From the NCBI GenBank assembly GCA_032718865.1, contig JALUTQ010000004.1:372001-436000 (forward strand): DNA of 64,000 nucleotides, read 5' to 3'. The notes under the pieces are model-generated. The model ran no database searches and was not told the origin of the DNA. It saw nothing but the letters and a program-made list of their open reading frames with translations. The position numbers were made by a program, and so were the translations under genes. How positions within the stretch are numbered: position 1 is the stretch's first letter; each line of letters begins with the position of its first letter. This document shows, one piece after another, positions 1 to 64,000 of this stretch. The stretch comes from Tilletia caries (lineage: Eukaryota; Basidiomycota; Exobasidiomycetes; Tilletiales; Tilletiaceae).

Positions 1-45
1 GGCTAAATCTGTGGATGCCGCAGGTTCGAATCCCTCTAATTGCAA
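1..45 (+). tRNA. Possible 3' end of a tRNA (class II, Leu/Ser-like), cut by window edge
   Basis: The first bases hold a T-loop core GGTTCGAATCC followed by a 7-nt acceptor-like stretch, an A and a run of six T (Pol III terminator-like). Just before it, ATC-TGTG-GAT can form the short extra arm seen in Leu/Ser tRNAs. The T-stem would carry two mismatches, so this may be a decayed tRNA or a tRNA-derived repeat. The 5' part lies outside the window, so the anticodon cannot be read. Confidence 0.4.
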
Positions 46-692
46 TTTTTTCCTCTGGTGACAAAGAATCTGGTTGTAATGCTGGGTTAGAGCTTGTGTA
101 ATCCTCAGTTAGAGACGGGCCTGCTGGGTTAGAAGGTGACGGGTTAGTGTTATTAGGGTCAGAGACGGGTCTGTGAGGGCGGGAGCCCGAGCAGGTTAGG
201 ATGGATATGGTGGAGATTACAAAAAAGATTACAAACACGGTTAGAGTCGAGGTTAGAGGGGGGGGTCGAGGGGGGGCACAGCCCCCCGCGCTCTGGCTTG
301 ATTGTCACCACGTGTTTTCAGCAAATCGGGCGAAAGTGCCTTGTACAGGCCAACCATTCCCAAGCAGTCGCCCTACCGCGCAGTTCTCCTTGGCTGGTGT
401 TCTGGATCGAGCCTGGTGAGTACATGCCTTGGTGAAGGTGCAAAAATAGCTGCCTCAAAGCACTCGCTCACTGACCCATTCTTCGTCCTTTGCCTGTTTG
501 GTCACCGTCAGAAAGTTCAGAGCTAGCAACGCCTGGACTTGGACTCAAGTGGAGACCCGCCTTCTTCTCATTTCACGGTCGGGAGCGCCCGAGCGCCAGG
601 AAAAAAGAAGGAAAGACCATCCGCCCGCGGCTCTGCGCCCACCGCCCCTCGCCCATCCAGGTCTGAGCCTTCCTCCATCTCCATCCTCCGTC
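46..692. other. Intergenic, with telomere-like GGGTTAG words
   Basis: No gene seen. Between about 84 and 256 the sequence contains several scattered GGGTTAG or GGTTAG words and one TTAGGG, all on the + strand, but not as a clean tandem array. The rest is the leader of the GATA-factor gene, with a pyrimidine-rich stretch at 640-690. Confidence 0.4.
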
Positions 693-3600
693 ATGAATTC
701 ATCATCCGTCCCTTCGTCTTCGCAAGGCGCGGTCAACTGGCCAGGCGTCGGTCTCGGCGTCAACCACGCACAAGCTCTCAACGGAGCACAGATTCCAGAC
801 TCGGGGCACCGCATGTACCCGGGAACTAGCTCGCATGAAGGCACTGCCAACCACACCGCCAGCGAAGCTGATCGGGGCAGCCATTCCGCAGCAACAGGCC
901 GCGGCGATTCTTCCTCCTCCGCCTCGGCTCACTCCCATGCTCTTTCCCAACCACAGAATCCATACGGTCAGATGCTGCCACAAACCGGAGATGCCACCAA
1001 TTGGTACAGCAAGCTCTCCAACGCACAGCTTGTAGAGCTCGCCTCAAGCGTCTCGAACGCTGCCAACTTTTCCAATGGTCTCGGCGCAAATCCTTTTCCT
1101 GGTCTCCATAACAACAGTGCCTTCACTACCCCGTCAGATGCACTCACAAATGCACCAGGTCCTTCCTCAGCTCGGTCGTCAAATGTCGGCAGCTATTCTG
1201 AACCAGTGGCATTCGCAAACAATCCTTTTGCCTCAACATCAGCATTCACAACAATGTCAAACGGCCGTGGGGGCCAAGTTTTGCAGGATGAGGCCACAGC
1301 AATAGCAATGGCAGCAGCAGCAGCAAACGGATATTCGAGCGTACCTCCAACTCCAGGCGCAACTCTTTCTGACCTCCACGCGCGTCAACTTGGACACTTC
1401 GGACAGATGTCTGCACAACATGCGCCTCCGTACGGCTCAACTCATGCAGGGCTCGGCCAGAACATCCCTCCTGCACTGCAACAATATCGAGTCGTCGGTG
1501 TGCCATCTGACAGCGCACTTCAGTCTCCGGCCATCTCTGAGCACGACTTCCAAGCGGCATTTGCACAAGCGCAATCTGGCGCCTTCGGCTGGCCACATCA
1601 GTCGACAGGCGGCATGTCATCCGGTCCTGCACATGCAACTCCCGTCATGATGTCTCCCACCAGCCAGTATCCTCTCTCCGGTGCCATGATGTATCCAAAT
1701 AACGCGCATTCCATGGCCATGAATGCAGCCAGCCAGCAGATGCAACCACTATCGTACGACACGAACGGCTCAGCACATCACAGCCTAATCCGTTCCAGAC
1801 AGACTACCACGTCTAGTCAACACACGAACACCACTCATCCCTCGCGTACCCCCAGTATCACTGCCGACACTACTGCGATGCCCTCACTCCGCAGTCCAGT
1901 CGGCTCAAGAACGCCACCTCATGGGGGTTTGGATGAGGAGGAGCTAGATCCAGAGGAAATGGCAAAGAAGGATCCGCTCGCGACTCAGGTCTGGAAGATG
2001 TACGCCAAACAGAAATCGAATCTGCCCCACGGCGCGCGTATGGAGGTATGTATCAAACACATCTACCTGCTCAAGTTTTCAGATGTACCCAAGGAAGGAC
2101 TGACACGCATACATGCACCTCCCCAGAATCTGACATGGCGAATGATGGCGATGACTTTGAGGAAGAAGAAGGAGCAGGAACGGGCGGAGGCGGAGGCGCG
2201 CGCTGCGAGCAGTGCAACTCCCCAAGATCTCGTTCAGAGCCCGAGGGCCACTGGTTCTGTATCGGCAGGGCCGAGCTCACGGAGAGGAAGTTCTGGGTCG
2301 GAACGAAACGGATCAGCGGCTTCCTCTGGTCCACAAGATACAGGCATCAAGCCGCTCACCCTGCTCTCCAATGAGACGCCCTCTGATGAGATCTCCCCCG
2401 TTCCGACGCCGAGGGCAAAGGGCAAAACCCGTTTTGCGTCCGTCGTACAGGAAGAGGAGCGAGGTCGTCGTGGGCGGTCATCAAAGACGCCGGAGAGCAC
2501 CAGCACACAGGGAGCGGGTCCTTCTGCCATCGCCTGCTTCGCTGCCGTCGACGAAATGATGGACTGGCGGGGGAAGAGCAAGTCGCGGTCCCGGTCCCGG
2601 TCCGTGAGCGCAATGGACTGGCGCGGTTCGAGTCGATCCCGCTCTCGACCGGCGCCCACAGCGCGATTGGACTCCGTTGTTGACGACGAGGACACTTCGA
2701 GCTTGTTTAGCCGATCGGCACCCGGCGGGGGAGGCGGCTTCAGCTTTGCGGATTTGGCTGCGTATGACGACGCCAATGGGTATCAGGGCTATGAGACGAA
2801 TCAGGCTCTGGATGCGCTGTTGGCATTCCCGGCTGGCGGGATGCCATTTGATCTGGGCGGAGTCGACTTGGGAGCGGCTGGGCTCGGCGGGTCAGGGTCT
2901 TCGGTGTTGGGCGGAGGCGGAGGGGCGAATCTTGACGGGCATGGTGGCTCGGATCGAAGAGCGGAGCTCCAGCGCGCATTTAGGGATGCTGCGCACAGTG
3001 ATCTGTTCAGCACGCTTTCCAACGCGGAGACTACGGACGAACGGAATGTGTCGTTCATTATGGGCGGGAGGAAGAGCAGTTGGGACATGTCATCGATCGG
3101 GGCGAGTCAGTGGGGCGCCCCCATCTCGAATTTGGGCAGTGTTCCCGGCATCGCGGCGGACTTTGTCACTCACTCGGCCAACCAGCATCCGGAATACGGC
3201 TTCTTGCCACGACGCGTGCGAAAGACGAGTTTCGATCATCGGGTTCAGCAGAATTCCGGCGTGATACCATCGGGCGGTGTACCTCTGGACGTAGTAGGCT
3301 CCCAGCCGGTACCGAACCAATTGAAGCGGCCTCTCTTCCAAGATCTGTCGTCGGGACGAGGACCTTCCACGCTTCCAACCACCTCTGACCAGCGCATTGC
3401 CGCAGGTCTGTCCAGGCACGTTCCCTCGTACGGCCCACAATCGGGATCGCTGCCGCCGGGCATGTCTGGGTTCTTCTATTCGATCCCACCACAGCTGCAG
3501 AATGGGTTGGCTGTGGGTACTGCGTCAGGGAATGGCATGATGGACCCCACGTCGGGGATCGCCCTCGCGTCGCCAATTACGGGCAGCCCTCACAACGCCG

Positions 3601-4879
3601 ACTTGGGGCAGAATAGCATGCTGCCACCGGGGGCGGGCGGAGCCGGGGGGAACTCGGTTGGTCCGGATCGAACTCTCTCCGGCGGCGGTGGGGCGAATTT
3701 CAGCGCGATCATGCAGATGTTCTACAATGCGCCGGCTTCGATGGCGACGCAGCAGCCGACCATGACACATATTGACCCGAACCAGGTCTTTGCAGGTTCG
3801 CAACAGGTCGGCCCATCACAATCTGCTCTTCCGGGGCATGGTCTGTTGAACAACATCTCGGGCGATGAGGCTTCGTCATCATGGACGTACAGCCCCTCGA
3901 GCACGAGCAACTCACCGGGCGCGACGCCGCCCCCTGGAGTAGCGATTCATCAGACGTCGTACCAGTCCTCACCCCTGGCTGTGAATCCGGTGCATAACTC
4001 GCCCGTGTTTGAGTACTACGGCAATCAGCGGATTGGTGTCTCTGGCTCGGCTCCGGTGCTGGCGGCGGCTGTGGCCGCGGGTGTCAGTGCGGGTGCGGGT
4101 AGAAAGGTCAATGGGCACCAGCGGACGGCGAGTGCGAATGGGAACGGTGTGGGCAAAGGTGGGCCTGGGTCCGGGATGCCGAAGAGCGCGAGTAGTGGAG
4201 ATGTGCAGGGACGTGGGTCAGGCAATGGGAAAGGGAGTGGTGGTAGTAATAGTGGTGGTGGTGCTGCAGAAGCGCGTGGATCCGGATCGACTTCGACGGC
4301 ATTGGGTTCGCCGAATGGGCCTCCTACGATTTGTTCGAACTGCAACACGACCAAGACACCGCTGTGGAGGCGGAACCCGGACGGTGATCCACTCTGTGCG
4401 TCTGTCCATTCTTCAGTTCTACCCCTCCTTTTGTGCTGACACCTTCTTCCTCTTTTTAATCCTTTGTAGGCAACGCATGTGGGCTTTTCCTCAAGCTGCA
4501 CGGCAAGACGAGGCCGTTGTCCTTGAAGACGGATGTGATCAAGAAGCGGAACCGGACCAGTGGGGGTCCGATCAGCAAGGACGGCAAAAGCCGGTCCTCG
4601 TCTTCGCGGTCCAGCGCAGGTACAGGCGGCGGCTTGAATTTTGGAGCTTTCTCACAGATTCGAAGCCGGCCAACGGGAACGGGGACGGGCATGGGCGGAG
4701 GGAATGGGATTACCCTCGGATCCTCGCTAAGCGGCACGAGTGATGGCTCTGGCGGGAGCGCTACGGGATTGGACCCGCTTGGGTTCACGGGCTTTCCATC
4801 GAACGCGGCGTTGCCGATCCTTGTCACTGAGTCGGCGGTTCAGGCTGAGAATAAGCGTCCGAGACGGTCGGATCCCTAA
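693..4879 (+). CDS. GATA zinc-finger transcription factor, AreA/NIT2-like
   Basis: Three exons: 693-2045, 2127-4395, 4470-4879, about 1343 aa. The first intron (81 nt) is in frame. Removing it restores the block [16 protein letters not shown], which matches the short N-terminal domain (DUF1752) of AreA/NIT2-type nitrogen regulators. The second intron splits the third zinc-binding Cys codon. After splicing the finger reads C-x2-C...C-x2-C with [14 protein letters not shown] joined to [11 protein letters not shown], then a basic tail. Most of the remainder is low-complexity Ser/Gly/Asn/Gln-rich sequence with an Arg-Ser segment at roughly residues 600-650, typical of a large nuclear activator. 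The ATG at 693 is the first in frame; the frame is open further upstream but only from non-ATG codons. The family binds GATA sites and switches on catabolic genes when preferred nitrogen is scarce. The nitrogen role is inferred from domain pairing. Confidence 0.9.
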
Positions 4880-5746
4880 GATTTTTACGAATACCACATC
4901 GGGAGGCACCTCTACATCTCTACCTTCGTCCTCCGACAGCCCGGACGACTGGCTTCTCCCCATCCAGGCCCCTTCGATCAACCCTTAACGATACGGATAC
5001 CAACTGGCTGGCGTCCAGACTGCGCTGATGGCTTACATCTCATGCGCAGATGATGATTACAGTACCTATACGACGGCTTTACTACTCGGGATCGGGTCCT
5101 CGTTTTACCATACGGTTTTCTCTCGCGGTCTGCGTCCACATGGAGGTCTTGGACGGACTTTGTTCGAACCGGTGCCTATCTGACAACAGCTGGTCGGCAA
5201 CGGGCCCGGCGAACGCACGATACCAAATCTCTCGGAGTCTTCCGGACCCTTCTCTCATCTCGAAACCCACCTCTAACCGCCTCCTCCAACATCCGTCGAC
5301 ACAATAGAACGGCCCTTCATACAAAGCAATCGGCTCAAGACTTCTTCCTTTCGGTTTCTCCTCTTCCCGTCTCTCTACGGTTTCCCTCCCCCTCTCTCCC
5401 GCTCTCCCTCTCACCCAAGATGTACGAATAGTCAATATAGCGGTTACCCTTTTTCCAACTCGTACCCCTCCCTCTCCGCCCCTTCCCCTTTCCTCCTTTG
5501 TCGTTTCACTCTTCTGCCTCACGTCAGTACTCTGCTGGTTTCCTTCCTCGTCAAATGCATCTTGTCCAAGTCAGTCGACCTCATCAACGTCTTCGCTTCT
5601 GCTTCTCTGGTTTCACGTGATTGCCTGCGCTTTGACTCGACGTCAAGATTTTGGAGGCTGGCGCCAACGAGCTGGAGGTCAAGAAGAACGTCCATCACAA
5701 CACACTGCTTCTTCATCCATTGCTTCATACTTCTGCTTACAGAAAC
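4880..5746. other. Intergenic region with CT-rich leader upstream of HOM2
   Basis: No credible gene. From about 5340 to 5520 the + strand is strongly pyrimidine-rich (long C/T runs), the pattern of a fungal core promoter and leader just ahead of the dehydrogenase gene. Short frames here look like chance. Confidence 0.5.
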
Positions 5747-6991
5747 ATGCCTAACAAAGTCAAAGTCGGCGTCCTCGGCGCAACGGGAACCGTCGGCCAG
5801 CGCTTCATCCTCCAACTCAGCGACCACCCGCAGTTCGAGCTCCACGCCTTGGGAGCGTCTTCGAGTAGCGCGGGCAAGACGTACGCCCAGGCGGTTGCTG
5901 GACGGTGGAAGCAACAGAAGCCGATTCCGGACAATGTGCGGAACATGCCGGTTATCGAGTGCCTCGTAGATGGATTCCGACAGTGCGACGTCGTGTTCAG
6001 CGGGTTGGACAGCGGGCCAGCTGCCATCATCGGTGAGTGCAGGGGACGAGGTTTCATTCCGCTTGAGCTACGGGCGGCAAGTCTGATGCCTTTGCTGTTT
6101 CCTCACAGAGCCTGCATTGCGAGATGCTGATCTGCGCGTGTTCAGCAATGCGAAGAACTACCGTATGGACCCGCTCTGCCCCTTGGTCGTCCCCCTGGTC
6201 AACCCGGACCACTTCGGCATCATCCCTCGCCAACGCGCCTCGCTCAACCCGAGCCCCAAGAACGGCTTCATCATCACGAATGCCAACTGCAGCACGACAG
6301 GTATCGTCGTCCCGCTCAAGGCTCTACAAGAAGCCTTCGGTCCCCTCGACAAGATCTTCGTCTCGACCATGCAAGCGATCAGCGGAGCGGGTTACCCAGG
6401 TGTGAGCAGTTTCGACATCATGGACAACGTCGTCCCTTACATCTCCGGCGAGGAGGAGAAGATTGAGTCCGAGACGCGCAAGATTCTGGGTGCGCTGACG
6501 TCCGACGCGAGTGCGTTCGAGGATCACAAGGTCACGGTCACCGCGCATTGCAACCGCGTACCCGTCGTGGATGGACACACGGAGTGTGTCAGCGTCTCCT
6601 TTGAGCGTCGCCCACCGCCGAGTGTGGAAGAGGTCAAGGAGGCGCTCAGGAAGTACACGTGCGAGGCACAAAAGCTGGGGTGTCACTCGGCTCCCAAGGT
6701 CGCCATTACTCTACACGACGCCCCGGACCGACCACAACCCCGACTGGACCGGGAGAATCAGAACGGAGCGGGCGTGGATGTGGGCAGGGTACGGGCGTGT
6801 CCGCTGTTGGACATCAAGGTCAGTGTGCTCGATGTTTCTTTCGAATTTTCGACTGTATGCACCTGGCTCACACTACTTCCTTCAACCTGCTCTCACAGTT
6901 TGTCGTCTTGTCGAACAATGTCATGATTGGAGCTGCTACGAGCTCGGTGATGAACGCGGAGATTGCGCTGGCGAAAGGCTACCTCAGCTGA
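5747..6991 (+). CDS. HOM2: Aspartate-semialdehyde dehydrogenase
   Basis: Exons 5747-6032, 6109-6818, 6899-6991; about 362 aa, the usual length. It reduces L-aspartyl-4-phosphate to L-aspartate-4-semialdehyde with NADPH, the second step of the threonine/methionine branch of the aspartate pathway in the cytosol. The N-terminal Rossmann motif GATGTVGQRF and the catalytic-cysteine block NANCSTTG (mid-protein) are both present, as is the ISGAGYPG region. The C-terminus VVLSNNVMIGAATSS is the conserved end of the family. Introns of 76 and 80 nt have GTGAGT/GTCAGT donors. The start follows AAAC and sits directly before the nucleotide-binding strand. The enzyme is absent from animals. Confidence 0.97.
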
Positions 6992-7462
6992 ACAAGGTCA
7001 TTTTTCTTTTATATCACACCGTTCCCTCTCCCTCGACTGGAGCAAGTCTCAATACACTCAACAGGTGGCCCCCTCGCCTACATATCTATGCGCGATCATC
7101 GGTGATTTCTTGGGCATTCGAAAGCGCGACAGGAGTCGTATGTACCTTCTCGAGATCGTTTCAGGCGTCCGGACAGAGTTTTCGCCCACGGCTAGTCGCC
7201 GGTAACAACGACGTTACCAGCTTCTCGAGAAGGTCGACAACATGGTGGAAAGGACTGATCAACAAAGAGTACAGGAACAGTATAAGGAGGGGCTTGATTT
7301 CACTGACGAGATATTTACCCCCATTGTTCCCTCCACCACCTGCTGCTCACCCATTACTTCCTCCCTCTGGTCTCTACATCCTCTCTTCACATTCCGACCT
7401 GACAGTTGACACACAAATCTCACCGCCTCAAAAACGCCTAACGATCCTACTTTTCTATCAAC
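6992..7462. other. Intergenic between HOM2 and acidic protein gene
   Basis: About 470 nt with no gene. It includes the HOM2 3' region and a C/T-rich leader (7315-7460) ahead of the next start codon. Confidence 0.4.
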
Positions 7463-8329
7463 ATGGACGTCACCGCAGGCTCGTCAGAGTCCAACGTTGA
7501 GGACGTTCGGCAGCGTCCTATACGGCTCACGACCTACGAGTTCAACAGCATCAATGTCCAGAACGAGCACGACCAAGATGAAGATGACAACGACGATGAC
7601 TCTTCTGACGGCAGCTTCTGTCCCTGCATTCTGTCCTTCTGTCCCTGCAATCTGTCGAACTCCTCCGTCATAAACGAGGACGTATACGACCCTTCGAGCT
7701 GGATATCCGACGAGGAGATGACGGATCTTTTCGCAGAGGTGAAGGATCACCCCAATCTCGTTCTCGCTCTCGCTCACGAGGCGCTAGCTCAGGTCGACAA
7801 GGCGAAGGACCCTGAAGCAAACGAGGATTCTGACGGCAACGACAACGACAACGGCAACGACAACGGCAACGACAACGACACCCACCCCGTTCTCGGTGCC
7901 GATGGCAGTCGCGACGACCTCCAAGACGAAGATGACCATGCGTCTGCTGGGGACTCTTTCGAAAGCGACACAAGCAGCGGAGAAGGTGTCAATGCCCTTC
8001 TGGAAGACAACGAGCGGGATGCCCACAGGGACGTAGAGGGGGCCGATCTCAACGTGCGTCGGCGAACCACGCACGCTCCCGGAGTGCAGATGTCGGACTT
8101 ACGTCAAGACTTGGAGGACGCCAAGGTCCTCCTCCGGGCTCGCGCGCTCCTCGACAGAGGCGACGGGATCGGCATCATCAACGCCGAGGATGGAATGGAA
8201 GGCGACAACACACCTGGATCTTTGGAGAAAGAGCTGGCGGAGCTCAGGCAAGACGTGCGGGATGTTCTCGGACTCGCTCGAGCAGCCTTGACTCAGGGCG
8301 AGCGAACAGGCGCCAACATCAAAAAGTAG
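7463..8329 (+). CDS. Acidic protein with short helical repeats, unknown function
   Basis: Single-exon frame of 288 aa with an ATG in an A/C context (CAACATGG). Not recognised. It is very acidic, with a central Asp/Asn-rich run (DNDNGNDNGNDND). Three related segments can be seen: an N-terminal one with HPNLVLALAHEALAQ, a middle one with LRQDLEDAKVLLRARALLD, and a C-terminal one with ELRQDVRDVLGLARAALTQ. They look like amphipathic helices. The same motif (ELAGLRQDLKDDTILEMARA) occurs in the small minus-strand gene at 19369-19761, so the two are probably paralogues. A Cys-rich patch (FCPCILSFCPCNLS) lies near residue 53. No signal peptide or membrane segment. Function unknown. Confidence 0.7.
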   Translation: MDVTAGSSESNVEDVRQRPIRLTTYEFNSINVQNEHDQDEDDNDDDSSDGSFCPCILSFCPCNLSNSSVINEDVYDPSSWISDEEMTDLFAEVKDHPNLVLALAHEALAQVDKAKDPEANEDSDGNDNDNGNDNGNDNDTHPVLGADGSRDDLQDEDDHASAGDSFESDTSSGEGVNALLEDNERDAHRDVEGADLNVRRRTTHAPGVQMSDLRQDLEDAKVLLRARALLDRGDGIGIINAEDGMEGDNTPGSLEKELAELRQDVRDVLGLARAALTQGERTGANIKK

Positions 8330-8786
8330 GACGACTACGAAGACGACAGTCCCAAAACGAACCATCGGTTACGATCAGCAAATCAAAGGGCAAGAGCAGC
8401 CAGAGCCCAGAATCATCGCTACCACGACCAGATGATGCTGTAGACGCTGTCTACCCTGGTGCGAGCGACATACAAGCCACCATTTCACAACTCCTGTCCC
8501 TGTCCCAGTTCCTTTCCCAGAACCTGATTCTCTTCCACAAATGGACGCTCTAGATGAGCCATTGACTCCCTCTTTGGGACACGTATAACTGTGGCCATGA
8601 CCGTCTGTGTATGAACATGTGAAGAGATGTGAAATGGAGAGCGTGCTGTGGATGAGTTCACGACTCCGATGGATGCCCCGTGCGCTGACAGCGAGCTCGT
8701 TGGAAGATCTGGCATCGACGCATGAACTGAGGAACCACAAATTTGCAATTGAGCACAGCGCCAGGGTGAGCGAGAGGGTGCAGAGC
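8330..8786. other. Intergenic upstream of the permease gene
   Basis: No separate gene seen. The permease frame stays open upstream of 8787 and contains an earlier in-frame ATG at 8634, so part of this stretch could be coding. Confidence 0.4.
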
Positions 8787-11700
8787 ATGTCCGACCCAGT
8801 CGCAGCTGCCATCGCGACTGCAGGCATTCCTGTGGACGAGCCTTCGAACGTGCACTCTACCCGGCTTCCCCATCATGCTCCCAAACTCGACAGCTCAGCG
8901 GACGAAGATGGCGAGGACGACCTGGTCGTGTACACGGACGAGGAGGGGCATGATCGCAAGGGAGACAGCAGTACAATGCCCATCCCCACCTTCTCTCTCA
9001 CGCGCGCCTCCTCTGACGAGCGAACCTCGACCCTGGGCAAGCCCGACCACGCTCTTGCCGGACCCTCGCATCAAACAGGCCAAAACGACGATGACAACGA
9101 CAACGAAGAGGAAGACGACGGCCTCAACTTCGACTTCCGATCCCACCTCCTCCCACTCACACCGAGCAGACAAGAAGACGACGACTACGATCCCGAGGAG
9201 GAGGAGGAGAATGGGAAACCGAGCGGCGCAGGACGGGGTCCCGGGCACAGGATCGGGGCGAACGAGAGGTACGGCGAGGTCGAGAGCTCCGTCCGGGCTG
9301 GCGGGAGCGAGGCGCGGCGGAGACGAGGACGGGGCGGGCCTGTCGGTGGAGGGCCGAAGCGCGCGATGAGGGAGCATGCGAGGAGGGTGGGGTTGATTGA
9401 TGGTGAGTTATTCTCTCTGATTTACCCTCGCTGCCTCAGAACGGGGTTTACCTCGTTGCGCGCGCTTGAGATTCTGAATGTCTTCTGGGGCTGTGCCCAC
9501 GTTACGCTTACGGCGGATGATCAGGTATCGCTCTCACTGTCGGTCTGCAAATAGTGAGTATGGGCCCCTTGCTTCTGCGTAAACGACCTGATTGTTCACC
9601 AGCTGACATCTTTTTGATCGCCTTCGCAGGGTAGCGGAATCTTTTCCTCCCCTGGTGTCGTAACGCTGAATGCGGGCAGCGTAGGCGCCAGCTTCCTTGT
9701 TTGGATCATGAGCGGCATTCTCGCATGGACGGGAGCTAGGTATGTAAATCCCTCCCAACTCCCTCACTTCATACGAGTGCTGAGAGGACAACTGACCAAA
9801 CTATCTGGATTTATGCGTGTCTAGCTCCTTCGCCGAGCTCGGCGCTGCGATACCCTTGAACGGCGGCGCACAGGCGTATCTCAATGTGAGTCGCCATTCG
9901 GCTCATGTACCCGCCAGCAACCTCGCAAGCTCACCCCGCATGTATCTCTCCCTCAAACTCGCAGTATTCTTTTGGGCCATTATCCGCCTACCTGTTCGCT
10001 TGGACAGCAATCACTGCACTGAAAGTGAGTATGTTCGCGTGTGTCTGAGGGATGAGCGCCAGTGTCTCATGATTCCCTTCATTCATCTAGCCGGGCTCCG
10101 GGGCCATTGTGGCCATGATCTTCGGCGAATACGTGGCACGAATCATCTTCCACGTCTACGTACCTCTGCATTCGAGCGGTTCCAACACGGCCGCCGACGC
10201 CAGCCCAGGGTCGGACGCAGCCTCTGCCCCACACGAACAGGGACTCGATTCCGTCCCGGACTGGGCGACGAAGCTGATTGCTTGCGGGTTGGTGGTGTTC
10301 TTGACTCTTTTGAACGTGATCAGCGCGAAATTGGGCACAAGGCTACAAGTTGCGACTGTCGTTGTCAAGGTGAGGCTTGAGTGAATGCAGGATCAGACGT
10401 AGGATTGGAATCTCTGACTCTCTCCACATCTTGCCCCTTCGCCGCCGCTCTGCTTTGGATCGTACCCGAACAGCTTCTAGGTGAGTCATTTCGATGCCTT
10501 ACAGTCTTTCTGAGACCGCGCGCTACTGAGTGAGCTGACGGTCGATGTTCCCCCAACACAGCCTTGTTTGCGATTCCCATTCTGGCCATAGTACAAGTCA
10601 GCCGGGGTCGAGCACCCGAGGCATCATTACGGGCTTACGGCTCGATCAGCGGGCTCTTTGAAGGGTCTGCAACCAGTCCGAGTGCATATGCTCTTGCGCT
10701 GTACTCGGGCCTATGGTCTTTCGATGGGTGGGACCAGGCGTCCTACGTGGCTGCGTCTTTCAAGGTGAGTTGACCTCGGATGCGAGTTACGCACCTGACC
10801 TTCTGGCTGACGTATCGACGCGCTGGACCAATCGTAGAATCCATCTCGCGACTTGCCCCGGGTGATCCATTCTTCGCTCTCGATCGTGTTGCTGGTCTTC
10901 GTTGCCGCAGTGGCGTCCTACTTTGCGGTGCTCCCACCCGCGCAGGTGAAGCGGACCAACACCGTCGCCCTCGACTTCGGCTCGGCGTTGTTCGGTCCGA
11001 CGGGGGCGATCCTGTTCGCTGCGCTGGTCGCATTCAGCTGCTTTGGCGCGCTGAATGGGCAGATCTTCACGAGTGGACGGCTGGTCAGCGCTGCGTCGGC
11101 CGAGGGCTATCTGCCCAGCATCTTTGGGGTGTACTCTCGACGGACGGATACGCCGATTGCGGCGATTGTGTTGCAGAGCACGTTGACGCTCTTTTTTGTG
11201 GTCTTTGCCAGTGGCTTTGCGGCCCTGATCAACTTCTACGCTGTATGCAGCTGGAGCTTTTACTGCTTGACGGGTGAGTGTTTCCAAGCCGGAGGGGTAT
11301 GCATCCTGATGGGTTTAAAGCTGACCTTCGTTATCGTTTGTTTAGGACTGGCCTTGCTCACCTTAAGAGTCAAGGAACCTAATCTGGAGCGGCCTTATAG
11401 AGTGAGTCTTTTGGAAGCATTCCGCTTTCCGTCTATATTGTGACAGCGACTGACCAGAAGCGGCATAACCATTGGCAGACGTGGATCGCTACTCCGATCC
11501 TGTTCTCGACGGTGGCACTGTTCCTACTCTTCATGCCGATCTTCAGCGCCCCACTGGAGGCCCTAGCCGCGGCGGGTTTCATTGGAGCCGGTGTGCCGAT
11601 GTACTATATGACCCAGGCGCGTGCGAGGGAGAAGGTGCCCGGGCTGCGATGGATGTACGAGAGGCTTGGGTTTGGGCGGAGGACGAGTGCGGGTGTGAGC

Positions 11701-11901
11701 CGGGTTGGGATGGGCGGTGCAGGCTATGCGAGCTTGGCGGGTCAGTTACCGAGCGTAGCGAGCGGAGCAGGGGCGGAGGTGATGCTGGACGAAGGGCATA
11801 TGGAGGTGGGCAGGGGCTTGGAAGGGGATGAGGAGGAAGAGGAGGCGATGGAGATGCTGCCGAAGGAAGCGCGGGAGAGCGAGGAGGAGGAGCGGAGATG
11901 A
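8787..11901 (+). CDS. LAT/SLC7-type amino-acid permease (APC superfamily)
   Basis: Eleven exons: 8787-9402, 9525-9553, 9630-9739, 9825-9885, 9965-10024, 10091-10369, 10474-10480, 10562-10764, 10838-11273, 11346-11401, 11479-11901; about 759 aa. The coding total divides by three and every junction keeps frame. The first 205 residues are a hydrophilic, acidic cytosolic extension. Then comes a 12-helix transporter core: IGSGIFSSPGVV in TM1, SSFAELGAAIPLNGG in TM3, KLLALFAIP in TM5, a WSFDGWDQASYVA block, and the conserved NPSRDLPRVIHSS loop. The closest known families are fungal methionine and other LAT-type permeases at the plasma membrane; the substrate is not predictable. Exon 2 is only 29 nt and exon 7 only 7 nt; both are required to rebuild conserved helices. 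An in-frame ATG at 8634 could extend the N-terminus. Confidence 0.88.
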
Positions 11902-13120
11902 GATACACACCCACGAGTCTTCAGTCTTGCTGAGCCATTTTGAGGGAGTCATCCATCACTATCATCACACCCGTCTTCGTCGAGTTGCACTGCCTCGGTC
12001 TCGACCCGCTCACGTGCACCACTTCTCTTCACACCTCGCACTTCAGCAATGGGATCAAGGACACTTTCAGATCAAACAGACACGCGCGGTGAGCAACAGG
12101 TTGAAAGTGAGAAGGGAGACGAGGATGGCATTGAGAGATGAAGGTATGGACAGCAGTAAAAAAAAAAGAGTGTCCCGCGACGTCTTGGCGCCGCCCCGGC
12201 CTCTGATAATGAGCCTGGGACAGTTTCCTATTTGGTCACGGGGACGCCCCCGTAAAGAAAGCATTCGTCTTGTCCACCACGCATCCCTGCTGAACAGAGA
12301 CACTTGGCACCCGTACATCAAGATGGCTGCACGAAATGACCGCAGAACGATCCTGTGCAGGGGTGTGGCTGGCAGCTGTGAGGCGAGGGAGGCGAGCGCG
12401 CATGGAGGCGAGGGAGAGAGAGGAGAGAGAGGAGAGAGAGGAGAGAGAGGAGAGAGGGAGAGAGAGAGAAAAGAGTCAGAAAGAGATCATCACTGAAGGA
12501 AGAGACGATTCCAAAGAGGCAGACTCACACGTAAGTTTTTGATCGAAGAGAAGAAGAGGAAGACGCGAAGGAAGGGAAGACGGGAGTTTTTATAGGGCCG
12601 TGCTCGGAGCCTTTCTGTGTCACGAATGAATGGACTGCTGGGTAGCAACAATCGGGGCCTGGCTTCCGGATTGGGTTCAGCCTGTTCAGGGGCTGCCCCG
12701 CGCACTTGGTCCCACCCATGGAGCCAGCCCAAGAGAGACGTGCCTGTGGATTGCCTCATCTGCTTAAATACTGAAGCTGACTCTTCTCTCCCCTCCGATC
12801 CTGGCGTCCCTGCTTCTGCGCCACGACCACGTTCGCCGCCCCCTGTCGTGTCGTCGTCGGTCCAGCCGGTGAGTAGCTCCGACTGACTCTGGCTGTGGAC
12901 TGACTGGGACGCTCAAGTGTTGCTCTCTTGCGATCCCCACAGACTGCATACATCTTCACACACTCCCCGCGCTCCCTTCCCTTTCCTCCCATCCCTCCCT
13001 TCTGTGATTGCTCTCCCCTGCTCCTCTCTGTCCCACTGCTCTGTCTGCTCCCCCCCCTGAGCTACACAGGTCGTTCTTCAGATTGTCTCTCCCGTCCACC
13101 GACAGCAACACGCGGCACGA
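11902..13120. other. Long intergenic region: purine microsatellite and kinase promoter
   Basis: About 1.2 kb with no credible gene. It holds a GGAGAGA-type purine microsatellite around 12408-12470 and, from 12950 to 13080, a C/T-rich tract that is probably the promoter and leader of the downstream kinase gene. Confidence 0.5.
12408..12470 (+). repeat. (GGAGAGAGA)n purine microsatellite
   Basis: A run made almost entirely of G and A, with GGAGAGAGA-like units repeated several times and grading into (GA)n. Purely repetitive and noncoding in context. Confidence 0.85.
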
Positions 13121-16100
13121 ATGGCAGCGACTACCTCGGGACAGTACCCTCACCAGTACCAGCAGCAGCAGCAGCAGCGCTCATCAGGAGGCAGACCGCT
13201 TCCCGTCCCCCCGCAAGGACAGCCACAGCAGCAGCAGCAGCAGCAGCAGTACTACTCCTCAAACCCTGCCACCGAGGCAGCCTGGTACGAGCACGAAGCT
13301 CGTTTCCACCAGCCTTCCTACATCTTCCAGCCCCAGCAACAACAACAGCAACAGCAGCATTCCCAATTCCAACAATATCCTCCCCACCAGCAACCGCAAC
13401 AGTGGCAGAACTCGGCCTCGCGTCCTGCGCCTCAAGGTGGCGCTCAGCCCTACCACTACCCAACCCCGCAGTACAGCAACCAGCAAGCCGGGCCTCCGTC
13501 ATCATACCCATATCATCATCAACAGCAGGCTCAGGACGCCTTCGTGACTGCTAACTCGCGCTTCCCCAATCCATACGCCAACCGCGCCGGAAGTAGGATC
13601 GTCGACAACGAGAACACTAGCACCCTACGCGTCGGCGCTGCTAAAGGCAGTGCTTTTATGCACAAGGGCTTCTGGGACATTATCTCGCTCGTCAACAACC
13701 AGTCCGGCTCCCCTTCTCGCTTACTCGCTCCTCCAGGCCCGTCCAATCGTTTTGGTGGATCGAACCCGTCGAGCCCCTCCAAGTTCAAGACCACGCTCGG
13801 CAAGGCTACTGCAGGCCTTCGACGCGTTCCCGTTCCAGCTGCTCCCGCCTCTCACGCGCCATCATACGCCGCACAATCACAAGCACCGCCTGCCATGTCC
13901 GAAGCTACCTTTGATTCTGCCTACTCAGGTCCAGGCTCGCCTGCCAGCAGCCACCCCTCAGAACAGCACAACGCCACACGCGTCGTGTCTGGCACTCACG
14001 CCGTTCCTATGGCAAACAATCTCATGACAGGCCCACGCGCCACCAAGAAGCGCATCAGTATCGATATGATCAGTGCGCCTCATCCGGAGACCTTTGTCCA
14101 CGCGGCCCACGCCAGCGACGCCGAGCAGGCAGAGGTCATTCTCAAGCGATGGAGTCGCGACGGAATGGGTCAAATCGCAGGTTCGTATCCGTTCCCTCGA
14201 GCATGGCGGCCATCTCGAGACTTGCAACTGACTTATTTTCTATCTTTGTCAAATCAGATCCCCGCTGGGTGGAGCCCCTGAAAGAGGCTATGCGCATGCA
14301 GGCAGCTCGCAGTCAAGCTCAAGCAGTCGCTGAGGTTCAGGCGGCAATGCATCAGGAGAGCGTCATCGTCGACCAACCACGCCAGCTCGAAATCAAGAAC
14401 GGCGCGCCCAGCACTACAGCAAGCACTATGACCACCTCTACTGCTCGCGGACCAGGCGGCCATACTGGGCCCGGGAGCCAGTACTACAGCGCCATGGGAG
14501 GCACCTTCTCGCCCGTTCTTATGCGCGGTGCCAATCAGAACCCATTTGACAATATTCAGGAGGAAGGAGGACCGCATGTCGACGACATCACCGCCGCTGT
14601 CAACAACCTCGCAGGTCTCTCGCCTCGTCCCACTTCCGGAGATGCTGGCGATGAGGTTCTCATGCCGCCTCGACCATTCCAGGGCCTCGGCCTGCCTCGG
14701 TCGAACACACAAGACACAATGCTTGTGTACAGCCCGGGAGAGGCAGAAACTGATAGTGCACAAGGTGGTGCTGGCCAAGCAGCTGGCTACATGCAGTATC
14801 GTCCGAGCGGAGCAACATTGACAAAGGCTAACGTCATGAATGCGCGGCCCAGCAGCAAGTACGATGGTCTCCCGGGTGCGGCAGGGTTGCCCATGAACAC
14901 CGACGGAAGGCCGACGACGATGCTCATTCATGACATGCCGCCGCCTAATGCTCCTCACTCGGCTGGTCTGCCGCACTCGCAAGGAGCGGCCCAAGCTCAA
15001 ACTGGTTACGCAGGCGATGAGCAGGCTGCTGACGAGCAGGACGGCAACGCGGCCTTTGTCAACATGACGGGAACTCTCACCGCTAGTTCAGCACCCGGAG
15101 GACTCGCCCTCGCCATCCAGGCTGCCGCGATCCGCCCTTCCCTCCAGACGATCGAGAAGAGCGTTGCGGCCAAGATCTACTTTGAGAATCTGTACTACTC
15201 CATCCTCAAGAAGCCCCGCGCACGCGACACACGTAAAGCCGGACTCGAGGCCGAACTTGCCTCGCTCGGAAACAGGATCAGCGAGCTGGAGAAGGCGGCG
15301 ATCCGGGCCAAGTGGATGGCAAACGAGACCGAGTACCTGCGCGAGATGCGGGCCCGGGTGAACGTGAACTCCTTTGTGCGACTCAAGACGATCGGGCATG
15401 GTGCGTTTGGTGTCGTTGCGCTCGTCAAGGAACGCGGCACGGGTGGGCTGTTTGCGATGAAGCAGCTGCGTAAGGCGGATATGCTTCGCAAAGGGCAGGA
15501 GGGGCATGTGCGGGCGGAGCGTGATTTGATGACGAGTGCGAGTGCGAGTGCTAGTGCGAGATGGATCGTGAAGCTTGTGTACAGCTTCCAGGATGTGGAC
15601 CATCTCTACCTCATCATGTGAGTAGCATCCGGTTTCCCTTTCGAACTCTGCTGCGAGGATCGCAAGTGCACTGACTTTGACGCCTTCTTTCCCTCGCATA
15701 ATCGTAGGGAGTTCATGGGTGGCGGAGACTTGCTCAATCTACTCATTGAGAAAGACATCTTCGAGGAAGACTTCGCACGCTTCTACGTGGCCGAGATGAT
15801 TCTCGGCATCCACGAAGCTCATCGGTTCGGCTACATCCACCGCGACATCAAGCCAGACAACTTCCTCTTCACCGCCGACGGCCACATCAAGCTTGCCGAC
15901 TTTGGACTGTGTCAGAGCTTCCACTGGGCTCACGACGGAGCTTACTACGACCAACAGCGCAAGCATCTCCTTAGGAAGCACGGCATTGACCTCGATGACT
16001 CCCACCCGGGTGCCGTCGCAGGTCGACGGAGGGGAGCGGCTGCCCTTCAGGCTCAACAGAAGCAGGGCGGAGGCGGGGGCGGAAAGCCGGGCAACGGCTT

Positions 16101-17185
16101 GAACGAGAAGGAGTTGGGCGATGTGATGAGCGATCGGAATGAGGATGGTACGCCCATGACGCACGTCCTTACGTGGAGAGACAAGAACAAGAAGAAGATT
16201 GCGTACTCTGTCGTTGGTGAGTGTTCACCGAGATGTTTTCGCACAGAAGGCATTCTTTGCCAGTATCCTTTTTTACTCATGATTCTTGCGCTTTTGAACA
16301 ACATAGGTACCAACAACTACATGGCACCCGAGGTGCTCCGTGGCCTGGGCTACGACCAGGGTTGCGACTGGTGGTCTCTGGGAGTCATCGTCTTCGAGAT
16401 GCTGTACGGCTACCCGCCGTTCGTCTCCAAGTCGCGCCATCTCACGAGACAGAAGATCCTCAACTGGCGTCAGACGCTCAAGTTCCCACCCCGACCCAAG
16501 GTCGGCCGCGATGCACATGACTTCATCTCCAAGCTCATCTGCGAGCGCGAGGACCGACTGGGCACGGTGGGGAACGCCTCGGTCAGTCGACCGAACAGTA
16601 TCATCCAGCGCGAACGGCGATCGGGTATCCTGGGCACCGGTCCCAATGGAGCGCCGATCGCCAATTCCGGTCTGATGGACGGCGTCGAGGACCTGATGGC
16701 CCACCCGTGGTTCCGCAATATCGACTGGACGAGCCTGCATCGCCAACGGGCTCCCTTCCGGCCGGCGCTGACCCACCCGGCGGACACGAAGCACTTTGAG
16801 GATGACATCGAGGCGGAACCGCTGCCGGCGCCAGGGGCTGGAGAGCCGGGGGCGAACCCGAATGCGGACCAGCCGCGGGACCCGATGTTGAGAGACAAGG
16901 AGCACGGGAAGAATCTGTTGGAGATGCGCAAGCAGCTTGCGTTTGTGGTGAGTTTTTCTTTTCTTTCTTTCCTTTAAGTTTTTCTATTTCACAGAGACGC
17001 CCATTGACTGACTCGCCTTTCTCTCTGTCGGAATGCAGGGGTACACTTTCAAGGCGCCCCGCGATGTCAACTTCCTGGAAGAGAGTGCGAAGGGCAAGGG
17101 CAAGCAGCCCACCGCAGTCAACCAGCGCGGCCGTTCACAAGAACCAACGGAGACCGGCTCGCGGCTACGCAGCATGTCGATGTAG
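13121..17185 (+). CDS. NDR/LATS-family AGC protein kinase
   Basis: Exons 13121-14180, 14258-15617, 15708-16216, 16307-16947, 17039-17185; about 1238 aa. A 700-residue N-terminal region is Gln/Ser/Pro-rich with polyQ runs from CAG tracts. It is followed by an NDR-type regulatory helix ([14 protein letters not shown], the usual Mob-binding position). Catalytic motifs are intact: [26 protein letters not shown], and APEVL with the NDR-type activation segment AYSVVGTNNYM. A roughly 100-residue insert lies between DFG and APE, as in the family. The hydrophobic motif FVGYTF has the Thr that Hippo-type kinases phosphorylate. Such kinases act in polarity (Cbk1/Orb6) or mitotic exit/septation (Dbf2/Sid2). 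The activation-loop and C-lobe wording lies between the two groups, so the subtype is left open. A Ser-Ala repeat interrupts the N-lobe near 15535-15560. Confidence 0.93.
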
Positions 17186-17671
17186 ACCGCCTTCCCGTTC
17201 AACGACCAGAACGCGCGCGAAAAGAGACGGGGGCCAAGCACGCGGAAGACATCGCCAGTATAACAACAACCCAACCAGTCCGACGACCCCCTCTTTACAA
17301 CTCACGACTCTTGACGATTTCCTCTGACAATGACTTCCTGCTTCCATCTCTTCTCTTTTTCTACGAGCGTTGTTGCCATTAGTGTCCCCCTTTCACCATC
17401 TTATACTCCTCAACTTTCACGTGTTCCGGCCCATTCGTCTTTCTGCGCCCAGATAACCTAACCCCCTTTGCAGATGTTGGACCCCCGTTGTAGGAGCCTT
17501 CGTCAGGACTCGAGTGTCATTTCCCATAACCTAACCCAAACGCTGAATCGTGAAGATGTTCGATTTCGATGCCTTGCATGAGCGGTTTGCCCCAAGTCTA
17601 GAGTGATGCATAGTAACGAAGTGTGTCGACGAGGCGTATGGGTGCTTCGAGAGCAAGATAGGCGAGACTCC
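17186..17671. other. Convergent 3' regions of kinase and zuotin genes
   Basis: About 490 nt between two converging stop codons. No gene or distinct repeat seen; expected to hold both 3' untranslated regions. Confidence 0.5.
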
Positions 17672-19139
17672 TTATGCGAATACACCAGCGGCAACGCCCT
17701 TGCTGTCCGCTGCGGCCTGGAGAAGCTTCTTGACCTCGTCCGGCTTGCCCTCTCCGACCTTCTCGGCGTCTGCCCTGAGCTTGACGACATCCTCCGGCTC
17801 AAGGGCGGAGGAGATGGCGTCGAGTGCGTTGAGCTGTGCCTCCACAACATTGGCAGGCGCCGACGCGCCCGCGGGTTGGAAGTAGTTGCAAGCAGTGACG
17901 AGCTTCGAGAGAGCCTTCTTCTCCGTCTTGAGCTTCTTCTTAGCGGCCTCCTTGGTCTTCTTCGCATCTGCCCTCGACAACTTGTCCTCCTCGTCCTTCT
18001 TCTTCTGAGCCTCGGCCTCAGCAGCCTTGGCAGCGGCCTCCTCGGCCTTCTTCTGCTCGAGTGCTGCGCGGGCGGCTGCGAGACCGCCGGGCCCACCGGC
18101 TACTCCACCCTTGCCGCCCTTCTTGGCTTCGCGGGCAGCCTTCTCCTCGGCCTTGAACTTCTTGATGCGCGGGTCGGCGGCGAGAGCCTTGTCGACGAGG
18201 TTACGGACACGGGTGTTGTCCTCCTTCTTTCTGCGTGTGCGCTCGTTCTTGTTCTTCTTCTCCATGTATCGCTTCTCGTCTCGGCTGTGAGGAAGAGCGC
18301 GGTTGCATTCAGCTACTGAGCCATGTTTTGGAAAAGGATAGACGCGTCTCTCTTTCGCAAACTCACTTGTCGCTGCCTTCGTTGATGTCCTTGTCGAGGT
18401 ACTCGAAGCTGCGCCAGCTGTCAAAGTTGTACCAGAAGTCGTAGAAGGCGTTGACCTCCTCTTTGGAGCTGTTGTCGTCGCCAATGCTAGGGACCTTTCC
18501 TTTCTTAGGCTCAGAGAATCGCGCCTCACGCTCGAAGACGGGACCCCAGAGCGCGCAGAACTTCTCGGGCTTCTCCTTGCCGGTGGGTACCTTCTCGTCG
18601 TCAATGGCCTCGTCAACGGAGTCGAACTGACGCCGCCTTTCGGGGTTTGCGAGGACTTCGTGCGCCTTGGCAATGCATTTGAAAAAGGAGTCGTCGTTGC
18701 TCGAGCCCGAGGTGCCGGCCTTCTTGTCAGGGTGATGCTTGAGTACCTTCTTGCGGTGAGCGATCTTGATCTGGTTCGGTGTTGCCTTCCACCGGAGAGC
18801 CGAGATACCGAGGACGGCGTAGTGGTCCTGCGACTTCCACTCCTTGGGGTCGGACGCCAGGAGGTCAGCTGGCTCGTCCTCCTCCGGAATGCCGAGGTCC
18901 TCGCTCTCGAGCAGGGCATCAGCAGCAGCGCGCTCTGCTCCGAGACGCTCGCGCTCCGCAGCGTCATCAGCGGCGAAGTCGTGCTTGTTCAAGGTGCGGC
19001 GAGTGTGGCTGAAGAAGGCCGCTCCGACGGGGATGAGCTCGGCATCGGTGAGGGCGGAGATGGGCTTCTTGCTGGACGAGGCCTTGGCAGAAGCACCGGC
19101 GACCGGCAGGGCGTACGGGAGACCGATGATAGCAGCCAT
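17672..19139 (-). CDS. ZUO1: Zuotin, ribosome-associated J-domain chaperone
   Basis: Two exons on the minus strand: 19139-18367 and 18284-17672 (82-nt intron); 461 aa. Zuotin is the Hsp40 of the ribosome-associated complex; with Ssz1 it stimulates the ribosome-bound Hsp70 Ssb on nascent chains. The sequence shows the zuotin-specific N-terminal region, then a J-domain (DHYAVLGI..., HPD in [10 protein letters not shown], and [13 protein letters not shown]) at about residues 108-180. Next are the [17 protein letters not shown] and [17 protein letters not shown] blocks and a long charged Lys/Glu/Ala helix that contacts the ribosome. The C-terminal part corresponds to the four-helix bundle. Splicing gives [14 protein letters not shown] across the junction, matching the family. 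Length agrees with fungal homologues. Confidence 0.96.
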
Positions 19140-19368
19140 AATGTTCTCTTTACTTGTGGCAGCAGTTCGTCGCCGTCCGCATGAAGAAGCAGAAGATCGC
19201 GATTCAATTGCAGCAAGAAAAAACTCGGGACAGTCGAGCCGACAAGAACTTCGCCCATACATGGATCATCGATCATCGGAATAAGAGGTTGGAATACATG
19301 TGTGGACTCGAAGCATCGCATGGTGGCAGGATGTCGGTGGGCTTGTGGTGTTCGTACTGCGTACCGGG

Positions 19369-19761
19369 TCAGGACATTTCCACATCGTCGTCACCGCCAA
19401 CGTGTTCCTCCGTCTTGGCGGAATTCAGCCGAAGTCCCTCGAGCTCGGTCTCCAACGCTTCCGAATCCGATTGATGCAAGACTGCGTCGTCGGCCGTCTC
19501 GTCCTCCTCTTTCTTGGTGATCATCGGCTGAGCCAGTGCCGCACGAGCCATCTCAAGGATGGTGTCGTCCTTTAGGTCCTGCCGCAAGCCCGCTAGCTCC
19601 TCCCTAACTGCGTCCCTGTTCAGCCGTAGCAGCTGGGGATTCGTCCCGATCTCATCGTCTTCCAGATCTTGCGCGTACTGCTCGTTACTGTTGTCTGGCC
19701 TGTAGTCGTCGTCGTAGTCTTCGTCGTAGTCCTCTTCGTCGCACTGCTCATAGAGGGTCAT
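19369..19761 (-). CDS. Small acidic protein, paralogue of the 7463-8329 gene product
   Basis: Minus-strand frame of 130 aa with ATG at 19761. Not recognised by family. The N-terminus is Asp/Glu/Tyr-rich (EEDYDEDYDDDYRPD). The middle carries ELAGLRQDLKDDTILEMARA, strongly reminiscent of the C-terminal repeat of the acidic protein at 7463-8329, and the C-terminal part has a second weaker LETELEGLRL segment. Probably a soluble, partly helical protein. A possible TATA element (TATAAA on the minus strand, 20047-20052) lies about 290 nt upstream. Extra 5' exons cannot be excluded. Confidence 0.6.
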   Translation of the reverse strand: MTLYEQCDEEDYDEDYDDDYRPDNSNEQYAQDLEDDEIGTNPQLLRLNRDAVREELAGLRQDLKDDTILEMARAALAQPMITKKEEDETADDAVLHQSDSEALETELEGLRLNSAKTEEHVGGDDDVEMS

Positions 19762-20356
19762 ATTGGCTGTGAGATCGGTAGATGAAAGTCGTCGTCAGCA
19801 TGATGCTTTGCTTTCATAGCCTTGATCAGTCCGACGCACTGGAATCGCCTTCCTCTTCCTGCTTGACTTTGAAATCGCTGACCTCCGCTGAGTTCTTGTT
19901 GTTGTTGTTGTCCTGAGGCTGGTGCATAATGGATGGGAATCAAAGTGGAAAGGCGTTGTGGTAAGAGGAAGCGCAGGGAGGAAGAAGTGGGTGAGTGTAT
20001 GTAGATGGGGGTAAGCATGTCCAGTCAGCGATGGAATGACGCCCCTTTATATGCGTTGCATTCACCCCTTCAGTCCCTCTTCCTCAGCTCAGTGCTTTGT
20101 TGTTCTTGTCGACTTCTCGAGAAGATAGGGAGGTCTACACAGAGCCACCGGCGACAAAGGGAAGGTTTCGAGAATCTCGGAAAGAGCCGACAACGACAAC
20201 ACATTCATTGTCGATACCCCCTTGCTTGTTCCTTACCGGGTTTGGTTCCCTTCAGCTTTGCCTGGCTCGTTGTCGTTACAAACTTCCGAGAAGCTCGAGT
20301 TTTGTGGAGCTCAACAGTGAGTATCCCAAATCCCAATGTGTGCAGAGTGAGAATCT
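19762..20356. other. Promoter region of the small acidic gene
   Basis: About 590 nt between two minus-strand genes. Contains a GTT-rich short repeat around 19897-19912 and a TATA-like box at 20047-20052. No gene supported. Confidence 0.4.
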
Positions 20357-22246
20357 CTATGACAACCGAAGCTCAGGCTTGCCTTCCCCCGAATGGTTTA
20401 AAAGAACAGCCGCCTTCCTCAGATCGGACTCCTGCTCCCATACCCCGTCTTCCGCTCGGATCCTCACCCGGAACGAGGGAGGCAGCCGCTGCAGCCGTTC
20501 CACCTTGCCCTTCCGCCTGACCACGCGGAAGTACTGGGTGACGTTGCGCAGATGAACGTGCCAGGAGACGTACTCCAGCGCCTCGGGACATTTCGCCAGC
20601 AGCAGCAACGATGGCTGGTCCGGCGGGAGCCACACAGCTCCCATGTGCTCGATACGAAGGACGCGTAGACTCCTTGCGCTCCTTAGGGCGAGAATCGTTT
20701 GACGAAGCTGTGCTGCCGCTGCTGCAGGTGTGATCGCCGGTACCTGGGGGACTTCGCATGTCGAGCACAGAATCAACTCTTGCAGATTCGGGAAATGGTC
20801 CGATGAGAATACGTGTCCGAGCTGCAGATTGAGGTCGGCGAGTGACTCGCTCGAGACCTCGATGTCCAGACAGGTGATCGCTTCCGCTGCTTTCCGAAGC
20901 CCTTTCGAGTTGAGCCACCGCCAGAGCTGGAGTGAGTCCAGATCCTTCGCGGCGTCCAGCTGGAGATGTCTGGGTCTGGCGCCCGCTCGGATGTAGTGCT
21001 CCGCTACCTCCTTCGATGCCCTGAGAACGCGAATCTGACCGAGCAGGGAGGCGCGGCTTGGCTGGTCGAGTAAGGTGCGTGCATCTGCCAGGGTGTTTCC
21101 GGATAATGACCATTCCCGGATCGAATGGGAATGCCGCTCCGCGAAGGCGGCCTGTCTCGATGCTCGATCGGCGTCTCGGTAACATTTGAACACATCCCGC
21201 GACAGAGATATCGACTGGAGCCTCCGGAAGGTGTGGTTGAAACCCACAGGACCATTCTGGTTATTTTCAATCGCAAGATCTTCGAGTCTGGCACCGTGTA
21301 CTGTCAGGAAACTTAGGATCTCGACCCACTCTGCTGAGTCATGGGAACCCGCAAACTTGATCCGAGCGGAGCGAAGCCGTGGCCAACTGGCCAACATCAC
21401 CTCTGTGTACCCTGCATGATCGATGTCGAAAAGGCAGAAGCCAACCGAGAGCTCCCGTACGTGCTTGGCTAGATGTTGGACTATGTCCGACCAGATCTCG
21501 CGAGGCGGAGCTATACCCGCGACGGCGGCGTAGGCCGATGAAGGGAAGGGCCGATGGACCGTATTGTCGAACTCAAACACCACAAGGTTGGGCGAACTTA
21601 TGGATTGGATCAGGCTCGGGAAGGTGTCCCAGCTCATCCCGAAAGCATTGGTCACGGCCGCCATCATCTCCGCTTCCGACGCGTATACGAAGGAGTCCGT
21701 AGCGTCGATGTCGACGATCATCCTGAGAGCGCAGATGCGGCTCATCAAATTGGGCGTCCTCTCCAGATTGGACTTCATAAAGGCGATGTCCGAGGCTGCG
21801 ACCGAGATATCGATCCGTGGAAGCGGGGTCTTGCTGCGCTTTTCAATCAGACTGAGCAAGGAGCCTACTTCTCCCCATTTCCAGTAAATGGGAAATGGGG
21901 GAACGGGCTGTCTGCTTCGTCTGCTGTGCGACCTGTATCGGAACTTGTCGTAGACGTCGTCCTCTCGAATGCGAACGAACTCGATTTTTTCGATCAGGGC
22001 CGGACCAGGGTTGGCCTCGAAGAAACGGCAGATCTGATCGGACCTTTGAATGCGGATGTCGAGGTATCGGACCATGTGCGGGAGCGTGAGCCTTCGGATG
22101 TGCTTGGACACCGTTGACAACGCGACCAGGTCGACCATTTCCCGCTCCAGATAGGTCGCTATGAGAGCGAAGAGCTCTGGGATGTGCATCACCCGCCATG
22201 CGTTGGTCACGGTCGGGACCGCCGATGGCGCGTTCCTGGCGGACAT
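20357..22246 (-). CDS. F-box-like protein, substrate unknown
   Basis: Single-exon minus-strand gene of 629 aa, ATG at 22246 and TAG at 20357. Residues about 17-60 form an F-box-like segment (VMHIPELFALIATYLE followed by LVALSTVSKHIRRLTLP). Such a segment would dock on Skp1 in an SCF ubiquitin ligase. The rest has irregular Leu-rich stretches (for example SEDHFPNLQEL-like and ARSLRVLRIEHMGA segments) as in the many fungal F-box proteins with degenerate leucine-rich repeats. No other domain is recognised. Members of this class vary quickly between species, and no substrate can be proposed. Confidence 0.75.
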   Translation of the reverse strand: MSARNAPSAVPTVTNAWRVMHIPELFALIATYLEREMVDLVALSTVSKHIRRLTLPHMVRYLDIRIQRSDQICRFFEANPGPALIEKIEFVRIREDDVYDKFRYRSHSRRSRQPVPPFPIYWKWGEVGSLLSLIEKRSKTPLPRIDISVAASDIAFMKSNLERTPNLMSRICALRMIVDIDATDSFVYASEAEMMAAVTNAFGMSWDTFPSLIQSISSPNLVVFEFDNTVHRPFPSSAYAAVAGIAPPREIWSDIVQHLAKHVRELSVGFCLFDIDHAGYTEVMLASWPRLRSARIKFAGSHDSAEWVEILSFLTVHGARLEDLAIENNQNGPVGFNHTFRRLQSISLSRDVFKCYRDADRASRQAAFAERHSHSIREWSLSGNTLADARTLLDQPSRASLLGQIRVLRASKEVAEHYIRAGARPRHLQLDAAKDLDSLQLWRWLNSKGLRKAAEAITCLDIEVSSESLADLNLQLGHVFSSDHFPNLQELILCSTCEVPQVPAITPAAAAAQLRQTILALRSARSLRVLRIEHMGAVWLPPDQPSLLLLAKCPEALEYVSWHVHLRNVTQYFRVVRRKGKVERLQRLPPSFRVRIRAEDGVWEQESDLRKAAVLLNHSGEGKPELRLS

Positions 22247-22728
22247 CTGCCTTGGGGTTCACAACGAGGGTTGAATCAAAGGAAAGAGAGAGATTGAGCA
22301 AGTCCCCGGTAGCGGTGCAGCGGGTTCGAAAGGCGAGGACGGGAAGAGAAGAGAAGATGAAAGCAGACTGGAGCGATTGGAGGGCCGGAGATGTTCGCCT
22401 CGTCGTGGTTGTCCTCTTCCCTTTGTTCCTTCTCTAATTTCACTTTTCACCGTCCGTCTTGATTTAAATATGTTTGGTCTCCGCTCCTCTTCTCGCGGAA
22501 AGGAGCCGCTTTACTGGTCGATTCTATTATGTGGTGGCATGAGCCAAGGCAGACATGATGTTGAAGGAGGAGTGTGTGGACTGAATAGATGTACAAGCTC
22601 GTCCCTACGATGCGGAGAAGGATGGAAGAGAAGAGAGGAAGCGGAATCCGGGCTATCATCTTTCGCAAGATGCTCAAGAAATGTATGTACAGGGCAAAAA
22701 GAAGGGATCGTTCTACTGGGTGTTCGCA
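22247..22728. other. Intergenic between syntaxin 3' end and F-box gene
   Basis: About 480 nt; no gene or clear repeat seen. It must contain the F-box gene promoter, with a C/T-rich stretch on the minus strand around 22290-22450. Confidence 0.4.
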
Positions 22729-23877
22729 TCAGCTCAAGAGCTGGAGATGATTTTGGCAAGGAAACAGGATGAGCGATTGGCACGGGTGGACGCAAGCCAG
22801 TAAATGCAGGCAGACTCACTGCCAAGAGGACAATCGCAATGACGAATCCGACGACGAGAAGAAGACAGAGCGCTCTACGGCCCGCTTTGCGTTGATATTC
22901 GTGCGCTGTTACGAGCTCGCGATCTGCTGCTTGTGTGTTGGTTGCGATCGAAGTTATGTTGTACTCGATGTTATCTGCAGAGTGAGGCAGACTTCATTCA
23001 GCGCTGTCACAACCAATGCCGACCGGGGGAGGGCGAAGATTAGCTTACCGATCATGCCACCTTGCTCTGTAACGATGTTGGCCAAGTCTCTGAAGATCTC
23101 GTTCAGTTCGTGGACTCCTCCTTCAATCTCCCGAATCTCCGCCTCTCGCTCGGCGATGAGTGCTTCCTGGAACTCGATGTCGGCTTGTGTCGGCCCCTCA
23201 ACGACAGCTTGGAGTTGTTGTTGTTGCTGTAGCCCTGGCGCACCCGAGTCGTCGTCTATCAGAGCTTGGGAGTCGTTCCGCGGACTTGAGAATTCGGTCA
23301 AGGCGGTATCGTTTGGATTGTCTTGATACCTCTGCCCGGCCGTACCTGTTGACGAACCTGGTACACTGGAGGTAGAAACAACTGACGTTCGATCCCCGGC
23401 GGCTTCTGCTTTCAGTCTGCGCTCCTTCTCCTTCTCCACATCGAGTGTACGTCGGCTGCGCTCGACACTGCCGCGCTGCACTTTCTGAAATCCGCGAAGG
23501 GCAGATTCGAAACAGAACTGTAGCTTGGAGACAGTAGCCTTGTACTGCTGCTGCTGGAGCTCAGGCTTGTCTGCATGCGCACCGGGAGCCGCATACTGAG
23601 TGGAGAGCGCCTTGACGTCTGTGGTGGAGTGCTGGATGAGATCTCTGGTGGAGTCGAGGAGAGCGGTGATGCGATGTTGCCAGTCCTTCGGCTGGGAGCG
23701 TGAGCTGAGACTGAGCAAGCGCTCGATGTTGGAGACGTTGCTGTTGATCTTGAGGATCTGGATCGCGGTTCGATCCGCCAGCCGCTTGAACTCGGGGTCG
23801 AGGGCTTCTTGGGTGGGCAGGATGGGCGCCGCGGTTGAGGTCGACGCCGGACCGCGCTCGAGATCGTTGAAGGACAT
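22729..23877 (-). CDS. PEP12: Pep12/syntaxin-7-type endosomal t-SNARE
   Basis: Minus-strand exons 23877-23049, 22974-22820 and 22740-22729; about 331 aa. The start MSFNDLERG resembles Pep12. Residues 25-150 form a syntaxin Habc-type helical domain. A low-complexity Gln-rich linker follows, then the Qa-SNARE motif beginning FQEALIAEREAEIREIEGG, with the central-layer Gln in NIVTEQGGMI and completed by the second exon (NIEYNITSIATNTQAA). A C-terminal membrane anchor (ALCLLLVVGFVIAIVLLA) ends the protein. The last exon is proposed to be only 12 nt (Leu-Leu-Ser-stop) after a 79-nt intron with a GTGAGT donor; reading through that intron would instead add about 100 unnatural residues. The protein would drive vesicle fusion at endosome/prevacuole membranes. 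Confidence 0.85.
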
Positions 23878-24118
23878 ATTGCGAAGCAGTTGCGGGCCGG
23901 GGGCGATAGCGACAATGCTCTGCTTAGGAGTAAGTACGTATGCTCAGGCGCTGTGATGTCCGTGTGTGCGTGCAGCGTCGCCGCGTTGAGGAGCTTCTTG
24001 GCCTCGTCGTGACGGCGCTCGGCCCCACGCCTATGAAACTCCGCTGAGACGCCGCTTCTGAGTCTTCCACAAGGTCTGCCATCCCAAGGCGCAACTCGCA
24101 ACCCCCTACGTTTGCGGT
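23878..24118. other. Syntaxin gene promoter, ending at a transposon target site
   Basis: Short upstream region of the syntaxin gene. Its last ten bases (24109-24118, CGTTTGCGGT) are the left copy of the target duplication flanking the MITE that follows. Confidence 0.6.
24109..24118. repeat. 10-bp target-site duplication, left copy (CGTTTGCGGT)
   Basis: Identical to 24639-24648 on the other side of the MITE. The duplication could be read as up to 12 bp because TA precedes both copies. Confidence 0.85.
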
Positions 24119-24638
24119 TAGTCTGATCACACCAGACCGTCGCACGCACGTGATGACAAGGACAGGATCCCGTGGAGACGGTCTGGGGACATTCGACGCG
24201 ATTTACTCAGTAGGTGGCCCATACAGAACTGAAAGTTGTCGCAGACACTGCTCCAGTGCCCAACTTTTCGACGATCCGTCAAAAAGAGGCCCGTGCGAGC
24301 TGTCTGGTGTCCGCTCCACACGACGCAGTCAACACGAAGATTAGCTGCTCTACAGCGACGAACACAATGGCCAGCCGTGACACAACAAAGAAGCCAATGG
24401 CAGGGAAAACACCATGGCGCTGCTCCTTGCCTGCTGAGCTCGCGGCAGCGCTGTCTTTGTGCTGATTTCGTTTGGCGAAAATGGAAGCTGAGAGGAGGAG
24501 AAGTGGGCCTTCAGACGGTGTTGGGTCAAAAAGTTGCAGGCACCTTCCAATTGAATCGGGTCGAATGTCCCCAGACCGCGTACGCGGTATAGTGCTTTAG
24601 CTCATTTGAGAGTTACAAGGTCTGGTGTGACCAGACTA
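24119..24638 (+). mobile_element. MITE, non-autonomous relative of the 7-kb element
   Basis: A 520-bp element with TIRs. The left end reads TAGTCTGATCACACCAGACC; the reverse complement of the right end reads TAGTCTGGTCACACCAGACC. After this outer block the two ends diverge for about 40 bp, then share an inner block (GGTCTGGGGACATTCGAC). A perfect 10-bp direct repeat, CGTTTGCGGT, flanks it at 24109-24118 and 24639-24648. Both ends, including the parts that differ left from right, match the respective ends of the element at 28304-35329. The interior does not match and has no convincing gene, so this is a deletion/replacement derivative mobilised by the larger element's machinery or a relative. 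Confidence 0.88.
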
Positions 24639-24648
24639 CGTTTGCGGT
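24639..24648. repeat. 10-bp target-site duplication, right copy (CGTTTGCGGT)
   Basis: Direct repeat of 24109-24118 immediately after the right terminal inverted repeat. Confidence 0.85.
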
Positions 24649-25405
24649 GCTGAATCCTTAACTTTCCCGACCCGAGTTTTCTCATTATTCGGGCTCGGGA
24701 AAACAGCAACCGAACCAGCAATTTTGCTTCATTAACTTCTGTCTCCAGTCCATGTGTTTGGTCCCGAACCACTGACTCACACTGCACACATCACTACCGC
24801 ATCACCCAGCCGGCAGCATCACCGCCACATCGGATCACATATGTATCACAGCTGAGCGAGTCGAAACACCTTCTTCTTCACATACAACCGCTTGGCGCCT
24901 GTCGACCGTCGACCGACATTCTGCCGCCGGCCGGTCCTGTCATACCGCTGTACGAATGCCACCCGGCACCGCCTGCGTCGATCTTCTGTCTGGGGTCGAG
25001 TGTGGAGGCCCTTACAGTGGTCTCAGATGGTCAGGTCCGAGTCAGATTGATGTGTTGGAGCGGATCTGGGCACGGTGAACGAGGCACCAGGCGGCACCGG
25101 GCAACACCTCTGATTGAGGGTTGGGGTGTGAGAAACTGAGTAGCGTGGGGTAAACGGTTGGATGCTGTACCTTCCCCCATCATCGCATCATCATTGCGTC
25201 TCCAAGCCCAGCTCCACCAACTACTGCTCACATCATCTGTTCTCTTCCAGCGCAGGGAGGAATTGAAAGGCCTGCTTCGAAAGCTATATAACCAAGACGC
25301 TGACCTCTCTCAACGTTTCATCTTTCTCTCCTCACCAACACATTCTACCCTACACACACTCTTACCACACCAACTCCAACCCCACCCACACACTTCATCT
25401 TCAAC
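24649..25405. other. Intergenic, promoter of HsbA-like gene
   Basis: About 750 nt without a gene. The last part holds a TATA element (25284-25289) and a C/A-rich leader (25330-25405) typical of a highly expressed fungal secreted-protein gene. Confidence 0.5.
25284..25289 (+). promoter_or_regulatory. TATA box of the HsbA-like gene
   Basis: TATATA (AGCTATATAACC) about 120 nt upstream of the start codon, in an otherwise GC-rich region. Confidence 0.6.
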
Positions 25406-25994
25406 ATGCAGTTCGCCGCTACCCTCATCGCCGCCTCCGCCCTCATCGCCGGTGTCACCGTGAGTTTCTGCTAGCCCTCTCCTCGATGCTATCATCTGGT
25501 TCTGACTCGGTCTTCATCTTCTCCAGGCCGACTACGCCACCGTCAAGGCCGATGTCCAGAAGATCCAGGTCGACGTTGCCAAGCTCTACCAGTCCCTGAA
25601 GTCCACCACCGGCACCAGCTACAGCGAGGCTCTCGCCATTGACTCCGCCGCCAAGGCCCTTGTCAAGGACGTCAACACCGCCAACACTGACGCCAACGCT
25701 GTCTCCTCGGTCACTGCCACCCAGGCCAACGCCCTCATCTCCATCCTCTCCAAGACCTACAGCAACGTCTCTCTCGCATCCCAGCGCCTGATCGCTCTCG
25801 AGCCCGCTTTCAAGAAGCTCGGTGTTGCCGGCATCGCCAAGACCGACACCAACAACGTCGCCTCGGCCACCAAGACCTTCGGTGCCACCCTTGTCTCCAA
25901 GGCCCCCGCCGCCTCCAAGTCGTCCGCCTCGGCCCTGGCTGCCAAGTACAACAAGGCCCTCGCCTCCGCCGTCGCTGCCTACGCCTCCGACTAA
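25406..25994 (+). CDS. HsbA-like secreted hydrophobic-surface-binding protein
   Basis: Exons 25406-25459 and 25527-25994; 173 aa. The first exon encodes an 18-residue signal peptide (MQFAATLIAASALIAGVT). The 67-nt intron lies almost exactly at the cleavage site. The mature part is an all-helical, Ala/Lys/Ser/Thr-rich domain of about 155 residues with no Cys, matching the composition and length of the HsbA family. HsbA proteins are secreted, coat hydrophobic surfaces and recruit hydrolases to them. Strong codon bias to C-ending codons and a TATA box suggest high expression. Assignment rests on overall pattern, not on catalytic residues, so other secreted helical antigens remain possible. Confidence 0.75.
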
Positions 25995-27336
25995 ATTTGT
26001 CGCTCGCGCCTTGATGAACATTTCCTTTACCATTCGGTTTCCTTGTCATGATCATCGATCATCCCCTGAATGATAATGACTCTATCATATTTGTACCATC
26101 ATCAACTGTTTGGCACTGTGCAACCGATTGTTAACCGCAGGACCATAATAAGCTTGGGTCTACCGATCGACGCGTCTCCTCCAACCTCTCATTTCAATTA
26201 TTCTCCTCCATATCATCCAGGGTCTCACCTTTGAACAGGTGTCTACTGACTATGACGTGTATTCGTGATGGTCCCGCCAAAGCTCAGCCATCGATCTTTT
26301 CTGCCCCTCCAGCAGAAAGTCGACAACCTTCCCGCCGACACGTAAACAGTACCTCGTACAAAGACGATGTAAAATCCGCGGAAATTCTATGTAATGGGTC
26401 ATCAGCTTATACTTGCCGCGTTCGTGCTGACCGTCTTCTTTGCTCACCCGTACCCCACTCGTCCCGTCTCTAATCTTCACTCGTCGCGACTCGAGCGCGT
26501 TGCCCTAGCTCGGTCCAGACACGTCGCGTAACAGACGTACCTTGTCCTGTGGAGAAGCAAATCAGCGGCGTAGCATTCATAGATGCACGGAGAGATGCCA
26601 TCACGTTCGACGAGGACGAGGTCCGCGGGCTTTGGGGCGGCGCTCGATCGATTCTTGTTGGAGCTGCCCATGCGACTGCGAAATGCTGAGTTTCCTGTGC
26701 GAGTGCCGTCGACCTTTCAGTCCCGTGTAGGTGGGCGACAGGTCGAGGGTCCACTCAAGCGCTCAACTTTACGAGCTGATTCCTGACTGCTGACTGCTTA
26801 CTGCTGACTACTGCGACTACTGAATACTGAACTTGACTCTGCCCTCTACTCACCTCTCACCAGATCGATCTCGACACCATCGACTGGCGGAACTTGAACC
26901 AGGAGTATATCGTAAATCCCAAAAGCAACCATCAAGCAGCCGGAGGTCCTGGTGGCTCGCAAGACGGCTCTACGATCCAATCCCCGTATCTCCATCACCG
27001 CTCACCATGTCAAAATCAAGGAATACCTTTCTGAGCTGAGCGACTTCCGCCAACTTGATGCTGTCCTCAACGCTCTCGAAGACATCGATGCCCATCGATG
27101 GGCCAATCGCATTACGTCGCCACAGGTGTCCTACTCATCGGGATTCAAACGATTGTGTTCCGCGGGCAGGTCCAGCCCATCAACCCTGTCAGTCTTCCCG
27201 CACACGCCTGCTCTGGTTTTGCGTTGAATTGCGTACCTTGCTCACACAGCTTCCTATGCTGGGAAGGACTGAAAACTTCGACTGCCAAGAGAAGCAACTC
27301 CCAAGGGTTCTTTCATTTTCGCATTCGACCTCGCTC

Positions 27337-27564
27337 TCATGTCCACAGTACAGCGGCTCTGGCCCTGCGCGCTTCGAGCTCCTCAAGAGTCAAAGCATGC
27401 TCCCGTGGGACAAGGACGATCCGCAGCATGGCCCACTTGCCGTCCTTCTCCGTAACGATGAGCGTCTTCCTGAGTCCCAGCCCGGAGTCGGCGAGCTTCT
27501 TGTCAGCATGGTCTTCGAACTCAGGATCGAAGGAGGAAACGGATGCCCTCGCATGCGGCCTGCT
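27337..27564 (-). pseudogene. Possible terminal exon or remnant of an unknown gene
   Basis: A minus-strand frame of about 75 codons, open from 27564 down to a TGA at 27337-27339. It has natural-looking composition (DHADKKLADSGLGLRK, then TLIVTEKDGKWAMLRIVLVP and a final LTLEELEARRARAAVL). No ATG lies in frame, so it would need an upstream exon that I could not identify. Not recognised. Confidence 0.25.
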
Positions 27565-28197
27565 TCACTTCGTTATCGTCGTTACTGGAACCGCAACCGA
27601 GCCCTCCTGCGGTCCGAGGCGCTCTGATGACATGCGGCAGGACGTTGTCCAAGATCGTCCTGTCAGGTTTTGAGCCGAGCCCGACGTAAGCGTCGACCCA
27701 GATTCCACGAGCTGAGTTCGAGTTCTGAGGTGGGTACATTATACGCACCCGCCCTCACAGCTTGTTCAGATTGACGCCTTTCGTCCCTCAGACCGAGTGG
27801 AGCCAAGCAAGATGCGTTCATCTGGGCGGGCGGTCGCGTATGCACTATCTACCTCCCGTATGAGTTCGAGCCCGCCGTGTGGCGTGTGTATCAACGCCTA
27901 CGTCGAGCTCGCCGGCAATTCTGACAATATGGCTTTAGTCAAGTCCTTTGACGGACGTTGTTCGAGCGCCTCGGGCCGCGGGGGAGCTGGGCTGAGGCTC
28001 GGGTGACGGCTCTCTCAGAAAATATCAATGTGAGGGTCGGCGTGCCCATGCTGGCGTCGATGGGTTATCGTTATGTACCTCCGCTTGCGTAACGTTTTTC
28101 TTCTCTCTCCCATAGAGAAGTGGCATAGTGGCGAGCGTGGGAAAATGAGCAATGTTTGTTTCTCTCGGCAAGTTTCTTTGTTGGACTTTTCTAATGG

Positions 28198-28239
28198 CCG
28201 CCCCGGGGCGGCTCGGAGCCTTTGGCCGCCCCGGGGCGG
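28198..28239. repeat. Two identical GC palindromes
   Basis: CCGCCCCGGGGCGG occurs at 28198-28211 and again at 28226-28239, 28 bp centre to centre, each a perfect 14-bp palindrome, about 65 bp before the left end of the 7-kb element. Confidence 0.85.
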
Positions 28240-28551
28240 GTACGTATGGAGAATGTTCTTAAGCCCGCCCCCCACCCTTCAACGCGCCCCAGGTTCCCGC
28301 CCCTAGTCTGGTCACACCAGACCGTCGCACGCACGTGATGACAGGACAGGATCCCGTGGAGACGGTCTGGACGCACTCGACCCAGTTTTGGCTGGAAGTC
28401 CCAATTACAACCGACCCAACTTGTCACCACATACGATTTTTTTCTCTTTGTAAGGCCCGATCATGATAACCAGATCCGGACACTATAAGTCTCCAACCAG
28501 TGATCGCAGTACGCTCCTCGCCACCACTCACCAGGCTCAGCAGCCTGCTGG

Positions 28552-31500
28552 ATGCCATCCGTCGTCACTCTCGGCTCTCTCGGACTCTCGCCCAGCTGTG
28601 ACTTGTGAGTAGGCCGTAGGGGACGTGCTGCGCTTGTCATTATGCCCAGCTGATCCTTTGCCTCATGCTTTGACTCCCATCGTACAGAACAGCGGCCTCC
28701 GACGCAACTGTCGCGAGACTGGACGCCTTCCTCGGCACAGCAACTGTCGCGCTCTCCCGCCTACGTCTCTGCCCTCTGGACGGCCAGTGAGTTCTTTGTC
28801 GCCTTATGCTTGCATCATTGAATGCCAAAGCACACCGTACTGAGCCACGCATGATCTACAGCTCTCATCACACAGCTATGCCCGGGACACCTCAATCATC
28901 AAGCGGAACGTCTCGGACGCCTTTGGCCGCCATAGTCAGCGTTCCACAGCAAGCAGCATCCATACCTCAAGCCGCCACTGCCGCTGTGGTTGCCCTTGCG
29001 CTCGCACTCGACGTCGATGAAGAAGATGGTTCGTCTCGGGGCTCAAAGGTCAGTATCTCGGTGTCATGCTGGGTCATCCCACGCCTCAAACCACATGCAG
29101 CTGACCGACATCATTTCCTTCTCTTTGTGTGCCAGAGACCTCGTTTAGACTCGTACGATCTTCCCCACGGACCAAGCTGTGCGCTACGCGGTTCGGATCA
29201 GGTGGAGAATGTGTGAGTAGATGGGACTGGTGCAACGCGGACGCGCTCCTATCTACGTTGCGTACACAGACGCCCCGCGCATGTTGAATGTTGATCACTG
29301 ACAAGTGACACTCCTACACATTGTTCTACAGTTCCCCTTCCTTGAACAATGATCAGATTGGCGCAGATGCTTTGTGTGCGCTCGCGCAGAGCCTCTCTGC
29401 CCATGAACCACGCCCCTCTGCCGCACCTCGCCCGCCATCTGCAGTGACCGAGCTCCCTCACGCTCGGCACGGACCCGACTCAGCACCAGAAGCAGCAGCA
29501 GCGCCGACGACGGCGACGGTGATGGGTGCAGAGTCAGTTCAAGCGTCCGGAAGTTCGGCGGCGCTGCCGGAAGAAAGCACCAATAGCATGAAACGCAAAC
29601 GTGAGCTATCCCTTCACCCCTCCCTAGTCGTCGTGTGATTTTTGTGAATGAACCTCCTTCAATCTTTACACTTTCTGATACACACAGGATCGGAGCGTAG
29701 CATACATGTATCTCGATCATCCGCAAGCCAGTTGCCTCCGCTACACGTCCTCACCGCGGCAGTGCGCGCTGCCATGCACAACATGAATTTTATACCGAAG
29801 CCATGGCAGGTCGAGACCGTGTACCGCATCATCGCTGGGATGGACGGCGTTGTTGCCGCCGGGACGGGCTCAGGCAAGAGCATGATCTGGTACTACATAC
29901 CACTCATACTGCCAAAGGCCAAAATTCTCGACATGACCGCACTAAAAGAGATCGAGAAACAGCAGGTAGGCATGGTCGATGGTAGTGAATCGTCTGCTCT
30001 CAGCCTGTCACCATGCTAGGCTCTGATTTTCTGGACATCAACAGGTCGAGTTGCTGCGCGCAGCTGGTATATCGGCAGTCGCACTTAACGCCGACACTTT
30101 GAACACAGAGGTCAGTGTGCTGAATGAGTGTCTATGAACTGAATTTCTTGGGCTAGGATGATCTGGGCACTGACAAATATGGATGTATGCACTTTACATT
30201 TTACAGTCTTGTCGTCGGGCGCACAAGCAAGACAAAAAGGGAAAGGGAAAAGCATCCAGTCCTTTACACCTGGTCGAGAACGGAGCCGCCCAAATCGTCT
30301 TTGCCTCTCCGGAGATGCTGTTCAACAACAGCAGAGTCAGTACAGCTGTGACCGGGAGCAGATGGGCCAAAGACCTCTGCGCCATCGTGGTTGACGAGGC
30401 GCATGTCGTGTATGATTGGGGCATAGTCAGGTCCAATTCCAACAAGGCTCCATTTCGGCCAGAGTTCGACAAGCTGGCTGTGCTCCGGGCCAAGTTTAAC
30501 TCGAATGTTCCGCTCCTCGCGATGTCGGCAACTCTGAATGGCCCATCCCTACCCGCTATCTGTACAGCCCTACAGTTCGGCCGACTGCCATTCTTCGCAC
30601 TGGATGTTGGGAAGGAACGAGACGGGTGCGCGTACGATATCCAGGCGTTCCAGCATCCGATCTCGTCGTTCCTCGACCTCGTCGAAGTTATCCAACCAAG
30701 GCAAGGGACGGGCCAGTTGCCGAAAACGATCATATACGTCAATTTCAGGGATAAGGCGGTGTCGATTCTGCAGGTTCTTCAGAAACATCTCCCTCCCGAA
30801 CTTCGAAACAGCATCGCGACGTTCACGGCCGCCGACACGACAAGCCAGAAGCGATGGACGATGAATGGTCTGTTAGCCGGCACGATACGGGTCGTCATTG
30901 CGACAGAGGCTCTTGGCATGGGAATCGATCTACCGGACGTGGACATGGTCATTCAGTGGGAGCTTCCCAAAGACTTCAGAGCCTTGGTTCAACACTTTGG
31001 ACGGGGTGCTCGAGGTCCGCAATCGCGTGCGGCGGCTCTCTTGCTATGTCCAACCTGGGTGATTCAATGCAGGGACGCATTCAAGGCTGGCCAAGGTCGA
31101 GAAGCATCACAGGCTCCAGCGCCAGCGCCTACTTCAAGTCTTTCTACGCGGTTGCAGCAGCAGTGGTCGAACCTCGATGAGCATCTGAAAGTATGGCTTT
31201 TGACGCCCGGTTGCTTGCGTTCCGCCGTCGGTCGCCTCACTCGATTGGACTTTGCGCCGGTCATGCAGACTGTCGAGCCGTTCAGGACGGCACATCCTGC
31301 AATCTCCTCACTTGCAATTGGCACGGGACCGGTCTCGGATACCCAGTCCTGCTTCTACTGGCGCAACACTTTGGCACAAGAGACACACGCCGAGGCCGAC
31401 AGAGCCAATCCTACTTGTTGCTCTCAGTGCACGGAGGGCAACTCTGTACAACGAGCTCCAGTGGAGCCCAGCGGCATCAGGGCGGCAGCGCGTCTCACTG

Positions 31501-31916
31501 TTCCTCCCGCTCATGTCGATACCGTCGAGCTCTGTCGCGATCTGGGTCGTGAGGTATGGAAGTGGAGACAACAGATCTTCAAAAGCCGATCAGGTGTGGA
31601 AGATTGGCAAACGGCCCGGTCTGTGATGCCAGACGAAACGCTGGGTGGTCTCATCGACAGAGCACCTCGCCTACTCGCGCGCGCTGTCCACAACGACGTT
31701 ATTGACGAACACTATACTCGCAGTCTTCTGGGTGATTCTTCCGGCATGTCAGCGAACCACATCTCCGAATTGCAGCCCATTCTTGAAGTATGGGCCCATG
31801 CCAGTCTCACGCTGCCCATTGCTACTCGACTGACTCGGAATGGCTGGGTATCCAAAGGCCAGTCCTCTGACGTCCACAATGATGACGATGCTCTCACGGC
31901 AGCGATACTAATTTGA
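28552..31916 (+). CDS. RecQ-type DNA helicase encoded by the 7-kb element
   Basis: Eight exons: 28552-28604, 28688-28786, 28862-29048, 29136-29212, 29332-29600, 29688-29965, 30045-30110, 30207-31916; about 912 aa. All junctions keep frame. The first 230 residues are Ala/Ser/Pro-rich and unrecognised, ending in a basic KRKRSERS patch. The superfamily-2 core has motif I AAGTGSGKS (about residue 290), motif II DEAHVVYDWG (about 406), motif III LAMSATL, motif V TEALGMGIDLPDV and motif VI QHFGRGARG. A Cys pattern follows (PGCLRS, then PTCCSQC), as in the RecQ zinc-binding region. DEAH and the GMGID block place it near RecQ and telomere-linked helicases. All catalytic motifs are intact, so it is probably functional. 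Presumably it unwinds DNA during transposition or repair of the excision site; that role is inference from location. Confidence 0.82.
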
Positions 31917-31985
31917 AACTCAGTGGTGACTGGTGAGTAGTACATTGATCATTCTTCTTCTTGTGTACGCGCCAATAATTTATCC

Positions 31986-34900
31986 TCATTCCTCATCTGC
32001 CATTAGTTCCTCTTCAGCCAGGGCCCACTCCAGCTCCTCCTCTTCCTCCCTTCGCAGCCACGCTTGATGCCTGTGATCTCGCTCCGACGATTGTATGTCA
32101 CCGTCGCTGAAAACATCCGGATCATCTTCCATATCGTCTAGTGAGTCCATCTCGACGTCTTTGCTGGGGTCGAACGATGTCTCGTTCTGATGATCGTTGT
32201 CGTCGTCCGAGCTCGTCAAGCCATCGAGCCTGTCCCACGCTTTCCGCACCTTGGTCCACCGACGTAAGCCCCTCGCCCGCAAATACAACAAACCCCGTTC
32301 GAGAGCATCGTCGCCGCACTTCGCCGAAACCAAGTCTGCGAGCAGATCTATTCCACTCGGCACTCCGGCAGCGTTTTTCCTTTGGCCGTTGGGCTGCTCG
32401 CTGAGCCAGTGTCGCATCTGAAAGTCTACCCTGCCGTGCGTCAAACAGTCGATCTTGTTGTGCCAAATTCGAAATCCGCTCGATGTCTTTGACAAATTTG
32501 CTCTCTCTCTCCAGATTTCGGCCGTTCTCGTCGAACAGGTACGCATGTGCGCCGTGTAGCGACCTGGAGATCTCGCATACTGCGGAGAACGAGTCTCGCA
32601 ACCGCGCAACAACTGTTGCTGCTCCGTGCGTAGTATCGGTGCGCTGAGAGATTGGGATCCGTGAGTCAGCCCAGATACTGAGAAGCAGAGTGTATACACA
32701 GCGTGTAGCTTTGCCACTGACCTGTAGTTCCTTGTTCAGATGTTCTTGATAAAGATCTGCCCCGATGAAGCTTTCACGTGCTCCGAAGCGATTGATGAGC
32801 CGAGCCGCAGCCAGCGTACGCCATGTATCAGCAGGAAGCACCTTATGGGCCCAAATGTCGTCAAGGCATGCCTGTGAGTACTGATGCTTCCCGACGCCGG
32901 CGAACGCGATGGCCAGAAACTTCTGCGCGGCTAACATTCTTCCAACGTCCCCTTTGCGACAGGCGTCGTCCCACTCCAGCGCCAAGAGGGTATCCCGAAG
33001 AAATCGACGTGCGTCCAGGCCGACCTCATCCTGACAGGCTTCGAGAGCTTGTACCGAGGAATCGCTGAACACCGTCTCCCACACACCGTCAACCAGTTCG
33101 CGGATCGCTTCAACGCTCGTGGGGGTCCATTTCGCCAGATCCTTTTTTTGTTTGGCCAGTTGTGTCCTACCGGCAAACCGCAATCCCAAGACAACAATGG
33201 CAAAGAGTAAGTCCTCACACTTCAGGATTTCAGAGGCCTGGTCCTTGGCGATGATCCAGGCGACTCACCGGAAAAGGTAACGAATCCACCCGCTGAATGT
33301 GTGCTTGATCAAATTCCAGGCTTCATTGTAAAGTGGCTCTTCCTCTCGCAACGCAGATTTTCCGCGGCGTAGCGCATCACGAAGACGCTCGAGGCTGGCG
33401 GCATATCCTACTTTATTTGTTGCGAAGTGGATCTTGAAGATCGCCCAAACCCAATTCAAGTGCAAATGCCAGGGAGCTGAGGAAGAACGGACAAAGTTGT
33501 ATATGTCTTCCGCTTTGACATGCTGCCGACGTGCCTTCAACCCTGCTTCAACATTCCTGTGAGTTTTCAGGTCTCCGACAACGAGCAAGACGTTTCCCTC
33601 TGGCAATACGCTGGTACGGAGCAGCTCCCACTTTGTTGCTTCAGGCGCAGATTGATCGGCCTGGGAAGAGGGTACGTTGGTCGGGACTTCTACCTCGTCG
33701 TATATGCGCAAAGTGATTGAGCTGTCCTCGAGCACGGCCAGATTACCGTCTATGCTCCCTTCGTTTGCCTCGATCAAAGGAAGAGGAGCAAGCTGCCATT
33801 GAGCTGCTTCGATTTCGTCCAGACGATGCGCGTTTTTGACAGGCTTCCTTATATTCCCGCAGAAGTTGAATTGTACGCTGTGTATGCTTGTTTTTGAACG
33901 TCGATAGATGCCTTCTTGACATCCAAAAGCTCTCGTGCCAGGAAGTACTGCCCAGCGCTTCGAAGAAAGGCACTTTTGCCCATGAATTCGTCCTCGTCCA
34001 AACTGCGCGGGGCGTCAAGGGCGGAAAGGATGGTAGTGGAAAGTGCCGCAGAAGAAAAAGACTTTGGAAGCTGGACATACGTGCGACTTGTTAAATTGAC
34101 CATTCGAGTGTTCGAAGTGACTTGGTTTGATCGCTCTTGCACGTATATGTCTACATTGTCGTAGAGAAGAACGTGAACGGCGTCGACATCCTTCATCAGG
34201 GACTGAGCTTTCGCAAGTGCCAGTTTATTGAAGTGCACCAAATGACGCGAGCTGGTGTCCCGACTGGTAGCGACTCCAAGGCGATTGAGCATTGTTTGTA
34301 TGCTTTTCGGCGCATGCTTGAGCCTAAGGATGAGACCGAACACAGTCTGGAATCGATTCATACGCTCGCTCCTCAGGTTCAACGCGATCGAAAGGCAAAC
34401 AACGACGGCCTGTACGTTGAAGAACAAAGGTTTATGAGCTATGTGACATAGCTGCATACACCACTCAGTCACTCACATTATCTGATTTCAGTGACCATGT
34501 AGCACCCTCCTCCGTACTGATTTCGCTCCGCTGTGGACCATACGCGGATGCATCGCCAACGCCGCAAAGACGTTCCATGATGCGGACTGTGACAGGTAGA
34601 TGTTGTTCCATTAGGGTGCGCAGATAAAGGAGTTGATCTGTTTCTGGAGCACTGGCATCTCCTAAGAAGTCGGAAGCTCGGAATCCTGGCTCGTGGGACG
34701 CCTGATCTTTTTCAACAGTGATCCTTTCGAGCAATATATCGGCCAAACCCTTGCCGTATGTGATCGCCGCCTCGTCCTCAGTGCTGAATACCGCTCTGCT
34801 CAATAGACGAGTGCATTGTAGAGGACCGTATTGCCGGCCGGGTCTGTAGAGAAGCCAGTTGGAGCGCTGGCGCTGGAGACCGACGTCCGAACTTGTGAAA

Positions 34901-35160
34901 AACTCGTCCAGAAAGTCGGAAAGCGAGAGTCCCACATCTGCCATGGTATCATGGACGGCCAGAACCCTCTGAAGGCGCGACATGCGGGCCCTTCTGTTGA
35001 CCAAATGTAAAGGTGATGTTAGTCGATTGGATCATGGACCAAACTGCACTTGCAACCCTCCTCCGTGTGACCAATACTGCTGGCGGCAGACGGGCAAGAC
35101 AAACTTGGCTGTAAAGGATGTGCGCCATACTCACGGGGGATGATCTTCTTGCGTCGTCAT
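31986..35160 (-). CDS. DUF6589-like protein, candidate transposase of the 7-kb element (probable frameshift)
   Basis: Minus strand, proposed exons 35160-35135, 35076-35050, 34993-34477, 34409-33900, 33843-33269, 33166-32722, 32643-31986; about 915 aa. Introns are 58, 56, 67, 56, 102 and 78 nt. Recognisable DUF6589-style blocks are LLYDNVDIYVQ (about residue 274), LLVVGDLKTHRNV (about 451), then WHLHLNWVWAIFKIHF and a long helical region (LALEWDDACRKGDVGRM). The two Asp after hydrophobic strands are what an RNase-H-fold DDE/D nuclease would show, so I read this as the transposase; the third acidic residue is not certain. The C-terminus is an acidic tail. The frame changes by one base near an A5/T5 run at 32374-32378: upstream reads ...SDATLAQRAAQ, downstream ...GVPSGIDLLADLVSAK. 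Either this copy is broken there or the run is miscounted. The fourth intron has a weak GTTCAA donor. Confidence 0.62.
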
Positions 35161-35865
35161 GTCTGTGTGGAGAACTCAATGGTTGGAAGGGAAGAGTAGA
35201 GAATGGAGGGCTTGGACAGGTTTTGCTCGACCACTTCCACTCAGAATCGGGTCGAGTGCGCCCAGACCGCGTACGCGGTATAGTGCTTTAGCTCATTTGA
35301 GAGTTACAAGGTCTGGTGTTACCAGACTACTCTGAGGCCCTCCCGAGTGGTGGATCCAGAGGGACTCAGGAAGGTTGCTTACATAAGCCCCGATCCCAGA
35401 GGAGCTAAAATTGAATTTCAAAAAATAAAAATTCCGCATGCGGGAATGGATCACACGACTGGCCACCACACCCACTTCCACACATACATATTACCACCTA
35501 TACTATCAGCGTTTGATACAGAAATCACTCTATTTGTTACAATATATACCAAAACATATTTTTGTTGTCGACGATAAATGGCATTCTGTCGCGCTGAGCT
35601 GGTGCAGTGGATGAAGATTTGACGACGGCGCGCAACAGCACTCTTTTACTATGCACAGTTATGAAGATATGAAATTTACTCCTAGCCACTCATGACCTTG
35701 AGACTCCAGTGTGACTCCTAGGCCTCGTTTCCCTAGGGCTCCGGGGCGTTTTTCTGTAGTCTTTGTAGTGCCTTGCGGCTCTAGCATCTCGGGAGTCCCC
35801 GACTTCATTTGGCGGTGTAGGTTGAGGGCACGGGGTTACCGATCAACCATCAACCTCCTCGCAAC

Positions 35866-35940
35866 TGCTGTGAATGCTGTTCGGGTCGGACGTCGGACAC
35901 GTTGGAGGTGGTCGCGCTCCAAACAGAGGACGAAGCACGC
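35866..35940 (+). repeat. Degenerate copy of 40521-40592
   Basis: Both contain TGAATGCTGTTCGG, then TCGGACACGTTGG and GGTGGTCGCG in the same order and spacing, followed by a purine-rich CAGA(A/G)GACGA segment. This is clear local similarity with scattered substitutions. Confidence 0.75.
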
Positions 35941-36031
35941 TCACTTGTTGGTTCTTTAGTTTTGTACGGCAAGCGTTCCTCACCGGGGAAGACGGGGTCA
36001 TTGGGAGGCGAAAAATGGGTCCCAATGATAC

Positions 36032-36622
36032 CATTTATCGACCCATTTGAATTTTTTAGCCAAATGCGAGCATTTCTCAGAGCATTTCAAAGCCGTCCAT
36101 TTGCATGCCGCTGGTTACCGGCTGTCTACCGTCCCTGGTTGGCAACAGCCGTTTCTCCCCGCGAATGGTTAGTGAAGCCCACGTGGAATTTTTATGTTAA
36201 GTCCGAACCGTCCCTGCAGCAAAATGGAGCAAGGTGATCGTGAAAAAAAAGACGCAACAACGTCGTTTAACGCGATTTCTACGTAGGAGTGACGAGAATG
36301 GATGACAAGCTGAGGATGTAGTCACCCGTGTGCAGGCTTGTAGGGACAGGGGCTGCAACCTGAGGACACCAGGACGGACGGGTGTCCGCACAGACGGACA
36401 AACGGGTGACGCCGCCAGGAACGGTGAGGCGGTGAGGATGGAGCGGCAGTGACCCGATGCACACACAGGGCGGTCATTTGCGCGACCATTTTTTGAGCTT
36501 GACAAATGCTCGCATTTGTGGAAGCATTCGAAAAAAAAGCATTGGAAAGCAGGACGGAAAAGCATTTGGCTGGGGGCTCCAAATGACCCCATTTGTTACT
36601 AATAAGAAATGGTCGACAAATG
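36032..36622 (+). mobile_element. Possible MITE rich in CATTTG/CAAATG
   Basis: The left edge CATTTATCGACCCATTT resembles the reverse complement of the right edge (CATTTGTCGACCATTT). CATTTG or CAAATG words occur many times, concentrated towards both ends, and AAATGCGAGCATTT is present near the left end with its near match near the right. It separates the two halves of a duplicated block. The TIRs are imperfect and no sure target duplication is seen. Confidence 0.4.
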
Positions 36623-36724
36623 AATGCGTTATCCGCGGTGCCTGGCGTGTCATGGATCCGATAAACCCCTTTTCATTCAGGGGAGAGTCAGCGAGTCAGC
36701 TACCTATACGTAAATCAATCTCGT

Positions 36725-36830
36725 GACCCGTCGATGTTCCGGACTTTCTCGTGTGTTCATGGTGGATACATCATACATTGCAAAGCGCCGTCCTAAAAGG
36801 TGTAGGGCATGAGATCAGATCTTGACGATG
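36725..36830 (+). repeat. Degenerate copy of 40740-40830
   Basis: Shared pieces in order: GTTCC(G/A)GACT, TCTCGT, GTTCATGGT/GCTCATGGT, CAAAGCGCCGTC and GATCAGATCTTGACGATG versus AATCAGATCTTAACGATG. At 40.8 kb this reaches into the 3' end of the oxidoreductase gene. Confidence 0.65.
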
Positions 36831-37564
36831 GACTTCAGCTGCTGGGGGACGGAACTGTGGCCTTTCAGCGGATGAGAAGGTTCTCTCGGGTGCATGGTTG
36901 ACTGCACTTCAACCGAGAAATTCACGTGCGGTCTATAGTCGGAGGCAAGGTTTAAGCTCTTACTAACCTATATCAGGGACGCGAAGCGCAAGTCACCGCT
37001 AACACAGATTTAATCGATAGTATGTGGATTGTGGAAGCAAGCGAAAGATATGTAGTCAGCTAGCGCCCCTTTGGTAGCGTAGCGCAGATCAAGACGCTTC
37101 CTGTACCAGTGAACTGAGGGGCCTTGCTTTGTGATCGATGATCAATCGTCGTTGAAGAAAGGATAACAGGTGGGAGGGAAACGTGCGCGACCTGGGAGGA
37201 TAGGATCGGTTTGCGCACTGCCCACGTCCAGCGTTTCAACGAGGCCGAACGAACGTGAAGGGTAAGGTGTCCTGAAGCAAGCGAAACCGTATGCAGGCCT
37301 GTTACTGTGTTGTCGAAGAGAGGTGCCATTCACGGGCTGGATGCCGAAGACTGATGAAGTGGGCAGCGGCCAGCGCTGGTGGCTCCCGCCTGGAACGCTG
37401 CGATTGAGCCAATACGGCTCAGTTCACAGTTGTGATAGGCACAAATTCGAAGGTCTGTGGGTAGTAGGGCAATTGGTCCACGATCCGTATCGAAGGGAAG
37501 AGAGGAGGGAGGAGGACAGCGGCGTGCGTCAGTCAATGGAAGTCGCAAAAGGCGCCCGGGAATA

Positions 37565-40068
37565 CTAGCCAGGCTCCAACTGCGCCCGGGACCCCCAGAA
37601 GTAAGTCTACGCCGGGGTGGGAGCCGAGGCTTTAGAACCCCTGTACTCACCACTGCCAAGGCACCAGCTTCGGGATGATTCTGAACAAAGTTGTCCAGGT
37701 TGTTGACGATCGCGAACCCGTCGACCGCTGCGTTGTGAAACAGTTTCGCAGGTGCCTCTTTTGAATTTGAGGATAAAAGGGGAATATTGACAAAGAGAGA
37801 CGCGGTCAAGTTACGATCCAGCCATTCTCCTGTAACAGTGTCACAGTTGAACTCACGAGCAAAGCTGCCACCAGAGACGGGCCTAACCCACGTCGCTGTA
37901 ACGCTCAGGTCCTGATTCAGGGTCCAGAGCTGGCTCTCGGCATTCCCAGAGTTGCCCAACCGGTTCTGAGCATGCGTGTTCGTTGTCTTTTCAAGGTCGG
38001 CTGGTTGAGGCGCACCGTCATCGTGATTGTTCAAACACCACCGAGCATACATGAATCACAAATCAGCCAAAAAAGGGAAAGAAAGAGTCGGGATACTCAT
38101 CGACGAATGACTCACCATGCTCCACGGGCGCGAGTAAGGCGTGTCTGTGTTGGAGGTGAAAGATTAGCACAATCAAAGTATCGATCAGCGATCAGCTGCT
38201 TGGTGATCTCTGCCGCAGAGATATGTAGCCCACCACTTACTGATTACCAGTAAAAAAGGTGCCCTCGCCGGCAAGCACAACACCGATCCGCGGATATATG
38301 GCATCGCCATTTTCAGTGCTCAAATCCATCAAGCGACCGTACATCCAACCATCAGGCAGAGTGACGATGAGTGCTCCGGTACCACTTATGTCAGACGTGT
38401 ACGTGTACGCCAATACACCGTTCAACTGCGCCCGAACGAGACCGAACACCGAATTGTCCGACACCTTGCGCACTCGCAGGTATCCTCGCCGCAGCGATGG
38501 TGTGGGGATGGGTAGACCGGTAGTCGTGCTAGTTGGGACTGGGGTGGTCGTAGGTTCGACGTTTGTCTCCGTGACTGTGTTGGGCAGGTCGGTGGTTGTG
38601 CTGGTAGGATTCACGTTGGTAGTGGGCTGGACGTCGGTCTCTGTGATTGTGCTGGGCAGTTCGGACGTCGTGCTGGCTGGAAGTGGGGTGGTCGTGGGCT
38701 GGACGTCGGTTTCCGTGGTTGTGCTAGGCATGTCGGTGGTTGTGCTGGTAGGATTCACGTTGGTAGTGGGCTGGACATCTGTATCCGTGATTGTGCTGGG
38801 CAGGTCGGTGGCTGTGGTAGTCGAGTCCAGGGTGGTCGTGGACTGGACCTCCGTCTCCGTGACGGTGCTGGGCAGGTCGGTAGTTGTGCTGGTGGGGGTC
38901 ACGGTGGTCGTGGACTGAACCTCGGTCTCCGTGATGAGACTAGGCAGGTAGATAGTCGTGCTAGTTGGAATCAGGATGGTCGTGGGTTGGATGTCGGTCG
39001 CCGTGGCTGGGACGGTGGACAGGGATACTTTGGTCACGGGCACCACAACGGTGCCGACCGTGCGCGTGCTGATCGAGGGAACGAAGCGCGTCGAGGTCGG
39101 GGTAACGACCGGCTGGTCGGTGATTGTAGCTCTTACAGTGGAGGCCTTGTTGGTGATCGTGTTGGTGACCGTGCGAGTGGCGATGATGGTGGTCGTCTTG
39201 AAGGTGACGATGCGTGAACAGGCACGCGAGATAACAGTGGGTAGAGTACTGAGCAAATACGATGGTGTTGAGACAGTGGTTCTTGCTGCTGGTGTCGTGG
39301 TAGTGCTTGTCTGGAGTGCAGCTCTTGGAATGACCGTTCCAATGGCAGGCGTCAAGATGGTGACCGTGCTGTGGAGAGGAACATGTCGGCCAGATGTGTC
39401 AATGCATTGAGGACTACAGGGCAAACATGCTTTTGCTTTCCATCTAGCTGCTCAACTTACCCGACAATCGTAGGAATCTCCACAGTGGTGAGCGAGGTGA
39501 CCGTGGCTACCGTGACGGTCGTAGGAGCGACGTTAATCAGCGTCCGGGTAGCAGTGAGCATGTAGTTGACCACCGAAAGCGTCGTCCGGGTCACAACCTT
39601 CGGTAGAGCCGTCTTAGCCACAGTGACACGGACGAGCTGTGTCAGCGTTGGGCCAGGAACGATTGCGGTAGCCGTGGCCGTGGCTGTTCCGAATTTCGTG
39701 GCCGTCGCAGCGTACGGGCTGATGCTCAGGTACGTCGAGCAAAACCCTTGATCCCGGTGCAGCTTGAGCTTGAGAGCGGCGACCTCGACCTGGGCATTGA
39801 AATTGACACTAGTAGTCACAGCACGTCTTGCAATCTGGTTGCAAACGCTGCTGTAGGTGCCTACAAGACCGGCAGACAGATGCGTGGCGCACGAGAGACA
39901 TGCTCAATGTCAGCATCAAGCCAAAGAATGAACACGGACATTACAACGGGAAACAACCCACTCACTACTGTTGTGTAATGGCCCTGCATCGCACAGCTCA
40001 TCAGGCGAAGCCAGGATGCTGGCGCCGGAGAGAAGGAAAGCCAGAGAAGCAGCTGAGAACAGCTTCAT
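37565..40068 (-). CDS. Secreted Thr-rich cell-surface protein with six 24-residue repeats
   Basis: Minus-strand exons 40068-39966, 39860-39461, 39368-38248, 38144-38116, 37965-37651, 37579-37565; about 660 aa, with all phases consistent. The start is a signal peptide (MKLFSAASLAFLLSGASILA). The middle is almost entirely Thr/Ser/Val/Pro, so heavily O-glycosylated. It contains six tandem 24-aa units of the form TDLPSTVTETEVQSTTTVTP plus STTT (38522-38953). A more ordinary C-terminal domain follows (LRVRKVSDNSVFGLVR..., N-glycosylation sites, GEWLDRNLTASLFVN). No GPI signal is evident. The short final exons (29 and 15 nt) are the least certain part. The most likely role is an extracellular or wall-associated adhesin-like protein; no known family recognised. 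Confidence 0.75.
38522..38953 (-). repeat. Six 72-bp tandem coding repeats
   Basis: Six consecutive in-frame 24-codon units with consensus (T/S)(D/E)LPSTxTET(D/E)VQ(S/P)TT followed by a Thr/Pro-rich octapeptide. Alternate units share the octapeptide (NVNPTSTT twice), suggesting duplication in pairs. Confidence 0.85.
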
Positions 40069-40817
40069 GACGCCGGAATGGTCGAGACCGCAGTCTCTGA
40101 AGCTGTTAAAAGGGGTGAGATGAAGAGAAAGAGAGGGGCGGATAACAGGTCAATGAAGAGGGCAAAGCGGCTCAGTAGGAAGAGAGGGAAGGAGGGAGGC
40201 AGAAGCTGGAAAGGAGGAAGGGTGCGGGAAAGGGTCAAATGTGAATGAGAACTGACAGCCTGCGGTTTTGACATTCTTCAGCGTATCATCGACACCCAAG
40301 GACGAGCCCCTGCGAGAGAGAGATAGAGAGAGTGTGTGCGTGCGCATATGCATGTGTACGACTGCACTGGCGAAAGCGATTCCCAGTCAGGATTTCTGAC
40401 TTCTTGGGTGTGTTGCAGGCTCGTAAAATGGCGAGACATCGATCGACATCGGCCATAGTGGCGAATGCGGCACGGGACGAAGCGATGAAGACCCAGAACT
40501 ACCGACCGACCCGGTCGCAGATGTTGTGAATGCTGTTCGGTCCGGATCTCGGACACGTTGGTGGTGGTCGCGTTCCAGGCAGAAGACGATTCATTCGCGA
40601 TGAACGTCCTTCCTGCAGTTTTCTCTCCATCTGGCAACCTCCCACTTTCAACAGATGGACATCTCAGGCACAGCAAGCTTCCCGGCGTGGCATCAGGGAT
40701 GATTTCCATCCAAAGAGAAGTCACCCGCCTATGTGGCTCTCATCCACGTTCCAGACTGTCTCGTCTGCTCATGGTAATCACATTTCAAAGCGCCGTCTAC
40801 AAAGTTTCTGCATGAAA
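40069..40817. other. Intergenic: wall-protein promoter and duplicated block
   Basis: About 750 nt. Contains a purine-rich leader (40090-40220, minus-strand promoter), a GA/GT microsatellite (40311-40360) and the better-preserved copy of the block also found at 35.9 and 36.7 kb. No gene. Confidence 0.5.
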
Positions 40818-42116
40818 TCAGATCTTAACGATGAGCTTGCCCGTCGTCCCTCGGGAGGTGAGGTCGGTTTGGGCTTGCTGCAACCCTTCCGTCGTGAGGG
40901 GATACTCGGCGTGGACGTTCACCTTGAGTGCGCCGGCTGCGATGAGGTCGAAGAGCTCCTTGGCCCAGTACTCCGTCTCCTCCTGCGTGTGCACATAGCC
41001 GTACAGCTGAGGCCGGACCAGCTTTACGTTCTTGGCAGTCAGCTTGAGAGGGCTGAATGGGTCAACGGCACCGGATGCATTACCGAAAGAGACGATGGTG
41101 CCCTTGCGCGCGATGCATTCGAAATCACCCTCCCAGGTTGCCTTACCAACACCGTCATACACGGCATTAACACCCTTTCCGCCAGTGAGCTCCAGCACTT
41201 TGGCAGGAACGACATCGTAGTCATTGTGTCCGTAGATGATGATGTGGTCGGCCCCATGTGCTTTGGCCAGTTCGGCCTTGGCTTCGGTCGAAACGGTTCC
41301 GATCACGGTGGCGCCGTAGTGGGAGGCAAGTTGACAGAGGAGAAGGCCAACTCCGCCGGCAGCGGCGTGGACGAGGACTGTGTGACCCTTTTCAACAAGG
41401 AACGCCTCTCGGACAAGAGTGAGCGCTTGTGAGACACAGACCAAAGAACCAAAGTTGAGCATTTCACCAAACAGATTGTCATCCGCGAATGGAGTCAGGG
41501 AGGTACCTGTAAGACCTTGCAAAGTGGTTGCAGCCGCGTCACGGGTCGAAACTCCCTCGGGAAGCTTGGCGACGCTGGCCCGTTCGACAGCAACGTACTC
41601 GGAGAAGGCTCCGCGTGCGAACGTAGAGATGTGGTCCCCGACCTTGAGCGACTCTGTCGAAGAAGAGGCGAGCTCAGATCCGAGTGCGACGATACTACCT
41701 GCACCCTCGGTTCCGAGAATGAAGGGAAGGTCCTGCTTGTACAGGCCGCTTCGGAAGTACTGCAGGCAAGAAGGGGAAGGGGCTCAAAGGAATTTCCTGG
41801 TGATAGGGATTTTGGTTAAGATACTCACCGTGTCAATGTAATTAATGCCCGCCCATTCGTTCTTGAAAAGCACTTGCGTTGGACCTGGCGTTGGCATAGC
41901 TACGTCGTCGCTGACTTTGATCACGTCGATGCCGCCCGTCTTGGTGATCTGGACGGCACGCATGGTCTTGGGCAGATTCTGAGTGGCAGACATGGCTGAA
42001 GTGGAGTAACAGCGAAGCGTGTGAGGGGGATATGGGCGGGAAGTAGGAAGAAGGGGAAGTGAGCTGCGCGTACTTATCAACTGCCCAAGCCGCAAGGACG
42101 ATCGACAAGGCAACAT
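40818..42116 (-). CDS. ZTA1: Zeta-crystallin-type NADPH:quinone oxidoreductase
   Basis: Minus-strand exons 42116-41829, 41759-41507, 41425-40818; about 382 aa. A medium-chain dehydrogenase/reductase without the catalytic zinc site, which reduces quinones with NADPH. Visible features: AGINYIDTYFRSGLY near the N-terminus, LGTEGAGSIVALG, LQGLTALTLVREAF after removal of an 81-nt in-frame intron, the nucleotide-binding loop HAAAGGVGLLLCQLASHYGA, and a C-terminal TTGKLIVKI. The first 40 residues are Arg/Ser/Leu-rich and end in RCYST, a good mitochondrial targeting sequence; a second ATG at 41993 would give the cytosolic form. Its start lies 441 nt from the divergently transcribed carrier gene. Confidence 0.92.
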
Positions 42117-42557
42117 CTTGAGCCTGTCCCCCCCGAGTCACAGAAATCCAGGAGAGCGAGACAACGAGCCCAAGTTTCCCGCCCGCCACATATGGCTCCG
42201 GAGCTCCGTCGGCCACGCCCGGCTTCGGGAAAGAGCGGCGCTTTGTTCGGCATCGTTCGGCGTGCGCGTGGATGTCGTCCGCCCCGCGCGGATTTTGGCT
42301 GTCACGTCAGTCAGAAGGAAGTGAAAGGTGATGAGAAGAAACACAGGCTCGTCCTCAAGAAACCACAGACGACATCGAACGCACACTCGCTCCTCCCGCG
42401 CCGCAGATCTCTTCAAGACCTCCCTCCCGTCCGGCTCGCGCACGTATACTTTCGGCGGACAGCGGCACACGCTCCTTCGGGTCTCTCACTTCTCGCCAAC
42501 TTCCCCGCTTCCGTACGAGAAGCGTTGTCCCTGATCTCTGCGAGGAGCTACTACAGC
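42117..42557. promoter_or_regulatory. Divergent promoter region
   Basis: A 441-nt intergenic stretch shared by the oxidoreductase (minus) and mitochondrial carrier (plus) genes. No specific binding motif is singled out. Confidence 0.4.
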
Positions 42558-44077
42558 ATGTCAGCCGCCGTACCAGCTTCTGCCACAAGGGCCGCCCCTC
42601 CCCAGCGGCCTCGGATCAGCGCGCTGGAGGGCTTCAGCGTCGGCGCCCTGGCTGCCATGACAGCGTGAGTACTTATTCTCAATGTCAGCGGCGCTTAGCT
42701 TCGAGCTCAACTGTTGTCTGCTCTTCCTCGTCCAGCGTCACATGTACGAACCCAATGGAGGTCATGAAGACTCGCATGCAGCTCCAGGGAGAGCTCATGG
42801 GACGCGCGGCCGCAGGCGGCAACACAGCTGCTCCCGAGCGACTGTACAAAAATGCAATCGACTGCTTCGCAAAGACCCTCCGCGCCGAAGGCCTTGCCGG
42901 TGTTCAGCGCGGGTTGAGTGCGGCTTATGTCTACCAGATCCTCTTGAATGGCTCCCGTCTCGGCTTCTATGAGCCTTTCCGTGTCGGATGGAATTCCCTC
43001 GCTGGAAAGCGACCCGATGAGGTGTGGGCGGCAGGCGCCTTGCTTGCCGGCGCATCGACTGGTATCGTAGGCGCCATGTTCGGGAACGCCCTCTTCCTTG
43101 TCAAGGCTCGTCAGCAGGCCTATAGCCCGCATCATGTCATTGGCAAGGCGTCCCACAACTACTCGGGCCTCTGGAATGGCCTTACCAGCATTGTCAAGAG
43201 CGATGGGTTGATCGGTCTGGCGCGCGGAATGGATGCCAGCATGCTGCGGACAGCAATGGGAAGCACAGTGCAGCTGCCAGCATACAACTGGTGAGTCGGA
43301 CGAGCTCATCTACCCATCTTTCAATGATCACACCACGCTTGACGCGCTTGCTGATTCGTTCCGGCGGACCTTCTTTCTCCTTCCGCCAGGATGAAATCAT
43401 ATCTAATAACGCTCGACCCAAGCACACCTTTAACACAAAATCCGCTCGCAGTACTCGCGGGCAAACCTAACTCCTTCAGCACCTATCTTGCGTCCTCCAT
43501 CTTCAGTGGCCTCTGCGTATGCGCCGTCATGCAGCCCGCAGACACCGCACTCACCCGCATGTACAACCAACCCACTTACAAGAACGGTGAGTGATGCCTT
43601 ATGTAATTTTCTGTCCGTCTGCTCCCTTCCAGTATCTGACGCTGGACGGACTTCGTCGCCGTGACTTATCTCACAGCACAAGGGAAAACGGTCGGTCTTC
43701 TGTACAAGAACCCCATCCACTGCCTGTACCTCACCGCCAAGGCTGAGGGAGTGCTTGGCTGGTACAAGGGAACAACGGCACATCTGCTCAGGATCGCACC
43801 ACATACCGTCATCACCCTTGTCATGAACGAAGGTACGTCGTATCCCATAATGATTGATTGTCCAGATATCCTCCTTCTGACAAACTACGCATATGTCCAC
43901 CGCTCTCGGCAATATCTTCGTCATCGAAGCATACTTGGTAAGTAGCCCTCGCAGCCCGAACTATCTCCCTGCACACGGCATTGACATTTACTTCTTCCTC
44001 CATCACAGCGGTACTGGAGCAACTTCAAGGCAGGGCGGAAACTGTTTGACGTCCCTCCATCGAAAGACACTGCATAA
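42558..44077 (+). CDS. Mitochondrial carrier, Oac1 (oxaloacetate carrier)-like
   Basis: Exons 42558-42664, 42736-43290, 43390-43586, 43677-43832, 43930-43937, 44009-44077; about 363 aa. Member of the SLC25 family: three repeats of two helices in the inner mitochondrial membrane. The first repeat carries the signature-like VTCTNPMEVMKTRMQLQGEL, closest to Oac1 (and SLC25A34/35), which exchanges oxaloacetate, sulfate or related anions. The third has VMQPADTALTRMYNQP, followed by the matrix helix and GWYKGTTAHLLRIAPHT. The fifth exon is proposed to be 8 nt (CATACTTG), giving MNEAYLRYW across the junction; without it the frame ends early. Substrate assignment is tentative. Confidence 0.85.
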
Positions 44078-44342
44078 ACCTATAATTCTGAACTTCACGG
44101 CGTTCTATTTGCACAGCTCATAGAGCATTTTACCTACAGCAATGAAAGGAATAGACTGTCCTCGAGGGCCTGGGTTGAACGTTGAAGAGTGGGCGAGTGA
44201 GTCGTGCCATGAAGGGCATGGCAAAAAGACCGTCTGAGCGCGAATTTCCCGGAAAAATCCAGATCTCTAGAGACACAAGTCAGGTTAGACCTGGTGCAGG
44301 CCACCATCATCTTGCTGAACAGCGAGCTGAGCGAACGAAGAC

Positions 44343-47300
44343 ATGTCCTCGTATCGCGACCACGACCAAGACCCGGAGCGAGGGGCCCCGTATCGCTCGT
44401 CGGAGCCTCGCGTCCGACCTCAGCTTGCCGCCGCAGCCCTCTTCCGCTCCGCAGCCTCCAACCAGACTTTGAACATTGACAAGTTCCGACCTCGCTCGCC
44501 CTCGCCCGAGAGAGATCCGCATATCGCCGCCTACCTTGCTGCACAGGAGGCTGCGCGCGGCAGTGGTGCGGTCTCTTCCAGCGCCCGGGGCAGTCGGAGG
44601 GAACGGGAGAATCTGACGGCGGAGGAGAATCGGGCGAGGAGGGAGCGGGAAGCCGTGACGTTGGCCTCTGCCTCTGCGTCTGGATCAGGGAGTGCGTCGA
44701 CCAGGACGGACCAGCTTGCGCAGGGTAGCAGCGGAAGCGGCAGTGGCAACGGAAACAGCAGCTCTCTAGGCCTGCTGGGCTCGAGAAGTCGATACCAGCG
44801 CGAGAAGGAAGAGGCGGAACGGAAAGCAAGAGACGCGGAGGAAGCGGCTGCGCGGGCGTACGAGGAGTTCTCGGCGGAGCTGGCTGGACCCAGCAGTGGG
44901 AATGGTCGGGGGAGAGGTAGTGGGGATCGTTACGGCTCTGGGAGAAGCTCGGCAGGCAGGTCTGCTCCTGCGCCCAGCTTTGTGTCGGCTTCATCAGGCG
45001 GGACAACCAGCGAAACTGGTGAGCATTTCCGAAAGGAGGGCCTGGCTAGAATAGATGAATTGAACAGCGAGGCTTGCTCTTCATGTTTCGCAGGAGTATC
45101 ACCGTATGTGCCCACACGAGGCACAGCGACGAGCGCCTCTGTCGAGCAGGAGAAGCGAGGGCCGATTTCGACTTTCTCTTCCGCAACAGACTCGGCGAAG
45201 AAGCCCATCTTCAAGCGGCCTCTGGACATGTTCGGCGATGATGCAGACGATGAACCGGTATGTCACGCTGTTAATGTCTCCTTCTGCGACGAATCCAAGT
45301 TTCTGAGCATTAAAATACAACCTTACATGCTGGCATCAGGCGAACGAACCGGTGAAGGCTGAACCACCGGGAAAGAGAATGCGAGCGATGGAAGACTTTC
45401 TTGGCGAATTGCAGAGGTGTGTTTTCCCGCTCCAATCCTCCCTTTCCGGCGCAGCGATCTGTAAGGCTTGATCTCACGCACTCGTCGCTGCCGTTCACGC
45501 CTGGGTAGAGATCAGAAGGCTCGAGAGGAACGCTTCAAGGGAAGAGTTGGTCGTGGGTTGCAGAGTAAAAGGCTTGCTGGACCTGTGGGTGAGAGCTGAC
45601 CCAATATACTCTGTAGAGGGAACCTCACTTTCTTCGATCCTGGGTGAGCTCGCGCACGTTGTGACATGTACTTCGTAACGCCTAATCCTTAGCTGTCCCC
45701 CTTCATCCCAGCATTCGAGGGCCAGCGGCAAGGCTCGAGAGACCTTGGCGATCCGCTCACGACCAATGTATGCGTCCAGAACCTTCCTGCGAACATCACG
45801 GAAGAGATCATGGGCAATTTCTTCTGCCAATGGGGCGATGTCGGAACTGTAAAGGTATGTCATGTGTATGGTTTCTGTAGATACGATTGTTGACGTTTGG
45901 AGTCCTCTTGTTCTTCAGGTCATGTGGCCTCGGGGTGATGAGATGGGTGGCGCAGGCGGCGCTGGTGCGGGTATCACCATGGTTAGGCGCATGCAATCTG
46001 CGGGTCTCACAGGATTCGTGAGCTTCATGCGACGCGAAGATGCTGAACGTGCGATTCGAGAATCGGACGGGTTGAGCTGGGCGGGAAGTATCATCAGGGC
46101 GAGCTGGGGCAAGGCGATGCCGATTCCCGTAAGACCTCAGTACTGTGCGTTTCAGGCCATGTTGAGCGAAGGGGAGGTTGAACGAGGAGCCGACGAAGCT
46201 GATCTCATGCCGCTCAACATCCACAGATGCCCCGAAGCAAGCTCTTCGTGAGCGGACTCCCTCGCCCTCTTCATCGCGCCGACCACGAGGAGAAACAGCG
46301 GATGCAGCGGTCCGGAAGCATCGCACTTCTCGCCCGAGGTCAACGATTCAAGCGATGCACGAAGCTCGTAGCCTGTCTCCGCGCAACAAGTTTCAACTTA
46401 AAGTCGAACGAGAGTACGGTGCTGAGGCTGCGAATGTGCGGACGGTGGCGCAGCGCGTTCAACAGCACGGACCTAAGTTCGAAGAGCTACTGCGTGAGAA
46501 GGAGAAGGACAAAGACAATCCAAAGTTCGCGTTTCTCTGGGACGAAAAGGTACGTCTCCCCCTTCGTCCGGTGAACGCTTTCGTAAACTGCCTGCTCACT
46601 CGCAGCTTCTATGGTTTCAGAGCGTCTTGTTTCAGTACTACAACATGCTGCTCAATCCGCATTTCGAGCCGAGCATACCCTTGGATCCGTTCACAGAAGA
46701 GGTGTGTATTGACGCCGGAACTGGGAGTTCTTCACGATTGCCTTACTGACGCTGACTGAACAAAACCAAAGGGCGACGCGGCGATCTACTCGAGCGACTC
46801 TGGAGAAGATTCGGAGGCGGAAAGTCTGCGCAAGCAACGTCGAGATGTGATCGGATCGGCAGCACTGTACCGCTTCATGGCCATGTTGCGCAGTCTGACT
46901 CCACGCCGCGAACGCATCGCTCGATGCATGATGTTCGCTCTCGATCACGCGCACGCCTGCGACCAAGTCGTCGACGTTCTCTGCCAATCGCTCCTAATCC
47001 CGTCGACGCCGATCCCACGCAAGATTGCGCGGCTCTACGTTGTCTCGGACATCTTGCACAACAGCGCAAGTCCGATGCCGAATGTGTGGAAGTACCGGCT
47101 CGTACTGGAGAAGCGGCTCCCGGAGGTCTTTGAGCATTTGGGCGATGTCGGGCGGAGTTTCCCGAGTCGGATCAAGGCGGAGAGTTGGAAGCAGATGGTG
47201 GGGAACGTGCTGAGCGCGTGGGAAGCGTGGCTGGTCTTTCCAAGCGGGGTGTTGGAGGGTCTGGGAGCGGCTTTGCTTGCTCCCACTGCGGTCGCCAGGG

Positions 47301-47383
47301 GAGATCAGTCACGCTTCGCTCATCCGACGGCGTTCGAGGACGATGAGGAAGACGGAGAGGCGATCGACCTGAGCCTTCTGTGA
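44343..47383 (+). CDS. U2 snRNP-associated splicing factor SR140 (RRM-SURP-CID)
   Basis: Nine exons: 44343-45018, 45094-45257, 45340-45416, 45509-45588, 45712-45854, 45919-46144, 46227-46549, 46621-46701, 46772-47383; about 793 aa. The N-terminal 220 residues are Ser/Arg/Gly-rich with a charged coiled segment (REKEEAERKARDAEEAA). Then KRMRAMEDFLGELQR leads into an RRM (TTNVCVQNLPANITEE, later LTGFVSFMRREDAERAI). A SURP module is next (NPKFAFLWDEKSVLFQYYNM). The C-terminal third is a CID-like helical repeat (RIARCMMFALDHAHACDQVV, ARLYVVSDILHNSA). This order is specific to SR140/U2SURP, a nuclear pre-mRNA splicing protein associated with the U2 snRNP. A Gly/Ala insertion (GGAGGAGAG) widens an RRM loop. 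The very C-terminus is acidic. Confidence 0.93.
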
Positions 47384-47519
47384 GCAGCGGCCTATTCAAC
47401 TCAGTCCTGATACAAGGTGTTCTACATGTGTAGATTCAGTGCAGCTCTATCTGCAGTACTCAAGTGTGCAGTGCGGGAAGATTACATCGACGCTACTTCA
47501 GCTGGGGGGGTTGAGGAAT

Positions 47520-48509
47520 CTATTCAAGCTCGGTGAGGACGATAGCACGAACTTCGATGCTCCAGCGCGGTTCTGCGTCTGCAGGTGCACCAGGATCCTT
47601 GAAGCCTGTATGCGGAGTGCGAACGCTTGATGTGGAGTCGTAGCACTTGAGCAGAATGGCCTTGTTGGTGGGCAGACCACGATAGAAATACCACTTGTGA
47701 CCTTCATTGAAGTGAATCTGATGGAGAGCGAGGACGATATGCTCAGCTGGTGGGTCAACTCGAACGCTATGCTCAGATTTGTCACTCACCATGTATGTTT
47801 GGCCATTCCACGTTTCGTAACGCAACTGGTTAACTACCCAATCGCCTGGTTGAACAGAGCGAGAATCGCTAAAGGCAAGGGGCATGTCCAGTGCGGTTCC
47901 TCGCAGAGGTCTCCATACATTGATGATCTGAGCCCGCAGCTTGCCACTCTGAACACGGTCAAGAACGTCCTGGCCGAGGTGCTTGAGGACTCGATTCTCG
48001 CCTGCCCACTTCGTCTGATCAGAATGAACGAAGCTGACTGGCGTGCGCGAGTCGGGAGTGTCGGGGAGATGCAGCTGATCTTCAGTCCTGCGCTTGCGAA
48101 CTGTATGGTCGAAGATGAAAGTAGATGTCGCTCCGACATGCTTTTTGAGGAGAGCATCGACGTCGGCGTAGTACTCCTTCTCGATCCACCCAGGCTCGTC
48201 CCACTTCTGAGCGGCCCATGAGGGGGCCGTCTTTCCTTCGTCTCCCCAGCCGTCTAGGATTTCGAAGCCGGCTTCCTCGACGGTGTATCCTACCTTCTTC
48301 CGCTGTTCCGAAGTGGAAGCGGAGAGGTCGAGGATGGAGACGGTGTGCGGTTCGAGAGCGTGGTTGTCCCTTGGGCCGTCAAACTGAGTGCGGAGTTCGT
48401 AGAAGGGGGCGTCGACCTGGTCACCAAGGTAGTTGACCTCGCCTTGAACCGTCCGGAAGGCCGACCTGCTGGCTGTCTCGTTTTCGTTGAGGGTTGCGGT
48501 TGTGCTCAT
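47520..48509 (-). CDS. CmcJ/AsaB-family oxidoreductase-like protein
   Basis: Minus-strand exons 48509-47790 and 47717-47520; about 305 aa. A 72-nt intron is in frame and so easily missed; removing it joins QTYM to IHFNEGHKWYFYRGL. Family blocks: YLGDQVDAPFYELRTQ near the N-terminus, FIFDHTVRKR, PVSFVHSDQT, INVWRPLRG with PLAFSDSRSV, then HKWYFYRG and AILLKCYDS. This family includes the cephamycin CmcJ component, fungal AsaB and NvfI-like enzymes; members with known chemistry are non-haem oxygenases or methoxylation components. It is not next to a biosynthetic cluster here. A TATA-like box (48611-48617) lies about 105 nt upstream. Confidence 0.82.
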   Translation of the reverse strand: MSTTATLNENETASRSAFRTVQGEVNYLGDQVDAPFYELRTQFDGPRDNHALEPHTVSILDLSASTSEQRKKVGYTVEEAGFEILDGWGDEGKTAPSWAAQKWDEPGWIEKEYYADVDALLKKHVGATSTFIFDHTVRKRRTEDQLHLPDTPDSRTPVSFVHSDQTKWAGENRVLKHLGQDVLDRVQSGKLRAQIINVWRPLRGTALDMPLAFSDSRSVQPGDWVVNQLRYETWNGQTYMVSDKSEHSVRVDPPAEHIVLALHQIHFNEGHKWYFYRGLPTNKAILLKCYDSTSSVRTPHTGFKDPGAPADAEPRWSIEVRAIVLTELE

Positions 48510-49127
48510 GTCTGCTAAGTCTGTGAGGGTGGGTTTAAGACAAGAGCTATGTCGAAAGGAAGATGGATGGAAAGTGAGCGATATGCAGGAACCTCGCCGC
48601 TCGCCGCCCTTTTATAATGATTCCTTTCCGCGCCTCTGAAGTTCGAGGACGTGGTTGATGGGTGATGCGGTGATGGGTGATGAAATCTTGCGAACAGCTT
48701 GTAAGCAAGGGGTAGACACTTACGGCCGTTGGCACGGAGATAAGCACGACGTGGTTATCTTATCAGTTTTGCCGACGCGACAAACCTGCTTCCCGCGATT
48801 TCCCGACGCTTGGCTTTGGAGAGCAACACGAAGCCACGAAGAACAACACCAACGACGCGACGACTGAATTCCGTTCCTTCGCGCGACTGAGGAACAGACG
48901 CGCGCGCTGGTTGCTGTGTCTTAGAGTAATACTTAGCTGTATGCTGTCTCTGCTGTATGTATGTAAACGGGTGACCTCGATGCTCTGGTCGAATTTTGCC
49001 CCTGACAGAATTGTGTCCTTGTCGGGCTGTTCGAGAAGAGAAGAGAAGTGAAGAAAGGCAGCCAGCTCCTTTGTTCACCACCACGACGACGACAACGACG
49101 AGCAGCCTCACTGACTACTCAGCGAAG
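48510..49127. promoter_or_regulatory. Divergent promoter region with TATA element
   Basis: About 620 nt between the minus-strand oxidoreductase and plus-strand FBH1. TTATAAAAG (minus strand, 48609-48617) fits a TATA box for the oxidoreductase. ACGACGACGAC repeats lie just ahead of FBH1. Confidence 0.5.
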
Positions 49128-52100
49128 ATGAAGAGGACGTTCGCTCGTTCGACAACGGGCGCCGGGTCTCGCTCCTTCGCGCTTGCACAAGCGAGTAGCA
49201 GTAGCAACATTGCAATCGGTGCAGCAAGCTTAGAACCCCATCCAGAAGCATCAACATCCTCGACAATAGCAGCAGAAGGCGCAGCGGTGCTTAGCCCATT
49301 CGTTCCTCGCCCTTTCAAGCGATCAAAGACTGAACCTGTACCGGTCGCTACCAAGATCAAGCCGGACCCATTCCTGTGGGATATGCCTATGGAAGTCAAG
49401 TTTCAAATTCTCAACAAGCTCTCCCTGCCCGACGCCTTGGAACTTGTTGTGGCCCTTCCAGAGCTCCGTGGGCGACTTCGGGATCAGCATTGGTCTCCTT
49501 GGCGCAAGCGCTGGCACGCACTCCACAATGCAGAGCGCTCGTACGACCAACTCCTCTACCAGCAGAACGAAGACGAACGTCGGCAAAAGGCTAAGGCCAG
49601 GGCGGCGGCAGCGGCAGGAACATCCTCGTCCCAAGCCGCACCAACTCAGTCACAGACGCAGACTGGATTCGAGCTGGCTTCCCAGATCAACTCCAACAAG
49701 CCTAGAACCGCGCAGGAGCAAGCTCTGGCAACCCAGTACCGGGATGCGCTCATCGCTCTTAACCTCAGCCGATCCCCATCAAGTCTCGATGAACTCCTCC
49801 TGGCACTTGATCTCTGCTCGACCAATAATGCCAATGGCAGAAACACTGGACCGCTTTCCAATGTTTCCTCCGAATATATGCGCGAATACGGTCGAAGCCT
49901 CATTCTAGGCTCTGGCTACTCGAGCAAGTTTGCAGATGCTCCCTTCTGCGCCTTTCACCATCTCGAGCATGTTGAAGCCCTCGAGCTCATCAGTTGTGTG
50001 GGAACGTTTTTGTCTGTCCTTCGCATCTCCTCTCTCGTGGGCGAACAAAAGCATGGCAGCACCACGCGTACCGCACGCTTTCTTGAGGCCGACTGCCGCG
50101 ACGCGCTCGAGCGCTTCTTCCGGCCCCGCATATACATTCCCCCACCAGGCTCAGCAAACAAGCTGACAAGTGAACAGCGTGCCTTCGTCGATACCGATGT
50201 CTTCCCTGGTGAAGGTATGTAGATGTGAAAAGCTGCCAAGAACAAACAAGGACGACATCAATCTGAACATATCTTCTGATTCCCCAGTCATCAAAATCCA
50301 AGCCTACGCAGGCACCGGAAAGACGACTTCGCTCATAGAGTACGCCAAAGCCCGCCCGCACAGATTGATGCTGTACCTCGCTTTCAACAAGGCGGCTCAA
50401 GAGGACGCCTCAAAGAAGTTCCCACGAAATGTGGAGTGTCGGACGTTCCATTCCTTCGCGTGGAAGTCCAAGCCTGTGACCTCCCAAGTAGGGAGCATAC
50501 GAAACTCCGAAATCGTCGACAAACATCTTCAAGGTCGACTTCCGGAGGGAGAGAAGCGCAGTAAGGGAGGGCAGGTGGTGTTGGAAAAGGACAAGAAACT
50601 CCTTCCCACAACCGTCGCAAGCTACATTATGTGTACACTCGAGAAATTCATGAGTTCTGGTAAGCAACATCAATACGAACCAATAGATGCTACAATTGTG
50701 CTGACCCCCCTAGGATTCCACACGAACAGATGATCTGGAGGTTTCAGGCGATCATGTCCCGTGGAGGATGAAGGACAAGACGACGCTGGACGTAGGGGAG
50801 GTCGTTCGAAGCGCTTCACGACTGTGGAAGTACATCATAGAAGGACAGGACGCGAACAACAATCCTGTTAGGTGTCCGCACGATGCCTACATCAAAATGC
50901 TGCAGCTGCGTGGCCCTCTCAATCCCGACCCACTAGTGGGCCGTGACGTGTTGCTCATCGACGAGGCGCAAGACATGTCGCTCTGTCAGATCGACATCCT
51001 CAAGAGAATGTTTCCCCAATGGGGCGGCGTTATCATCGTAGGTAAGTAGACATGATATTCCTTCCAGTAGAGAGTTTACACACTTTGCCGGATCCTTACA
51101 ATACCCTGCTTTCTTTTACGTTCTCAGGCGATACACACCAGAAGATCTACGATTTTAGAGGCGCTACAGACAAGCTGTTTGATGACGATTTCATCAAGCC
51201 CACTTGGTCTTTCCGTCTCACGCAGTCCTTCCGCTTCGGGGAGACGATTGCCGAAGCAGCGACTGCGCTCGTGCGCCTCAAATCTCTACCAACTTGGTCT
51301 CAAAATCGCACCAAGCCGCGTTTGTCCGGCATGAAGACCTGGACGGATGCCCTGTACTGGGCCGTTGACACTTCTCCTGACCCCGTGGTGTCAGAGATCG
51401 GGATCATCCCGGAGCGGCTTGTGTGGACGTCTGCAGCCACATCGCAAGCGCTTCCGGACGTCGACGCGAACGGTGTAGCGGCCGACTCGACGATGGCCCA
51501 TCCACAGTCTACTCCTGACGACGGAGCATCAGAGGACGAACTCGAAGATGATGAAGCCATGGCTGACCAGAATGGCACTCAAAGCACCACCGACCTGAAT
51601 CAACACCAAATTGGGGAGCAGGACAGCAACGACGACGACGTCATGAGTAATTCTGAGACTGAATCCGAAGTTCAGGACGGGAATGCTCGCCCAAGCCTAG
51701 GTCTACCTAACAGATTCCAGCCTCTCAAGCATACTCGCATCTACCGCACCAATGCTCGTAAGTTCATAATCTGGCGCCGACCAAATTCTACGTCCGCCAC
51801 TTCCGCTGACCTTCTGCTCCTCCCTCCCGTGATCGAAAGGTCTTTTACGAGACGCCATGATGCTCGCGGTTGCATCACGCGGAGCCGGGAAAAACACTCC
51901 TGTTTTCCTCAAGACGAACGCAAGCATGAGCAAGGAGAGCCTCATCCACCTGCTGGAAGACGCGTACGAGCTGTACCACGGGCGTAGAATAACGCGCTAC
52001 TCTCCTCTGAAGGAATTCCGCTCCTGGGAAGAGCTTCAGCAGAGGATAGAGGCGGAGGAGGGAAACACTTCGTCAAACTCGATGCTGGGACTTGTTCTTG

Positions 52101-53339
52101 GCCTGAAGGAGCATCTTGCGGCGCCAAATTGGGTGAGGATCTTACCTACTGCTGTGATGTATGCGTATTTTATGCCTTGAGCGCTGACCATTTGACCCCT
52201 TTCTCCTGTACCAAACCTTGCCATGATCTGTTCAGCTCAAAACCGTCAAAGAACTCGATGCGCAGTTTGTGAAAGAAGAGAAGGATGCTACGATTGTCAT
52301 GGCCACAGTGCAGTGAGTCAAGACAGCGGACCGCTACGAGTTATAAGTGCGACAAGAATGCTAACGATAACCTCAAATCCATAGTCAGGCAAAAGGTCTG
52401 GAATGGGACCGCGTCTTCCTGAGCGATGACTTCCGTCCTGCTTTGATGAGTGAGTGAAGAAGCCAAGACGATATTTCCAGCAGAAAACTGACAACCTTCT
52501 TCCTGCATGTAGGTGAGCTCACCCGGGACATCGAATTCCAACAATCCTACTACCAAAACGAGATCAACCTAATGTGAGTAGGGGACGGCAATGCCTTTGC
52601 CAATAATCACGCATTTACTCACCTAGATGACTGTTATCACAGGTACGTCGCCGCGACGCGAGCGAAGAAGGAGCTCTACTTGAGTCGCACGTTCATCCAG
52701 TGGCTTTCCGTCGTCAACGGATTGTCCCGCTTTGAGGTAGATAGCGAGCGCGCCGAGCAAGCCTGCTGCAACTGTGACGGAGTGGACAGGCTTTTCCTCC
52801 GTCGCAAGATCCGGATCGCCCGTCGGGACCCGCTGTGGATCTCGACCTCGGCGACAACGAGGGCGACAGAGGGCGTTCCGAGTACGCAACTGTCGCCCGA
52901 ATGGTGCACAGACTGTATCACCGCGGCCCTGCCTGCGATTTCGCTTGACGAAAGCGTGGCGGTGGCCGACTTTGTGGACTCGGTGAGCGCCATCAAGTCC
53001 GTTCAGGACAAGATAGCGAGTGATAAGGCGGCTGCGACGGCGGCTCCGGAAGCCTATGATCCAACACAATACGGGAGCGCGGCCCCATTGCCGCCGACCG
53101 CGTCTGCAGACACGGATGCAGACAGTGCAGTTCCCGCTGAGACTGCGGATGGCACAGGTCCCGCCGATACCGCCCCTTTCAAGGATGCCGACATTCCGCT
53201 GCTGAAGATGAGCTCGAGGAACAGGGAGACCATGTGGGGAATGCGTCTCGCAGTGGAGAAGATTGCTCTCACGCAGGAGATGCAGGCGTGCGCTGGCCGG
53301 CCCGTGTCGATCCCGGTTGCCAACCCGACTCCGAACTGA
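49128..53339 (+). CDS. FBH1: F-box DNA helicase FBH1
   Basis: Nine exons: 49128-50214, 50288-50659, 50730-51041, 51128-51757, 51840-52132, 52236-52312, 52385-52449, 52513-52573, 52643-53339; about 1197 aa with consistent phases. An F-box sits at about residues 86-130 (LWDMPMEVKFQILNKLSLPD). A UvrD-like superfamily-1 helicase follows: Walker A AYAGTGKTTS just after the first intron, LAFNKAAQ, VECRTFHSFAW, LLIDEAQDMS, VGDTHQKIYDFRGA, and after splicing VMATVHQAKGLEWDRVFLSD and NLMYVAATRAKKEL. This pairing is unique to FBH1, a 3'-5' helicase and SCF subunit that removes Rad51 and restrains homologous recombination. An acidic linker (residues about 690-760) interrupts the helicase between motifs III and IV. 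The tail of about 200 residues is poorly conserved, with paired Cys (QACCNCDG). Confidence 0.96.
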
Positions 53340-53609
53340 TTCTCCAGATCGTTCTGCCTTCCCTTGCTTCCCTGCTGCTGAACGTCTGCAATAATGTGCT
53401 GTCATCCGGCCATGATCAGTCGCCTATACCACCTTTCGCGTCTTTGTACCGATCTAAACTCTCTAACCATCGCTTCATGCCTTCCCATCTGCCAATTCGC
53501 CTTCTTCATTCAGTGTATATTCGACCCACCCCTTGTAATGGCCGTAGGCCGCGAGCACTAAAAGAGTTTCTCTATTTCACCCGCGAGATCGTGTACGTTT
53601 TGCATCGGT

Positions 53610-56080
53610 CTACGGATCTGGATCCGGCTGTAGTAGATCCGTGAACGTCTCCCTCGCCTTGACCGCGTCGGCAGTCCCGCGTGTCCGCTTCATGACCTCT
53701 CCGACGAGCTTCATGATGATCTTGTGCTTGCCCGCTCGTATCAGCTTGGCTTCGGTTGGGAAATCTTCAATCATCGTCGAGCAAAGCATCGTCAGTTCGG
53801 TATCCGATCCTCCGCCCGAGGACGTCGATGTATCACTGTCCGTCGTTGAGGATGCTTGTGACTCAGCAAGGACACCTCGATACTCCAGCAGCGAGCTAAG
53901 CGACTCTTTGAGAAGCTCGGGTCGCTCGATGAGCTCAGGCAAGAGCGTTTTCGCCACGGTTCCTGAGAAAGAGAGCAGGGAATTCAATAACACGCTCCTA
54001 GGTGATTGTGATTTGGGAGAATACTTACCTGTGACCCGCCTCTGTTCCACGAGCGTTAGCAGTTCTGCCAGTTGATTTGGAGCAAGCGGACAGCTCTCAA
54101 AGCCTATCCCGTGGGAGTTCAGGCTCTTCATCAGTTCGTTGATCGTCCTTCGCGAGGGAGAGAAGGGCTGTCTGTTCAACTCATGTAGTAGCGGGTGAGG
54201 GGTTCTCGGATGCATCAGCTTACTGACCAGTTGATCGCCACGCGAGGATTCACAAGACTTGCAAGCGTCTCGAAATATGCCACCGCTGTGCTGGGTGACG
54301 TCCTCTGCTCTGATCGTCCAAGGCCGGCCGGTTGAAAGGAAGGAGATGCTCGTAGGAGGACGTTTGCTTCTCGCACACTGAGTGCATACTTCTGCATGAG
54401 TCGCTCGCGTGTCGCTTCAGGAAGCTCTGGTAAAGTCCTTTGGACAGAATCCAGGAAATCCTGACGAAGATGACAGCAATGATATGTTGAGCGAGTTGAA
54501 AATCTTCAGTCGGGACTGTTTCGTCGTGCTTCGTGAGCTCACCTTTGAAAGAGTCAGCGGCGGCAGATTCGGATCTGGCATGAAGCGGTATTCAGGTGCC
54601 TCCTCTTTACTGCGCAGCCTGAAGGTCGTTCCTGTCTTCTCATCGAAGCCACGCGTTTCTTGCTCAAGCACGCGAACGACACGATGGCCGATTGTCCCTT
54701 CTACTGATGTGGTAGGCGACTGATCCAGCTCGCCACTTGCCTCGGCTTCCTCAATCCGCTGGACCTGTCTATGCGTCTCATGAGCGATAGCCTGCATCAC
54801 AAACTTGGCCGAGTTGAGGTTCTTGACCTCGGTTCGTACGCCCCAAGGCTCTTTTAGATGAGGGCGGAAGACGGAGACGTTGACGTCGCAACGTAGAGAT
54901 CCCTAATAAGAACAGGCAACAGTCAGCTTGAGGGACCATGCGTGACAGAAGCTGGAGCTTCCGGCGGCGGTCTCACTTCGTCCATGTTGCCGTCCGAGGC
55001 GCCGACGGCTCGCAAGATCTCTTGGAGTTTGCGAATGTATGCACCTGCCTGATCCGGTGTTCTGTAGAACTCGATCGCATACGGCGTTCAGCTGAAGTTC
55101 CTGACCCATGGCCAGCTGTCAACAACTGAACAAGGATGCACTCACCGCATGCTGGGCCCACTGACGATCTCCATCAGACCAGAGCCGGACCGATTCAAGT
55201 CGATCAATGTTTGACTCTCGGCCACGCCACCTTCTACGCCCGGAGATCCTTGTACGTGGGTAGACTTGGCTGTATCCTTGCAGAAATCGGATGAAGTCTC
55301 GTGTTCAGCGCAAAGCTAGATTTGTCGCCGAGCACTGCAGTCAGCAGGATGTTTCCCTCACCTGCTCCAGTTGTATGCATTCGATTTCGACATCTAGCTC
55401 GTCATCCTTCGTGGGCAAGTACCCATCTTCGAATTGCAACGAGATCGATCCATTCTTTGCCAAAGGAGCTGTAAAAGGTTCACCTCATACCATGAGCATA
55501 GCACAACCAACATGGAGTAAAAAGAGAGGCGTGAGAGATTGTGCTCACCGTACTTCTGCGTGATTTGGTATCCCGAGGTAAGGTCCGCGTAAAAGTAATG
55601 TTTTCGATCAAAGGTGCTGGCAGGATTGATATCCGTACACCGCAGTGCAAGCGCAGTACGAACGGCCTGATGGACCGGCCCGAAGGAAGCCTCTTCAGCG
55701 TGGCCTCCCTTCTCCGCTTTGACCTTGCCGGTATTCCGTTCCTGAAATGATCTCTGTTGCAGACGGCGGGGCAGAGTACCTGGATAGGCAGCGTCAAAAG
55801 GTGTTACGAGCGAGTTGGGCGGTACAGACTCTGCTGAAGAAGAGGCAGGGCCAAAGGTACCGCTTGGAACGAGCCGGGCATCACTGAAGAGCTTGCTACC
55901 GGAAGGACCGACGTCGCCGCCGTGGCCGAGTGGATCTGGACAGAGCTGGGCATGAGTTTCGATTCCAATAATTGCTGTCCAGCCGGCGGGCAAGGGAGGA
56001 TAGCGAGACTTGGAGCTGGCACTCGCACCACCGCCAGCGACTCCGGCCGCCGCTTTCTGCAGCACTCGCGCCGCTTTCAT
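53610..56080 (-). CDS. PET112: Mitochondrial Glu-tRNA(Gln) amidotransferase subunit B
   Basis: Eight minus-strand exons: 56080-55549, 55468-55362, 55276-55146, 55061-54977, 54902-54543, 54460-54224, 54167-54029, 53962-53610; about 647 aa. GatB family: activates and amidates misacylated Glu-tRNA(Gln) in mitochondria. Seen: an N-terminal Ala/Lys-rich targeting stretch, [72 protein letters not shown] with a matching [10 protein letters not shown] block, [13 protein letters not shown], and a C-terminal YqeY-like helical domain ([26 protein letters not shown]). The intron at 54168-54223 is only 56 nt, and the join (INWS to PFSPSRRTI) lacks the usual HELL segment, so that boundary is the weakest. 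Two low-complexity insertions (near residues 50-100 and 590-610) make it longer than bacterial GatB. Confidence 0.93.
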
Positions 56081-56415
56081 GATGAACCCTCGCCGACTGT
56101 TGATGTGCGACCTTGAGGATCTCCTCTCGCCTTTCCGGAAGTAATCGAAGGCTTGCTTACGTATACCGCCTCACACTTGCACAAGATTCATGAACTGGAG
56201 CCAGATAATTGACAGACGATATACGCAAAGTAGTTACAACAAAAGCAGGGAATGGATTAGGATACGCATGGGCGCGTGTAGGGACAGAAGACGCGTCGAA
56301 AATCCATCACCAGTACTGGTAATGCGCGCTGCAGTGGCTGTGGTGGCGGACATGCAAGAACGGTTAGTAACTTCAAAACTCGCCAATACACGCGCTGTCG
56401 CATGGCCGGGACTCA
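56081..56415. other. Intergenic between MsrA stop and GatB start
   Basis: 335 nt; no gene or repeat recognised. Serves as the GatB promoter and MsrA 3' region. Confidence 0.4.
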
Positions 56416-57282
56416 CTATCCATTGGGATTCCGGTTCAGATAATCTTGGTGATATTCGTCCGCCGCCACGCTGTGAGAAAGGTGTAAGAGATCTGGTCAG
56501 CCCTCTTTCCGAGTACACGAAATGAAATTTCTGTCCTGACGTACAATTGTTCGGCGGGACGGAGCTCAATCTGAGTAACAATCTTCTTGTCTTGAGAGTC
56601 GTAGTACTGAAAAGGAAATGGTGTAAAAGCGTCGTAAATCAGCAACGAAATCCCTCACAGCGCACATGCCACACATTCAAGGCATGAGGGAAGAAGTGCT
56701 CACCTTGGACTGCACCTCGTTGGTTACCTGTCGTGCGATGTCGAGCTGTTCTTCGGAGTGTGGGAAGATGGCACTTCTGTATTGCGTGCCACGGTCGTTG
56801 CCCTGCCTGTTCAATTGCGACGCGTCGTGAGTGCGGTAGAAGAACTCGAGAAGCTCCGCATAGGAGACCAAAGCCTGGAAGTGAAGCGCGGACTCGGCGT
56901 GAGCACGAGAATAGAAAAGAGAATCACAAACTGCGCGCAGCTGACAGTTCATACTCACCGGATCGAACTTGAGCTGGACAGCCTCAGCATGCCCGGTTCG
57001 GCCGGTGCAGACTTCCTCGTACGTCGGAGACTTGGAGGACTCTGGTCCGCCGAGGAAGCCAACTGCTGAGCTGGAGACGCCCTTGCCGAGGTAGGCATTT
57101 CGGAACATCTGGTCAGGGCCCCAGTAGCAACCGCTCGCCACGGTGGCAAGCTCGGTCTTTGAACCGGCAGTGAGGTTGGAGCGAGCCGTGGCGGCCGCCT
57201 GGACGAAGGGCAGGGTGGGAGCGGTGATGGAGGTCGACATGGCGGGTGCACTTTTGGACGAGGAGAAGAGACGAGAGAACAT
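56416..57282 (-). CDS. MXR1: Peptide methionine-S-sulfoxide reductase MsrA
   Basis: Minus-strand exons 57282-56959, 56874-56704, 56606-56545, 56470-56416; about 203 aa. Repairs oxidised methionine using thioredoxin. The catalytic Cys is in SGCYWGPDQMFR; GRTGHAEAVQLKFDP, FFYRTHDASQLNRQGND and GTQYRSAIF are the other family signatures; the end AADEYHQDYLNRNPNG is also conserved. The fourth exon is reached with a GTACGT donor (EQF to VAADEYH). The first 30 residues (FSRLFSSSKSAPAM) could target mitochondria, with an internal Met as a cytosolic start. A Tc1-like MITE lies about 100 bp upstream of the start codon. Confidence 0.95.
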
Positions 57283-58888
57283 GGACGTCTTGAACTACCT
57301 ATATGAATGCGAATGAAGTTCCCTGGGTTTTGAAGAAGATGGCGATGGTGACAGGCTTTGGGAGAATTACGCAAGGTACATACGAGGCCGTTGTCAAAAG
57401 TATCCGGACACCAAATTCTTAACCATACGTTTACTAAGTGTTCGCCTCTATTTCACCTTAAGTCAAACTTGGTCAGTAAAATCTGTAAAAATACACCTCT
57501 TAGCTGACCTTCTAGCGAGAGCGCAGGAGCATCGGAATTTGTGACTCAAAAAATTGAGAAAAATTGAGGAGCTGGGTTGAGTAAGGTGGGTGTGAAGGAG
57601 TTTGAAATCACCTAGTAAATTACTAATTGAAATCGTTTCTTCCTCTTTCCACTTAGAGCAACCTGTCTTCCAAGTCAGAGCTGGGAAATCTCCAAAGAGA
57701 GAAGTTGTTCTCCAGTATAGAGGCTTTCCAAATGGCCCGTCATTGAGCGTCTTCCATATCCATGTCTTTGAGTTGCATCGAGAGCCCAAAACAGGCGATT
57801 ACTTAGTAAACGTATGGTTAAAAATTTAGTGTCCGGATACTTTTGACAACGGCCTCGTATACGGAGGGTCGTGCGCTCGGAGGGTTTTGTCAGCTTTCCA
57901 AATCCGTCAAGTGAATGGGGAAAACGTTGCGCAACGATTCGCAAACGACGTCGACCATGATGAGCTCGAGAGGCAAGCGGTCTTCACAGTACCACGACGC
58001 TCCCGCGCCAGCATGCTCACGGCGCCCACTTTCTTGGTCGCGACTCGCGTGCGGCGGCGGCAAGCTGAGCGCTCCCGTACCTGAACTTGCAAATGCCAAA
58101 TGCCTGCTTCCATCTCACTACTTCTCTCCACAGCGGAGTTTGCATTTCGTGTTTTCGGCAGCTCACGGACAATGGCGCTATGGGAGCGACCGTTGAACAT
58201 CTCTCTTTCTGTTCGCGAACTTCCAGCACATTTCGATCGTCAGTGGGAAAGGATCGCCTGCCGAAAGGACGACCGTTGGCGGGGCGCGGTGTTCGTCTCG
58301 AATCGTAACTCTTGTTGTGTGGCGAAGTTGACTTTCTACATTGCCCCCCTCCCCTCTTTTCTCTCTCTCTCTTTCTTGTGAGCGCTGACCTCCAACTTAG
58401 CAGATCTGTGACCTCAACACACATTCATTTCTTCACCTTTCTCCACCTTTCTTTTCCAACCCCGAGACATAGTAATCGAGCCCCGGCGAGCGCATCGAAC
58501 CACTTCGAAACGGAGCAACTTTGGACGCCTTTCCCCCCGTCGAAGTTGGGTCTCTCGACGTAAACACCGCGAGGCTCATCATCCCCTCCAACTTCATTCT
58601 CGAAAGTCCAATCGTCCACCACAAGCACCTTTCGAATCGACCCGCGCTTCGTCTCGTCTCTTCGCTCTCCTTCGGCCAGGAGCCAAGGCAAATCTCTCGT
58701 CCCGGTTTCTCGTTCATTCGCGCTCGTTCTGATTCATCCTCGCGGAGATCAAGAACAATACCCGCAGCGCACATTCATCCCTTCATCTTCGCCTACCTTA
58801 TAGACCGGGCTGGCCCGTGTCGCACAATCTTCTCTTCCATACGCGCCAAGGCGAACTCCAAACGCAGGCGCACTCTTCCGATCTCAAG
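57283..58888. other. Intergenic: MsrA promoter, MITE, leader of membrane-protein gene
   Basis: 1.6 kb with no gene. It contains the MITE at 57383-57857 and, from about 58330 to 58880, C/T-rich leader sequence for the downstream gene. Confidence 0.5.
57383..57857 (+). mobile_element. Tc1/mariner-like MITE
   Basis: 475 bp with terminal inverted repeats of about 65 bp. The left end starts CGAGGCCGTTGTCAAAAG then TATCCGGACAC. The reverse complement of the right end is the same except for a few bases, and both continue into AACCATACGTTTACTAAGT. The element is flanked by TA on both sides (57381-57382 and 57858-57859). The wording CAAAAGTATCCGGACAC is typical of Tc1-family ends. The interior (about 340 bp) has no transposase remnant that I recognise. 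Confidence 0.9.
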
Positions 58889-60280
58889 ATGGATCCTATC
58901 GGCTCAGATAGCTCTTCTTTTACCTGGTCGGCCCTCAACTCCAACTCGGAATCGTCGGGCGGCGGAAGAAACACCGGCAGTGGTAGCGGGAATGACGGAG
59001 ACGGTAGTGGCAGCAGCAACGACATGGACATCTTATCCAATGGCGCAGCACCTCTTCAAATCATGCCCGCCGTCGTCAACACGTCCGTACAGGCAACCCA
59101 GCCAGCCATTCCAATCCGGCCGTCCGGTTTCATAACAAGTGTAACAACTCGGACATTTGCTCTACCCACGGCTGCCGCGCTGCCCACATCAACTTCCGTC
59201 CTGTCCTCGGTAACCACAAGACCGCCCCCTCCCGCCTCCTCCTCTGGACTTTCTCCCGCGATCATGTTATCGATCTCGTCCGCTGTTGCCTCAGCAGCGG
59301 CAGCGAGTTCACTCAGTGCCTCGTTGGCAGCACCCTCCGGACGTGTCGGCCCTCTCAAGAACATCACTAGTGACGCGACCGCTGCGGACACGTCCGCCCC
59401 TGTGCCCCTCCGACGAAATGCTCCCCTCATCCTCCTCCTCGTGCTCGGCTGTCTCGTCGGTGCAGCGACCATCATGGCCTCCCTGGCCTGGCTCTGTCGC
59501 GTCACCGACTCACGCAAGCGGGCCAAGAAGAAGGCCCGGCTCAATCAGGCCAGCTGGGACCCGGATGCCAGCAGTAGCGTCTTTGACGGGGCGAGCTCCT
59601 CGCTGGATGGTGGGGGAAGTAATCTCTTCGGGCCGACGACGGCTGTCGATGTGATGGGCACAGCAGCCGAGCGAGGGGTGGGATCCAACACAAGCTGGTG
59701 GATGCTCGGGGAGAATACGAAGAGGACATCCTCACCGAGTCTGATGCATTACGAGGACGAGAAGTTCGATGCGGAGCGGGAGAACAGCAGTGGCATCTTC
59801 ATCGACAGCCTTCCAGCCGATCCGGTCTCCATTCCTCCACCTGCGGCGATAGACTCAGGTCGCCCACGACGCGGACCAAGTTCGCGGCAGCACAGACGCA
59901 CAGGCTCCATGCTCAGCGGACTCGGCATGCCGCCCAGCGCAGCCCGCCCTCTCCCTTCCCTCGTCGTCTCCTCCCACCATCACGGCGGAGCGCACGAACC
60001 ACCACCGGGGCTGGTTGGATCGCGGATGTCGATGCTGTACCAGAACGACTACCCGATTCAAAACGATCCATACACGCGGCTGCGGACTCCCGGTCCAGGG
60101 CTGTTTCCAGCGCACGGGCGCAACGGGGACCCTTCCATCGCACGGATGGGCACACCGGTACTTTCGCCCTTGCTCAATCAAATCATGCATAGTGGTCCGG
60201 GCGCAGGGCCGCCGATACTGCGACCGGGAACGCCTTCGAGTCTGCTCGCTGGACGTCCAGGAGGCCGAGGTCCTGCGTAG
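58889..60280 (+). CDS. Single-pass membrane protein with Ser/Thr-rich ectodomain
   Basis: Single exon, 463 aa, ATG in context CAAGATGG. No cleavable signal peptide. Residues 1-165 are Ser/Thr/Ala/Gly-rich and look O-glycosylated. One strong membrane segment follows at about 180-203 (APLILLLVLGCLVGAATIMA), then a basic stop-transfer run (DSRKRAKKKAR) and a 250-residue cytosolic tail rich in Ser/Pro/Gly with WWMLGENTKR. The arrangement resembles fungal wall-stress sensors (Wsc/Mid2 type), but there is no WSC Cys domain and no sequence motif of those families. The tail has many Ser/Thr-Pro sites. Function unknown. Confidence 0.75.
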   Translation: MDPIGSDSSSFTWSALNSNSESSGGGRNTGSGSGNDGDGSGSSNDMDILSNGAAPLQIMPAVVNTSVQATQPAIPIRPSGFITSVTTRTFALPTAAALPTSTSVLSSVTTRPPPPASSSGLSPAIMLSISSAVASAAAASSLSASLAAPSGRVGPLKNITSDATAADTSAPVPLRRNAPLILLLVLGCLVGAATIMASLAWLCRVTDSRKRAKKKARLNQASWDPDASSSVFDGASSSLDGGGSNLFGPTTAVDVMGTAAERGVGSNTSWWMLGENTKRTSSPSLMHYEDEKFDAERENSSGIFIDSLPADPVSIPPPAAIDSGRPRRGPSSRQHRRTGSMLSGLGMPPSAARPLPSLVVSSHHHGGAHEPPPGLVGSRMSMLYQNDYPIQNDPYTRLRTPGPGLFPAHGRNGDPSIARMGTPVLSPLLNQIMHSGPGAGPPILRPGTPSSLLAGRPGGRGPA

Positions 60281-60499
60281 AGGACACCTTGTTGGGCAGG
60301 CCTTTCTTTATTCTCTTTGGCGGCTGAGCCGCAATCAAACCCCTTTCGACTCCCTATCATTCATTGGCTTGTTCCCCCTTCCAATCAAATGCAACAACTT
60401 GCTCTCTTCGACGAAAAGGTCAGTGTTGACGCTGCGCAGGATAAGCTGTCCAGCGACCAGCACGCAGATGAGAAATGGGCAAGTGCCAGGTTGAACCGA

Positions 60500-60507
60500 A
60501 TCCGGAC
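60500..60507. repeat. 8-bp target-site duplication, left copy (ATCCGGAC)
   Basis: Identical to 60961-60968 directly after the hAT-like element. Confidence 0.85.
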
Positions 60508-60960
60508 CAGGGCTTGTAGACTCGTCCAGACTCGAGTGTAGAGGGCTTAGACTCGGACTCGGACTTGACCCTTTTGGGTGCCACGGATGCTCAGACTCGG
60601 ACCCGAGTCCAGTTGCACTCGGGTCTGAGAAAGTCCGGGTCTAAGACTCGGGTCTGACGCCCCCGAGCTGGAAGACCGATGATCATAGTAATGATCACCA
60701 TGATCACAGTGATCATCGGTGATCACGTCGAGACTCTCGGCGTTACACGCTTCTGGCGCGATGCGTGACGCGTGACACGCTACAGCTGAGAGATGGCAGT
60801 GATGGACTCGAGTCTGGAGAGTCCAGAGAGCAACGCAGACTCGGACCCGGACTCGGCGGCAGGCGACGAAAAATCTCTCAGACTCGGACTCGAGTCTGGG
60901 TCAGACTCGAGTCTATACACCCGAGTCCAGACCCAGATTTTTGGACTTGTTGAAGCCCTG
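60508..60960 (+). mobile_element. hAT-like MITE with 8-bp duplication
   Basis: 453 bp. Starts CAGGGCTTG and ends GAAGCCCTG (reverse complement CAGGGCTTC), the CAGGG/CCCTG termini of hAT elements. It is bounded by a perfect 8-bp direct repeat ATCCGGAC. The interior is a dense mosaic of GACTCGG, ACTCGAGTC and CGGGTCTG words plus several GATCA palindromes around 60680-60730. No coding capacity. Confidence 0.9.
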
Positions 60961-60968
60961 ATCCGGAC
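60961..60968. repeat. 8-bp target-site duplication, right copy (ATCCGGAC)
   Basis: Direct repeat of 60500-60507. Confidence 0.85.
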
Positions 60969-61659
60969 GCCCCGATATCTTACTAGGGGTTTTCGTCAGT
61001 TCCGCTTCATCTAAATAGTACGATGAGTTATTGGTAAATTTTTTCCTGCGAAATGAAACCCCCCGACATCTTCCACGTCTTTCTGGAAGAAGCGATGCAC
61101 TGCTACCATGGGGGTTGTTTTAAGGGGTGTATAGCACTTCGTAATAATTTGTTTTACAATGATTTTACGGTTCTCTCAAAACATCCCTGTTGTGGAGGCG
61201 TTTTAAGGGTTAGGCAAAAACAACTGCAGCGTTTTAGGTGGTGCGGACTCATGCTTTAAAACAATGACGTATTGGAGGTGTTCTACGGCTGTTAGAACCG
61301 AAGACAAGTTAGACTTTCAGTTTCTCTAATTGGAATGGGTCTGCTCGGTGGTCTCAGAGTTTCTGCCCTGTATCTCAAAAGGCTCACAGCTGCTTCCACA
61401 CTCAATTGATGCTGCTCTTTGAAGACAGAAACCCTCGATTTACAGTATTGCTACCTGCGGATGACATGCTGTGGAGAGCTGGGCATCGCGGGTGGGTGTG
61501 GTGAGGGCCGTGGTGTCGAGCAAGGTGGTGGCGGTGAGGAAGGCGTCTGGAGACGCCTTGTCTCACTTCCCGCGTCCCTGCAGCAGTCACGTGATCACTA
61601 TGCCTACTGGGTTTTAACACCATTAGAAGGTGACAAGGGAACAGGCGCGGGCGCCCTAA

Positions 61660-62098
61660 GGCCCTGTCCAGTTGCGAGCGCGCGCCCTGATTTTGGCGCT
61701 CAACCCACTGGGCGCGAGCCCCTCGCGCCGCGCTCTGAAAATTTGCGCTCATAGGGCGCGCGCTGGCAACTGGACAACCCTCGCGCTGGGAAGTGGGCTC
61801 TGCTTTTGACCGGGACGGCTTTTGCTATCTCATTTTGTGACTTTGTATTTCTTCTCATTTGGATTACAATGGCGGTGTAACGTGGTTGTAATTGTCAGAG
61901 CGGGCGCGAGGGCGCGCGCTCTGTGGGCCGACCTCGGGAGGTGGGCCCAGAGAGCGCGAGAATTGTGAGTGAGCGCGCTCTGAAAATTCTGGGCCGCCGG
62001 CCCTGAAAATGCGCAACTGGACAGTCGCGCGCCTCATGTCGGCCCACCGAGCGCGCGCTCATTTTTCAAAGTGGGGGCGCTCGCAACTGGACAGGGCC
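61660..62098 (+). mobile_element. PIF/Harbinger-like MITE with TAA duplication
   Basis: 439 bp. Left end GGCCCTGTCCAGTTGCGAGC; the reverse complement of the right end is the same (GGCCCTGTCCAGTTGCGAGC). Flanked on both sides by TAA (61657-61659 and 62099-62101), the classic 3-bp duplication of this superfamily. The sequence AACTGGACA/TGTCCAGTTGC recurs internally near both ends (about 61755 and 62015), giving sub-terminal repeats. Very GC-rich, no coding capacity. Confidence 0.88.
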
Positions 62099-62327
62099 TA
62101 AAGGGCGCCCGCCGGAGTGCGGTGGAGCCGTGGAGGCACGTGTGAAACCGACAAATGGAATGAGAATGTGACTTCAACAACGGATGGAATGAGAACGTGA
62201 TTGTGAGACGTGAGTGACCGAGTGAGTGAGCAGAGAGTGCCGGTGTGAGAAGGGGGGGAGGTAGGGTGCTGAACAGAGAGGGGAGGTGATGGATGCTGCT
62301 GACGGTGGGTTTGTTTTCACTGGTCGG

Positions 62328-62334
62328 TATATAA
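62328..62334 (+). promoter_or_regulatory. TATA box of the right-edge gene
   Basis: TATATAA about 150 nt upstream of the start codon at 62477. Confidence 0.6.
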
Positions 62335-62476
62335 TGGGCAGTTGACGGATGCTGAGTGCAGGGATGGTACGCTGGAGTTTGAACGCATGCGCTCACCTAA
62401 CGCTCATCTTTTCTCTCCTTTTACGTCTTTCAACTACTCTTCTCTGCAGATCTCATCAAACCAATCAACATACACA

Positions 62477-63937
62477 ATGGCGGTGTCGACGTATAGCACC
62501 TGGGCGGACGTGTTTCACCAGTTTCCCGTGGACGAAATCGGCAACGTGGATACGAAGGTCGGATTTGTTTGGACGAAGTCCGTCGGCCTGTTGGATTCCG
62601 GGGACATTGGAAACGTGATACTGAAGGGTTGGTGGGGCGAAGGTCGTCCTGTGCCTGGGAGCGTGATTTCGGGCGTCTTCCAGTTGGCTACGCCGGGAAA
62701 GCGAGTGGAGCTCGTGTGGAACCGTGCTGAGGTGGAGGTGGCGCCTGGAGATCCGGCGGATGAGGAGGAGTACGTGGGCAGGCACTTTTCCAGCCTTCGA
62801 ATGCAGGTCCACGCGTTTGGGCTGGTGACGGCGAGCGGGAGTGGTTCGTTTACGATTACAGGGAAGACGTACATGGTGAGTGTGTTGATCGTTCTGGTCA
62901 CTGGTGGATGCGTGCAGGTTGTATAGGTGGATGATAACTGATGTGCATTTTTCTTTTGAATGATGAGTGAGCAGGTGGAGGATAAGATACCGTTCGAGAT
63001 CATGTTTACGACGGAGAGCGAGGATACGCTGCCAAAGGTTGGTACGTTTGCAGGAGGCCTTGGAGCGATTACCTCCCTGGACGGTGGCGTCACGGCTCGG
63101 CTCCAGTTCATTGAGGATGGTATTCCTCACCAACCCAAGCTCGGTATGGCGCGTAAGGGACCCTCTGCGTCTTCGAAGTGGTCGAGTGCCTGGAACACAA
63201 AGAAGAAACCCGCGTCGACAGCGTCTACTGGCCCCGGGACGAATCCGAGTGCGTCGGCGTCGGCGTCGACAACAGGCGCTATGGCCCCGAAGGCAACGTC
63301 ATCGATGTTGACGACGAAGAACAGCTACTGTGTGTCTTCTTACCGGTTTCTGGTCTTCGACGTGTGCGAGGAGGGCGGCACAACTACGGTCACGGGCCGC
63401 ACGATCACGACCAAAGCGGACTCGTTGGATTTCAGAATGCGCTGGACGGTGGAGGAGGCTCCGATCGTCGGCGGAATCTACAGCATGTGCGTCTGGGTCG
63501 GCTTCGACAAAGATGGGCTCGTGTTCGAGATGATTGATGGCCGGGTCGAACTGCGTCCGGGAGAGGTGGAGACGGAGGAGTACATGGAGAATCAGCTGTT
63601 CAAGCAGGCGTGGAGGGTGCGATCTGCGGGGAAGGTGATCGAGTCAAAGGCACGATCTTTTACTTTGGAGAGTCGTGTCAATACCGTGAGTAAAGCGACT
63701 GAAGTCAATGCGTCGTCTCTAGTACTGATGAACTTTGAGGTGTTCTGTGTTTGTTCTCATTGTCATCCGCAGGCAAATGGTGTGCTGACTACGATCACTC
63801 ATTACCTGGTTCCCAACACAAAGCGATGGGAGAAGTATAAGCCGGTTGGGATGGGGGGGAATTCATTGGCGCGCGAGGTTCAGTGGAGACTTTGCAGACG
63901 GTGGAGGGGGGGAGCCTCGACTCGTGGTTGGCCTTGA
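62477..63937 (+). CDS. Unknown arrestin-fold-like protein, 3' end uncertain
   Basis: Exons 62477-62875, 62975-63685 and 63773-63937 (introns 99 and 87 nt); 424 aa as read. No signal peptide or membrane segment. Two halves look like related beta-rich domains: both have a V-x-G-x-I/V-x(n)-G start, an acidic stretch ending EEEYVGRHF or EEYMENQLF, and a late basic/hydrophobic strand. This fold pattern vaguely recalls arrestin-like sandwiches, but no family motif is recognised. A Ser/Ala-rich linker (PSASASASTTGA) lies between. The last 25 residues are atypical. Just before them is a run of seven G at 63853-63859; a one-base change there would open a more natural frame (VETLQTVEGGSLDSWLAL) running off the window. 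Confidence 0.65.
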
Positions 63938-64000
63938 AGAGCTGCGGAACGGGGTGCGAGAGGTCGATACGCCGACGCAAGCGGAAGGAGGCAAGCAAGG

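What the first reader, a model, noticed from the sequence alone, without database searches (positions are those of the whole stretch)
28304..35329. A 7-kb DNA transposon pairing a RecQ-type helicase with a DUF6589-like protein
Two convergent multi-exon genes fill the whole space between matching long inverted repeats, with only about 70 bp between their stops. The helicase keeps all SF2 motifs and a RecQ-like Cys pattern. The partner has Asp-bearing strands (LLYDNVDI, VVGDLKT) as expected for an RNase-H-fold transposase. DUF6589 proteins and RecQ-like helicases are both known to be expanded in basidiomycete genomes. I know of no description of them as the two genes of one TIR element, though I cannot search the literature here. 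Architecture and convergence suggest a replication- or repair-assisted transposition system.
Basis: partly seen in the sequence, partly recalled or inferred. Interest (0 to 1): 0.88.

Follow-up and report, generated by a model that had tools for sequence, protein, structure and literature searches.

The report
Fungal jumping gene carrying a helicase
This is a real mobile DNA element of a smut-like fungus that carries its own cutting enzyme and its own DNA-unwinding enzyme; elements of this sort are already known, but the cutting enzyme belongs to a protein family still labelled 'unknown function'.

Summary
In detail: a 7,026-bp element with matching inverted ends encloses two convergent genes, a RecQ-like helicase and a DUF6589 (PF20231) protein, stops 69 bp apart. 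It is a transposon: its terminal motif occurs 134 times exactly in the 38.1-Mb genome (control 0), 27 of 35 paired copies have perfect target-site duplications (26 of 10 bp, one of 9), and a nested insertion shows the empty site. Of 48 DUF6589 loci, 42 lie convergent to a RecQ-like helicase within 3.3 kb (0.16 expected under simple random placement), in about a dozen lineages; three further lineages examined have inverted ends and 9-bp duplications. A predicted DUF6589 core resembles DDE recombinases (Hermes, P element, Tn5, Transib, RAG1), with an invariant D-D-E. This fits AcademH: fungal Academ elements are reported to carry RecQ-type helicases, and AcademH makes 9- or 10-bp duplications. 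The novelty claim therefore fails; the mobile-element and RNase-H-fold claims hold. Possibly new is the link DUF6589 = DDE transposase of helicase-bearing Academ elements; no held paper mentions DUF6589. The window copy itself lacks a duplication and has frame damage. The helicase's role is inferred, and no Academ transposase could be compared by sequence.

The parts
28304..35329 (.). whole element, 7,026 bp
   Evidence: 99.4-99.6% identical to four sister copies, one of them a deletion derivative; boundaries by TIR and by the flanks of 35 paired copies
28304..28323 (+). outer terminal inverted repeat, helicase-side end; itself a near-palindrome GTCTGGT-CAC-ACCAGAC
35310..35329 (-). outer terminal inverted repeat, transposase-side end
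28351..28399 (+). subterminal inverted-repeat block with the GGTCTGG motif (candidate transposase binding region)
   Evidence: 78% complementary to 35233-35281; function inferred
35233..35281 (-). subterminal inverted-repeat block, partner of 28351-28399
28878..31916 (+). RecQ-like SF2 helicase gene, several introns; the start codon is a guess, the stop is sure
29795..31016 (+). helicase core: PKPWQVETV (29795), AAGTGSGKS (29855-29881), DEAH (30390-30422), SAT (30519-30539), motif V (30891-30929), QHFGRGARG (30990-31016)
31350..31430 (+). Cys cluster CFYWRNT ... CCSQC at the place of the RecQ zinc region; in the window it has no Pfam match, a related lineage (L079) gives RecQ_Zn_bind at 17 bits, under its cut-off of 25
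31986..35160 (-). DUF6589 transposase gene, several introns; the start codon is a guess
33268..34014 (-). DUF6589 N-terminal part (PF20231 positions 53-209)
32125..33264 (-). DUF6589 C-terminal part (PF20231 positions 211-366)
34146..34169 (-). LLYDNVDI: first catalytic Asp candidate
   Evidence: D in 19 of 19 rows of A2 that cover the column
33562..33582 (-). VVGDLKT: second catalytic Asp candidate
   Evidence: D in 21 of 21 rows
32734..32757 (-). DLYQEHLN: catalytic Glu candidate in a late helix after a long helical stretch
   Evidence: E in 22 of 22 rows
33167..33268 (-). probable 102-nt intron (GTGAGT...TAG) that holds an in-frame TGA; borders placed by eye
   Evidence: the related lineage F2 reads straight through here; splicing not tested
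24119..24638 (.). 520-bp non-autonomous relative with the same ends and a perfect 10-bp duplication CGTTTGCGGT
   Evidence: L012

Best explanation
An autonomous-type DNA transposon of the AcademH kind in a Tilletia-like basidiomycete. Shown by sequence: inverted ends, copies, 10-bp (rarely 9-bp) target duplications, an empty site, both genes conserved. Inferred: the DUF6589 protein is a DDE transposase with an RNase-H core and a long helical insertion (Hermes/RAG-like), which binds the repeated GTCTGG motifs at the ends, cuts the element out and joins it to a target with a 9-10-bp stagger. The RecQ/BLM-like helicase is an accessory enzyme of the element; my favoured role (about 0.4) is to help copy the element back into the donor gap by synthesis-dependent repair, as BLM is recalled to do after P-element excision. 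The second choice (about 0.3) is remodelling of the strand-transfer complex, which would go with the longer stagger of AcademH.
Confidence: 0.83

Rival explanations
1. A separate superfamily of RecQ-bearing DDE transposons, not Academ, that reached the same design independently (as KolobokH did).
For: No sequence link to a named Academ transposase could be made; 0 held papers mention DUF6589; RecQ has been recruited more than once, see KolobokH (PMC9587614).
Against: Both published marks of fungal AcademH that could be tested, recQ_fam helicase and 9/10-bp duplications, are met.
Confidence: 0.13
2. Two host genes enclosed by chance between unrelated repeats.
For: The window copy by itself lacks a target duplication.
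Against: Sister copies at 99.4-99.6% identity elsewhere with 10-bp duplications; the gene pair recurs in about a dozen lineages.
Confidence: 0.01
3. The element moves replicatively (copy-out or Helitron-like strand displacement) with the helicase peeling one strand. This rival is about mechanism and can hold together with AcademH membership.
For: Helicase present; end-proximal inverted repeats stand out at 9 of 10 ends examined.
Against: Fixed-length target duplications and a DDE fold point to paired strand transfer; a DDE replicative route is not excluded. No HUH/Rep domain was found in the pieces scanned.
Confidence: 0.12
4. Mutator-like element (MULE) with a captured helicase.
For: 9-11-bp duplications are also typical of MULEs (recalled).
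Against: No MULE or other named transposase domain in the Pfam scans; DUF6589 only; helicase next to DUF6589 in 42 of 48 loci, which is not casual capture.
Confidence: 0.03

Closest known systems
AcademH lineage of Academ DNA transposons (Kojima 2020, Mob DNA 11:15; not held, known here through passages of PMC10045372, PMC10799480 and PMC6416283)
   Same: RecQ-type SF2 helicase, 9- or 10-bp target duplications, fungi including Basidiomycota; TIRs (recalled for AcademH)
   Different: Not tested: sequence match of the transposase. The link to PF20231/DUF6589 was not found in print. Gene order and end palindromes of published AcademH could not be compared.
KolobokH (PMC9587614, passages read)
   Same: Fungal DNA transposon with a RecQ helicase
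   Different: Helicase lies downstream of the transposase domain there; here it is a separate convergent gene. TTAA duplications (recalled) against 9/10 bp here.
hAT (Hermes), P element, Transib/RAG1
   Same: DDE RNase-H core with a long helical insertion before the last Glu (the insertion in these families is recalled)
   Different: Duplications of 8 or 5 bp and no helicase (recalled); no match of the DUF6589 profile to solved sequences at E 1

Membership tests
AcademH | encodes a helicase (recQ_fam/DEAD in fungal Academ) | tested here: met
   definition from PMC10045372 and PMC6416283
AcademH | target-site duplications of 9 or 10 bp | tested here: met
   27 of 35 paired F1/F2-type copies, 6 of 8 copies of three other lineages, empty site
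AcademH | terminal inverted repeats (recalled) | tested here: met
AcademH | DDD/E transposase (Academ is listed among DDD/E superfamilies in PMC9587614) | tested here: met
   by predicted fold and invariant D-D-E only, no biochemistry
AcademH | transposase groups with Repbase Academ proteins | not testable with these tools
   Kojima 2020 and Muszewska 2017 not held; no Repbase
AcademX | XPG nuclease and 3-4-bp duplications | tested here: not met
   9/10-bp duplications; no nuclease domain in the pieces scanned. Duplication length and 'nuclease' from PMC10045372; the XPG label is recalled
[quoted passage not shown] TTAA duplication (recalled) | tested here: not met
   separate convergent genes; 9/10-bp duplications without a shared TTAA
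hAT | 8-bp duplication (recalled) and hAT sequence | tested here: not met
   no hAT Pfam match; the fold is alike
MULE (MuDR) | MULE transposase domain | tested here: not met
   Pfam scans give DUF6589 only for this gene
Helitron | no target duplication, HUH/Rep protein (recalled) | tested here: not met

The most novel reading that the evidence does not exclude
DUF6589 (PF20231) as a whole is a widespread, unrecognised DDE transposase family whose elements as a rule bring their own BLM-like helicase to restore the donor copy after excision, making the element independent of the host's gap-repair helicase; its ends carry alternating-orientation motifs and palindromes on which the two proteins act together.
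Probability: 0.3. Interest if true: 0.62.

Novelty: new member of a known kind. Interest (0 to 1): 0.4.

Why it matters
It gives a biological identity to a Pfam family labelled 'unknown function' and explains, for this genome, why DUF6589 and RecQ-like genes are both expanded: most of them are the two genes of mobile elements, not host repair genes. Counts of RecQ helicases in such fungi should be corrected for this, as PMC6416283 already warns for Academ in general. It also gives a system with recent copies, short derivatives and known targets in which to ask why DDE transposons repeatedly recruit helicases or nucleases.

Tried and rejected
Rejected: chance enclosure of host genes (duplications around sister copies; pairing). 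Rejected: KolobokH, hAT, MULE and Helitron membership (see Membership tests). Led nowhere: profile search of solved structures by sequence with A2, 0 matches at E 1; viral contigs, 20 pattern stretches and no relative; BFVD fold search, nothing below E 0.001 (best row, a Pandoravirus hAT-type protein, E 0.0045); three protein searches gave ten relatives, all Tilletia, with only about 8,000 candidates scored each time, so host range beyond Tilletia could not be shown. The second structure job was of low confidence (pLDDT 54). Longer 'copies' L009, L011, L017, L010 and L028 looked like gene-bearing derivatives but are 530-bp non-autonomous copies with other DNA inside them. An in-frame TGA at about 33265 first looked like a break but is probably intronic. 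My first count of ends (186 + 179) counts most ends twice; I recounted with 0 and 1 mismatch.

Dropped rows: of 40 regions fetched by place gave 35 paired ends; L034, L039, L041, L042 and L047 had no second end in the fetched stretch, and L044 only a weaker reverse match (2 mismatches) that I did not use; these six are not counted. The regions were chosen from the first 100 listed of 134 exact ends. The pairing of 48 DUF6589 loci uses gaps below 6 kb; 2 of the 44 with a neighbour are same-strand and more than 5.6 kb away and are not counted as pairs. Genome search counts are lower bounds by the tool's own word. The shuffles keep base content only.

Full report
What is there. The element runs from 28304 to 35329. 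Its outer 20 bases are 95% complementary and a 49-base inner block is 78% complementary. The + strand holds a RecQ-like helicase gene with stop at 31914-31916, the - strand a DUF6589 gene with stop at 31986-31988, 69 bp apart. Pfam gives Helicase_C 51.2 bits and DUF6589 95.3 and 62 bits on exon-level pieces; NCBIfam gives recQ_fam TIGR00614 first (89.4 bits, under its cut-off of 219.8; 169.7 bits for the relative in L079). The best solved relative of the helicase is BLM (E 5.2e-14).

It is mobile. In the 38.1-Mb genome G000 the terminal motif occurs 69 + 65 times exactly (control 0 + 0) and 103 + 100 times with one mismatch allowed (control 1 + 0). With two mismatches (186 + 179, control 7 + 6) most ends count twice, since the end is nearly palindromic. 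I fetched 40 regions by place and found 35 paired ends. Perfect direct repeats flank 27 of 35: 26 of 10 bp and one of 9 bp (L016). Eight have none, the window copy among them; in L038 a 10-bp repeat is offset by 4 bases. In L021 a 521-bp copy sits inside another; without it and one copy of the 10 bp, the outer copy is 532 bp and aligns end to end (98.5-99.1%) with 6 of the 11 short copies compared; the others shown match only at one end. This is a related empty site. The 26 ten-base targets show only a mild preference for G/C at both edges.

The family is young and has hangers-on. Copies of the window's lineage (F1) are 99.4-99.7% identical over about 7.0 kb. Short copies of 520-534 bp share about 80-200 bp at one or both ends with the full-length elements. 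L020 has lost about 2 kb including nearly all of the main helicase exon, with a 2-bp overlap at the break, and still has a perfect duplication.

The pair is the rule. The genome has 75 PF20231 matches, which I merged to 48 loci, and 65 helicase matches, merged to 55; both are lower bounds. 44 of 48 have a helicase match within 6 kb; 42 are convergent with gaps of 0.56-3.23 kb, 2 are same-strand and far, 4 have none; 13 helicase loci have no DUF6589 neighbour. Random placement gives a mean of 0.16 and a maximum of 3. Copies are not independent: by DNA and protein likeness I count, by eye, about a dozen lineages among the 30 loci fetched (one search compared one strand only). Helicases of the paired loci go down to 25% identity with the window's, so the pair looks old.

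Other lineages have the same build. F3 (L079), F5 (L083, L084, L089/L090) and F7 (L082, L087/L088) have inverted ends beginning TAGGCTC, TAATCAC and TAGTCTC, lengths of 6.8-7.3 kb where measured, and perfect 9-bp duplications in all six of these copies, read by eye; L080 and L081 lack one recognisable end. Of ten ends from five lineages examined for end-proximal inverted repeats, 9 score at a level reached by 6 or fewer of 200 shuffles; one, the window's transposase end, does not stand out (68 of 200).

Both genes are kept. Between F1 and F2 dN/dS is 0.20 and 0.18 for the helicase and 0.15 and 0.11 for the two transposase halves, with dS of 1.5-1.7, so the ratios are rough.

The window copy. 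It lacks a duplication. Its left flank matches one dispersed repeat and its right flank another; a copy of the right-hand repeat in L011 continues into sequence absent from the window's left flank. Recombination between two insertions is a likely cause, not shown. Its transposase frame is disrupted against sister copies, while for example L025 has a 401-aa frame over the same stretch.

What is known. PMC6416283 (passages read) says fungal Academ copies carry DEAD (PF00270) and recQ_fam helicase domains and are often annotated as host genes. PMC10045372 (passages read) says AcademH makes 9- or 10-bp and AcademX 3- or 4-bp duplications. PMC10799480 (passages read) says AcademH occurs at low copy in Basidiomycota, Ascomycota and Mucoromycota. 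PMC9587614 (passages read) describes KolobokH with a RecQ helicase and lists Academ among DDD/E superfamilies. PMC8290104 (passages read) noticed putative non-autonomous Academ elements in Marasmius oreades. Kojima 2020 itself is not held. The term DUF6589 is in 0 of 5.39 million held papers. The kind is therefore known; the assignment of PF20231 to it was not found, within that library and that one search term.

How it probably works. Shown: ends, duplications, empty site, gene pair, conservation. Inferred: the transposase binds the repeated GTCTGG motifs, cuts, and joins with a 9-10-bp stagger; the helicase helps refill the donor gap from the sister chromatid (0.4), or remodels the strand-transfer complex (0.3), or serves a replicative route (0.12). 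The BLM likeness, the one deletion derivative with a 2-bp overlap and the repeated recruitment of RecQ by different DDE transposons favour the first, but none is decisive.

Host.

Noticed in passing
window 24119-24638: A 520-bp non-autonomous relative of the element with a perfect 10-bp duplication (CGTTTGCGGT), 3.7 kb left of it.
   Followed up: yes
window 28176-28303 and 35330-35820: The two flanks of the element belong to two different dispersed repeats with many copies in the genome.
   Followed up: partly
L019 (inside the element, near element position 180): A 450-bp insert with palindromic GC-rich ends (CGGCGGTGATCAGTTGCGGG...) in a sister copy; probably another short transposon family.
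   Followed up: no
L009, L011, L017: 530-bp non-autonomous copies with 2-3.5 kb of other DNA inside them; L009 and L017 hold stop-to-stop frames of 267-606 codons that were not identified.
   Followed up: no
G000:C21:395842-395972: Three terminal motifs at exact 56-bp spacing on the same strand, a small tandem array of ends.
   Followed up: no
G000 C3:1466037, C40:1373302, C40:1395899, C40:1731921: Four DUF6589 loci without a helicase match nearby; decayed copies or helicase-free relatives.
   Followed up: no
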